Source: Owenia fusiformis
Lineage: Eukaryota; Annelida; Polychaeta; Sabellida; Oweniidae
Assembly: GCA_903813345.2 (NCBI GenBank)
Contig: CAIIXF020000003.1
Span: 29,901,248 to 29,965,247 of the forward strand
DNA length: 64,000 nt
Reading direction: 5' to 3'
The notes under the pieces are model-generated. The model made no database searches and was not told the DNA's origin. It saw only the letters and a list, made by a program, of their open reading frames with translations. Of the stretch, positions 1 to 64,000 are shown piece after piece (position 1 is the first letter of the stretch; every line of letters begins with the position of its first letter). The translations under genes and the position numbers were made by a program.

Positions 1-300
1 TTCAAGGATGTTCCTTTGTTTAAAAGTTTTTTGTTGATTTTTTTTGATAGTTTTTCGGCATTCTGTACAAATGTTAAGGTGGCTTTTTGAATTTAAAATC
101 TTGTTTTTAAAGTCTTGTTGACATGTTTCCAGGCAAAATGTTTGACGGATTGATTTCAGTTATTCAGGGATGTTCCTTTGTAATGAAAATCTAGAACATA
201 CTGATTATTTTTTGGGGTATTCTGGGTAAATGGTAAGGTGGTCATTTCAGGTTTTCCATTCTATGATTTTGTTTGTTAAAGGACAACTGAAATAGTAATT
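1..300 (-). repeat. 162-bp satellite family, diverged units
   Basis: Phrases such as gcattctg..aaatgttaaggtgg, taaaatcttg..gtcttgt and ttcagggatgttcc recur. They are the reverse complement of the clean tandem array at 51935-52800. More units occur at 546-660 and 1190-1765. Confidence 0.75.
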
Positions 301-675
301 TAAACCTAAAAGAATCAATTTTATTTATTAGTGAATGTATTTGGACATTTCATTCATGTAACCAGTTATGTTGCAACTGTTTCATTTTACTACACATTGT
401 TGCTGTTTGATAAGCAATATTTAAATGTTTTGTGACATTTTTGGCCCCCACATGACCTTTCACTGGCCCCCATGTGGCCCGTTTTGGTCCACTGATTCAT
501 GAAGTCATAATTCAAAAATGTTTTCTTATTTATTTGACCTATTTCAGTTGTGCTTTAAGTCTTGTTCACAGGTTTCAAGCCAGACTTAATTTAAATAGAT
601 CAATTTCAAATTTTTAAGGATGTTTCTTGGCAAATCAGTTCTAGATTTCCAGACAAAGAAACATCTACATGTAAC

Positions 676-930
676 AGGTACTGTAACAACTCTTGGGCAC
701 GCTCGTCGGGGAGTTGTAGTGTACCGAGCCAGATACTAGACTCGAAAGAGAATGTGCTAAATTCAATGCCCATACGGGAATCGAACCCAGGACCTTCCGC
801 TCTCAGAGTCTACCCCTGAGCCATAAAGGCTAGCCACTACAGCTGAGATTGTAGTAGCGACTTGCTATCGAAGGTCATTACACCATCCCCCCAAGAAGAC
901 GACGTCCCATCGTAACTGATTCACAAGGGC
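676..930 (-). mobile_element. tRNA-derived SINE, copy 1
   Basis: On the minus strand, 771-835 reads as a tRNA-like head. There is a B box GGTTCGATTCC (777-787), an A-box-like TGGCTCAGGGGTAGA (808-823), and a start near GGCTAGCC. A non-tRNA body follows, containing gtagtggctagcc and tgtagtagcga. It shares gtgctaaattcaatgcc and actacagctg with copy 2. Confidence 0.65.
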
Positions 931-999
931 AATCCCACCACTGCCACCAATGTAATGACCCGAGGGCGCCTCAGGGGAATGACTAACTAACGAGCATAG

Positions 1000-1175
1000 T
1001 GTGAAAAGCCAGATAAAGAAATTGAAAGAAAGTGTGCTAAATTCAATGCCTCATGTGGGAGTCGAACCTAGGACCCTTGGATCCAAAGACCGACGCTCTA
1101 CTTACTGAGCTATAAAGGCTTAAGCCACTACAGCTGGACTGTAGTAGCAACTTTTTATCAAGGGTCGTTACACTA
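1000..1175 (-). mobile_element. tRNA-derived SINE, copy 2
   Basis: The minus-strand tRNA-like head at 1050-1127 has B box GGTTCGACTCC (1058-1068) and A-box-like TAGCTCAGTAAGTAGAG (1096-1112). The same flanking body as copy 1 is present. The anticodon-side sequence differs from copy 1, so this is not a simple tandem duplicate. Confidence 0.65.
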
Positions 1176-1189
1176 CTAACAGATTTTTC

Positions 1190-1765
1190 ATCCTAAAATC
1201 TTTCCTGTAAAAGTCTTGTCTACTTGTAATGGCAATCCATTTGACTGATTGATTTCAAATTTTCAGGGATGTCTGGGAATCTAGAACGGATTAGTTTTTG
1301 GGCATTCTGGGCAAATGTTAAGGTTGCCATTTTTGATTTTTGATCCTAAATTTTTTTCTGTAAAGTCTTTTTTGTCTGGAAATCTAGAACTGATTATCTT
1401 TTGGGCATTCTGGGCAAATGGTCATTTTGGATTTTCCCTCCCAAAACCCTGTCTATAAAGTCTGTTTCAAGCCAAACTGTTTCATGGATTAATTTGACAT
1501 TTTAAGGCATATTTCTTGGTTATGAGAGTTTAGATCTGATTAATTTTGAGCATTCTGGGTAAATGTTAAGGTGGTCATTTTGGATTTCCATCCTAAAATC
1601 TTTTCTGTAAAGTCTAGTCTGTTGACACATTTCAAGCCAAACTATTACATGGATTGATCTGAAATTTTAATCCTGGATGTTTCTTGGTATTGATTAGTTT
1701 TTGGTCAATAATGTAAAGCGACCATTTTGGAAAACTACATCTGATCTATTCAAGGGTGCGATACT
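1190..1765 (-). repeat. 162-bp satellite family, diverged tandem units
   Basis: Three to four degenerate units contain ggcattctgggcaaatg, aaggtggtcattttgga and ccatcctaaaatctt. They match the reverse complement of the 52-kb array and are more diverged and irregular, as expected of an older array. Confidence 0.8.
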
Positions 1766-2120
1766 GTTCACTCTGTGTCTTGTTTCTTTTGCTCTGGAAA
1801 TGAAATGTCCTTAAATCCTTAAAAGTGTAAAGGGTTTGATTCTGGAGCTTTTTAAATGATCAAGTCAACACCACTAAACAATTTTTATTTTTATTTTATT
1901 CTGTATTGACTGTATGGTTATATACATTGTGAACTACATCTGCTATACAACCATATTTTTTCAAACATAATTTCTGACTGGTCGGTTCTCCATTAGCGAT
2001 CAAGGCTTTAACATTATCTGTCACACTACTTAGTATATTAGACTACAAGTATTTGATTAAATCAATTTAGAATGATTTTTGAATTATATCTATTAAACAT
2101 ATTTTATTACATATTTTCAG

Positions 2121-2276
2121 GCAATAATGGAGGAAGCTGATATGCGATTGGCTGAAATCAAGAAGACATCATATGAGTTTGAACGTGACATAGTCAAGGG
2201 ATCTACACAGGGGCGAACAGGGAAAGTCATTGCTGAAAAAGTTCAACGATATTTTGAAGACAGTATAAGATCTAGG
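2121..2276 (+). CDS. CCDC113: CCDC113 exon (AIMEEADMRL...)
   Basis: Acceptor atattttcag ends at 2120 and donor AGG|gtaag follows 2276. The exon has 52 codons in phase 0 and encodes the segment around YEFERDIVK. The in-frame ATG at 2127 is internal, since the family continues upstream. Confidence 0.85.
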
Positions 2277-5109
2277 GTAAGAATTGAATTGTATACTGAT
2301 GTCCTGAAAGCAGCTACATGGACAGGGTAGCAATGACAATTTCTGATAACACCACTGTTCAACTTGCTACCACCCACCGATTTTCTAGCAAGCTTTTCAC
2401 CACTTCAATTTAAAAATTATGGAGAACATGTTAGAAATGCACAACAAATTGGGGAAATACACAGACTAAAACATTGTTTATATTGACCCTATTTTTGAAG
2501 CTTCAAATGAACACCAATGTATTTTGGTGCTAACAAAGCAGTCCTAAAATGATAATGTTTTACATTGTTTTGATCATAAAATATGTTTTATGTGCTTACA
2601 GGATACGCTCATAGAAAAACTTAGGTTGAAGAATGCCACATTAAAAGTTCAAAAGAAAAAACTCCATCTACAACTAAAACAGAAAGAGGAAATGGGAGAG
2701 GTTCTACACGAGGTTGATTTCAACCAATTAAAAATTGAAAACAGTCAATATTTAGAAAAAATTGATGAGAGGAATCAAGATTTGTTGAGGCTGAAGTTAA
2801 TGGCTGGCAATACACTACAGGTTTTAAATTCATATAAGGTGAGCAATGGAGATCATATATTTATGTATTCAATGGGAGATATTTTAATATTCATTTATTC
2901 AATCGGAGATTATGATGAAACTAAGTTTGTTTTTTTTGATTCCTGTGTTTTATCACATTTTTTTTATCACTTCTTTTCAAATCCTATTGGTCAACATAAA
3001 ATCTGAAAATGGAATTTTTGTAAAGAAAACTCTGGATTTGTATATTTGATAATGATTTTAAAAATGTAAAAGTCTATATGGCTTTTCAATTGTTTATACA
3101 GGGTGTCAAAAAAGTCCCGTCCCCCTGCTACACCTAAAACCTTAATAGATGGTACCTAGTGTGATATACCATTGGAAAGATCATCAAAGTTATGTTAACT
3201 CACCAACTGTCAAATATTTTGGATGAAATTAACCTATATTTTCATGATGTCCTTTATAGTTACTCTACCCTCCTTAAGCAGCTTTCATTGCGTCAAAATG
3301 AGAAGGATATGACCTCAGAAATACGTCAAAAAGTTCATCTTTTTTGCATTCAACTTGAAACAAAAAGGTTTTCACCATTTTTCCATGCACCTGTATTTTC
3401 TACACATCTACCCCTATCCAGAAATTGGTTGAACTCATTGCAATGCCATATACATATGTAGTCATCTTTAGGTCCTTTGACTTTTCTTATACCCGATTCT
3501 TAAAATCCTGCCAAATACGCCAAATTGCCATGTTTCTAGGCCTATGGTCACCTCAATTGATAATATTTGATATAATGTAAAAATTTGTGAGATTGATTCA
3601 TGTGTCAGTATATGCCAATCAACGTAACTTTGGAAGACCTTTCCAATGATATATCACACTTGGTACCATATAACTTGGTCTTGGCTGTAGAGGGGGATGG
3701 GACTTATTTGACACCCTGTATACAAACAATTAAAAACATATGTGGCAATGTAATGTAATTGTGTCCTAAGGATACAGCTATTTTCATGCTTTTGAGAAAA
3801 TTTAGGTTTTGAAGAATGAATGTTTACAATTTACATGTTTTTTGTATTTTCAGAAAAAATTAAACACACTTACAATGGAGTTTGACAGACTTAAATCAGA
3901 GATTTCTTCAAGAGATGAGCTGCTTGGTCGTATTGATGTTGAAACCCTCAGTGTTGAAGAGGTAAGTCTATTTTAAGTGACTTATTCAAAATATCAATTA
4001 ACAACCAGGCCAGTCAGATGAGAGGGGGATGCATAGGGTGCAGTTGCACCCTTCTCAGATTTTTTTTCTTTTAGTGGACAATGATCTTTGTATCTTTCCG
4101 CTTTTTTTCCTGCATATTGTTTAATTCAGATAAAAAATTGAAATTGAGTTATCATAATAAACCTGAAATCATCTTATCTCTGATGTCATACAACTACTTC
4201 AGGTGAAAACTTGACTTGACTGCACACGCTTGAGGAAAAGTGTCAGACAGGCCTGACTATCCTCTATGACCCGTTACGTGTACCGAACACCTCATTGAAC
4301 ATTGAAGTTACTCAGACAATATCCCAAACAGAATATATTATTCTTTTTTAAGAAAACTGATTTTTTAACCCTACCCTAATTCATCAAACAATATTGTATT
4401 TGTAAAGAATTTAAAATAATCCTATTTTTATTATTTGATAAAAATCTGAAAATAACCATGTGGGCAATTTTCAAACATTTTGTGTAAACTCAATAAAAAT
4501 GGAAATCATACAGATTTCCACTATTACTGTATACTGCACATGTGCTTATGGGACACCCTGTATATTTCGCAGGAAAGAAGTAAAGCTGAGAAGATTAACA
4601 GGAAGCTGAGGCAACAACTTGAGGACTACAGGGTGCCACATGTCATGGAATATGTCAACGAGAGAGCAGATATGTATGAATTAAGTAAAAAAGTCAGAAG
4701 TTGGGAAAGAAAAGTGGAAATTGCAGAGGTATGTTATGTTTGATAATGAGTTATGAAATCAATAAATTATATTGCCAGTTTTCAAATCTTTACAAAATGC
4801 AATTTTACAAGATGACGCAAACGAAAAAAATTGTTTCTTGTTCTTTGTGCTAACAAATTGAAATAAAAAAAAATTTGAAATTTTGTACAACATTTCAGAA
4901 AGATTATAGCTATTTCAAAGTTTCTTCTAATCTTTTGTGAGAAAAACTCTTTACAACTACAGCTTTGTGGCTACAGTGTACTTGTCCAAAACTATGATCC
5001 AGAAAATGAACTTTATTTTCAGATGGCGTTAAAAACTCACAGAAAGACATGGAAGCAAATGAGGATGCAAGGCATGCAAGGGAACCCATGGCCCCTGGAG
5101 GCAATGTAA
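2121..5109 (+). CDS. CCDC113: CCDC113 (CFAP263)-like ciliary coiled-coil protein, 3' five coding exons
   Basis: CCDC113 (CFAP263) is an axonemal and centriolar-satellite coiled-coil protein, found with CCDC96 near the base of radial spoke 3 in motile cilia. Five exons join in phase 0: 2121-2276, 2602-2838, 3854-3961, 4573-4728 and 5023-5109. Each internal border has GT/AG signals. Together they give 247 codons ending in TAA at 5107-5109, matching roughly residues 130 to the end of the ~377-residue vertebrate protein. Diagnostic stretches are EKLRLKNATLKVQKKKLHLQ, SGNTLQVLN-like GNTLQVLNSYK, and SWERKVEIAE before the C-terminal MALKTHRKTW. The whole is charged, helical and coiled-coil. The N-terminal ~130 residues must lie upstream of base 1 or in small exons not seen. 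A possible AATAAA lies at 5684-5689. The family call rests on recalled similarity and is strong. Confidence 0.9.
2602..2838 (+). CDS. CCDC113: CCDC113 exon (DTLIEKLRLKN...)
   Basis: The acceptor is tgcttacag and the donor TATAAG|gtgagc. It has 79 codons in phase 0. This is the most conserved part: a lysine-rich helix followed by VDFNQLKIENSQYLEKIDER. Confidence 0.9.
3099..3718. mobile_element. Mariner-like MITE with ~100-bp inverted ends
   Basis: The left end CAGGGTGTCAAAAAAGTCCC and right end GGGACTTATTTGACACCCTG are inverted. Complementarity continues inward for about 100 bp (tggtacc..tgtgatatacca..ttggaaag on both sides). TA lies on each side (3097-3098 and 3719-3720). It is 620 bp and has no transposase reading frame. 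It sits inside the CCDC113 intron 2839-3853. Confidence 0.8.
3854..3961 (+). CDS. CCDC113: CCDC113 exon (KKLNTLTMEF...)
   Basis: The acceptor is ttgtattttcag and the donor GAAGAG|gtaagt. It has 36 codons in phase 0, encoding a helix that ends LGRIDVETLSVEE, as in the family. Confidence 0.88.
4573..4728 (+). CDS. CCDC113: CCDC113 exon (ERSKAEKINRK...)
   Basis: The acceptor tatatttcgcag is weak in pyrimidines and lies directly after a transposon-like end (caccctgta). The donor is GCAGAG|gtatgt. It has 52 codons in phase 0, including VPHVMEYVNERADMYELSKK and the conserved SWERKVEIAE. Confidence 0.88.
5023..5109 (+). CDS. CCDC113: CCDC113 terminal coding exon
   Basis: The acceptor is ctttattttcag. 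There are 28 codons, then TAA. MALKTHRKTWKQMRMQG matches the family's C-terminal block; the last ~10 residues are lineage-specific. Confidence 0.85.
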   Translation: MALKTHRKTWKQMRMQGMQGNPWPLEAM

Positions 5110-6044
5110 TACCTCCAACACACAGTCCTAGGAACCTCTGATCCTTGATGATAGCTATGTTGGACCTCATCACCAAAACCAAACAAAATGAACTTACAGT
5201 TTCTCTATCATAGGCACTTTATGCCATTTGCTTTTTTTGATGAAACAGACACATTGGATTCACATTCATTCACAATTATTCCCAGTAGGAAAATTATAAG
5301 TGGACACCTAAAAATTTATGTCAGTCACATTATACAGTTATGTATATGAAACGTATGGTTTTGTGTCAACAATTTCTAGAACCATGGAGTTTACACTATA
5401 GACACCCGACTTGAGCAGAAATGTGATGACTTGAGTCGTTCGAGGTATAACATATGTCTGATGTAATGAAATATTGAAAATAACTCCAAAAACAATATAA
5501 TCAATGATTCTCAGTCAGATCTTTAGTTCAAATGGTTCAAAGAACTGAATGACAGTACAGTACACTATACTTGCAATAGTCTTGTTTGGTCTGGCTACAC
5601 AATATTAGGACATAAGAAATGTAAATAATGTACATTCAACACAACAAATGTATAAAGTGTACATATTAAATATTATGGTAAAGAATAAACACATACATGT
5701 ATTTATTGCAGAAACTAAGCAATGATTTTTGTTAATTATTTATTCCCCATATATCAAGGTCTAATTTGATTTTACCTTCAAATATCTTGAGAACAAAAGG
5801 TAGGAAAGAGTACCTCTAAACTGGGTAAGAAATGGTTTGAGAATTGTACTTGACTCCCCTTATTAGTGATCACCCTGTCAATGCTTGTAATGATTGGCAA
5901 TTCTGCATCAGATGACTACCTTTCTTGCCTCCATTTAAACGTCATTGTGCCATCATCTTAAATGGTCATTACCATATTGGTATGGTCATTACCATATTGG
6001 CATTTTCCATTGTTATGAGAGTAAGACCTAGACAGGGGTATAGC

Positions 6045-6337
6045 AAGGAGGATTGGCTCCCAGAATCGAAATCGATATTTTCCAACAATGAAAATGCCAA
6101 AATGTCATTATTTTCTGAAATTATAATCGATCATAAATTCAAAATAAACATTCGAACCAATATCTCGATCATTTCTTGTGAGTTTTGGAATTTTTCGTTT
6201 TGAAATTAGACCAAAATTCATGATTCAAATGTTGAAGTGAACAAAATGGCGGCTGTTGGAATTCGAATTTTGAAGCACGACATCCCCATATATTGGACAG
6301 AATATTGATGTTGCACTCTGGGAGCCAATCCTCCTTG
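6045..6337. mobile_element. hAT-like MITE, family A copy 1
   Basis: The left end AAGGAGGATTGGCTCCCAGA and right end TCTGGGAGCCAATCCTCCTT are perfect inverted repeats of 20 bp. Flanks GGTATAGC (6037-6044) and GGTGTAGC (6338-6345) form an 8-bp target duplication with one mismatch. It is about 293 bp, non-coding, and similar inside to the copy at 13974. Confidence 0.85.
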
Positions 6338-8615
6338 GGTGTAGCTAAGTATGAGGCATGTTTTTCAAGACCACATTATGCTTTGACACCATTTTATTTT
6401 ATTTTTGGATAACTTTGACATATTGATATTGGGTAACCTTTTTTCATTTAGTCCATATTTTTTTTCTTTAATGGACATGATGGATCGGTCTCACAAGTTT
6501 TTATTTTTTGCTAAAATCGAACATCATATAAAAATGGGAGGTAATATTTTTTTTGGTTGGTTTCAAAGTGACCTCAATTTTCCAGTCTTTTTTTATGTTA
6601 CTTTAATTATGATTTTTCACTGAACACAAGAACTGTTAAAAGTAAACAAACAAAAAATGTATGCTATTATATTTTTTATTATATTTTTCATTCAATCAAC
6701 AATTATGGTACATTTCTAAAAACACCACTAGTTAACAACTTTTGTGAAATATGTTGAACTGCAATATTCTTGACCATGATATGTCTAGTATGATCTCATT
6801 TATTTATCATCTTGACTGCATTTAAATTAATACATTTATTTATTTGCCTTTATAAACACATATAGACAATGAGTGTTAGAATTTTGTACAGCAAATACGG
6901 ACTCATTTGATACATGCAGGACATTGCCTGTGAAAACTCACTATAATGATTACTCACTTGATGTAAGAAAATACTCACTAAGTGAATGTTCACACTATTT
7001 GAACACTTATTAAGTGAATACTCACATTGTAAATTCTGGTGAACATTTATTTCAATCAATAAGTGAAATGAACACCCTATTAGTAAATTCACTGAGCAAT
7101 GAACACTTACAGGGCAAGAACGTCTTTGTTCTCTTGACTCCTGTTGGTCACAGTGAAGACCAGTGAAGATGAGGCGTATACTACAAATGTATATACAAAT
7201 GAAAACTCACTTAACCTTAAACTACAGTAGTTAAATCTGAATAGACAAAAGTAATTATTATCACTCAATGACTATTAGTTACAGTCGACTGAGCTAACAT
7301 TTATCTAAAGCTTATATTCACTAACCGTGAATGTCAATACTACTCTTTTTTGCCATTTTCTATATTTCTGGCCAAGTTACCTTAGTCAATATGTCTATTA
7401 TTTCAAAGATCTCAAAGACAGATAAATGACAAAATAATTTTGCCAGAGAAGGTTTGGCTATACTGGCTGATACATTGTTCCATATACGTAGTATTTAAAA
7501 CTTGATTAAATACTTTTATATATCATTGTCATGGACTAATTCAAAATGTACAATACTAGCTAGTAAATCATTTTTCAAAAGTTGTTATTTCTAAATCATA
7601 TCATCATTCGATACTTTACATTATATGAAAGTACCAGTATATAGTTTATCAATAAATGCTTAGAATTTCTTCTTGCATTTATGATGGATTCCAACTATAA
7701 AATTGGAATGGTTCAATAATACCAAGTGAAATGTTACCATTCTGAAGCAGCATATACAAATGACTACATTAAGGTAGTATAAGCCATGTTTGCACACAGG
7801 ACATAAAAACAATATACAATAGACGGTAGTTTGTTAGGCTTGGGAAATAAAATCTAAAATTTAATATTATTTGGTTTTAGGGTTTAGATTAAGATTGTCA
7901 TTTGTTTTGTCCTCAAAATCTGGTTAATTGTGACAATGAAAAACTTCAAAATGTATTCCAACAGTTTTTTTCATAAATGTCCAATGAACTTTATTTTATT
8001 TATAGGGAAGATAACCTAAACATTTCATATTTCTTTCCTCTAGCCTTAAGCAGTTATATACATTGCACATGTGTTTCTGTATACACAAAACATGATTGCA
8101 ATACATGTACATAGATTAATAGACAGATTAGTTTTGCATGAAGCCAATGGACCCCCCCCCCCCCCTATCCCCATATCTATTTCACATCATGGAGGACACC
8201 ATCAAGGTGACACATGGGAGGGGACCCAAGGACTTGAAGCAAGACTAAAACATTTAGTATTTCCTTAAGCCTCTAGACTCCTCCCCCACCTCTCTCCAGT
8301 GATGTGCAAGAAGAGGATGGGGGGGGGGTGCACAAGAACTCCAAGAAAGACTGTAAACATGATAAATACTTAGTACCTTTGAAACATTGAGTTATATGAA
8401 GATTTGTTGAATCATACATTTATGACTGTTTTTCAATCACCAGATATCTAAACTAATTCTATACTATACAATTGCATTGTCATTACATTACAATCATATA
8501 CAAATTATTTACAATATATACAGCTATTTACACTGAACATGTTCATGTATTTATAAATACCAAAATATGGTGAGAGTGAATGAAACAATGAGATGGTATC
8601 TATATAAAGATGCTT

Positions 8616-8778
8616 GCCCGTAGCCAGCTTTTACCAGGAGGGGGAGCTTTTTCACCATATTCGCTAAAAAATTATGCGTAAAATTCTCAAAATGGTGAAA
8701 AACTGCATGATTTTGAAAGAATTTCTGGCCAGGGGGGGGGGAGCTTCCGCTCCCCCAGCTCCCCCTCTGGCTACGGGC
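8616..8778. mobile_element. Short MITE with GCCCGTAGCCAG inverted ends
   Basis: GCCCGTAGCCAG (8616-8627) is mirrored by CTGGCTACGGGC (8767-8778). Inside is aatggtgaaaaactgcatg plus a G-run. Related partial sequences occur near 41050-41110, 57350-57430 and 39565-39610. Confidence 0.7.
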
Positions 8779-9676
8779 CTGAGATGTAGAAAGAAATTTC
8801 ATCATTTCATTGGCACCAGTCCTTCAGCTGTAATTCAAATTATTGCTACACCGATGATATCAGTCACTTTGATTAAATTTTAATAATCATGCAAATTTCA
8901 ACTCTGAAACACTCTGAACTGATCATAAAAACTAATCATCCGTTTAGTTGCACACGAAGGGCTACATTATATACTAATATCCATAGTAACTCCTGAGATT
9001 GTTAACAAATATATTTGTTCACAGATCTTATAACTCCAAAAGTTGTATATAATGAAATTAGCTGCCATGTTTTACCAAAATACAGAAAACAAAAAGCACA
9101 TTTGTGTGTATGTGTTTGTGGGCTTCCACGAGATTCATGAAGAAGTTTAATAAATCACAAAAATGCAAATATCGTGATGGTATCTTGTTCATAAATATCG
9201 CATATAAATGAGGCAATAAATATACAATACAATACATGGTACTCTGGCAGGGATCGTACATAATCATAGATTAGAATCCATGATATTAATTCACAAAATT
9301 AACTAAATTCCCAATTAACATATCAGCTATTACCATAAGAAGAATGATCCTTTTCGAACTTGGAAGAAACACAAAGTTGAGATTCTCATTGCATTGAGAA
9401 AACAAATAAATATATTCTCCCTAAGAATATTGCAACAATCAAATATTTTTGAGTAATAATACCAAGCACCAATACAGCTGTAGTAGTTATTATCATATAA
9501 TAGTATTAACCAACAATATTATACACGGAATTAAAATCTAGTATATTCAGTGATAGTGACCTGATGACAATGTGTCATACAGTATTAAGTGTCACATGAT
9601 ATAACAATGTGTCATAAGTACATGCGACTGTCTCATTATCATGTCATGATATTTAGGAATACCGATATATAAATAC

Positions 9677-9990
9677 TATAAGTTATTGAATGATTTGAAG
9701 TGCAATACAGGATATATTCTGCTTGAGAAATTCTGTATTGGAGCGAGACGAAGTCGAGTGCCAATACAGAATATTGAGACAGAATATATCCTTTATTGCA
9801 CTTTAAATCCTTCAATAACATTTTTATCGTGTGATCCTCTGTATTGCTACTGAGATTGTCCCCTCCGTACTAATATTTTCTGTATGGCGACGGAGATGAT
9901 CAACGGGGACAATCTCAGTAGCAATACAGACTGGTACAGCACAAGAACTGACCAATCAGAGGGCTTCATTTTACAGATCATACGATAAAT
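9677..9990. mobile_element. Foldback element, family B copy 1
   Basis: agttattgaatgatttgaag near the left is echoed inverted by ctttaaatccttcaataac at about 9800-9821. A second internal inverted pair, ctcagtagcaatacag and ctgtattgctactgag, lies downstream. The element ends ccaatcag..ttttacagatcatacgata. The same unit recurs at 56600-56806 in a shorter form. Confidence 0.7.
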
Positions 9991-11224
9991 GTATATACTG
10001 GTATATGCGATATCAATGTAATTACACTTAACGTATTAAAAATAATATTAATCAAATCAAAGACAAATGTCAATCTGTCATATTCTATTCCTGACTTTTG
10101 GTATCTTTATTCCCCAAATTAGGAACATAAAATGGCTGAAAGTTCTATACCCGGCCCAAAAATGATTACTAGTATAATAAAAATATATTTTAATATAAAT
10201 TTATTGAATAACTTAAAAAGAGCTGTTTTTAACCCTGTGCATATTTGTGTCATTTTAAAAAGAAAATTGTTTAATTAAGTTATCAATTAAAATAGATTGT
10301 GGAGCAAGAATGTTGTGTGAACTGTGTATCATCTATATTTGTATATTAAGTATATATCTTTTGATAATATGAACTTTACAATATAATATATATGGTAACA
10401 TAGTAGTTGATATACACTAAAGGATCTTCAATGATACTTGGTTCTGTTTTGTTAAACCCTGCAAATTAGTGATTTCCTAAGGATAGGGATTATCAAACGT
10501 TACAAATAATAAAACCCTTTATCACTTCGTCAACATGTTTCTTATAAAATGATAGTTAGCAGAAAAATGGTACATTAAATAAAAACTCTTTTTGAACACA
10601 TTATTGTTGGAAGACATTACCAAGTTGTGCATATGTAGCATTTTTGTGAATAATGATTTTTCTGTCATTCTTTCAATTGGACCATTTCAATAACATAGAG
10701 CATTTCTGGGAATGATATAGGCCTACTGTGTATTGATTTAAATAGTATAACGTACTATTATTATACAGGGTGATTCAAAATCTTGATTAGTATGATCTGG
10801 TGTGTGTCATTCATAAATATATAAACAACATATTTGAGAGAGTAAGGAGTTATAAAAGCTCATGAATGAGTTTTTATATGGCAATTAACTGGTTAAAGTA
10901 AAAATAAAAATGCCTTCGAAATGTCAATATTGAGCACAAAGTTTTTGGCCCACACTGTATTATGAACTTTAATGCTGATTAATTATCCAGAGTTAAGTCA
11001 AGAGGCACTTTGTGAAAGCCCAGTTTGAATTAAAGGGAAATATTTTGAAGGTATTGATTGAAAACTCCCCAATTTCATGCCAAAATGCTGGAAGTTACAT
11101 TGGACCTATAGACTGTTTCTTAGATCTTTGGGAATCTATCATTTTTACTATCAACCAGCGAATTTATTCAGGCCAAAAATATTGTTTAATCTGTCAGAAG
11201 GTTCCATTCCTTAAGATCTAATAG

Positions 11225-11412
11225 CAAAAAGTCAAACCAATATCTTGATCACTTGAGTGCTTTGGAATTTTTTTTTGGAAATAAGTCGAAAACTTGTGAT
11301 TCAAATTCTGAAGTGAACAAATTGGTAACTGTTTCAATTCGAATTTGGTAATCCTGACATCTTCATATATGGCAGAATGTCGAACTGAAACGCTGGGAGC
11401 CAATCCCCCTTG
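11225..11412. mobile_element. MITE family A, partial copy
   Basis: It ends gctgggagccaatcccccttg and its body (accaatatcttgatcactt, gattcaaattctgaagtgaac) matches the 6045-6337 copy. No left inverted end is visible, so it is truncated or badly decayed. Confidence 0.6.
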
Positions 11413-11650
11413 CCAATTGACCATTGTCTCATCCATTTTATTGAAATTCAATGACAAATCCATCAAAGTGAGAAATTGATAAATTCCTGGATTAAAGCAT
11501 TATAAGGAAGAAGTCATTTCGCATTTTCGCTTGGAATTGTTGAATTTCTCTAATTTGGATCGAATTCACTAAGTATCTAATATCCACACTTTAATACTCT
11601 GATGACACACATGGTTATTATTTATACAATTGCCTATTTATGGAATCTGG

Positions 11651-12217
11651 TTATTTTCCTAAGGAGCTAAAGGATAACCTAGAGCTATTTCTATAAAGAG
11701 GGGGTCTCTGAGGATTCCCTTGACTGTCTACACTATGTCTCGAACGCATAGAGACTCCTGACATATGTCTTGATCTACGATCATAGTACACCCCTGGTCC
11801 CGATTTATGACGAGTCCTGTATAATTCTGAAGCAGTTCCTCCAGATTTATATCTTGTCCTTTCACCATCTGATAATATTCTTGCTCGCTTTGGAGCCACT
11901 GGCTCCCCTGCCTCTGATTTCGTCCTCTGTTTGTCAAAGGTTAATTTACCATTTGCTAAAACTTTTCCTTCTTCAAATACATCATCATCATCTATGGCTT
12001 CCAGATCCATTCCTGAATCTTTTTCTCCCTCCTCTGCGATATCATCAAGGGGTGGCAGCTGCATTTCTCCTGGTTCACCTTTGTTACGGCGCAAATACAA
12101 AACATCCTGTATTTTGCGAACAATGGCGACCCCAGGGATACATAGGATAGAACTGAGAACCAGGAAACAGATACATAGGCTAGCCCACCATGGGTAGTAT
12201 TTGTCAACGAGTGATGC
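11651..12217 (-). CDS. SLC6 transporter exon 10 (TM12 and long regulatory-looking tail)
   Basis: The acceptor is ctttatcttccag; 188 codons plus stop at 11651-11653. It encodes TM12 ([20 protein letters not shown]), then about 150 cytoplasmic residues. There is an acidic stretch ([20 protein letters not shown]), then RARILS (691-696), RTRYKS (700-705), RTRHKS (714-719), RSRHMS (728-733) and RSRHS (738-742). The RxRxxS form fits AGC kinases such as SGK and Akt. This is a motif match, not proof. Confidence 0.92.
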   Translation of the reverse strand, partial: ASLVDKYYPWWASLCICFLVLSSILCIPGVAIVRKIQDVLYLRRNKGEPGEMQLPPLDDIAEEGEKDSGMDLEAIDDDDVFEEGKVLANGKLTFDKQRTKSEAGEPVAPKRARILSDGERTRYKSGGTASELYRTRHKSGPGVYYDRRSRHMSGVSMRSRHSVDSQGNPQRPPLYRNSSRLSFSSLGK

Positions 12218-15200
12218 CTGGAAGATAAAGTGATGTTTAAATTGACATAGTTACATATTGTCACACATCTAAAATAGTTGACCAGGTTACAACATCTCCT
12301 CAAGGTAGAAGAAATATCATTAGCCAATTGGAAGCCTTGAATGAGGACATGTGATCAAATAACACTTCCTAATAAAGCTATCTGAGTTTTCTTGTAAAAT
12401 AATATTACCAAAAACTTACAGTTTCTTTGTCATAAGCGCTGTATGTGATTGGCTTGACGAGTTTACTGATAATGCTGGCAACGAGGACGATGAACATTAA
12501 GATTGGAGACACGAAGCGCCAAGTGATGACCCAATACCAGCCTGGCTTGGCACCTGTCATAAACTTAATGTCTTCTGTGAAGCTAAAAATACAAAAAATC
12601 GAAATCATGAGTATCATCTTTCATATGGAAGTATTAAGCTGAACGATCTTTGCTTTAACCATGTCCTAGAAATGAGACATCGTTCAAGTGTTATGAAATT
12701 AAAATAAATTAACCCATCAATCGATGTGGTTAAGAAGGCTATATCTAAGTGTGACCGCTATCAAAGCTCACTCTAAAAATATTTTTCACACACAAACATA
12801 GATCTGTATTAGGTATATGATAAACACATTGTGGAAGGCCTAGGCTGTGAAGCGTTATCAGATCTCCCTTGAGGGACCTCCCTCAAAGCCTTATTGCCTC
12901 AAATCAATGATATCATGCACATTAGTACGAACATTAACATTAAGACTAAATCCATACCTTTCCATGCCATATATGTAGACGACTCCAATGACTTCAAAGA
13001 ATGCAACTGTCATCAACGGGAAAGTCCCAGAGAATGAATCGAACAAGTCCAGCCAGTAGTTTCCACTTCCAAGGACAAAGATAAGACCTACTGTGAAAGA
13101 GACGAGGCATAGGATACCTAGAAAGGAGAAGAAATGTCGATCTCATTCATTTTTCGATTTTTATACACACCCAAATTGTTATTTTGATATGTATTGATAT
13201 TGGCTTTGATGGGCATATAGTGCAAACCATGTAACAATTATGAACAGCAATCATACAGTAAATCAATGAATCAATAAATATGTGCATGTTGTAAAATTAT
13301 TATCAAACTTCAACATATGGTGGGAATGGTCTCAAAGCGTACTTTTCATAGTGAAATCTAAATTTCAATCCATGAAATTCATCTGTCTTTGAATTAAATA
13401 TTATGATTATATAATTTCCTCTCAACCATGGAACAACATTTCTGAAAAGGGTCAGGGCATGATTTCAATAAGTTTTTCAGGCACTGGGTTCCAAAAGTTT
13501 ACTCTTCAATAAATTAAAAATAAACGTAAATAAACATTTGGCTCACATGTTAATATAAGTTAAATTTGCAAAAAATGAAATTACATTCATTACTTAAATA
13601 TTCTATACACACACCTGCAACAATGGGTTTCTTCCTCATCCAGGGGTACTTGTCCCAGGCCATGTCACTGATAGATGTCGCCACCCCCTCAAGAGTTCCC
13701 ATCTGTGAGCCCAGGCCCAAGCTCAACAACATCAGGAAGAAGATCACACTCCAGAACTGGGGCACGGGGAACTGATTGATGACGGCTGTGAACACCATGA
13801 ATGCTAGACCAGTCCCACTTGCAGCCTTAAATCGGTAACAAAATAAAATAATAATAATAAGAACTGGGGCACGGGGAACTGATTGTTGACGGCTGTGAAC
13901 ACCATGAATGCTAGACCAGTCCCACTTGCAGCCTTAAATCGGTAACAAAATAAAATAATAATAAACACTTAATCAAGGAGGATTTGCTCCCAGGATTGAA
14001 ATTCGATATTTTCCAACAATGAAAACGTCAACATTTCATTATTTTCTGAAATTATAACCAGCTATAAATTCAAAATAAACAGTTCAAAAGATTTGAACCA
14101 ATATCTAGATCATTTCTTGTGAGTTATGGAATTTTTCCCATATATATGGAACAGAATATCGATGTTGCACTCTGGGAGCCAATCTTCCTTGCACTCAATA
14201 ATTTATGATCTTATTTCAGAATAGGTTAATGTTGAGAGGTCTGATGAGATCTGATTAATACCCATGTTAGTGCTTTATTGAAAATTGTCAGGAACAAGGA
14301 GAGAGCTTTCCTTTTTCTGAGATTTTTAAATTAATATTAATCACATAGGAAATGTTAGCGGATTATCATATCTTCTAATATTTGTCTGCAGACTATGCCA
14401 TATATTTCAAAGGGGTTATGAGTTTGCTATCATATAAGAACAAATTACACTTCCTAATTGGTAAAAAATAAGCAATTAATCTATATTGCCACACAAGAGT
14501 TTGCAGACAAATTATTCAATTCACAGAGGTTATGACTTTGATATCACTGTAGAGCTAATGACAATTCCAAATAGGTGAAAGGAATTAGACAATTAATCTC
14601 TATTCCCATCCAAGAGATTTGAGACAGATTATTCAAGTTTCTAAGAAATCATATAAATTCTATTATCTAATATATCCACAGACAATAATTCCATTGACAT
14701 TGACAGGCCTGATCACAGAATATTAATTTGTTGTCAATTTCTTTGGATCTCTCTAACTCTGGTGAACAGCCAATTTCCTGGAATGTTGGCATTTTGTCTG
14801 GGGGATCATTACTTTCAAGACAAATCTGTATTCTGAGGTAATCATCCTCATTGCCATGGTTACTGCAAATTGGATATCACAAAATGTGTCCTGATAAGGT
14901 AAAACAAATATAATGGATCATTGTCCTTTCTTTTGATCTTAATATTAGTTATTATCTGGATTTTTGGGGGAAAAGTCTGTGGTGACATGAATTTTCACGA
15001 TTTTGTTTGTTTTGGTTAAAAAAGTTCAAATAATGTTTGAAAGTCATCAAGACTACTGACATTATTTGAATAATTACTGATACAGTAGTCTTGAGAAGTT
15101 CAAAGCCAAAATGATATGAATCAGTTTTCTAGTGAATAACATTGAAAAATCAGATGTTGGCTATTTTATGCACATTTTGAGGATTTTTGTGGTAACACCT

Positions 15201-18200
15201 TATGCCATCTCTAACAAGGAACAGTTATTCAAAACATAGAATATTTGAAAAATAGTGGCATAAATGATTCAACTTCTGAAAGTAGAACATAGGTGTCTCT
15301 GTTGCAAATGAACATAACATATCTTACTGAATCTAGATTCTCTTGTAGATCGCATTTCTCTAATTTTAGATCTATGCTCATTTGTAGTGTTGCATTGGTA
15401 GAATTGCCTGCATAGTGGCGCTCATATAAAGCTGGCGTGAGTATCGTCTCGTTGTTCCATAGATGGGGCTGCTCGGCTGTTATCTTGGCAATATTTCTGC
15501 AAATATTAATTAACGATTTGATCTTGAGAAACCAAGCTTATATTACATTATTCTCATATGCATACAATTGTGATTCTCCTCAGTTATTTGTGGTTAAATG
15601 GTTATGGATAAAATTTGATAATAACAATGTCTCATTTAATGTGGCCAAACTGCCTAGATTTTCTAAATTCAAAGTAAGTGTGCTAGACTAATATGACTGA
15701 CAGGTTATTTTAAAGAAATTTTCCAACAAAACTTTTTTCTGTTTTGATACAGGTAGGTACAAAGCCAAAACCTATGTCCATACCTAATTAATGGTATCAT
15801 TTCTATCCGTACATTCTCCATCAGATCAACTAAACTTTTTCGACAGAACAATGCATATAAATAAGTTATATAAGTAGAATGTATAATACTACATACCTGT
15901 CTATACATGTGTCATACAAAGATGTAGCTTTGTATCCAAGGACAGAGAATATCACGATACTTGCGAAGATAGATGTCGTACAGTTTGTGATTGATACAAG
16001 AATAGCATCACGTTTACAGTTGTTCTTTGGTGGATTGTAACTGGCGAATGCAATGAGGCCCCCAAAGGCCAGGCCGAGGGAATAGAAAATCTGGGTAGCG
16101 GCATCAAGCCATACAACAGGATCAGCGAGCCTTTCCATCTGAAATGATAAAATATAATATACCATTCACTTGAAGAGAGTGTTTGAAAGAAAGTAAACAT
16201 ACAGCCATTTCGTGTTGTCAAACATAATTCAATGGAAGCATTTCTGCCATTAGTTTTACCAATGACATCAATAGATTCACGAATCTTCGCAACTAAGAAT
16301 GCACCATATGGGATGTCACAAGATACTTTTGATGAACAGGTTTTCGAATTCATGTTATGAGCTGTCTATATTTTTGTTTGAAAATGAAATGAAAATGTTA
16401 TTTTTTGTTTGATACCAACTGAACTTTCTATTTTTATGATTTATTTTTATAACAGGTGGTCAACATTCGGATCTACCAGACTCAATCTTGTCAACATCAG
16501 ATTACCTTTTCAATTGATCTTTTCACTATTATCTTTTCACACTCTGGTATAGACTTCATTAATTCTTTTAATTTCATTATTTTGGTATGGGTACTTTTGG
16601 CACTTGTGATATGTTCAGCATGACTTGCCTTTACCCCTAAAACTGATTACATGTAAACTACTTGCAAAAATGTGCTACTCTAATGAATTCTGCTTTTATA
16701 TGGCAGACGGAATAATATTGCTATAAATAAGTAAAATAAATGGAACATTTCTCCAATGGCTTGTTCATAAAACAATGAAGTTGGCATGGCAACTTGTAGT
16801 TATGAGTGGAAATCTCAGAAAATCAATTGTACTTTGGTTTTAAGACTCTTAAAGGTTTCAACCCTTTTAAAACAGACAATAGAGATTTATGTTGCTGATG
16901 TAGATGATATTTTTGCTTTCAATTTACTCCTTAATTTTAGAGGATTTGCAATTAAGATTGTCAGTTGTTGTTAAGGAGACAGTAATAACAGAATTATCTA
17001 AAAATTGGCACATGTTGGAAATGGTAATGGAACCTATAATACAATCTCTTTTATTGGACTTGTTAAAGCAAAAGGTTAAATAAATCCATGGTCTTCAAGT
17101 AGGCCCTCCTAAAAGCGGGGACCCTGTGAAAGGTAATAAGTACATAAGATTGTTTCATAGGGAAGTTCTCTCATCCCCACTCCCCAGCCCCCTGAAGGAG
17201 AAACTTTTTCTTTTGATGGAGAAACTTACTTTTCAGGGAGCATAAACACAAACCTGATATCAGGTAAAAATGAATCAATAACATGTAGCTAGTCTCCAAG
17301 TTCTTGAGGAGTTACAGAGCGGAGACAAAGCTGATTTCCTGTAATTTAACGACAGACACAATGGAGGTATTTACCCATGAGCCCAATTCAGGATCATGTG
17401 CATTATCGTGTCCAATCATTTTGAGAGATTCTCAAAACAAATTCAACTGATTGACAGTAAGAACTGTACATTTTTCATTAAAAGTGGTGTTACGTCTGAA
17501 TTTAATGCAGACAACTTGCATTTCTCCCATTAGTGGACTAATATAACGATGTCATTGCCTTTGAGATGTGTCTTGGACGTGACATTCAATACAAACATCA
17601 CCATATTTTTTCATTATCTCTTAAGATACATAAGAATTTCAAAATAATTCTCCATCAAGGTACACTCAAGGTATACAAAAAGTCTTATGAGGATATTTTA
17701 CAGATATATGTTATATAATATTATTATTATATAGGAGAAATATTAAGAGAACTTAATGATCACCTATTATATATAATGAGTTCAGCGAACTGTGTTGCAG
17801 GCTCAAAAGGTTTATAAAAACGCCATTCTTTTGTCAATTTTCCACTTAAACTGTGTAAATTATGTCTTCTATAACTATTTAATCTAATTAGCACTATTTA
17901 AATGTACCTCTCTGTCTTCGCATCCTGGCTATGACCCCCCCCCCCCCCCCAGTGTACACTGTGCAATGTATGCAAAAATGAATTCTTAGCAGCAATAGTA
18001 TATTATGTAAGTACGGTTTATGATTAGAATACCATCAAAATGGATCATTCATTTGTGTGTCATCTATCTTCATTACGATTAAATGAAGTTAAATCCATAA
18101 TGATTTTGGAGCCAAATTGATCATTCTTAGTATAGGCAAGTATTCAGAGAAAATGTTGATCATAAAATATGACATTTAAGATATTTTTGAACTACTTTAT

Positions 18201-21200
18201 TTGTTTTATCTTTTTTTCTGACAGCATAACGTATGTGGACCAGAAAATGGATGTGAGACTATTCCTCATACATATGTATACATTATAGAATTATAATTAT
18301 AGCCAATCAATATTACACAAATCCGAATATAAAATGAGAAAAACATATTCCACAATTATATTATTGCATCTTTTATGACATTTCATATCAGTAATACATG
18401 ATATATTTGTCACACTTATAATTTACTGATATCACCATGATAATCTAAGTCATGTTTTCCTTTTAGGAATTCCTGGGTGTAAGATACTGTATAAGTGGTA
18501 TTTACTCTGAGTGGTTAATTTTCCGAATGGTCAAATTTCATCATTTTCCTAATTTTAATTCTCCTAATGACAAGAAACCTCCCATTGGATAACATTATAA
18601 AGACAATATTTCCGACATTTAATTTTCCGAACCTAGCAAAAATTAGGAAATAGGAAAATTAAACGATTAGGCAAAATTACCAATTATACAGTAAATGAGC
18701 GCACTTTTTGTGTTGAAATGAGATTAATAATGGCCACAATACTAACATCTGATTTATTGCACAGAATTATGAAATAAAACTTGGAAACCATAGAAAAAGT
18801 CATGTTTTCCTATGCTGTGCTTCGCTTTGTATGAAACTTCCTGATGGATTGACGGGTTCATTCTTTTGTAGATTATTGACATAGACATTCAAAGATACAT
18901 TGAGACACTGGAGAGCACAATGAAGACACTCTTGGACTTTTTGCATGTTAAGTTGAACATATTCATCTATCTACACAGCCAATATAATTAGGCGCCGTTT
19001 CGGCATTGACAAAATTCGGCACTGTTCCGACACCGAAACCTTTCGACACCGTTTCGGCACCGAAACCTTTCGACACCAAATTTGCTACCGGACTAGTCAG
19101 TCCATTTGGTGCCGAAATGGCACTGAAACGACGTCGAAAATCAGATTGCATTTTGGGGGTGTATAGCTGATTGGAATTCCTTGAATGGTACTCTTTAAAA
19201 TTGGGGTTGTCTTGCATATCTACAAGAGTTATTGAACATATCATAAATTAAAATGGTAAGATAACCTATCAATTAACAAATAAAGGGGGGGGGGGTGTCA
19301 TCGATTGTCCAGAGAATTTTTTTAAGTCAACTAGTATGTTTAACATAGTAGGGCTTAATAAGAAATGAATGATTAATAGACATTCTGTTTAGAGAGACGC
19401 AGATGTATCTTTGTAAATGTATCACTATCTATATATATGTAGATGACTTTGCAAAGCTTATTATTCCAATAATGCTGGCCTATATAATAAACAACAGAGT
19501 GACTCAGAAAATGAAACTCTGTTTTAATCAACGATATGGAATTTATTAATACAGTAAGTGGCATTTTTGGGGCACCCTGTAAAATAATAATCTGGCTGTT
19601 TTTCACATTTCTATAGCATTATGCCAATTTTTTGTATTCCCCACTTATTTCTCCCATTCTGGAAAATTTTGCTCTTAAAATGTAAATACTATTTAGGTTA
19701 ATGATGGTTTATCTTTTACAATGTACAGTAGTTCTATCATACACTAACAGAGTCACTGACAACGAACCAGTTAATTAATGAAATATTCTGTACAATGTAT
19801 ATGATTCATTGCATATGGCAATTTCTATACAAATCATCACAAACCAATGAATGCAACTGTCAGGGGATGGTGATACGCATTGTATGGCACATCAGGAATG
19901 ATAAATGCTCCTATATACATCAATACAAGTACATATGGCCTATTTTGAGAAAACATTGAGGGTTCCATAGTTGTATCATACAAAATCATGCAATGTACTC
20001 ATAAAGTCTTCCAAACTACGAGACTGTGTGCTTGCTTTTTGTTTCCAAGAAGCTCTCTTTTAGTAAGATGCTATCTTTTTGTAAGATGCCCTCTCTTGGA
20101 AGATACCTGATGTTTGGAGATGCCCTCTTTTTGAAAGATGCCCTCTTTTTTGGAGATACCTGATGTTTGGAAGATACCTGATGTTTGGAAGATACCTGAT
20201 GTTTTGGAAGATACCTGATGTTTTGGAAGAGGCCTGGTGTTTGGAAGAGTCCTTTATTTGTATATGACTATAGCCAACCAAAAACCTCAAAAGAATTGAA
20301 TTGAGTTTGATTAAATGATATTTGACAACTACTGCTGATATTTAGAATATCATCAAATAGGGAATTAATCCTTGAATAACTGCCAGATATGAGTTAATGG
20401 TTAATACAGCTCAGTGAAGCAATTAGAACACAGGAAACCAAGATTCATATTCACCAGACTATCCTTTAAGATCATTCCTTCACTGCTTTCATAGCAGCTC
20501 AGTACTCTTGGGCCAAGAATGCACCAGACCCTATCTTGCTATGTGAGCATATGTTGAAAATGTAAGAGCTGAAGGATACCACAATATAAATTCAATGCTA
20601 ATTATACTTAAGATACTCTGTTTTGGAGGAAAATATGAATTAAAATTTTAATATTTTTTTTGACTTTCGTGGATTGCTTTGTTGGTTACTTGAAGTAGGA
20701 AGCAAATCAAGGCCACGATATGCTTCGACTCATATAGCCAACATCCTCTGAATGCAAGTATCCACAATGAAGAAATATAATGGATGATGTCTGAAACCCT
20801 GCCTTTGTACAGCCAAGTACTTACCCTTGGTGTGAACATGTGTAGAAGCCCCGCACCAGCCCCCTTCAGCGTGACACCCCTGCCGAAGAATATAATCAGG
20901 ACGACATATGGGAATGTAGCTGTGAAATACACAACCTGGAAGAAAAGAAAATAGAATTATGTTAACTCAGAAACTAAATGTTCCATTGGTTTTTGTTTAC
21001 AATTTTTTAGAAACTAATTGGAAATTACAGCATCCAAGTCATATTAATTCTACAATGTACTTGATTAATATTTCCTATACTAAAGATATTCATATATGCA
21101 TCTAGAAGTCGTGTTATTCAATCTGTTATTCAATCAAAAAGAAAATTAATTTTGCCACTTCCTGAAGAAGTAAAGTAAACACCTGAATAATAGGAAAATA

Positions 21201-24200
21201 GTTTTGAATACAAGGTTTCTGAATAAAGTCAGATTTCAAATGGGTTTTTGAATAGTTTTCAGAAAAATGGGTCTTTGAATGACAGATTTTGAAGTAATGT
21301 GAATAAAAATAATCAATGGTCCCAAAATGGCTTCCTCCCTTGGTCCCTGCGTGGGAACACAATCACTCATCCAGATTAGGGTCTCTAAGCTTTGATCTTA
21401 TTAAATGCGTGGAATAAATCTTATGGTAATCTATTCCCCATTTCTAGTACATTAATCTGATCAGAATCATTGATTATTGATTGGCTCTAAAGTAATTATT
21501 CCTTGAAGAGGATGAAACCTGTCCGCTGTTTACAAACATCTTGAATTTGGCAAACTTCCAATCTCACTTATTCGGACCAATCTCTGAGCAGAAATGATTG
21601 AAAATAGAACCAAATTAAATCTGTTTCATGATGGATATAACTCAGTATTAGTTCAAATTAAGTCTGAAGTGTTTCTTGGTAATGGAGGAAATATATTGGT
21701 GTAAAGATACTGTATGACGTACAGATGTATTTATATTCTTATATAAATTACGAATAAGGATGTGAGTTGGTGACAAGTCTATATCTATATCATTTCTATG
21801 GTAATATATTGATAAACAATTGCATAGTGTAGAAAACCATTGCGATGTTCATAGCATCTCTCTAGCTTCTCCATCCCCATTTTTCTTATTCTGGAGCATT
21901 TCCTTGTTTGGATTCAGTACTGAAATGCTCCAGTGTGAATGTAGGAGTGTTTGGGTTATACACAGTATACAGGCGTGTAGTAATGATGTTGTAACAATTT
22001 TATCAGGTAGGCCTGTTTGAACTTCTACTTCTAAAAAAGGGTAAAACACTTTTAAACGTGGCAATTCAGCATTATCAATAGTAATAAGAGATACAAGGAA
22101 GCAAGTAATAATATTAAGCCAACACTACAAAACAATAATGATTGTACCCTTTGTCAGCCTTAATGAGGGTTCAACGATGTATATACACTCTTTAAAACAG
22201 ATAGATTTTTTATCTTGTCTATACCCAATCAAAACAGGTTGTTACACATTTACTACACAATATTTTCTGATTGTAGCAAGCATTCATTTCAGATTCAAAC
22301 TACATGTAAGATTCATTTGAGACTTTAGAGATCTTACCAGCATCAAAACTATAAAATCATATATAGCTGTCAGAGTGTAGTGTGGCCAGATGATGAGAAT
22401 ACAGGGTATGAGACACACTCGTTTCCCAGTTTGAAACACAACAAGGAAGCAATTGTTATGTACCATGTTTAAACGTAAACCATGATACCATGGTATACCA
22501 TGGTTTACCATGGTCTATCATGATCGGCAATGAAATTACCATCAACTCTGACCATGGTGGCAATGATGTTTTTTTGGTCAATTTTTGACCATGGTATACC
22601 ATGGTTTATCATGTTATACCATGTTTCATGGTATTTCATGTCCAAAGTTTGCCATCAAATACCATGGTATTTCATTGCCATGTTCCTGACCATCATTTAC
22701 CATGGTATTACCACGGTATATCATGGTTGATTGCATTTCATGGCATTTCATTGTAAGATGTGACAATCAAATACCATGGTATTTCAATGCCATGTTCCTG
22801 ACCATAATTTACCATGGTATATCATGGTTGATGGCATTTCATTATAAGATGTGACAATCAAATACCATGGTCATACCATGGTATTTCATTGCCATGTTCC
22901 TGACCATCATTTACCATGGTATTACCATTGTATATCATGGTTGATGGTATTTCATTGTACACTTTGACAATCAAATGTCATGGTCATACCATGATATTTT
23001 ATTGTTATGTACCTGACCATCATTTACCATGGTATTACCATTGTATATCATGGTTGATGACATTTCATGGCATTTCATTGTACCGTGTGACAATCAATTA
23101 CCATGGTCATACCATGTCATTTCATTGCCAAAATCATAACTCTCATTTATCATGGTTTTATCATTGCATTTCATGGTTGGTGGTATTTCATGGCATTTTA
23201 TTGTCAAACCTCACCATCAAATACTATGGTCACACCATGGTATTTCATTGCCATAATCATAACTATCATTTATCATGGCATATCATTGCATTTCGTGGTT
23301 GATTGTATTTCATAGCATGTCATTGTTATACCATGGTATTTCATTGCTAAAAAGAACTCTACAAGAGTCTCAAGTCTAAAATTGGTCAGAGTTGAAATGG
23401 ATCATGAAATGCAATGAAATACCACGTTTGACCATGAAATGCAATGAAATACAATGATTGATCATGATATGCAATGAAATGCAATGGTCTTTCTTGCAAT
23501 GCAGTGAAACACAATGAAAGGCCATGTTCAAAAAGTATTTTTTACATGAAATATCTTTATTAATAAATGTTGATTAGATAACCACATTATCATAATTAGT
23601 GATTCTGATATTCATCAAAATCACAACTTTATATACTTTTGTTCCTTTATTTAATAAATTAATTTCTATTATGAATAATTAAGTTAATAACCCTAGAAAC
23701 AATTTTTTTTTTGTTAAATTAATATGCTTTACTTTTATTTGACTGTTGTTGGTTAAATAGGAGATCAACTTAATATTTTGTAAGTCAAACCTCCAGTCTT
23801 CGATTAAACATCTTGACTATACTTCATTGCATTTGATGGTTTGCAACCATGAAATACTGCAAAAATAGCAGTATTTTTAAATGCAAAATTTTAAGCATAG
23901 TTTCCGCAGTATACCATAGAAGATCTTGATAATTAAATGGCTCCATTGCATATCATGGTTAAATGTCTAGACCATGATATCACTGCATTTGATGGTATTT
24001 GACCATGAAATACTGTGAAACGGTGGTATTTTTTAGATACAAAATTACATGTTAATTGACCATGGTATACCATGGTATATCATGATCGTTAAATGGCACC
24101 ATTGCATTTCATGGTCAGGAGCGTTTTTTTAACATGGAGTTTCCCATTGAAAAAATACTGCCGTTTCACAGTATTTCATGGTCAGAAACCATCAAATGCA

Positions 24201-27200
24201 ATGATATCATGGTCAAGAAACCATCAAATGCAATGATATCATGGCCGAGAACTTGACCATGATATCATTGCATTTGATGGTTTCTGACCATGAAATACTG
24301 CGAAACGGCAGTATTTTTTCAATGGAAAACTCCATGTTAAAAACGCACTGTTAACAATGAAATGCAATGGTGCCATTTAACGTTCATGATCGGCCATGGT
24401 ATCACCATGGTATTTCATTGCATTTCATGGCCATATACAATGGTATACCATGGTCATACCATGGTATACCATGGTATGGCCATGGTCCATTTCAACATGG
24501 TATGAAAACAATAGTTAACCTGTGAATATTATTCTACTATATTGTTCTATTAGACTAGCATATCTTTTACAACTGTATAGCAACTAGGATGTGAAAAACA
24601 ATAAAAGTATCACTTGTTTTGTTTTATTACATGAATAGGATTGTAAAATTCTTTTAACATTAGATAATATTTAATATTAGATAAAAGTCCATATGAACAT
24701 TGACAATTTTCTGCCTAATTTAGAACCTGTTTCCCCAAATTTTCCAATTGTTTCAAAAATCTTACTAAAAAGCCTTTATCTCAATAACAGGCTAGAAAAA
24801 TGGATCATAAAATTAAGAATTATCATTTCTGATTCCATTGATGATGCCTATGATTTTCGCCCTTTTTTACCATACACCTCCCATGGCAATATCCAGACTC
24901 ACATTGACACTGTGTGCAACAATAGAAGACCCAGCATTAAACTATGTGAACCTTACTTAACCTTGCCTATTATTTAATCTTATCAACTGTCTAGCTTAAT
25001 ATTAGATTTGGTTTTTGAATAGGGGCTGCTCTTTCAATAGGTTCCTCATGATTTGTCCTGAGCACTGGTCATTGCCCCATTCTGATACTCATAGCCTCTT
25101 TCTGTTTCACCTAACTGAGAAGAATTGAGATGTCATGGTTTATCATGATGTCATTGCCCCATGCATGGAAACATGGTCTGTGAACTAACTTCTGATTATA
25201 TTTTTCAGGTCATGTTATCCTATTTAAAAGCTAATATGGTCATAAGTTAAAAAGGATAATAAGTAGCAAGCAACTTTTATTCCAAAAACATTTCAATTAA
25301 AAAAGTGAATTAATTTAGGCTCAAATTAAGTACTGTCTATTTTCTAAAAATCCAAAAGATAACTTATCTAATGATTTATATATGCGTTCATTTTTCTTTA
25401 TCAAATTCGGATATATTTTCGCATCTTAAAACGTTTCAACATTTGATCTCTTAAGAATAGAATTCCCCTGATCAATCAATGCTTTGTGAATAAAGATGGA
25501 TTTGTGACATGTAATTGGATTGTTCTGACATCTTATATTAATTTGTCATTTCATTTTTTAACCTGGTCATGAGGACAAAATCAATCGCTTTCTTGATCAA
25601 GCTAACTTACATGCTGTGAACTCAAATATAATTGTATTGTAACAAATTAAAAAAACATAGTCCTGTGGACACTCTCTGCTGCACATCATTGTAAGTAGCT
25701 TACCCCCCAGTACCATTCGTATAGGTTTCACACCATACAATTACATGTATGTCACAATAATAACTAGCTATTAGAGACAACATAAGGTCCAAAAGCCATA
25801 AAATTCAGGATTTTTGTCATTAAGTTGTAATTTGTAGGTGCAACTTTAACACCCTGAATATCTTCTTATTCGCTAAATAAAATAGGTGCTTTTTTATCTG
25901 ACTTATCAGTATTAAGAGGGCAATGAGAGCTGTGAGTACCATTTTAAGAGTTTGACCAGAAACATAAATAAAAAAATGTTATTATATGTTTCTGGTTTGA
26001 CCTATCATCTCCACAAGGGCTTCATCTACACACTACTATACCTTGCATTTGGTGTTCATTAGCAACCCATTTGGCTTATTAGTAATGATTATGTATTTGT
26101 TTTTATTTGTCTGTTCCTTATGAATGGTTTATCGGTTGAAAATTAGATGCTAGTAAGGCACTTTCAAAAATATATTAAACAATTCAATTAGACAAACAAA
26201 GTATCTTATGCATTTCTAGGTGTTAGGTATAGTAGTGTGATCTAGTCAGTTTGACGAAAGTAGCACCTTCCACTTTCTCTCCACTACATAACCAGTTTGC
26301 AATCATCTTTTTCAGGTCTTATGAAGAACAAAGTTGGTGCTAATTTAGTACAAGTCTTGAAATTGTGCTTAGTACTAATTTTTACTTATATTTTGATACT
26401 AATTTGGTATTAACATTCAAGTAATTAGTGCTAAATTAGCACTTTTTCTAAAGTATCAAATTAGTATTTTGTAAGTGCTGTCTAGACTCCCGGGACTAGA
26501 CAACACTACATCAGTTATTGAAGTTTTGATATCATCTTACCTTGCCCGATGACTTGATTCCTTTACACATGCATATATACACGACCAGCCATGCTCCCAA
26601 CAGACAAAGCAGGAGTTTCCACTTTAGTCCGCCAGCCTCGTCAATCCCACTTGTTATATCCAACGTTTCCCTGTACCAAAAGTAAGATGGCGCATCACTC
26701 GCCGCACATTCAGGGACAATCTGTGACGTTACATTATCGATCATTTCCATGGGACACTCACCCCAGGGTAACACTGGCATGAAGGAGTTAGCGAAGTACC
26801 ATAAACACCACATTATGATCACATTATAATATAATCCAACGATGAATGATACGATTGTACTTGCGTAACCAACACCACCCAAATATGGGTGGATTTCGTT
26901 CCATACTCCTACACTTCCCATACGTAGAGTTTGTCCAATTGAGAGTTCGAGGTAAAATAATGGGATACCCTCTGCTATTAACATTATGAAGTATGGGATG
27001 AGAAAAGCTCCTGGAAGTAGAAGAGAAAAATATTAGAAATATATATCAGAAATCGGGATATCCATACATCCAAAATCCAATCAGTGTAGATCCACATGGT
27101 AAGGTCTATTTGAAATCAATTTAGGTACCCTTTACAATTCATGACTGTCATACTGACATACAGTAGAACCTAGTTCTTGGGAAGTGTTCCACTTACAGAG

Positions 27201-30200
27201 GTTCATTAACATGGAGTCAATGGGCCACATTGTTCTCTTGGATGATCATATACATGACCTGAATATTGAACTCCAATATGACATGTCCAGACATCATTTG
27301 GGCATTTATTGCATTCCAATGTTTAGTTTAATGTGAAATAAGCCTTGGGGATATATCTGCAACTGGCTCATGAAACAAGCTTTTCACCTGTATATATAGC
27401 TCCAGTATGATAGGGAGGTCTGCCCAGATTAAAGCACTCTGTCTAACTTAAGCGCAAATATGAATACTGAATTAAAGGCCCCATGTAAAGTTTAAACAAC
27501 TTTGCCTTATATTGTAGTCTTACCCAATGTTATCAAAGTGTGATATGTGAAACTTTTTTTTTTAATTTCAAAAAGTGGTTTTTGATAGACTTTTTGTTCC
27601 AAAATTTGTGAATTTATTTAAAACCAACTTTTAGAGGTCACTCGAATCTTCTAATTAGCCACAATTCATACCAATGCATAGCATACATCCTCCCATGTTT
27701 TTTGCCGAAAAAATTAAGAAAATCGGTTGATAAACAAGCGAGAAATGAACTTATCAGTGCATGAAAATGGTTCTGAGAAAAATGCATTTCAAAATTTTAG
27801 TTCTCATAGAAACCAATGGTACAATGATATCTAAAACATAATTTATTCTTCCTTTTTACCTGGTTAGACAATCAACATTGTTTTTTTTATGAAAGTCTAG
27901 CACATTTAGAAAAGATTGACATCGAAAAAAAAATTCAATTTATTTCAAAAAGTTTTTGTTACCTTAGTGACATCACTTATGTTTCAAAATATTTTTGATA
28001 AGCTAAAACATTGAAGTGGCCCATTAAATATGACATTTTATTATTGAAATAGTGTGTCTTTTGTTCAATCTTTGCATTGGGGTTAAAAATATAATCTTTT
28101 TTGAAATGCATTAAAAAATATTTGATGATTAAGAAATTTCAACTTTTTTTGAAAAATGGCGGGAAATTTGAATATATGAGAAATGAAATGCTCACAACTT
28201 TTTTTTCAAAAAAATTTTTTTGTTCAAAAATCTCTAAAATCACTTTTTAAGTCCTGACAAATAGTAAATGAATGATAAAAAAATATTTTCAAACTCTAGA
28301 CGGGGACTTTAAGGTAGGCCTATTGCAAAACACCTATAGCATCAATATAGTACAGAGGTCTGCTTAATGCAACCAGATTGTACTATACTGTCTAACTTCG
28401 TGCAAATATGAACACTGAATACTGAATTAAGGTGGGCCTTGTGCAACAACTTTTTCACCTGTACAGTTTTTCATTTTTTCATTATATGTATACATGTACA
28501 TACAAGTGAATGGTCTTTAATCCTGAATTGCGAAGAAGTCATTCTATTTGGCCAGTAGCAAAAGACAGAAAAGCAACAAGTGAAGTATTGATTATATTAG
28601 CCAGATAGAAACTTGCTGGCTCGCGGGAAAAATCAAGCAATAATATAATAGATGGATTTTTGTACTTTTGAAAAGTCTGATTGATCTATATTACAGACAT
28701 ACCACACTGTGGATTTGTTATTAAAATATAAATGATAGAAATGTTTTAATCAATATATTTCTCGTGAGTCATTCAGTGCTTTTTGCATGTAAGCTTATGG
28801 ATTATCACTTGTATAAAGATTTACGAGTAGACAGACTGTTACTTGATGCAAGACAGAAGAAAGGAAAAATTGGAATTTATGAAAACACTGTATAAATATA
28901 TGTACATGTAAGATGAAGAAATTAAATACATGCATGTCTATTTTCCTTAGGTTTTATATCTAAACTTATTTTGGCACAGAAATATTAAGATTCCCATGAT
29001 TAGGGTATAATTGAATAACAACCTGTATAATTGACCACTGGTTTGCCCCCCAGATAGTCTCTGTTTATATATATAACAACTAACATGTACTTGTATAATA
29101 TTATGACTTCATCACGGTGTATAACCCAAACGCTCCTACATGCACGACGGAGCGTTCCATTACTGAAATTAAACAAAGAAACGCTCCGGAGTAGGAAAAC
29201 TGTCTGGCGGGAATGATGAGCCGTCTGACAATTTCCCCAATAATGGGAATAAGAGGTATGAGTTACATATTTCGAGTATACCATTCGATGGGTGTGATAT
29301 TCATGTTGTACGTGGCTTGCTGTTGACGTTTGAAGCAATTAGGAAGAGCTGTACGAAGCAGTATAGTTATTAAAATTCAAAAACGCATTTGTCATTCTAC
29401 CGGTCAAAACCCCTTTTGTCGATACTTGTGATTAGTTGAGCCAAGATTAGAGCACCAACGTATATTTTAGTCAAATTCCAATGCTTCAACGCACCATACA
29501 TTATCGTAATAGTGATTTGATGACCGAAAATCCAGTCTTAAAAATGATGACATTCTCATATTCAAGAAACGCTCCGATCTGGTTAACACAGTGAATTGGA
29601 AACGCTCCGGTGGTCTAGATCAGTTAAGGAAATATATAGCTTGCCTTTTCTTTTCAGGAAGAGAAAGAAAAGATCTATTATACCCCTTGGCATCAATGGA
29701 AGAAAGATTAATTCACATATAACTTTTCGTTTTTTCTATAGTTTTATGATTTAGCACATATGTAGGCATGACATCATCTAATGTATAGGCTTTAATCAGC
29801 TAGTTGCACGTTTAACACCACCAGGTTCAGATGTTTCAATTTGCCTAACAAGTACAACACGTTTTTGAGAGATAGATTCGATTCGGAACTCTTCTCTAAT
29901 AATCTGAAAATGATATCAAAACAAAATGGTAAGAGCGTTTCTAAAATTGTGGTCTAAATCGACGGAGCGTTTCGAGGAAAACAAGCGATTTCTCGAGAAC
30001 AAGTAATGGATTTGGACTGGGATTTTAGGAAATGAGAATATACGAGTTTGTGATCTACTGCTTAAACAGAAAGATTAACGTTTTCATAGAAATACTAGTT
30101 TAATTCGTAATTTGTGGTCAAATCGTCATCTTCAGATTCGTTCGATCTACACTACGGAGCTTTGATCAAGCAAATAACAGTTTACCACCAAAAGTTGAAT

Positions 30201-33200
30201 AAATAAGATCTTTGCTCACGGTATTGTTCATCGAATGGTACATAATATTTCACCATGACATATGATATGTAAGAGAAACGAGAGAAACAATACTTACGGT
30301 CATAGTAGAATCTTCATTAGCCGCCATTTTATTTCGCTCCGGAGCGTTTCCGCGTAAATGTAACGCTCCGTCGTGCATGTAGGAGCGTTTGGGTTATACA
30401 CCGTGTTCATGTTTCCATGTGAACTCGCATCACAGGATATTCACTTAGCCTGCCAAATAATCACATATCTATATCAATATCTGTAACACAAAATTGATAT
30501 AGAAAATCTAAATTGTACTGCTTATCCCTATATTTTATGTTGTATATTTCTCAAGTATTTTTGGAAGCTATATGGTTGCTGTAGATAAAATGTCATCTAT
30601 TGGTTCTTATTAAGATTTGATGTTGAAATGTTGCCCCTAGTTACTTACCCAAAACATTTAGACATAATTAAATATCATCACTTTAGTGAATGTGTTGTTC
30701 AACAGACTTCTAATAAATTGCTTTGCAATTACAAGAGCTTACAATAGGAACTAATACTGATATGTCCCCTAGAGAGCATTTATTTTCATCAAAACACTGT
30801 CTTAACCACTCTATTAGCAGACAGGCCCACCATGTAATCTTATTACTACTGCAATTACAGCAGAACAGAGATCAGGCAGAAGCATGTTATACTTGTAGTT
30901 ATCTCTGATTTGACTCTCTCATGATCGCAATTAAGATTGTAAAATTAGATTAGTAAAGTAAAAATAAATTTAAGGTAGGACCTGGTTTATCAACACAGGG
31001 GTTTCACTAGAATTTCTCACCACAGGCTAAATAAATGAAAACAACAGGAAAATTTAATGGAAATCATAAACTTAACATGGATGAAAAGTTGAAAAGTCCC
31101 TAAAAACAACAGGCAACTTTGTGAAAACAACCAGAGAAAATCGCCTGTCGCCTGCTGCTAATGAAACCCCTGCAACAGGTAGGTAAGATATTAGTCTTGA
31201 TAGATTTTAGGTTCAGCCATGTCCTACCTTAATTGCGAATGAATAAAATAAATTTGATTTGTGATTGGTTCTGTGAGGAGGTTAGTCCATTCACACCTTT
31301 TACCAATACTTTCTTGCACTCTGCATTGTAGTCTATTGGTAAAAATGTAATACGTATATCCAACATAATAGTTTTTCAACCGAGAACAACTATATGACTT
31401 ATTCTCTATAAAAGTAGTGTATATTCATAAATTCGGAGGTCATAAATGTCTATTTGGAGGTTATTTCTATGGCTGAGAGGGTCAGCCGGGGATAGAAAAT
31501 ACTGGCAAAGAGTGCTCCAAGAGGAAGAAGCCTATATTTAGGTTACAAGCTAAGCAAGGTTACATTCCATGTTACCATGTTACCATAGACATGATGACTC
31601 AATCAGGCAATCAATGATCCCCCAATATGGTTTGAATCAGATGAAATACATTGTAAAGCAGAGATTTTTTATCAGAGAAAATACTGTAAATGATGAGCAG
31701 CCATTTTTATTATGATGAGCATGCATCCATTTTTATTATGGTTATATGGATACCCGTAGAAAGCAAATCCAAACACATAATGATGGGTGAGTCTTGCATG
31801 AAGTCTTGAATCCCACCCTCCATTATTCATTTCTCTCATCTACTAATATAAGTTAGTGGGGGAGGTCCACATGGGAAGGTGCAAGACAAGAAGAGACAAT
31901 ATCTCAATAACTCTTACTGAAGTACAGCACTGCTCAGACTTATTTTTGGAAAAGTGAAGGTTCAGTGAAGTTTTTTTGTAAGGGCACATATGTTTTCTGT
32001 TCATTTATTCTGATGTTCTTTCAGCATACAATACTTGCTTCCCGATGTGATTGTTATCATACCTTGGAAAGCTAAGATGGTCCTTATTAGGTCATTCTGA
32101 CTTTTAAAAAAGGACTCAAAATTAACTCTCGTGTAAAATCAATGATGATAGCATTTGTATCAAGGATGATAATATTTTAAAGGCTGATAGCAATCATATG
32201 TACAAATGAAGATAATATGTTTCAATGATGATAACTTTTGAATCAAGGATGATAATATTTTCAAGGCTGATAGCAATCATATGTACAAATAGATAACAAG
32301 TTTCAATGATGATAACATTTGAATCAAGGATGATAACATTTTTCAAGGCTGATAGCAATCCTATGTACAAATGAAGATAATATGTTTCAATGATGATAAC
32401 ATTTGTATCAAGGATGATAATATTTTAAAGACTGATAGCAATCATATGTACAAATGAAGATAACAAGTTTCAATGATGATAACATTTGAATCAAGGATGA
32501 TAATAGTTTAAAGGCTGATTGATATTTTTAAGCTGATAGCAATCATATGTACAAATTAAGATAATATGTTTCAATGATGATAACATTTGAATCAAAAATG
32601 ATAATATTTTAAAGGCTGATAGCAATCATGAGAACAAATGAAGATAACAAGTTTCAATGATGATAACATTTGTATCAAGGATGACAATATATATTCAATG
32701 GCTGTCAAGTATCAATTACTGGAACTGATTGATAAAATGTTTGAATCTGGCCTTAGAGAATTATAGCAAAATATATGTCCCTGTAAAATATACTGTAAAT
32801 ATTGAACAGAAATAGCTATTAAGTTACCTCAGGCTATTCATGATTTTTGGCTTGATTTTAATCTTATTTCAATTACACATCTGCTTGGATTATAAGGATA
32901 ATACTACATAGTCTTCTATATTCAATACACAATATTTTTATGTTTAATGTTCTTTTCTACATTCCTTACATTATTAATAAATTCTTAAGATAAAAATCAA
33001 AAATCAATGAGCATGAATTAAGCATCAGATGTAAAGTTAGGTCTTATTACCAAATCATTTCATATTGAAAAATATCAAATATTCTGACAGATGATGTTAA
33101 AGATGCATTTGCGCATTATGTTTTATTTAGCCAGGTTTGCTCTTGCGTCTATTTGTGGAAATGATAACATGCAAGTAAAAACAAGAAAATAACTGCCTTA

Positions 33201-35879
33201 TCAATGATTTTGTGTGGTATAGTGATATTCATCTTGCTTTTAACAAAGGTACCCGCCAAAATATCCTATGACCACAAATATGTTAAGTATTTACACACCT
33301 TGTGTATTATTTAAAGAAACCAAGCCTTTATGTGGTTAGAAAAATCAGAGTTTCTATACATGTATTTATGATTGATGCTAAATATTTCAAGGGTACCCTT
33401 GCAAAATATTCTATAGTAACAACTATAAAGTAACTAATAGATGCTTTTTGGGAAAAACTTTGTATGTTTCTTTAGATTGAGTAACTTTATATTTCCTTTT
33501 TTCTGGTTAGATACTAAAATTTTTATTGCATTAATGGAAGAAACATTAAATTTTTGCACAGATGCCATGCCTAGATATTCACCTTTTAACTTCCTCACAC
33601 ATTAGATATTCGTGATTTTTACCCATGAAACCACCTCATTAAAACAAATTGACAAATCAAATTTAAGCATTTTGCTGATTCAGAATCATTTCAAAATTTC
33701 AACTAGATTTTGATGGATATCCTAAAACTATACATCATGAATTGAAACTTATGAATCATATCACTAAGAGAGCACTTAATTAACATCATTATAAAAATAT
33801 CAGAAATCATTTATTCACATATATTTCCATATAAGGAGTTCAACACGTTCAGGAAACAATACCCTGATAACAATACAAAATTTTATTTCCTGTCAAAATA
33901 TATATGGCCAGCATCTGTAAACATACAAAGTATAGGCAGGTGTTTATTACAGATTCTTAATGGAAACATTTGTTTACTTCACCATTATTCGGACATTTGT
34001 TTACTCTACCATAATTCAGAAGTTTGTTCACTACATTATGTCATCTTGGTTACAGAAAGAGGTGAAACTAATAAGTATCTCAATTCTAAGAATGAATAAT
34101 TAGGAAGAATGAACATTTCTCAAAACTTGAATAAAAGATGACGTAAGAGTCAATTTGTTTACTTCATCACTATGCAGACTTTTTTGAGGATATATTATAT
34201 CATTTTGGTTGCAGAAAAAGAAGATATTGAGTATCAGAATTCTAAGTAAATGAACAATCATAAAAGAATGAATGCTACACAAATCTTCAACAAATGATAA
34301 TGTAAGGTTTAATACATAATACTTTATATCCTCCAGATATCTCAAAATGTTTGTTACATTTTTCTGGAAGTGTCTTTGTATTTGTGAGAGAAAATCTTGA
34401 ACTTTTTTAATCTTGACAAAATGAAAGCTTGGTTTTGTGTCTTGCAAGTATTCAAAGTTTTGAATTGCTCTTTTATCTTTTTTACTTTTTCATCCCTCCC
34501 CTAGTTCACTTTGACCTCTCCGGTAAAAGCTGAAGGGAGGGCACAGTTTGAAGGTTTTGAATTTCTTTTCACTTTAACATTAAAAAACATCCTTTAAATT
34601 CTATTTACAGTGTAATTAAATATAAGCAGTGCTCAGCTGGTGTGAATACTAAAATATGTTAAATACAGACCAAGTTATCCAGACTAACAGTGCCAAGAAA
34701 TTATGAATAACACAGACTGGAAGTGGAATCAATATAGAAGTTGGCAATATGCCATATTTTTCCTATACTTGGAAAATTCCCATCAGTTTAATATTAGCAG
34801 AGTGTATTGACTGGACACGTTAAATATCCATGAGAGATGAGTGGGTGATATAAATTACATTGCTCTATAGTGACATATTGTAAATATTATGATGATGTGT
34901 GTAGCATATGTTTTCTTTATAAATTGACACAATTTAAGGCTTGTGTAATGTTTTATGTATTTTGTCTGTTATTTGGGAATGTCTGTTTTTTCAATCACAA
35001 TACTGTGACTGTGTATTTGTGAACATGTATTTGACTGTATTATATACAGTACTACTAGACTTGGACAATATTTTATTGTCTTTCGCAAGTTTTAAGCAAA
35101 CATTATAATTTTTTTATCCTCAAAACATTTTTAACCCGAATTCACTGACTTTGTATCCTTATATCCCGCCAGGTGTCTAAAGCACTTAATAGCATTATTT
35201 CTATCATTTTCATTTAAGTTTAACACTCCTATGTTGATTGTGTGCTTACTTAACAGGAAAGTAAACCCCAATATAAACATGTATGTAAATAATGGTAATT
35301 AACCTCTGTATACATGTACGTCATAGAACTTTATAGGCCTTTTTAAAGTTTCTGAATAAAGTCATAAAATTTGTTCACTACATACCTCCTCCATTCTTCT
35401 GACACAGATATGGAAACCGCCAAACATTTCCTGGAACAGAGATAAAGATTTGCATAAATTAACGACTGAGAAGAGACAGACATGAAAAGATGGAGAAATG
35501 CTGTTTGCAAGGCTGATGGTGTTATTCCATAATTTGTGTCATTGTGTATATGGATCTGAGAGGTCAAAGTAAATGTTAACCTAATGTATATGCTATTCAA
35601 CAAATAATTGCCATTACAAAAGATTCATTCATACAATACTGAGTAATATTGATTACAGGCCTTAGTGCCATTTATCAACATGTGAAACATTTGTTCTGGT
35701 TCAATTTTACCTAATCCAACAGCATACGAAATCACTGACATCAAAAACTGAACTTTACTGTCCCAACTCGGCCTTTCTTCCTCTTCATTCTCGGATACAT
35801 TGTCATTATCTCCTTCTGTATTTGCTAAACACGTTGCTGTTTCTCCTCTTTCAGGATCAGATGTACCATTTGTGGCCAT
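11651..35879 (-). CDS. SLC6 Na+-dependent neutral amino-acid transporter, B0AT (SLC6A18/19/20) type, complete
   Basis: This plasma-membrane transporter couples sodium to uptake of amino acids. Ten exons (transcript order): 35879-35711, 35430-35386, 27010-26541, 20935-20825, 16138-15897, 15496-15328, 13825-13615, 13117-12958, 12582-12420, 12217-11651. All borders are GT/AG and phases run 1,1,0,0,2,0,1,2,0. The product is 768 residues with 12 membrane segments. Seen: an acidic N-terminus (1-39), the NSS signature GNVWRFP (57-63), LEGIPL-like [15 protein letters not shown] in TM2, [11 protein letters not shown] in TM6, and N-glycosylation motifs in EL2 (NVTS) and EL4 (NET, NST, NAT). The start ATG has a good context (aaaATGG). 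SLC6A19 is ~634 residues; the extra length is a ~150-residue C-tail with four RxRxxS motifs. A duplicated piece of exon 7 lies in intron 6. Which of SLC6A18, 19 or 20 it matches cannot be decided here. Confidence 0.92.
12420..12582 (-). CDS. SLC6 transporter exon 9 (TM11)
   Basis: The acceptor is ttgtatttttag and the donor GAAACT|gtaagt; 163 bp, phase 2 to 0. It encodes [20 protein letters not shown], then TM11 and [10 protein letters not shown]. Confidence 0.92.
12958..13117 (-). CDS. SLC6 transporter exon 8 (TM9-TM10)
   Basis: The acceptor is cttctcctttctag and the donor ATGGAAAG|gtatgg; 160 bp, phase 1 to 2. It encodes [20 protein letters not shown], then [20 protein letters not shown] and VVYIYGME. 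No full start-to-stop frame covers it. Confidence 0.9.
13615..13825 (-). CDS. SLC6 transporter exon 7 (TM8, start of TM9)
   Basis: The acceptor is gttaccgatttaag and the donor GTTGCAG|gtgtgt; 211 bp, phase 0 to 1. It encodes [20 protein letters not shown], then [20 protein letters not shown]. Its first 73 bp and 34 bp of upstream intron are repeated in tandem at 13860-13966. Confidence 0.92.
13753..13966. repeat. 107-bp tandem duplication covering the 5' part of SLC6 exon 7
   Basis: Bases 13753-13859 and 13860-13966 match except for one A/T difference in gattgatgac versus gattgttgac. Each unit holds 73 bp of exon 7, its acceptor and 34 bp of intron. The second unit creates an extra acceptor at 13932, upstream in the transcript. 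Confidence 0.95.
13974..14191. mobile_element. hAT-like MITE, family A copy 2
   Basis: The left end is CAAGGAGGATTTGCTCCCAG and the right end CTGGGAGCCAATCTTCCTTG. Flanks CACTTAAT (13966-13973) and CACTCAAT (14192-14199) form an 8-bp target duplication with one mismatch. It starts directly after the exon-7 duplication. Confidence 0.85.
15328..15496 (-). CDS. SLC6 transporter exon 6 (EL4)
   Basis: No long start-to-stop frame marks this exon; it was found from phase constraints. The acceptor is taatatttgcag and the donor GATTCA|gtaaga; 169 bp, phase 2 to 0. It encodes [18 protein letters not shown], then NST and NAT glycosylation motifs, and ends [11 protein letters not shown]. This aligns without gaps to the CDINAFLSE region of SLC6A19. 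Confidence 0.85.
15897..16138 (-). CDS. SLC6 transporter exon 5 (TM6-TM7)
   Basis: The acceptor is tatcatttcag and the donor GACAG|gtatgt; 242 bp, phase 0 to 2. It encodes [20 protein letters not shown], the unwound TM6 sodium and substrate site, and TM7 [20 protein letters not shown]. The ATG at its start is internal. Confidence 0.93.
18480..18670. repeat. AT-rich inverted patch
   Basis: ttttcctaattttaattctcctaa near the left is answered by aaaattaggaaataggaaaattaa at the right, with ttaattttccgaa repeated at each side. It is a foldback-like relic in SLC6 intron 4. Confidence 0.4.
18990..19145. repeat. GC-rich palindromic cluster of TTTCGGCACCGAAACC-type units
   Basis: Short units cgtttcggcaccgaaacc, cctttcgacacc and ggtgccgaaatggcac repeat in both orientations over ~140 bp. 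They are sharply richer in GC and CpG than the surrounding AT-rich intron. Confidence 0.7.
20045..20262. repeat. Minisatellite gaagatacctgatgtttg
   Basis: About ten imperfect 17-20-bp units of the type ggaagatacctgatgtttg or gaagatgccctctttttg lie in SLC6 intron 4. Confidence 0.85.
20825..20935 (-). CDS. SLC6 transporter exon 4 (TM5)
   Basis: The acceptor is tcttttcttccag and the donor CCAAGG|gtaagt; 37 codons, phase 0. It encodes [20 protein letters not shown], then [17 protein letters not shown]. Confidence 0.92.
21855..21975 (-). mobile_element. Degenerate end of the CACGGTG-type transposon
   Basis: Reverse-complemented, it reads tgtataacccaaacactcct, then a gctccag motif, ttcagtactgaa and aaacaaggaaatgctccaga. 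This parallels the first ~100 bp of the element at 29113. The heptamer here is TACTGTG. The other end was not found. Confidence 0.7.
22460..24505. repeat. ~2-kb CATGG-rich palindromic repeat array
   Basis: It is almost entirely built of accatggtataccatgg, tttcattgcatttcatgg, tgaccatcatttaccatgg and similar short phrases, many self-complementary around CCATGG. Open frames here are repeat artefacts. It lies in SLC6 intron 3. Confidence 0.9.
24069..24405. repeat. ~340-bp foldback (two ~150-bp arms, ~34-bp loop)
   Basis: The arm 24121-24217 (gcgtttttttaacatggag ... gatatcatggtcaag) is repeated inverted at 24252-24346, with only a few differences. Complementarity continues outward to ccatggta at both ends. 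It is nested in the CATGG array. Confidence 0.88.
26325..26480. repeat. Foldback patch of gtgctaatttag units
   Basis: ttggtgctaatttagtac and gtgctaaattagcac with tactaatttggtatta form repeated and inverted short units near SLC6 exon 3. It may be a small MITE, but no target duplication is clear. Confidence 0.4.
26541..27010 (-). CDS. SLC6 transporter exon 3 (TM2-TM4)
   Basis: The acceptor is cttctacttccag and the donor GGCAAG|gtaaga; 470 bp, phase 1 to 0. It encodes residues 73-228: TM2 ([20 protein letters not shown]), TM3 ([20 protein letters not shown]), the large loop EL2 with the PW..C and C pair and an NVTS site, the SYFWYRETL block typical of B0AT proteins, and TM4. Confidence 0.93.
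27476..28308. mobile_element. TTAA-flanked non-autonomous DNA element (Kolobok/piggyBac-like)
   Basis: The left boundary TTAA|AGGCCCC (27472-27482) and the right GGGGACT|TTAA (28302-28312) are short inverted ends beside TTAA on each side. About 833 bp, AT-rich, no coding frame. TTAA duplication is typical of piggyBac and Kolobok; the superfamily is inferred from this alone. Confidence 0.55.
29113..30405. mobile_element. 1,293-bp DNA transposon, 44-bp perfect TIRs starting CACGGTG, 5-bp TSD
   Basis: The left end is CACGGTGTATAACCCAAACG and continues to base 29156. The right end 30362-30405 is its exact reverse complement. TTCAT lies on both sides (29108-29112 and 30406-30410). Interior GAAACGCTCCGG/GGAGCGTTTC motifs recur at least ten times in both orientations. 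No transposase frame of useful length is present, so it is non-autonomous. CAC ends with a 5-bp target duplication fit Transib and RAG-like elements; this superfamily call is inference. Confidence 0.85.
32130..32690. repeat. 83-bp tandem repeat, ~6 copies
   Basis: Units contain gatagcaatcatatgtacaa, gtttcaatgatgataacat and aatcaaggatgataatattt. gatagcaatc starts at 32186, 32268, 32351, 32434, 32535 and 32618, a period of 82-83 except one 101-bp unit with an insert. It lies in SLC6 intron 2. Confidence 0.9.
35386..35430 (-). CDS. SLC6 transporter exon 2 (45-bp microexon, NSS signature)
   Basis: Too short for an open-frame scan, this 45-bp exon has acceptor ctgttccag and donor GGAGGAG|gtatgt, phase 1 to 1. 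It encodes [15 protein letters not shown], the unwound TM1 substrate and sodium site of the family, and bridges exons 1 and 3 exactly. Confidence 0.92.
35711..35879 (-). CDS. SLC6 transporter exon 1 (start, TM1 first half)
   Basis: The ATG is at 35877-35879 (aaaATGG). The exon encodes an acidic 39-residue cytoplasmic head, then [20 protein letters not shown] entering TM1. The donor is GGATTAG|gtaaaa, phase 1. Confidence 0.9.
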
Positions 35880-37610
35880 TTTGATTGTTTAAAACACGTT
35901 TTTCTTGAGAGCAGTTTTGTACGTGTTCCTCCTCTGAATATTCTATTGATATATGTAGTCTGGGTCAGAGGTTATGTTGTTATTGGTGGAATTTAGTCAC
36001 GTGATAACAACAAGGAAGCTGATTAGTTGAATCATAACTGGGCATGTAGTACAATTATGTTAATGAGGTACATTTATGAATGGAAAATTTTACTATTTGG
36101 CAATGGTCAACGTACTTACAATTTCCTATAGTATAATAATAGTGATTATATTATAAGTGAGACGTACTCATTTTGGAGGGAATATTTTCTTGACTAATAA
36201 TAAACTCATTCCATGTGAGGAAACTGGAATTTGTCAACAGTTCCATGGATACCAGATTGTTTTCATAGTAAAAAGGTAATGTAAACAAAACAATTTCCAA
36301 ACAGACTGTTGATAAAATCAGCACCAGAATTCTAATAAATAAAAACTGTTTTTCAAGAACAGGGATGAAAATAAAAGTTGAACTAAAAACATATAATTGC
36401 ATGGAAAATTGGTCAGCAAGATAATTAAATGCACGGTCTAATTTATTTAGTTAATTAGTAATAACTTACAGAAGTTTTATTGACATCTTCAGAATATAGG
36501 AATATTGGTTACCATGACAACAAATAAGGGGTATAAGAAAAATGGTGGATGTGTTCTTGTTGCCTCCCTTTAAGGTATGTTAGTCTCAGTTATGAGCTAG
36601 TAAAAGTGGCAATTTGGTCAAGAGATATGCACTCTTATCAGCTATATATTACATTTAATCATGTCAATTGGTCATTGTCAAACAAAACATGATTTATCGT
36701 TACATAGGATAGGTGTTGGTTTTAATCTTGAAATTCAGAAGGTGATGACTCTTAAGTACTATGTATGTTAAGAGACAAACTAATTATTTCCTTTTTTGGG
36801 GCTAACACTGACAGATCCAGAAGCAAACAAGAAGGGAGGGCACATTAAAACCCAAATCATGGGCTTTCAAGTAGAAAGCCCATGCCCAAATTGAGGCCCA
36901 AATTTTGAAACTTCGAGGCCCATTTTTTGATAATTTGGCCTAGAATTAATAAATAAGGCCCCAAAAGGTCATGTAATGGCAAAAAGGCCCACTAATGAGG
37001 CCCTACAAAATTTATTGATTTTTGATTTTTGGGCCTAAGATTTTTTTCCTTGGCCCATCCTAGGGGGGGGGGGGGTGGATCGGAGGATGGATCAACCAGT
37101 GACTATTTTTGAATTAGTTTACTGGTTTAACACCCAAATGAGTTTAAAGTATGATGTCATTTTGACATCTTTTTAATTAACATTGCATTCAATACAGGTG
37201 TGTCAGGGTGCTAAAATATCACAAATAAATATTTTCGTAAACTTTGTTTTGTTGAATAATTATCTTTGCTGATTTTCAGAATGGAATCAATTTAATCAAA
37301 TCAAATAACTTTCAAATAAGTACTCAAATAACAATCACTCTTGGTTACCATCAATTATATTTGACAATTACATCATACAAATGCACTGTACTGAAAAACA
37401 TGCAAATCAGATACAAAATGCAATACTATGAGTTGAAGAGAGTTGGGTTTTCAACTTTCTGGTATGAGAATGACAGGGTGTGGTCTTCTCGAAGGAGGGG
37501 GGTACTGTAATCTCCGTAATGAACCTAGAGGCAGCCTGATCGAGTTTGGGTTGCCAATGCCAATCTAGTCTATAATTTCCTGAGAATTCAGTCTATTGAT
37601 CAGTATGTCC

Positions 37611-37820
37611 CTCCTGGTGGAAAAAACAGGAAATTTCCTGCACACAATTATCAATTTTAGGAAACTTCACTTCCAAAAAATAAGCATTATAACAATTCAA
37701 GGTACAATTAAGGTACAATTAAATGCTATAAAAAGTAACACAGCATATTGTCAAATGGAATTAAAGCTAGGGGAAGTAACAAATATGCAAATTAATTTAC
37801 TCAATCGGCCATTTTGAATG
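37611..37820 (+). repeat. ~200-bp dispersed repeat, copy 1
   Basis: aattttaggaaacttcactt, acaattaaatgctataaaa and agctaggggaagtaacaaat, followed by tcggccattttgaat, recur in the same order at 40826-41032. Confidence 0.8.
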
Positions 37821-38525
37821 GCGCTTCCTATGTAAACAAATAATTTTCAATCCCAAATTTTAACATTTGTCGGCTTAAGTCTGAATATTTTCATTTCAAA
37901 TTTCAAAAAAATTTCAGACCAGAGAATATCGTCTAAATGCCAATCTCCTGGGCAATCTCCATTGGGGCGCTTTTTAGAAAGAATACGGTATTTGAATTCT
38001 GTTCTCAAATAGTTTTAAGAGGAGAGTTTTCATTGGTCATTTGTTCGAAATTGTGTAAGTCGAATTGTGATTGGTCTATCAAAACAAAATGTCAGCCTCC
38101 TCAAAAAACTTTTTTTTTCAAATTTATTAGGCTTTCTTCGAATTAAGAACGCATGCCTATATAATGACAACGTTAAATGAGGTTTGTTTATTTTTTATAT
38201 CATTTTTGATCTAGTCTACAGGGTGTCCGGAAAGTAAAGATACAAATGCTCTAACTTCAATAGATTTACCTGTTGTGAGATGAAATTGCTACAGTGGGGA
38301 TCATAAAGAATTGCAAAAGCTATGAAAATTACATGCTGTCGCACATGTAATAAATTCTTACCTCAGTGTATTCAGTGCTCTATTTTCTCCGTCTTAGTAA
38401 GTCCAAATATAGTGGAATTTGTGTCCCTCATGACAAATAAGAACATCAAAAGTTGAATTGGATATTCACATGTTATGCTGACTCTTCAAATGTTGAGGTG
38501 ATTTTGTCGCCCGATTGCGCCGGAA

Positions 38526-38652
38526 CGGAGGATTGGCTCCCAGAATGCAACATGACACGTGCCAGCTTTCAAAATGCTGTTCCGCCACTTTGAAACCTGT
38601 CATGAGTAAATACGGTTAACTGATGTTGCATTCTGGGAGTCAACCATCCTTG
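38526..38652. mobile_element. Minimal MITE, family A relative
   Basis: GGAGGATTGGCTCCCAGAAT and the inverted tgttgcattctgggagtcaa..catcctt bound only ~125 bp. The ends match family A (6045, 13974) but the interior is different. No target duplication is visible. Confidence 0.65.
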
Positions 38653-40229
38653 GATAACAAACATGGCGATTCATGAAAACATTCATTCGATTTGGTAGGG
38701 ATTTATCCATTATTTGCAGGTATGAAGCTTTGGATTCGTTTATTGTGCTACTTTAGTGAACGGGAATTATTTTTCTACCGCTTGGGAGAGTTTGAGACAC
38801 GAAACTTGGAAATAAGCTCATTGTGATAACTTGTGAACGTTGCGTTTTATTTTTGTCCCCCACTGTACAGATTGTAGCCTACTTGTAGAATGACATTTTC
38901 AACAATATATCCTGTAACTGTCATGACATATAGTCTCAAAATGAAAAAGTTATGGTCGTTATGGTAACGGGAGTTGGGGGTATGTGGAGCAGCGTCACAA
39001 TTAATTTTTATCGTATTTTATAAATCTTTTTCCTATTCATATCATCTTGGCACTCAACCCATTTGTTCCTATAAAACATCAAATTATGTCCCACAACAGC
39101 ATGAGGATTAGTACTCTAATATTATTTTATCATTTAACATGACTACTATTATCTGATTATGTTTTCCCCGCATTTTCTATATGTTCATGGTGCATCTTAA
39201 CCAGAGAAAAAGACCGGACAAAACCGCTGCTGTTCGTCTCCAGATTTCTGATTGCATTTGCTTCCAGTTGTGTCTCATTTGAATACTGAACTTCTAACAA
39301 ATATCGCTTTGAGATGCTCGTTAAGGTAAAAGTCTAAAGGGGCCTTTTCAGGTAAATATGGGGCATTGTACAAAAAGGTTTAGTGTCAAGACACTCCATT
39401 TTGAGATTTGTTGGCTTTCCTTTGTGATCTGGTGCATTGTGGATCCTTATTAAGCCAGGGAACTTTTATTTTAAGCACTTGTATAATATTTCTTTGATTA
39501 CACTATGACATAACATAGTTCTGACATGTATCAATGACACCATTACACATAAGAGAACATAATAGCATAGCCAGGAGGGGGTGCGATGGTGTGATCGCGT
39601 GATCGCACCCCCCCCCCATAACCAATGAAAATATGACCATGATGATAGATGAAGAAAAGAGCCTTAAAATGCTTTTTATTTGAAGCTTCTAGCTCAATTT
39701 TTGAAGGAAGTTACACACATTTTTTTGTAAATTCAAAACAAATCTTACACGTTTTCTAATGATATATGTTAGTGATATATGTTATATATTCGTATTTTTC
39801 GTTTTTTTGGGTACCCGTTTTTTTCGACAGGATACCAGTTTTGAACCCAGCATGGAGGATTTACTACCCGGTACCCAGTTTTTTCTACAAACCCTAAAAA
39901 ATACTCACTGTGACTTTTATATTAATTAACACCCAGGGGGGGGGGGGGGCACTGGTCTGATTTTTTTACAGGAGGCTGCCAATGAGACTCAAAATAACTA
40001 CCCACATCAGGCCTTCCAACTGTCCTGCAATTTGCGTATTTGTCACGCATTTGCTGGAAAATTTTGAGGTGTCCAAAGTTTGGTTATATGCAACAGAATT
40101 TGACCCAAGGTGCTCAAAATGTGGCCAAGGTGTTCGCATTTGGATCAAGGTGTCCAAAATTTGAACAAAGGTGTTCAACATTTGTAAGTCACTTATGTTA
40201 GGTGTTCCCAAGTTGACAGACCTGCCGCA

Positions 40230-40490
40230 TCTAAGGATATTTTTTCTAAAAATGGACCCACATCTAGGGGTTTTCTTTCAAAAATAGACCCACTTCAAGA
40301 AAAATTTTAAACACAAGACCTACTTCGGGTGATTTTTTTCAAAAACAATACCCAGTTTTAGGATTTTTCAAAAGTAGACCCGGTTCTAATGATTTTTTAT
40401 GAAAATGGGACCCATATCTAGTTTTTTTTCTTCAAAATGAGACCCACATCTAGGGATTTTTGGCGAAAAAGTGACCCACTTTAGCAGCAC
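40230..40490. repeat. Degenerate minisatellite gacccac(at)ctaggg
   Basis: About seven units of the type gacccacatctagggatttt followed by ttcaaaaatg alternate over ~260 bp, with spacing about 35-45 bp. Confidence 0.75.
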
Positions 40491-40825
40491 GTCCCCATAT
40501 AGCCAATATATGAGAGAACCCACCCTTGGGGCTAAACAGTACTTTTCCCTTGGTCTATGTTCATGCCAGGAGCTATGGTCAGTGATATATAGATCCAGTC
40601 TACTACCTTTTTCATGGCCAGACTGATTCGCTACGATGTTAGAATTAAAAAATTAAGACTTAGCTAAAGAAAAGAATGTCACCTACCTTCCAGAAGCATT
40701 CATGGATGCCAGCATTTGACTTTGTTGCATCAACCATTGAGCATAACTCCACATAACCGCTAGTTAGATAATATAAGTCCATGCTAGAAGTCAGTCTAGC
40801 CCAGTCTGTCAACTTTCATGGGAAT

Positions 40826-41032
40826 TGCAGAGAATTCTTTTGCACAAAATAATCAATTTTAGGAAGCTTCACTTCCCAAAAATAAACATTATACATTTTA
40901 TAACAATTCAATTGAGTAGTAAGGTACAATTAAATGCTATAAAAACTAACACAGCATAGTGTTAAATGGAAATAAAGCTAGGGGAAGTAACAAATATGCA
41001 AATTAAATTACTTCATCGGCCATTTTGAATTG
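40826..41032 (+). repeat. ~200-bp dispersed repeat, copy 2
   Basis: It is in direct orientation relative to 37611-37820, with the same ordered landmarks plus a short extra stretch (ataacaattcaattgagtag). Both copies end near tcggccattttgaat. Confidence 0.8.
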
Positions 41033-41534
41033 TACTTCATGATTTTTGAAAACTGCATGATTTTAAAGAATTTTTGGCAGGGCCTGAATGCCATCTGGCT
41101 ATGGCTGTCCCTGAATACAAATTCTCTTTGATGCTGTGCCCCAATCAAAAAATGTTAACTTGTCTTTGTTGAAAAATATATATTACATGAACTGACAATT
41201 TTACTTTGTTTTCTTTATATTCAGGAAGAACAGAATGTTAATAATACATATTATTGACCCATACAAGGATACAGGTCTAGAAATGACACATACATAACAG
41301 TTCAACTAAGTAACACAGTAAAATATCGAGAAGTACATGTACAGATGTACATGTAGCTACAACCTGGATCATAACAATCGGTATGATGACGCTTCCAGTA
41401 AACAAGAGCATGTGAGTAAAATAACATTGATCTTCAGATCAACAAACCTTAACTCAGCTGCTCTATTCAGATTTTAGATGCAGAGGGCTGTGAAGTATAA
41501 TTATCAGATGAGAACAAGATAGGAAGTCACGGAT

Positions 41535-42083
41535 ATGGGGAATGCATTATCATTGCTAACGGAAGCACAGCTACAAGAGTATTTAAACCAAACTCCATTC
41601 ACAAAACCTGAACTTGGTAAAATACTACAAAAGTATGCTACATATGATAAATCGGGAAAAAATGTTCAGGGAATCCACCCGGAAATCCTAGAAAATATGC
41701 CAGAATTCTTACTCAATCCATTGGCTTCATGCATCATCGCACACTTTACTGATGACTCAACTGGGTTGATTTTCCCTGCGAATTGGATATCCATGTTCAG
41801 TGATCTCAGCTCAAAAGCGCACATTGACCAAAAACGTGCTTTATTATGGAATCTAGTCGACTATCATGGAACTGGTAAATTACAATACGAGGAACTTTGG
41901 AGGTTTTATAAATTTCTGTTTGGTGTAGCACTGACAGAGGATCAGATACTTGAGCTTGTGATTGAGAAACTCCATGATCCTGGACTTCAGGAGAAAGGGG
42001 AATTGTCAAGAGAGGAATGGGACAATAGCGTTTCTGATAGGGAGATCATTGAGAGACTAACTATAGATTTCAACTATGAATGA
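41535..42083 (+). CDS. CIB-like EF-hand protein, intronless, predicted N-myristoylated
   Basis: A single-exon frame of 182 residues. It starts MGNALS, a fit to the N-myristoylation consensus, which supports this ATG. The layout resembles calcium- and integrin-binding (CIB) proteins: EAQLQEYLNQTPFTKPELGK matches the family's EYQ..TFxTxxEI helix, and ENMPEFLLNP matches its MPELxxNPF block. A WISMFSDLSS helix and two C-terminal EF-hand-like regions follow. The loops are degenerate: DYHGTGKLQYEE keeps the first D, the G and the last E, and the fourth (DPGLQEKGELSREE) has extra residues. Calcium binding is therefore doubtful. CIB genes normally have several introns, so this may be a retrocopy. A possible ATTAAA follows at about 42103. 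The frame is sound; the family is moderately sure. Confidence 0.7.
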   Translation: MGNALSLLTEAQLQEYLNQTPFTKPELGKILQKYATYDKSGKNVQGIHPEILENMPEFLLNPLASCIIAHFTDDSTGLIFPANWISMFSDLSSKAHIDQKRALLWNLVDYHGTGKLQYEELWRFYKFLFGVALTEDQILELVIEKLHDPGLQEKGELSREEWDNSVSDREIIERLTIDFNYE

Positions 42084-43600
42084 TTGAATACAAACAATGG
42101 AAATTAAAGTTTTCATAAATATTAAAGATCTTATAAACATTAATGCTGATATTAGATCTGAGAACTATATTGTATTGTAACCATAGTTATATTACATATT
42201 GTTATTTATGATGCATGTTTTTTTTTTATTAAAGTTGGTTTCTGTATAGCACTTTCTGGGATCCCTTACCATCTGGTACCCATGTGCCTTAAATTGAATG
42301 TTCTTTCACTTTCAGTGATCAGTCCATAATGGGAGATCTTTTAGCAAAAAATACTGTGATATAAACAAAACTTCCCCTGTTTGTTTAGTGTCACTTATCC
42401 TGCTTGAATGATTTTAATGTTAACTAATTTCTTTTTAAAATGAGGCTTTGCAGCTTTTCAGTGTTCATTGGCTCAATAAAAACTTTTCATCATCCTAGTA
42501 TTTCAAAATGGATTGATTAGTACTCGATCTTTCGATTAACACCAAAAACACCTCAAACGGGTGACATTAAAGCTTACAATTACAAACCAAAAAATATTTT
42601 CTAATCTCTCAATGGCAAAAATTGGATGTCATCGAAGCCAATGGTCTCTGTGTTTTCCTGGCAAAATACTTCTTCTAGGGGTTAACTAAATACGCCATCT
42701 ATTCATTCATAACTAATAAAAAACACCTATAACACTTTTAAACAGTATGCAAATTGCCTCCCTTTAAATCCAGAAATACTGGCATAGCTCTATGTTAAAA
42801 TTGAAACAAGTTGTGAAAATAAAATTCAAATTCTGAAATTGAAACTCAAATATAATTGAATGCCTCTTGATACTCTAATTACTTAAATTTTCTTGTTCAC
42901 CTTTTGTTAACATGAAATGGAACACATATTGACACATTGTAAATCAATTTTTAAAGTTCATTTAAATTTTACTCTTAATGATCACTATACAGTATTAACG
43001 TTAAATCACAATCTTCTTGACAACAAGACCATCTTATTTGACACCAATTGAGTTTCACATTAATCCATTAGGATAAATCAGGAATTTAAATGGGTTTTGT
43101 CAGTTCACTCCATTCAATGACTAGTATTCTGGCCCTACTGATGTCAGTTCTGCCATCTATTTATCCATCTATAAAGTAAGTCCTCTGTTATGCAGTGATG
43201 ATTCGTCAACTGGAACAAAATAGTTGAGAAATAAGCCCTTTTAAGGTGAGTTAATTCTTTTATATACCCGCATGTCTTAAAAGTTTTCAAATATCACATT
43301 TGCTAATATCAGATGTAAGACATGTCTTCCATCAGCTCATTGCAGAAAAGCTTCTGATTCATTTTCATGTCCCTATTGTACGAATACAGAAAACTTTTGG
43401 ACACATCTAAATGATTTATAGATGAGATTAAATTTAATAAATGAACTATAAGATCAGATCTTGCATTGTAGAAAATTACGTGACATGTATTGAATATTCT
43501 TTGATGTTGTTCAAATGATTCATAAGGGTTTGTTTTGTTTTTGAAATGTTGCGCTTAGTGCCTTCTTGTTTGTTTATTGTGCCTGTTTGCTTTTATTTAG
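42084..43600. other. Non-coding spacer
   Basis: It holds the 3' flank of the CIB-like gene and unremarkable AT-rich sequence. I see no exon or repeat worth naming. Confidence 0.4.
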
Positions 43601-43768
43601 GGAAATCGGATTAGAGGTCTAGATAACTTGTTGCCATTCATCAACATTAGCGTTTTTGAAACTTTTGATGGACATTCGCAGTCTGAACAAGCATTCGATG
43701 GAGCTGCTTTGGGTCCATACAGAGACAAGACTCATTGGCTGTCTCATTTAACTACAGGACAGTCCGAT
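43601..43768 (+). CDS. Exon-like segment of an unrecognised gene (a)
   Basis: The acceptor gcttttatttag precedes 56 open codons (GNRIRGLDNLLPFINISVFE, then TFDGHSQSEQAFDGAALGPY). The frame meets TAG at 43769-43771, immediately followed by gtaaaa. The sequence is complex and protein-like, unlike the flanks. FDGH recalls PP2C phosphatases but no other PP2C motif is present. The stop directly at the donor makes it a terminal exon, a damaged exon or a misread border. Confidence 0.4.
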
Positions 43769-43910
43769 TAGGTAAAAACTGTTACACTTCATCGTTAATG
43801 ACCCTCTAGGTCACTCTTTCTTACTTTTTTCTAGAAATGTCCTTGTTGTTGAGGTTTGTCATACAAGAGGCAATACAGAATAATTAAATAAAATGATGTA
43901 TTTGTTTCAG

Positions 43911-44112
43911 CCTATGAAGAAATTCCTGAAAACACGAACAAACCAGGTGGCAGATTTATTGATGTAAAACAAGGTTTAACAAATGATCCCATCACCATTT
44001 AACGAGTAAAAAACATATGGAACATAATCTGTCATCAGATCTAGCTGAATTCCTCAGAGAAACTACAAGCAACTTGATTAGTCAATTTAGAATGCATGAC
44101 CAGAACTATATG
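43911..44112 (+). pseudogene. Exon-like segment of an unrecognised gene (b), apparently frameshifted
   Basis: The acceptor is gtatttgtttcag and the donor TATATGAG|gtaaga. The first half reads well in one frame (AYEEIPENTNKPGGRFIDVK, then QGLTNDPITI and stop). The second half reads well in another (KKHMEHNLSSDLAEFLRETT, then SNLISQFRMHDQNYMR). No single frame crosses the exon, so a frameshift, an unseen tiny intron or decay is implied. It is possibly the same gene as 43601-43768. Confidence 0.35.
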
Positions 44113-47100
44113 AGGTAAGAGAACCATAATACCATGATTAAACTAAGTGTGGGGGATGTATGCATTGAGATAAGATATGAGGCATGAGAAGACCCCTGAA
44201 CGACCCCCTCATTTGTGATGTTTATCTTCTTTTGTGTTATGCTTTTTCATGTCATTCTGGGCTGTTATTGTGACTTTGAAATCCTGTGAAAGGGCCTTAC
44301 CTATTTTTAAAAATACAATGCAATTGATCAGCTTCGAGTCCCTGTCAGCTCCCAGTTCTCCCTAAAAATGGTTCCAATACTTAATATAAAACAAAAAATA
44401 AAACAAAACAGAGACACATACATTTCAAATAATAAATGTTTTCATATTTTAAGAAGAAAACCATTCAACATATTTATTTTGGAATAGTGAAGTTGAATGG
44501 TATCAAATTTTAAAACAGATTGACTTTTGGCTGGTCGTCTTGAATTCTGGTCACTAGGTCCTCATTGGTGCTTTGATCTTGTTCACAATTGCCTTATTTT
44601 CAAACATAAAAAGGAAGTTTATTATCAGACGGCATAGCTATAATCGTAATAATCATTAAATTGAAAGTAATAGTTAGTATTTATTTGCGAGCATATAATA
44701 ATGAAATTAGATTTAGATTTACAATAAATGTATTGTGCAACACATGTTGATTCTTGTAAAGTTGGACATTTTGCAGGCAATGTAATTCCAAGGAAATTCA
44801 AAAGATGAGCAAATCTCACAACATTTATGCTTGTTAAATTGCTTAAGTTAAAACATGCAAATGTCTGGTGTTTTGGAGGTAAATGAATAATGGTTTATGA
44901 GCTATATTTTCAGTGGTCGTTGTTTCCAGAAAGTCTGGTGCATGTTAACGTTTATTTGTCAAATGTCAATTGTAGTTTTTTGCATGTAATTGCGTATTAA
45001 TTGAAATTAATTCAATTATCAATTAAAAGTAGATGAGATAAAAATCATTAATCAATTACAATGTCTATTTTAACTGATCATGGTATGCAACTGAATATAT
45101 ATTTAGGACTCAAATCAGACTGATAAATTAGTCCACTTACAAATAGTTACCATACAGTGGCACTAATTTATGTGAATACCATGAAGACACTCTTTAACGA
45201 CTCATACAGGTTGGTCCTCTGTACATGCATCTTTTTGGGGATGATGTAACTAATATATTTTTTTAAATTAAAAAATCTGATGGAAATGCTATTCAAAAGG
45301 TTATGCACATCTTGTCAATGAGGAATACACCCATGTTTTAGCATTATCTATTTGATACACAAATTACTCATGATGAAGTGTTAAAAGTTTATTTCAATAT
45401 TATATAATATTTCAATCATATTTTTATTTAAAGTGGGACTTTGAAGAACTATGCAATTATTTTTACAGGAAGTTGCTAAAACAATAAATGTTCAAACTAA
45501 TTTGCAAGTTTGATTTGTTTGGTATTTGTTTTGAAAAATATGTGTAGTGTCCAGTATCATCACTTTGTTTGTAGGTTTCAACACTAAAACTAAAAAGTAA
45601 AGGGGCAATAAAGAATAATCACAACCTGAGAGTTAATTGTCCCAATATTACAATATTTTTTGCTCTCATCTTTGTCATCTTCTCATTCCATGTGATGCCT
45701 TTGAAAAAAATTTCAGCAGTTTTGACTTTATCTTAGGATAATCCTATTATTTTATTCCACTGTTATCTGGCAAAGTAATTGAAAAAGTGGACTCCCCTTT
45801 TTCAATTTTAATGAATTGCACATTTCTGAATCTTAAATCTTCAATAATTTCTATATTTGATCATGTGTCTCATTTCTTTTTTCAGAAAATGAAATTAGGA
45901 TCCCAATGGACATTTTGGCATGCTTTTTGAAAAGATCGCTCCCATCATTTCACACTCTCCAATCCTTAATGGCACTTTAACAATAAATAAATAATTTAAA
46001 TTTTGTAATCAATTTTATTTAACAAAATACAAAAGTTTCAAAAGTATCCCATATTTGATAGGCCACCCTGTACACATATTGGTGTTCACAAGATGCAGGA
46101 TTTGCTGTAGAGTTACATATTTTGCATCTTGAAATATTACACATATTTTCATGACATTATACTGTATGTCTTTATACTGAATACTTTAACTTGCAAACAT
46201 GACATGTTAGAATAGGAAGAAAGCATGACAAATGAATATTTTTTCAGTTCTCACGAATATTTTGACTATCAGGGGTGGATATAGGACTTTGTTTCATGCA
46301 CATCTAGTAACAGGTATACAATCAAACAATTTCATTTGTACATTTGATTTAATTAGAAAGGAAAGAAAGTTAATTGATAAGGATACATTTGTATGATTTT
46401 TAAAAAAACTTTATTGCTTCCAACTTTTTCATTCTTTTCATTTCATAGACACATTTTATTGAATCCATCCCTGGTGCTATTAAATGCCCTGTCAACAATT
46501 CAATAAAATGTATTTTTGTATAAACTCTTAACTTAAACCAAGTATCAAAAGTATTAGTGAACCAAGAGTTTAGTCTGACCTAAAGTTATATCGAATATAG
46601 ACTATTGGAGTGGGATGTTAAATTTGTATGTGTTTACTGATGAATTTCAAAATTGACATTTAGATCATTATCTGAAGTTCATTGTAAAAATTTGGGCTGG
46701 CTGTCCAATAACTGTGAAAATTTTCTGATTTAAATTATACGAATTGACCAAATATTTTTGACATTGAAAACATACCTGTTATCTATCATTTTAACTGTCT
46801 GGAGCAGAGAGTATGAAATGTCACATCAAAACATAGCTACTGTATAAAGTATAACTCTACTTAAAAAGTATAACTTTACATTGTAAAAAGGAGAAAGGAC
46901 AACTTTTAAATACTTTTAAGGATAAGATATACAAAGGATAACTATTGTACAAAGGATAAATACTGTATAAGGATAACTAATGTATAGAGGATAACTTTTG
47001 TAGAAAGGACAACTTTTGTATAAAGGATATATACTGTAAAGGATAACTTATATACGGAGGGTAACTTTTGTTAAAGGATAACTAGTCTATAAAGGATAAC

Positions 47101-47410
47101 TACTGTACAATACATGTATCAGTCTAGTAGTCTACTGTACTGTATTACATAATACTCCATAAATGATAAATACCATACAAAGGATACCTGTTATACAAAG
47201 GATAAATATTGTACAAAGGATAACACATGTATAAAGTGTTATTAGATCTTGAAGTAGTGGAAGATATTCCCTAATTAACAACTAAACCAAATAACCAAAG
47301 TAGCCTGACATATTTGAAGTATTTGAAGAAATATACAAATCTTTGAAACATATGAAACTAAATAGTTAAAGATCTTTTTTGACATGTTTGATTATCAATG
47401 TTTCGATCAG
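44113..47410. other. Spacer without recognised exons
   Basis: AT-rich sequence. caccctgta at about 46064 resembles a lone mariner-type end. The ggataac minisatellite occupies 46845-47235. Nothing else is supportable. Confidence 0.4.
46845..47235. repeat. Minisatellite aaaggataactnntgtat
   Basis: About 18 imperfect 18-22-bp units such as ataaaggataactactgta and aaaggacaacttttgta are arranged head to tail. Confidence 0.85.
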
Positions 47411-47705
47411 TTCTAACAACCGTAGTCGGAGCCTGGCAGAGTGTCACAGGATCGAGACCCATCTATCAGGTAAATCCAACATCAATCCTTTTTACTTTGT
47501 ATCTAAGTAGTAAGTATGGTCTCCAACTTCTTTGTGGATGGTGGTTGGTGGTCATTCTGATACTCATAGTATCTCTCTCTGTTGCATCGCAGATGGATAT
47601 CCAGAAGGATAGAGATGGAGAGGGTGTGGCTTACCACGATGGTTGGCAGTTGGTGTTTGAGAGTTTGGCATCTGTAACAAATGTAACATGTAGTGGCATT
47701 TTGCA
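47411..47705 (+). CDS. Two exon-like segments of an unrecognised gene (c, d), or one frame with a membrane helix
   Basis: The frame from 47398 stays open to 47763. Inside it, acceptor gtttcgatcag and donor TATCAG|gtaaat bound 47411-47469 (LTTVVGAWQSVTGSRPIYQ). A good acceptor, tctctctgttgcatcgcag, starts 47593 (MDIQKDRDGEGVAYHDGWQL, VFESLASVTN), with possible donors at gtaaca. The 123 bp between would then be a short intron. Read through, that stretch encodes a hydrophobic helix (LLCGWWLVVILILIVSLSVA). Both readings are in frame; the spliced one fits the signals better. Confidence 0.35.
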
Positions 47706-48785
47706 TGTTAATGCCTTGTTTAATCTGCCAGAGATTGCCATGTTAAACACTTTCTTAAAGTGAACACCTGCCAATTGGAACACTTTTTGGCAATCTGACA
47801 TTATATTCAAATAATTTAGGTACACTGTATTACTGTATATTATAAAGTAGATGCAAGAAAATTATTACTCTCACTTTGGGTGTTAAAATGTCAAATCATG
47901 ATTCACTACACAATGTGCAATTTTAGATATTATTAAAAATTAATCACAAATATGTATAATCTAGTACATGAGTACATTGCATGTTATTTTTGAAGTTGAT
48001 ATGCCCACGCTTAAAAACCATATAAAAGGTACCCCTAAACATAGGTTAAATAGTACATTTAAGTTTATAATACATTTAGAACATTGCCCTAACTCAACAA
48101 TTTCCCACTCCTTATAAAGATGTGAAAATGCATGTATATAAATAATAGTGGCGCCACAAGTAAGTTGAGTTTAACCCATGTCCATTCATTTTATTCATGC
48201 TGAATGCTGATGTCAAATTTTTGCAAAATTGAATCCTAAAATGTAAAAAAAATATATTCTTGCATAAAAAATGAAAAATGTGATTTTGGACCTATCCTTT
48301 ATGAGCTGATCAAGGTGATTGAATGACAAGGCATATTAAGGTAAAATCGTGTGTATAGACGTTTAAAGATGTCACTGCTGCAGTTTATATTGCTTGATGT
48401 AGCTCTCTTTTAGCTATTCCTTGCTATTATGAATTTTATAGATGTTGCATGAGTGAAATCATACATAGACAGCTACATTTTGATTTCAAAATTATCTTTT
48501 CTTAAAACATTCACTGTCTTATAAATTATTGTTTTTGTACCAGGTATATACACATTTCTTAATGTTAGATCACACCAGTTCACGATTGAAAACATTAAAA
48601 CACATCATATCTTCGTGTCTGCCCCTTAATTTTGAACATTGCTTGCAAAGTCATGACTCAGTTAATTGAACAATTAAAGTTTATTTGATATCTACCATTC
48701 TGCATTTACTTTATAAATTCAAGGTTATTATTTAAAGATTTAATTAAATAAAACTCAATCTTTTAAATAATTGGATATTGAATGT

Positions 48786-48875
48786 ACAGTAAAACCTGTC
48801 TAATCCAAACGCCTCTAAGATCCAAAAAAAGTGTTTGGATAAGCAGGTGTTCACACTAATCGAGGTTTTTTCAAT
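48786..48875. mobile_element. Pogo/Tigger-like terminal sequence, relic
   Basis: tacagtaaaacctgtctaat followed by gtgtttggataagcaggtgt resembles a pogo/Tigger-type end with an internal inverted pair. The other end was not found; a similar tacagtagaacct occurs at about 27161. Confidence 0.35.
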
Positions 48876-49467
48876 GAAAAATAACAAATTTGGTACAGAG
48901 AAAAAGTTTTCACATTGAGAAATTTATATCCAGGATTTTTTTGTTTTACCAAAGCAGATCCATATAGTCTAATAGTTGGATCTGAAAAGGATCTTTTATA
49001 AATAGGCGAAGCAAAATTAAATTGGTAAACCTAATTTCAATAAAGTGGGAAATATACTCTCATAAAACTTCATTTGCAGCTTCAGTTACAATATTTTCCT
49101 GGAAAACATTGAAAGGCAACTACCCCTTGACTTGCTACACCCATGCATAGGCATATATTGAATTTGAGATCTTTACTAAATATTTCTTATTAAGTATTTG
49201 TGAATTTATTTACTTTTTCAAAATGAGATGAGGAGAAATCAATTAAAAATGTAAAAATAACAAATATACTCGTCTTAATAATGTGCCAATATCTAACCAG
49301 CTGTATACCTTAAGCTGTGTATGTTCACTATGTATACTCACCTCAATCAGAACTTACAAAATTATGTAAGGCACGTAACCCAATAACACCATCTTTTTAA
49401 CCTTCATTCATCTGCTTATACTTTATACATGTATAGCCTTCAGCGCCATATGTTATTGATCAATTAG

Positions 49468-49600
49468 AGAGCTGTTAGGAATAGCAATGGATGAATCACA
49501 CTCTACAGCTACCTCAGAATCTCTCCATGTAATAACTTCCACGCTGGAGACAGTGATGCAGGACTTGAAAGAACGATGCACTTATTGCTATGTTGATACA
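49468..49600 (+). CDS. Exon-like segment of an unrecognised gene (e)
   Basis: After acceptor-like gatcaattag the frame reads ELLGIAMDESHSTATSESLH, VITSTLETVMQDLKERCTYC, with low-repeat, protein-like composition. The polypyrimidine tract is poor and no strong donor follows, so the borders are uncertain. Position and strand suit one gene with the segments at 43601-51440. Confidence 0.3.
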
Positions 49601-51311
49601 ATATGCTGTTGCCATGTTAATTATATGTAGTTCAATGACTGATGAAATTTTTATTTCTCAATTTGCCTTCTAATTGCATGACTGAAATATAGCTTTCTAA
49701 AGTAGGCGGGAATATGGAGAATATACCAGGATGATATCCATATAAGACTCCTTCACAAAATTTACCATGAGTGGATAAAAATCATATCCTGAGAAAGTCA
49801 TATGAAAGCAATTTGACTTGTGAACTATTTTTTATTTCTATGCCACTTAATAGTATGCTTTTTTGATGCCTATGAACATGGTAAAGATTGGTTTGCATAA
49901 CTCAATTTTGCTTTACTTCTGAATTTGCAAAAGCATTTAATTTCAACATTGACAGGTCCCTAAAAATCTGAAGTTTGACAGGTGTAGAAAGTAGCTCTTC
50001 AATTAGGAGGTATGCAGGTGTCAGTATTTTTGCAGAATTTCATTTTTTGGCATTTTCCAACTGATCTATAGATATTAATAAGGTATTAATGAACATAGTT
50101 GTGTGTTAGGAGTTTGTACATACAATGTGAAGTATCTCTAAAATTGTAACAGCACAACAATAGCCTAAAATAACAGAAAATAAAATTTTAGTATCTTGCT
50201 ATCAAAACTGAATTTTTATCACACTTTTTCAAAGTGCAACATTGTCTTGTGCTGCTGGGTGTGTGTGTGTCTGTTTGCCTGAGATGGGATTGGAACTAGA
50301 CATTGGTGGGTGGGTTATTCAAATTCAAATTCAAAGGAAACCACATTTGGCAGCTTGCCATTCTTCTATTTTTTTTACAAGAGCAGCGGATTAGTGCCAA
50401 GATCTGATTAGGTTTTGGTCATGCTGGATTACTTGTTGACAATTTTGCATAATTGATAAATATTTATCACTAATGTGTCTTGTCTCACAGAAATAAGTAG
50501 ATATTAAACAGCTATACAAGATATGATAGCATGCTCGAATTTCTCAAAAATTGTCAATAAAGTGCAATATTATTTGGAAAACTGAAAACATATGTTAAAA
50601 ACCTTTTGTATATTGTTAAAAAACTTTTGTATATTTTCAGTTATTTGTGGTTTAGCTACAAAAAAAACACATGTGTGGTCTCCTGTGTTTTTGCCTATGT
50701 TGTATTTTGATGCATTTCTGACATGTTGTTTTTGGAGGATGGTCTCAAAATTAACATCATGAATGAAACTATGAAAATTACAAGAAGTCACATCTCTACT
50801 GCATAATTATCAATCCTATCTGAAATATACAAAAGTTTGGTCTTTAAAACAGTATATACTTTTCCATAGAGTAATATGCTGTTATCTGATGATTGATTTT
50901 TAAGGCAAAACAACTAATAAACTAGTAAATCACTGTAGTAGTCTAAATTTGATTTGAATATATTTTATTATCATATCAGAGAGACTATAGATAAATGACA
51001 TGGGGGTATTAAACAGCAGTAAAAATAGTAAATATAAATCATTAAATGGCATCAAGTTTAGAGACTTCTCCTTTAGGAGACAATGGGATATAGTTGATAT
51101 GGTTACTTAACGTGGCATCACATGACCCCACCTAAATCAACCAACCGACGGGAACCAGGGAATTGTAAGGGTGGCGGGAGGGGAAAGGTGAGAGCAAAAT
51201 GTTAAATAACCATTTGGGGATTTTTAGAGTGTTCCCAGAGATGATGATGTATAAGGGTGGCAATGGGAAATATTGAATGACTGTGTCAATGTTTAATTTT
51301 TGGATTTTCAG

Positions 51312-51440
51312 AGTGTTGCCAGAGATGATGATGAAGAAGAGGATGTGTTTGAGTCTGCAACCACCAATAGCTCTGGTGATTGTTCATTTGAGTCTGCGAC
51401 TGATGATCCAAGCTTTAATCTTGCAGAACAGACAGTTGAG
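51312..51440 (+). CDS. Exon of an unrecognised gene (f), acidic FESAT repeats
   Basis: The acceptor ttaatttttggattttcag and donor GTTGAG|gtaagg are both strong, bounding 43 codons in phase 0. It encodes SVARDDDEEEDVFESATTNS, then SGDCSFESATDDPSFNLAEQ and TVE. FESAT occurs twice in an acidic, likely disordered linker. It is the best supported of the plus-strand exon-like segments. The partner exons and product are unknown. Confidence 0.45.
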
Positions 51441-51934
51441 GTAAGGATTGCTCCCACTGAAGTGAGCCTAGATAGACATTTTTGGGCCTCATTTTCTTTG
51501 TAGACCTCATTTTTACCTTTTTTCTTGGAAAAAAAGGCTTCAGTTTTCCAACGTTCATGATTAGAAATATGACTCCTTTGTACCCTTCTCCTGATATTAC
51601 ACGTCCAACAAAGTAATAAACAGAGGTCTTGAAATTTTACCACCATTGCATTAAGTAATTGTATCCTATGCCAAGTAGAGTTTTAGGGAGATAAGTTGGT
51701 AAGATATATCCCGTATCCTGATTCTGAGGTTTCCATATCCAGAACCTCCATATCTCCCGCCATATCTCCTGCTTCGGTGCATTGTATAAGTTGTATAAGT
51801 TCCAAAACAAGGCACAGACTTGAACAATATTGTACCTAAACACAGCATTGTGGTCTTGGTGACCAAGAAAGCGAGATGGCCGCAGAAAAGTTAATCAGCT
51901 CTAGAACTTATCACTGTGTAACATATCTAAAAAT

Positions 51935-52800
51935 TTGAACGGTTTGGCTGGAAACCTGTAGACAAGGCTCGATAGACAAGATTTTAGGACGGAAAATCTA
52001 AAATGGCAGCCTTAACATTTACCCAGAATGCCCAAAAACTAATCAGTTCTTGAGGTTGATATGTAGAAACATCCCTGAAAATTTCAGATGAATCCCTCAA
52101 ATGGTTTGGCTGGAAACCTGTAGACAAGTCTTGAAAGTGAAGATTTTAGGACGGAAAATCCAAAATGGCCACCTTAAAATTTACCCAGAATGCCCAAAAA
52201 CCAATTAGTTCTTGACGTTGATATGTAGAAACATCCCTGAAAATTTCAGATGAATCCCTCAAATGGTTTGGCTGTAAATCTGTAGACAAGTCTTGAAAGT
52301 GAAGATTTTAGGACAGAAAATCCAAAATGTCCACCTTAAAATTTAACCAGAATGCCCAAAAACTAATCAGTTCTTGATGTTGATATGTAGAAACATCCCT
52401 GAAAATTTCAGATGAATCCCTCAAAAGGTTTGGCTGGAAACCTGTAGACAAGTCTTGAAAGTGAAGATTTTAGGACAGAAAATCCAAAATGTCCACCTTA
52501 AAATTTAACCAGAATGCCCAAAAACTAATCAGTTCTTGACGTTGATATGTAGAAACATCCCTGAAATTTCAGATGAGTCCCTCAAATGGTTTGGCTGACA
52601 ACCTGTAGACAAGTCTTGAAAGTGAAGATTTTAGGATGGAAAATCCAAAATGGCCACCTTAAAATTTACCCAGAATGCCCAAAAACTAATCAGTTCTTGA
52701 CTTTGATATGTAGAAACATCCCTGAAAATTTCAGATGAATCCCTCAAATGGTTTGGCTGGAAACCTGTAGACAAGCTGAAAAGTGAGACGCCGTTAGGTA
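51935..52800 (+). repeat. 162-bp satellite, five to six tandem units
   Basis: ggtttggctg begins at 51941, 52103, 52265, 52427, 52588 and 52750, spacing 162 bp (once 161). Units contain aaacctgtagacaag, aagattttaggacggaaaat, ccaaaatggccaccttaaaa, cagaatgcccaaaaactaat and aaacatccctgaaaatttca. Divergence between units is low. It is the same family as 1-1765, inverted. Confidence 0.95.
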
Positions 52801-53512
52801 CGATAAAAATAGTACCCTTGGTACTGGGCTCACATGGTATTTGTTTCTAGTTTTCTGGACAAAAAATCTCTAAAATTCACCCAAATTACCCCAAAACTAT
52901 AAACAGTTGTGAAGTTTTAACTTCATAGACAAGATTTTATGACTGAAAATACAAAAATGGCTGACCATATTGTGTGCTTGCATGCCCCGAGACATCTGAA
53001 TGCATGTGGTCCAAATGTTTATGATATTAATGAAGATATGCTTAATAAAAACTTGATTTTATAAAAAAGTATTTATTGTGATAAAATCTACATATGTGCT
53101 GGAAAGCATTTTACATTCTATATTATAATTCCATTTTTGATGTTTTTATTCATTCATTGTATTCTACTGTACATTACCCCTAAAAATCCAGAAAAATCAT
53201 TTCCTAGACAACTTTAAAATTCCCCTCTAAACAAGAAACAATGAACAAACTAAATGGGTATTGAACTGGTATAAAAGTATGCAAGCGAAACACATTCACA
53301 TATTGATTTATGTACAAGCTACCTTTCAAATTCCGTTTAAATCCATGACAAAAAATTCCATCTTTATATCTCCAGTATCTCATCATATAAAGTCATTTGT
53401 TTCATAATTATGTGCATGATTAAGAAGTATAACATCTGAAAAAATAAATGTATTTTTGGAGAACTTTGTGAGGCAGATCCCTCGCTTGTCTGCACTGTGT
53501 GAGTTCACATGA

Positions 53513-53739
53513 TCAGAAATATGACTCCAGTGTTCCTCTTCTTCTGATATCACACGTCCAACAGTGGAATCCTCCGCCAAGTGAATTAGCGTTACGTATA
53601 TCTACTGGGATAGCCTTTAGACCAAATGATTCCAACAAATCAATGGTCGTGGTTTCCGTTTTCTGGACAACAACTCTCTTAGGGTCAAGCATCAAAACGT
53701 TAGCAGACAACCACCTTGAGGATAGCCATAGAGGATGAT
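53513..53739 (-). CDS. GATM: GATM terminal exon
   Basis: The acceptor is ctatattgtag; 227 bp from phase 1 to the stop at 53513-53515. It encodes [20 protein letters not shown] and [20 protein letters not shown], ending TLESYF. The active-site Cys is in HCWTCD. TTTATT (AATAAA on the minus strand) occurs at about 53072. Confidence 0.95.
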
Positions 53740-56700
53740 CTACAATATAGCATAAAAAAGGTGTAAATCATCGAAAAAATTCTGCACAAAATTAAGGAGT
53801 CAATTCCAGAGAGTATTGAGCGAATTAACCCAACATTATACTAGGTACATGTTCCCTTCCATAAGAACTTTGATTTAGCTGCATAACATTGGTTTTGTGT
53901 CTCCTAATTCTTTTCTTATCTTTTTTGTCTCTATCATTATGCTAAGATTGCAGACACATTAGATGGTTCGTCTGCAAAAAAATATTTGCTCAGAACCTTA
54001 CATTTTTATATGGACTGTTAACCCTATTCCCAAATTGGATAGCAATTTTATTTTTCCTCAATAGCATTTGATAAGCTTAGAAAATGACTGTTAATTTTTT
54101 TAAATCACAATAAAGGAATTTGTATTTCCAAACTTGAAAGAGAGAGTGTACCTGCTGGCATCAATGGTCTTGGTGCAGTTAGTATTGTCCACCCTGCCTT
54201 CTTAACCATCTCAACCTGGTGACAAGGTCTGTCTGGGTTCATTAGGACCAATCCAGGTCCGAGAATACAGAATGACGAGTCAATGTGCATTGCATGGGGA
54301 TCCCCAAATGAAAGCTTGTGAACCTTAATACCCTTTGGTGCAAGATGGCGCCGCATCCATTCAATGCCAAAATCATTAGTTACCTTTTGAAAAAGAGTAA
54401 TAATATAACCAAAAACTAGACAAACTGCCCGGGTTAAAAAGTATAAATAAAATAGAGGACGGCATAACCTTACAGAGAGGGAAAAATTATTCTGAAAAAC
54501 ATCCTTTGGACTTACTTGACTTCTCTGGACAAAGATATCGGTTCCTGCCCTAATGAAGTCAGCTGTATCAAACACTGGTTCAAACTCTGTTGTCAGAAAC
54601 TGTTCCTTCATTGCCATTTCAAATCGGACTTTGAGCTTACCAATGGGGTAGTCCTATAAAATGAAAAATACATATGTGTGTTAAAACTACAATAAGGGTG
54701 ACAGACATGGGCAGAAGGAACATTTGAGTTTTCTCAAGAATGTCAGTATTGATTCAACCTTGCCATTGACTGATATGCTAGGGCAATTTAAGAGAAAGTT
54801 TCATGATTTGAAAGATATATTCACTTAATTGATAACTAAAGCAAGGATATAGATAGGATAACAATGGCATCATATGCAGAATTAGTGCAGTGACAACAAA
54901 AACCGATGCAGATAAATAAGCAGTGTGGAACCGATAGTTATTTTAGAATTTGTGATATTTTTTGTGTCTTCACTTATATCTATATACGTGTATGAAATTG
55001 TGAGAAAGATTTAATTTAATTCATTGTTTAGTGACATAGTATATATAAGTCTGCACCTAATGTACATATCTTTAAGATTTATTTATTTTAATACATTGTT
55101 CTCTGGTATTGGTACTTACTTCATTATATAGCTCTTCAGACATCTGTGGTTTAGGGGCTGATGTCCATTTAGCACCTTTCCTAAAGTAATCCTTCATCAA
55201 AGTTCTATATGCCCTGTATTCAAAGAACCGTGACTGCCATGCCATCGGGGCCTCAATTATTTCATCTCCAACAACCATCCAGATGTCCCGGGGCATGGAA
55301 GCATACATACCTATAAAAATAGAGTACATTTTCTCAATCTTAATTGTACAACAAAAGTTTGAAAAACATAAAAACATTTATTTATTTACACTCTGATTTT
55401 AGACTATGAAGATGAAATGGTCCAATAACTTCCATATTTTTCCTCAAACATACAAGATCCAATGCTCCCCTTTCCATGTTCTCTGTTTCATTTAGTGCCA
55501 ACCATTGTCATACCACTTACATTAAGAAATAATGTCATGGAAATTATGAATGAATAAACGCAGTGAAGAATATATAAGACTTAACCCGATTGATAATAAC
55601 CTAAAAAATAGTCACATTATCTTTGTTATCTTTTTAAAACCACCCCTCACCATGAGATTCAAAGTCTGGCGTTTTATAAGGAACTGAATGGTCTATTATG
55701 TCAGGCCGTCTTACTGTAACACCCTCAGCTTCAAGAATTCGGCAAAATTCCGCCATTTCCGCAACTGCTTTCTTGACAACTTCCTCTGGGAAAGGTTTGC
55801 TGGCTTGGGCTTTCATAAATGTAAAAGTATCTTCATGACAATTAACCTACAAACAATATGGTGAACAGATAAATAAAGTTCATAACTGAAAATATGAAAA
55901 ATCTTGAAATCAGATGTTTTCATGTTCTGATTGAAATTAAAGTTTTCGCTGGACTTTTAACTCTCTCTGGCAATCCGTCATGTTAGGAGTTATTGCAAAC
56001 AGCCACCATTTTTCAAAATTTCCACCTTATTATTTAGAAAATTCATTAAAATACAGTGTGTCATATACAAGTATGCTTTTTATTAAGTTTTTTTTTTGGG
56101 GTCACTCTCATAAAGTAACTTCTGTAAAATAATTCCTAAATTGGTTATTGTAACCATAGATATAAGAACATCATAGAAAGAAAACAATAGGCTTAATCTT
56201 TCAAATGTGACTGTTAATAACTCATTGGTTGGTCATTTAATTTAAGCCCTCAAACATATTCAATTTTAATTCAATCATTTGATCTTTGAAAATTTTTTTT
56301 ACACAACCTGACAAAAATGATACATTTACCAATAGATGCGGTTCGTTTATGAGCGTTGTTGTATTTTCTACTCAAATGTTAAGTATATTAACATTATATG
56401 GTATATCAAGCGTAATTTACCTGAACTGCTTTATCAAATGGTGGACAGAAAGCATTCTCTGCTCTTCCAACAATAACTTCTTCCAACGGGTCCCAGCTGT
56501 TCCATGACCACACCGGACTCTTTGTGTTTGTACCTGACATTATAATAGGTTTGATCAGTCATTGTCATACATGTATGTTTAGATTTGAAGGTGACAATAT
56601 AAGTTATTGAATGATTTGAAGTGCAATACAGGATATATTCTGCTCGAGAAATTCCGTATTGCGACTGAGAATGTCCCCTCCGTACCAATATTTTCTATAT

Positions 56701-57153
56701 TGCGACGGAGATGATCAATGCGGACATTCTCAGTAGCAATACAGATCGGTGCAGCACAAGAACTGACCAATCAGAAGGCTTCATTTTACAGATCATACGA
56801 TAATAATGTAGACGAAACGATTTTTGACAAAACTTTTGTGACTCAAAATTTACTGAAGGGGTCACGGCTGCTTACAAATACCAATACGATCATCGCATCT
56901 TAGTATTACCAATTTATTAATGCCATCTTACAGTTGCTGAAGGGATCGGAAGGCAGCATTCAGTCATTTCTTGATTTACTCTTACTACTTATATTAAATA
57001 TTCAAAGAGAAGCTTACCAGGGGGCAAATCAACCAGATCACACTTGCTGTTTACGGCATAGGGAAGTGTCGACTTATTAGTAGGTGTTGTGCGCCAGCTC
57101 TCCACTTCTGTAGATAAGTCACGTGACAGCACAGAGGTTACTGGTTTGGCAAG
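53513..57153 (-). CDS. GATM: Glycine amidinotransferase (AGAT), seven exons, first exon missing
   Basis: AGAT moves the amidino group of arginine to glycine, making guanidinoacetate and ornithine, the first step of creatine synthesis in mitochondria. Exons in transcript order: 57153-57018, 56533-56421, 55846-55651, 55310-55120, 54653-54516, 54383-54152, 53739-53513. Phases close (1,0,1,0,0,1), giving 410 residues to the stop; the human enzyme has ~423. Signature stretches: [85 protein letters not shown] and [20 protein letters not shown]. The catalytic Cys (HCWTCD), His (MHID) and Asp (FDTADF) are present, so it should be active. A transit-peptide first exon must lie above 57153 and was not recognised. 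Confidence 0.96.
54152..54383 (-). CDS. GATM: GATM exon 7
   Basis: The acceptor is actctttttcaaaag and the donor CCAGCAG|gtacac; 232 bp, phase 0 to 1. It encodes [20 protein letters not shown] and [20 protein letters not shown], containing the catalytic His. Confidence 0.95.
54516..54653 (-). CDS. GATM: GATM exon 6
   Basis: The acceptor is cattttatag and the donor AGTCAA|gtaagt; 46 codons in phase 0. It encodes [20 protein letters not shown] and [20 protein letters not shown], including the conserved Asp. Confidence 0.95.
55120..55310 (-). CDS. GATM: GATM exon 5
   Basis: The acceptor is atttttatag and the donor AATGAA|gtaagt; 191 bp, phase 1 to 0. It encodes [40 protein letters not shown] and [19 protein letters not shown]. 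Confidence 0.95.
55651..55846 (-). CDS. GATM: GATM exon 4
   Basis: The acceptor is catattgtttgtag and the donor TCTCATG|gtgagg; 196 bp, phase 0 to 1. It encodes [31 protein letters not shown] and YKTPDFESH. Confidence 0.95.
56421..56533 (-). CDS. GATM: GATM exon 3
   Basis: The acceptor is ttataatgtcag and the donor GTTCAG|gtaaat; 113 bp, phase 1 to 0. It encodes [20 protein letters not shown] and [14 protein letters not shown], the first strand and loop of the amidinotransferase fold. Confidence 0.95.
56600..56806. mobile_element. Foldback element, family B copy 2
   Basis: agttattgaatgatttgaag, gatatattctgctcgagaaa, ctgagaatgtcccctccgta and ccaatcag..ttttacagatcatacgata match 9677-9990, but the middle inverted arm is missing. 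It sits in the GATM intron 56534-57017. Confidence 0.7.
57018..57153 (-). CDS. GATM: GATM exon 2 (first visible)
   Basis: The acceptor is tttttgttttag and the donor CCCCCTG|gtaagc; 136 bp, phase 0 to 1. It encodes [40 protein letters not shown] and LPPG, the variable region before the catalytic domain. It lacks a start Met, and the acceptor shows an upstream exon. Confidence 0.85.
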
Positions 57154-57339
57154 CTAAAACAAAAAGGATAATAAACAATTTAAAGAATGTTCTATCTATA
57201 TGATCTACTTTCTCCAAATGAGGTTGTGAGCTGTGTTGCACCTTTACCTTTATTTTGCAAGTGGAAAGCTCCTTCAACCTCTTGACATCACCTCAGAAAT
57301 GACCGTCTTGACAATATTGGCCCAAATATGGCTAAAATC

Positions 57340-57445
57340 ACTTGAGAAGTGCTCAAAATGGTGAAAAACTGCATGATTTTGAAAGAATTTTTGGCCAGGG
57401 AGGGGGGGGGGTTCGCCCAAACCCGTTGAACCCCCTGGCTACATA
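57340..57445. mobile_element. Partial MITE related to 8616-8778
   Basis: aatggtgaaaaactgcatga, ttttgaaagaatttttggcc, then a G-run and ccccctggctac match the 3' two thirds of the 8616 element. The left end is absent. Confidence 0.6.
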
Positions 57446-57599
57446 ATAATGTAATGTAATGTAATCATCACATTAAATTTCCAGACAAAGTTGATAAGGT
57501 TAAAGTATAAGCAGCAAGGACAGATTCGTAAATTGGCAAGGTGGGGGCACAAAATAAGTTCACCCGTTTGAAACCTAATTATCCCATCAAACAAAGTTC

Positions 57600-57835
57600 A
57601 GAAGGATATAGGGAATGTCTTCGTCTGTCCGTGCGTACATCTGTTTGTATGACTGTTCGTTCGTATGTATATCCGTCCGTCCGTCCGTCCAGGCAATAAC
57701 TCAAATACCTTTGGCCTGAATTTATTGATATTTTGTACGCATATGCCCTATGGGGATATAAGTTTTGCTTGAAAGCCGATTTTCAAAATGGCCACTCATT
57801 TCAAAGTGGCTGCCATTTTTGTGCTGATTTTACAG
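57600..57835. repeat. TCCG-microsatellite-bearing dispersed repeat
   Basis: atccgtccgtccgtccgtcc is followed by aggcaataactcaaatacct, then ttgatattttgtacgcatat and ttcaaaatggccactc. Non-coding; it has the look of a dispersed repeat body, but only one copy is in this window. Confidence 0.45.
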
Positions 57836-58239
57836 TAATTTAGGTACAGTATATAAAACTGTAATAATTATAAAAAAGTTATATAGGACATTGATAAAGC
57901 TAGAAATGTAGATATTTAAGAAATACGAGTGGCACCCATCTTGAAAAATAGCAGCATTAACACGCTATTTTACAATTTTTGCTGTAACTTGAAAAGTAGT
58001 GGAGCAATTTTGTTCATATGTGGTATGTGAATACCATAAGCATGGCACAGTGTCTTATGACACTTTGGGTAGTAGGCACAAAAATGAATACAGTAAAGAA
58101 TAAAATAAAAATAAAAAATAAAATTATCATTGCCGGGACTCTAACCCGCAACCTCCCGCTCACTTACCAAGTGTGCGTTGGCATGGACCTAGCAGGTGTT
58201 ATGAATCAGAGCAATAATTAACATTTCAGAAATAACTCC

Positions 58240-60720
58240 TATATATATATATCTTTTATTGACTCTTTAGATGTCATGACCTGACATATTAGTCATTACA
58301 AAATGAAATTTCACAAAACTACACTATATACAATTTATACAAAAAACTTGTTATTTACATATATGTTATAATATACTTTAGGTGTGATGCATCCAAAATG
58401 TTAATCTCCAGGCAAGTTTAAGTTTTTGAATGATTTTGTAATAAAACTTCCAACTTGCTTTTGCACATATTTATCTTTTGAAGATATTAACATAATGAAT
58501 GTATTTTCAGGATCATGTTGATCAACATTAATTTTGCTAGTGATGTTGTCAAACAATATTTTTCTATTTTCTCTATGTAAATGGCATTTAATCATGAAAT
58601 GAACCTCATTTTCTATTTTCCCACAAAAGTTACATAATCTTTCATATTCAGGTTTTGGCCGTGGTTTTACATGTCTACCCAGTTCTATTTGTAATTTATG
58701 TGAACTTAATCTCAGTTGTGAAATTGATTGCCTGTGATTTTTGTTTTGAAGGCTTAAATATTGTTCTCTTTCAAAAGTTGTTTTGAATTTAATGTTTGTT
58801 CTTAAAACTGGGTATAATTGTAAATCACACTTCCATTTCTCCTTATAATTTTGGTACAATATTTTAGTTAGGTTCTTTTTAAATACATAGTCATCCTCAA
58901 CAACTTGTTCATTCCAAGTGCTTTGGAGATTACAATCTTTTAAAATATTATGAACCTTACTTGACCAAGTATTTTTAAATCCTAAACTGTACATTTCATA
59001 ATCATATAGATATGCTTTATAAAGGAGGTTATCTGGACAAAGTTGTATAAGCCGTATCCAATATTTAATAAGATGAATATCAAAGCACAAACTAAGTGGA
59101 AAACAACCCAGCTCTCCATAGACTGCTAGGGTTGCAGTTGATGTTTTCACACCAAGGATGCTTTTTAAAAAGGACAGGTGAATAGTTTCAAGTGACTTGA
59201 TATGTTTTTTACTTGACCATATTTCTGAACCATACATCAAAATTGGTTGGACAAGTGAATCAAATAAATGTAAGGCAACGGATATGGGAATGTCATTAAA
59301 CTTGTGATATTGTTGCTTTATTTTGAATAAAGCTTTTCTAGATTGTTCTTTAAGATAGCATATTTGTTTATCAAAATTATTTTTACTGTTGAAGATACAC
59401 CCTAGGTATTTGTAGTCTTCTACACATGCAATCACTTCATCATTGAATTTAAAAGTTTCATCTGATTTAGAGTTAAAAATAATAGCCTTTGTTTTAACTG
59501 TGTTGACAACAAGATGATAGTTTCTGCAAAAATCGAAGAGAGAGTCTAGCATAGATTGCGCCCCAGATTTAGAGCTAGCCATTAATACTAAGTCATCAGC
59601 CCAAAGTAGATGGTTTAAAGAAACACCTTCAAACTCGATACCATGTTCTGAGGGAAGAAAATCTTTCAAGTCATCTAAAAAATGGTTGAAAAGATATGTA
59701 CTGAGAACAGAGCCCTGCATAACTCCAATTCCAGTATTGTATATTGGAGTAATGCCATCTTTAAGTTTGAGACATGATTTCGATTTTTTATACATGCTAT
59801 CAATAATTTTAAACATTTTTGAACTTGGATGTATCCCTGATTTACATAATTTATAAAGAAGTGCTGTCCTGTTGACATAATCAAACGCTTTCCTAAAATC
59901 GACCATTATACAATATAGAGGCTTTTTCTGCCTCTTAAAATGTGAAATAATAGTATTTAAAATGAACAAATTATCTGTTGTACAGTGACCAGATTTGTAA
60001 GCACCTTGTAACGGGTCTTGAATATTGAGCATTTCTGCGTTGAACACTAATCTTGTTTGAATGATTGTATCAAAATCATTTCCTAAACAAGCAAGTACAT
60101 TAATTCCTCTGTAATTATCTGGATTGAAACGTGATCCTTGTTTGTAAAGAGTGGAGAGCATACCGATACTCCATTCTTCAGGGTAATCTCCTTTATCAAA
60201 AATAAAATTAAAAAGTGCAGTAAAATCCAATGATAGAGCTTTACAATTTTTGATAATATTAGATGGTAAACCATCAATACCTGGCGATTTATTAGCATTA
60301 ATTCTATTTAAGGCATTTAGAACCTCTTTTTCATGTATGACATTGTTAAGTAAATGATCACTAATTTGTAATGAATCTGTTTATGAATTATGCATGTTAT
60401 ATTCCAATATAAAGATTTGCATTTTCTCTAAAGTTTCATAATCAAAAGAGTCATAATTTAGGTGCTTTTTTAAAAGTATCAAAAAGTACAGAGGTTGAAA
60501 TTGGTATATCTCTGCTTTCATTTTTACCAGGGATAGAATGTACCATTTTCCAAAATTCTGTGGGATTATGAGATTTAAAGTTTAATAATGATTTCAATAA
60601 GTCAGTTTGATATGCTCGTTTTTCAACTTGGCTAAATGGTTTGAAAATGATATTACAGATATTATTAGAATACATGACTCAGTGAAATCTTTAATCTAAA
60701 TCTGGAAATAATACTGTTTC
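58240..60720 (-). mobile_element. LINE (CR1/L2-like) copy 1, 5'-truncated, reverse transcriptase largely intact
   Basis: A non-LTR retrotransposon read on the minus strand. From 60380 down to 58401 one frame runs ~660 codons: LNRINANKSPGIDGLPSNII (fingers), MVDFRKAFDYVNRTAL (catalytic Asp block), GVMQGSVLSTYLFN (altered from the usual GxxQGCxLSP), LLWADDLVLM (catalytic pair, W in place of F or Y), and a C-terminal CNFCGKIENEVHFMIKC zinc-knuckle-like motif. Further upstream, 60675-60451 encodes NPTEFWKMVHSIPG in another frame, with a stop at 60381-60383. The endonuclease is absent. The 3' end is AATAAAAGATATATAT, a microsatellite tail rather than poly(A), as in CR1/L2. Confidence 0.88.
58401..60380 (-). 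CDS. LINE reverse transcriptase and C-terminal domain, open frame
   Basis: This is the uninterrupted part of the LINE reading frame: about 659 codons if read from the stop at 60381, or 609 from the first Met (60230). The catalytic Asp residues of the RT palm are present (VDFRKAFD and WADDL). Lack of an endonuclease and a full 5' end makes autonomous movement unlikely. The stop sits at 58401-58403. Confidence 0.85.
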   Translation of the reverse strand, partial: TDSLQISDHLLNNVIHEKEVLNALNRINANKSPGIDGLPSNIIKNCKALSLDFTALFNFIFDKGDYPEEWSIGMLSTLYKQGSRFNPDNYRGINVLACLGNDFDTIIQTRLVFNAEMLNIQDPLQGAYKSGHCTTDNLFILNTIISHFKRQKKPLYCIMVDFRKAFDYVNRTALLYKLCKSGIHPSSKMFKIIDSMYKKSKSCLKLKDGITPIYNTGIGVMQGSVLSTYLFNHFLDDLKDFLPSEHGIEFEGVSLNHLLWADDLVLMASSKSGAQSMLDSLFDFCRNYHLVVNTVKTKAIIFNSKSDETFKFNDEVIACVEDYKYLGCIFNSKNNFDKQICYLKEQSRKALFKIKQQYHKFNDIPISVALHLFDSLVQPILMYGSEIWSSKKHIKSLETIHLSFLKSILGVKTSTATLAVYGELGCFPLSLCFDIHLIKYWIRLIQLCPDNLLYKAYLYDYEMYSLGFKNTWSSKVHNILKDCNLQSTWNEQVVEDDYVFKKNLTKILYQNYKEKWKCDLQLYPVLRTNIKFKTTFEREQYLSLQNKNHRQSISQLRLSSHKLQIELGRHVKPRPKPEYERLCNFCGKIENEVHFMIKCHLHRENRKILFDNITSKINVDQHDPENTFIMLISSKDKYVQKQVGSFITKSFKNLNLPGD

Positions 60721-60844
60721 ATTAAGTTTTAATTCTGCAGGTTAACATCCATCTTAGATTCTTGTCCCACAAGAACTTTTACGCGAACAGGACTTGAGTT
60801 GCGTAAACTAAATGCGCAATCGATGTTGAAGTTCTACTTTAAAA

Positions 60845-61200
60845 GATTACACATTTGACATTGAAGAACCTTGAATAATTACAAAGAGGAAAATATAGAT
60901 TTAAGTTTTACCTTTTTAATATTTGCGCTTTGGCGCAAAAGTATACTGCTGAGTCTCCTAAGATGCATTATTCTCTTGCACGTGATGATGCTCTGGATGT
61001 GTGATAATAGCTGTTAACTTTAAGTAATGTCCAGGCGGAAGAGAAATTGTGACTTGATCAAAAGTCCAAAGTTTAAGTTTTTTAGATAAATCAGTATGGG
61101 ATTGGTGGAAACAAAACATTATGTCATCTCTAAAACCTCTTATCTATAAATGATAAGTTCGAATCAATTATTCACATATCCAGAAGTCCAAAAACAAGTT
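60845..61200 (+). repeat. ~340-bp direct repeat, left copy
   Basis: acatttgacattgaagaacc, gaggaaaatatagatttaag, gatgatgctctggatgt and catctctaaaacctcttatc recur in the same order at 63470-63815. Similarity is high but clearly imperfect. Confidence 0.88.
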
Positions 61201-61384
61201 CTTATGTCTGCAAACTGAAACCAATTGAACTTTGATAAGCTTACATAATAAGCTTCTGAAATTTCTAGTAGTGTTATACTTCTAGAAGCAAAATATATCT
61301 GTATTGATTTATATCTAAATTTTTCAAGATCAAATTTTGCCTTGCTTCAAATAAAATAAATCTTTTTCAAACATCATGTACACA

Positions 61385-61430
61385 TTACTAGGAGTTCATA
61401 TTTGACCTCACCTAACTTAGGAGTTCATAT
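61385..61430 (+). repeat. Left flank of the interrupted minisatellite
   Basis: Two units of ggagttcatatttgacctca ending gagttcatat stop exactly where LINE copy 2 begins (actgcggtgta). Confidence 0.85.
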
Positions 61431-62903
61431 ACTGCGGTGTACGGATTCAGGATGAGATGATCAATCACTTTTTGTGGGCAGACGATTTGAAACTAATCTC
61501 AACCACTGCCGAGGGTCTTCAAAGACAACTCGATGCTTTATTTAATTTCTGCAAAAGTTATAGAATGATAGTTAATACAATAAAAACAAAAGTTCTCTTG
61601 TATAATACAAAGAAAACAGATACTTTCTTTCACTTCAATGGCCAAAAAATAGAATGTGTTACTGAATATAAATATCTTGGGTGTATCCAAACTACCGATA
61701 ATAAATCTGACAAAAATATTAAACATCTAATTGGTAAATCAAGAAAGGCAATTTTTTAAATAAAAAGCCAATATAAGAAATTTGGTGATGTACCAGTCAA
61801 TGTAGCTTTACATCTTTTTGACACCCTAGTAACACCCATTCTTACATATGGGTGTGAGATATGGCAAACAGAAAAACATAAATGATCTTGAAATGGTGCA
61901 CTTGAGATTTATTAAATCAATTCTCGGAGTAAATAGACAAACTGCCAGTCCAGCAATTTATGGAGACTTAGGCCGTTTTCCAATTTCTGTAAAATTTGAG
62001 ACTGCATTAATAAAATACTGGATAAGAATCCTCCAACTCCCCCCAACAAATATACTCCATAAAGCATATTCCTATGAAAAGGAAATGCACGAATTAGGTT
62101 TTCAAACTTGGGCTACAAAAGTTTATGATATTTTATGTAAAACTAATATGACAAAACACTGGGAGGATCAAGATAATTTAGAAAATAAAGAAATGGTACC
62201 ATTCAATGTTGAAAAAACCTTGAGGAGTAACTTTGTTGATAAATGGAAAACTGATATTAATCACAACTTCCCTATACTTCGCACATATAACACCTTTAAG
62301 AATGACTTTTCTTTGGATACTTATACTAAACTTGATAATAGAAAATATAGACAATCAATAGCCAGGTTTAGACTAAGCTCACACAAACTTCGAATTGAAA
62401 CAGGCCGCTATTCTAAACCTAAACCTATTCCAATAAATGATAGACTTTGCCTAACTTGTAAATCTGTAGAAGATGAAAAACATTTTTTTTATTAATTGTA
62501 AAAAACATGATGCACAAAGGAGTGTCCTTCTAGAAAAAATGAAAGAAATATTTGGACCCGATTTTCTAATCAATGAAACAAATTTTAAAATGCTACTGTC
62601 TTCGCAAAATATTACTGTTCAAAGGCATATTGGCAAATATGTTTACCATTCTTTCCAAAATTTAGAGTAGACTACAATTACTGTGCTACACTGCTGATAT
62701 CTTCTTTTTTATCTTTTATGCATCAAGTTTTATAGAAAGCCTGTAGCCTCATACTAATGATTATATGTTACATGTATAAAGTTTAGTTTGAAATATAGTC
62801 TAGGGTTTAGTTAATAGTGTAGTATTGTCTTGTGTCAAGACAGCCTAGTTTGTACATAGACTAATGTGTCATGTTTTGATACAAAATGTCAATAAAAGAA
62901 AAT
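61431..62903 (+). mobile_element. LINE copy 2, truncated within the RT domain, inactivated
   Basis: On the plus strand it starts mid-RT (INHFLWADDLKLISTTAEGL), then VNTIKTKVLLYN, TEYKYLGCI, HLFDTLVTPILTYGCEIW and CLTCKSVEDEKHFF. Breaks: a TAA at 61757-61759, a frameshift near 61880 and another at a T-run near 62490. It ends TCAATAAAAGA, the same 3' end as copy 1. Only about half the residues match copy 1, so they are different subfamilies. Minisatellite units flank both sides, marking the insertion borders. Confidence 0.88.
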
Positions 62904-63135
62904 ATATTTGACCTCACCTAACTTAGGAGTTCATATTTAACCTCATCTAATTTAGGAGGTTGTATTTGACCTCACCTTACTTAGGAGTTCATATTTGACC
63001 TTACCTAACTTAGGAGTTCATATTTGACCTCACCTAACTTAGGAGTTCATATTTGACCTTACCTAACTTAGCAGTTCATATTTGACCTCACCTAACTTAA
63101 GAGTTCATATTTGACCTTACCTAACTTAGTAATTT
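62902..63135 (+). repeat. ~29-bp minisatellite ggagttcatatttgacctca...
   Basis: About eight units, each ggagttcatatttgacctca followed by cctaactta, at 29-30-bp spacing. They resume at atatttgacc directly after the LINE tail. Downstream it fades into tact/actt short repeats up to ~63245. Confidence 0.9.
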
Positions 63136-63469
63136 TAGTAACTCACTAAGTTACTTACTTTTAACTAATTAACTCAGTAACAATCTTAGTAACCAACTAA
63201 TTTATGAGCATACTTACTTGCTTGCTTACTTACTTGCTTATTTACTTACTAAAAAGCCTTTGAGTCTCTGTAGGATTGCTTACAATCTCAATGTCTAGTT
63301 ATTTCTTATTCGGTAAAAAAACACCCACAGCTTCAAAATTGTATAGGTCCTTTAAATGGCAAAATGGCCTTTAATAATTAAAAAAGTGAAAAATAGAAAC
63401 AAAACATAAAAATGAATGAAACTGAATCTGATCTGAAATAACATTGAAGAACCCTTACAAGTTAAAAGA

Positions 63470-63815
63470 TGTCACATTTGACATTGAAAAACCTTGAATA
63501 ATTAAAACGAGGAAAATATAGATTTAAGTTTTACCTTTTTAATATTTGCAATTTGGCGCAACAATATACTGCTGAGCCTCCTAAGATGCATTTTTCTTTT
63601 GTGTGTGATGATGCTCTGGATGTTTGATAATAGCTGTTAACTTTGACAGACGGAAGAGAAATGGCATGGCCAAAAGTCCAAAGTATAATTTTTTTAAATA
63701 GATTATCATGGGATTGGTAGAAACATAAGGTCATCTCTAAAACCACTTATCTATTAATGATAAGTTGGTCACTGAATAATTGACATATTTAAAAGTTTTA
63801 GAACAAGCTCATACC
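63470..63815 (+). repeat. ~340-bp direct repeat, right copy
   Basis: It is the counterpart of 60845-61200, about 2.6 kb downstream, with LINE copy 2 and the minisatellite between them. It has no coding frame of note. Confidence 0.88.
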
Positions 63816-64000
63816 TTTGTATGTCATCTTTAAACTAAAAATTAAATCCTAAAACGCTTCTTGAGGTCATATGTAATACCTTAGCTATACTCCAGTTTTC
63901 TTATAAACATTGGTGATGCATTGCTACATCTTTAACATATACATAAAAACATAACTTTACACATTTAGTAAGCTCTATTAAAACATTGATATCTCAGGAA

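Follow-up and report, generated by a model that had tools for sequence, protein, structure and literature searches.

Transposon termini of the CACNGTG form, together with 5-bp target site duplications (TSDs), invite the label of Transib or RAG relative, and a sequence-only reading had given this label to an element in the stretch of the Owenia fusiformis genome analysed here (64,000 nucleotides, hereafter the window). The question raised by this locus is which type of transposase mobilizes such an element. Taken as a whole, it is best explained, and we hold this with considerable confidence, as a copy derived by internal deletion from a two-gene cut-and-paste transposon whose transposase contains a YqaJ-type nuclease. 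It is a non-autonomous member of an apparently undescribed group with CAC ends and 5-bp TSDs.

The window element and its copies in the genome

The non-autonomous transposon was found to occupy positions 29113-30405 of the window (1,293 bp). It is bounded by perfect terminal inverted repeats of 44 bp with CACGGTG outermost (29113-29156 on the forward strand, 30362-30405 on the reverse strand), 48 of the outermost 49 positions pairing in the window copy, and it is flanked on both sides by the TSD TTCAT (29108-29112 and 30406-30410). The repeats and the duplication had been described from the sequence alone, and all of their coordinates were confirmed on re-checking. Internally, the motif ACGCTCCG occurs seven times (0.02 expected), while the motif TACCATTCGATG was identified at 29279-29290 (forward) with its inverted partner at 30229-30240 (reverse), each lying approximately 165 bp from its respective end.

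A genome-wide search with the 24-bp end, allowing up to three mismatches, returned 344 forward and 345 reverse matches (none in either orientation for the reversed pattern used as control), with approximately 345 copies of the window family in the genome. Forty places scored by DNA search (the window copy included), a subset of 621 first-look candidates, were 96-100% identical to the window copy, and lower identity, down to approximately 92%, was identified in other fetched copies (L020, L022). These values indicate recent movement, as had been proposed from the perfect repeats, yet not a single burst.

An exact 5-bp TSD was found in all twenty copies chosen for two exact ends, as well as in the window copy. 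Among twelve copies chosen by a single exact end, the second end was located in ten, nine of which possess an exact 5-bp TSD; copy L023 has two ends without a TSD. The TSD length, for which a check over many copies had been proposed, is thus exactly 5 bp in 30 of the 31 copies of the family checked (window included). The AT-richness noted for the single duplication also extends to the family, with a GC content of 23% over 21 TSDs compared to 33% for the 64-kb window, and the symmetrised target sites give a weak consensus of c-A-W-N-W-T-g.

Two groups of longer copies were considered as autonomous candidates and rejected. In copies L001 and L002, a 1.29-kb element is interrupted by other, apparently transposon, sequence nested within it, and the 12.7-kb pair at C3:20306981-20319643 (L035/L036) consists of a window-family copy with a large insert, the longest ORF of which encodes 131 aa.

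Long coding relatives

A relative of 11.0 kb with the same ends as the window copy was identified at C3:22030556-22041577 (TSD ACCAC), containing transposase exons and a C2H2 zinc-finger gene. Its left end shares 596 bp with the window copy at 80.6% identity (29113-29708, forward) and its right end 546 alignment columns at 80.2% (29867-30405, reverse). The spacing of ACGCTCCG from the ends matches between the two for six of the seven motifs, namely those at distances of 36 (29148-29155, reverse) and 69 (29181-29188, forward) from the left end, that at 457 from the left end (29569-29576, forward; 456 in the relative), and those at 442 (29963-29970, reverse), 65 (30340-30347, reverse) and 42 (30363-30370, forward) from the right end. 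The motif at 29602-29609 (forward) has no counterpart in the relative.

The shared segments also hold remnants of both genes. Exon 1 of the zinc-finger gene, which in the 11-kb relative encodes MAAFEDRTMT followed by GTAAGT, is common to the two elements together with its splice donor, a probable relic of it being present at 30298-30327 (reverse) as ten residues and then GTAAGT. The start of exon 2 (YCFQMIRDELGIEPISPRKVV... in the relative) has a probable relic at 29847-29915 (reverse), and the left shared segment runs to the start of a transposase exon, so that a truncated transposase N-terminus stands at its end (ORFs compared by eye in both cases). With its two ends retained, along with the first zinc-finger exon and the cut-off beginning of each main exon, the window copy can be recognized as an internal-deletion derivative.

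The 11-kb relative, too, is defective, with one stop and the absence of a segment that bears DxxH in its relatives, and no intact copy of exactly the window family was found among the end matches listed (those of the two flank classes, out of four, other than YR and YY, with 100 of the 142 for RY). A coding fragment at L065 (86-87% identical) was also considered and rejected, as window-family ends were not seen.

Blind searches for CAC together with an exact 5-bp TSD around four other ORF-bearing loci succeeded at three, revealing more distant elements with both ends, of 15.7 kb (TSD TATTA), 10.8 kb (TACAT) and 17.4 kb (GAGAG); no ends were obtained by this search for the ORF-bearing locus L039. 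The ends of these elements match at 15/15, 14/15 and 15/15 positions, compared to 8, 10 and 9 for the runner-up CAC pairs with a 5-bp TSD at the same loci, and at the first two loci eight alternative 3-mer starts gave at most 12 matching positions. Identical ends were recovered by self-BLAST, in which CAC was not assumed. All four long elements (10.8-17.4 kb) have CAC termini with an exact 5-bp TSD, and all four carry two genes, for a large transposase and a C2H2 zinc-finger protein, which are convergent in three of them.

Start sequences among the relatives are CACGGTG, CACTGTG, CACCCTA and CACGGG/CACGAG, with CACNGTG ends in three of six families. Five families with other end sequences harbour this transposase, complete or fragmentary, within CAC ends; among these, two deletion families have pieces of it that are similarly spaced from CACGGTG or CACTGTG ends. 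In the CACTGTG family, two of seven copies have a TSD of 6 bp. A pattern search of IMG/VR gave 154 matches, none of which was a relative.

Architecture of the transposase and proposed mechanism

From N- to C-terminus, the transposase presents a D, a YqaJ-type nuclease, a second D, DxxH and an E. Three of the long elements (E37, E38, E66) have a C2H2-like finger pattern at the N-terminus, which is absent from the fourth, the 11-kb element; this pattern falls below the Pfam cut-off in two N-terminal exons and in L037. The finger is followed by a conserved block and by D1 (DGK...GDxDL), then by a nuclease of the YqaJ/lambda-exonuclease type (E...D...ExK), D2 (DGQ[W/F]), DxxH..N.R and the last E ([S/V/N]E..F). 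In L037, D1 corresponds to D404 and D2 to D957, and the last E is encoded by the exon that follows. With patterns fitted to the same eight sequences in which they were counted, DGQ[W/F], ExK, W..R.....TG and [SVN]E..F were each found in all eight members, DxxH in six, strict D1 in five and the strict pattern for the first E of YqaJ in three. Pfam YqaJ was above cut-off in four of the eight members and below it or unreported in the other four. In L037 and L038 this domain is part of the transposase ORF itself, as is the region of L039 that aligns with it, and its residues E, D, E and K do not vary among the three.

Similarity to other transposases was investigated with profiles. Pfam TNP-like_RNaseH_N (PF21787) was matched below cut-off (E 0.0017-0.0022) in one of the eight members (L040), ending at DGQ. 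Alignment of the transposase profile with P-like transposases from this genome (hhalign) gave P 0.023 at a probability of 2% (reversed control 0.58) and was colinear over D2, DxxH, and E with the stretch that precedes it; short separate segments aligned with P-like proteins were not significant (P 0.05-0.57). Chance hits were all that was obtained when the PDB was searched with the A1 profile. Pfam detected no hAT family in the submitted ORFs, and no THAP domain in the submitted ORFs and N-terminal exons. Judging by these motifs, D1, D2 and E would form a single DxxH-class RNase H site, nearest to the P/THAP9 type, with the YqaJ nuclease probably inserted between D1 and D2.

We propose that the transposase acts in trans, pairing the CACGGTG ends and excising them, and that the excised ends would be joined, at AT-rich sites, to target DNA cut with a 5-bp stagger. 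The ACGCTCCG repeats near both ends are predicted to be a binding site for the transposase finger or for the zinc-finger partner. More speculatively, the YqaJ nuclease might process or degrade DNA, such as that of the donor site, in the course of excision or repair. A second nuclease between the catalytic residues of a transposase would be an unusual design, and it raises the question of whether YqaJ has a role in excision or in processing of the donor break. This is testable with the three long elements in which a large transposase ORF is accompanied by both ends and a 5-bp TSD.

Alternative readings and known systems

It might be argued that the 11-kb coding region is unrelated cargo or a nested insertion between ends moved by another transposase, as only one long coding copy of the exact window family was found among the end matches listed and nested insertions are present in other long copies (L001, L002, L035/L036). 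We regard this as very improbable, since homology to the window copy enters the transposase exon start and exons 1-2 of the second gene, and since the same transposase recurs within CAC ends in the five families with different end sequences. A Transib or RAG-like (RAGL/ProtoRAG) identity, for which the CACGGTG/CACTGTG heptamers, the 5-bp TSD and the convergent gene pair in three of the four long elements (as in RAG1L-RAG2L) would speak, is likewise highly unlikely. The new transposase profile showed no significant similarity to RAG1 (P 0.19) or to an HzTransib fragment restricted to the surroundings of the last catalytic residue (P 0.37), while RAG1 against HzTransib in the same set-up, the positive control, gave P 0.00026. 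Genome searches with 51-aa and 148-aa pieces of HzTransib, for which there was no positive control in this genome, were empty, as was that with Pfam RAG1, which also had no match in any of 14 control genomes. Transib prefers GC-rich TSDs, unlike the AT-rich ones found here. The coding relatives carry the YqaJ-containing transposase with its DxxH and E motifs, unrelated to that of Transib/RAG1, which is the outcome that had been named in the sequence-only reading as its refutation, and the partner in all four long elements is a C2H2 zinc-finger protein and not the Kelch protein RAG2L. What stands of the sequence-only reading, then, is that the element is genuine, non-autonomous and of recent mobility, with CAC termini and a true 5-bp TSD; its mobilization by a Transib/RAG-type transposase is not supported. 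The likeness to Transib/RAGL lies in the ends of the group and not in its enzyme, the DDE assignment being motif-based. RAGL elements have two often convergent genes, according to the matched passages of PMC7204232, and this is likewise seen here. As CACNGTG ends with 5-bp TSDs belong here to another enzyme, such ends alone cannot identify RAG relatives.

On balance, we lean towards an undescribed eukaryotic cut-and-paste superfamily, in which a YqaJ nuclease of the PD-(D/E)xK type lies inside a P-like DxxH RNase H, with a zinc-finger partner, and in which the CAC/5-bp layout would have arisen independently of Transib/RAG. That the group is instead a divergent lineage within the P superfamily (P/THAP9), with an altered TSD length and an acquired YqaJ insert, appears less probable. 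The order D...D...DxxH...E, the DxxH common to both, the PF21787 match and the weak colinear profile similarity would favour it, but that match is under the family cut-off and confined to one member of eight. The TSD of the P superfamily is 7-8 bp, unlike the 5 bp found here. Further differences are the CAC ends, YqaJ between D1 and D2, the second gene, of C2H2 type, and, in the ORFs scanned, a C2H2-like pattern (below Pfam cut-off) in place of THAP.

There is also some chance, though we consider it the lesser one, that the group has already been catalogued under another name, for example in Repbase, as YqaJ is listed among expanded or contracted mobile-element gene families of bivalves in the matched parts of PMC7826175 and PMC10225492. 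Against this, among the PMC matches listed, no description of a transposase combined with YqaJ was found, and the only described DNA transposon with YqaJ was ISL2EU, as a separate ORF (matched passages of PMC4482050, PMC9179366). As described there, ISL2EU (PHIS superfamily) is like the present group an animal DNA transposon carrying a YqaJ exonuclease domain, but this domain is not within the transposase ORF, as it is here; its TSD is AT (2 bp) and its terminal inverted repeats usually start with GG, in contrast to 5 bp and CAC, and the ISL2EU transposase combines THAP/HTH with a PHIS-type DDE. KolobokP, which occurs in lophotrochozoans and certain other animals, is a DNA transposon that similarly pairs a C/DxxH-class DDE transposase with a nuclease, but in the passages matched in PMC9587614 this nuclease is a separate His-Me finger protein, the element has long terminal direct repeats, and the TSD given for Kolobok is TTAA.

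The CACGGTG-ended element and its copies

The sequence-only reading had claimed an element with 44-bp perfect inverted repeats, and this was found to be real, occupying positions 29113-30405 of the window with ends beginning CACGGTG and TTCAT flanking both sides. Its end sequence was identified at 344 + 345 occurrences in the 498-Mb host genome (control, 0 matches), with identity to the window copy of 96-100% at 40 scored places and as low as approximately 92% in other fetched copies. The proposed check of target site duplication (TSD) length on many copies showed these duplications to be precise and nearly always 5 bp, this being the exact length for the window copy, for 20/20 copies picked for exact ends and for nine of ten two-ended copies picked otherwise (the exception being locus L023). 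The remark that the TSD is AT-rich was borne out across 21 sites (23% GC), which also displayed a weak symmetrised preference, c-A-W-N-W-T-g.

Foreign elements were found nested in copies at L001 (746-1521) and L002 (approximately 655-2160), the former insert having TA on its flanks and inverted ends starting CCGTATT, as judged by eye. At L024 (51-2002; C2:29000766 onwards), an element end is succeeded, approximately 170 bp further on, by a 524-aa ORF that by eye looks like a family-92 glycosyltransferase, with no partner end within 8.7 kb. At L028 (C3:10116690 onwards), an element end directly adjoins approximately 167-bp tandem repeats spanning about 2 kb, with no partner end within 5.3 kb.

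An 11-kb relative and deletion derivatives

Searching the host genome with the ends for long copies, as had been suggested, recovered a coding relative on contig C3, where one inverted end pair lay 11.0 kb apart among the end positions listed. This element (L033 and L034; 11,022 bp, TSD ACCAC) has the same ends as the window copy; the left-hand match between the two spans 596 bp (80.6% identity) and the right-hand one 546 columns (80.2%). Its large ORF is split into stretches of 559 aa and 489 aa, plus one of 128 aa, with a weak YqaJ (lambda-exonuclease-type nuclease) match under the cut-off (E 0.005), while the opposite strand holds a C2H2 zinc-finger ORF. It is defective, as the segment carrying DxxH in relatives is absent after a stop.

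Exon 1 of the zinc-finger gene in the 11-kb copy reads MAAFEDRTMT followed by GTAAGT, and the window copy looks to retain this exon, peptide then GTAAGT. By-eye comparison also showed the window copy to contain the beginnings of zinc-finger exon 2 and of the transposase exon. Since these parts are retained, the window copy is, on sequence comparison, an internal-deletion derivative, in agreement with its proposed non-autonomous status. Seven ACGCTCCG motifs were found in the window element (0.02 expected) and none elsewhere in the window; six of the seven have a positional counterpart in the 11-kb element.

Fragments of the same transposase were found in two further deletion families. For the CACGGTGAGCAACC-ended family, four of six copies examined had both ends, all four with 5-bp TSDs; for the CACTGTGGCTAG-ended family (CACTGTG termini; L043, L057/L058), seven of eight had both ends, with TSDs of 5 bp in five and 6 bp in two.

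Long elements and their transposase

With the transposase exon as query, at least 95 genome matches were obtained at E ≤ 0.01 (best 95 of 155 candidates scored), and with the L039 protein at least 36 at E ≤ 0.001 (best 38 of 49 scored). Uninterrupted ORFs of 1,438, 1,467 and 1,221 aa were identified at L037, L038 and L039, respectively. A blind end search around these loci and L066, requiring CAC/GTG termini and an exact 5-bp repeat, was successful at three of the four (L037, L038 and L066). The first element is 15,673 bp (TSD TATTA; terminal inverted repeat (TIR) of approximately 600 bp, 95%; end match 15/15), the second 10,802 bp (TACAT; 47 bp, 98%; 14/15) and the third 17,430 bp (GAGAG; 63 bp, 100%; 15/15). 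Runner-up CAC candidates with a 5-bp TSD had end matches of 8, 10 and 9, and none of eight other 3-mer starts tried at the first two loci exceeded 12. The first locus also has a 14/15 match with a 4-bp repeat, which falls within that element's long TIR. Self-BLAST without the CAC assumption returned the same ends. At L039 (C11:19850386-19854048), the 16.7 kb examined yielded no CAC termini accompanied by a 5-bp repeat, and this uninterrupted transposase-like ORF may be decayed or domesticated.

In each of the four long elements, transposase ORFs are accompanied by a gene for a C2H2 zinc-finger protein; the two genes are convergent in three and divergent in one, and the transposase of the 17.4-kb element is spread across several exons. 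Among eight transposase members compared, YqaJ scored above the Pfam cut-off in four (L037, L038, L068, L069) and under it in two (L033, L066), and was unreported in two (L039, L040). Using patterns fitted to these same eight sequences, W..R.....TG, ExK, DGQ[W/F] and [SVN]E..F were each present in 8/8, DxxH..N.R in 6/8, the strict D1 pattern in 5/8 and the strict pattern for the first E of YqaJ in 3/8. The YqaJ residues E, D, E and K are invariant across L037, L038 and L039, and the order in L037 is D1 at 404, the YqaJ match at 603-755, D2 at 957 and DxxH from 1337. At the N-terminus, C2H2-like patterns are present in all but one of the four long elements, with scores below Pfam's cut-off. Segments at C331:13953-14606, C486:31779-32432 and C3:16789001-16789558, lying within ORFs of 2,362-2,378 aa, have 27% identity to the YqaJ region of L039 and perhaps represent another large YqaJ protein family.

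The transposase would act in trans on the CACGGTG ends, the ACGCTCCG motifs are likely binding sites of the zinc-finger parts, and the putative YqaJ nuclease may act on donor or end DNA.

Relationship to known transposons

Mobilisation by a Transib/RAG-type transposase, as previously proposed, was not upheld, with long relatives carrying YqaJ-containing ORFs and hhalign giving P 0.19 against RAG1 and 0.37 against an HzTransib fragment (positive control RAG1-HzTransib, 0.00026). A P-like ancestry is weakly suggested by sequence comparison. In hhalign, six members of the group aligned over D2, DxxH and E with five P-like proteins that this genome encodes at P 0.023 (reversed control, 0.58), single segments not being significant (P 0.05-0.57). 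The Pfam domain TNP-like_RNaseH_N (PF21787) matched one of eight members (E 0.0022; shorter piece 0.0017) and a typed chimera without YqaJ (E 0.0004), all below the cut-off, with no match in the other three chimeras. Passages of PMC8230255 describe the P transposase active site as D230/D303/E531, together with a D(2)H motif of P/THAP9. Ordinary P-like (TNP-like RNase H) transposases are also present in this genome (L076-L084; 13 matching places).

Novelty of the transposon group is provisional, judged from the PMC literature and this genome. For bivalves, YqaJ genes are mentioned as belonging to mobile-element families that have expanded or contracted, with no element described there (PMC7826175, PMC10225492). 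Among the PMC matches listed, ISL2EU was the only described DNA transposon with YqaJ; its YqaJ is reported to be in an ORF of its own, and its TSD to be AT (PMC4482050, PMC9179366).
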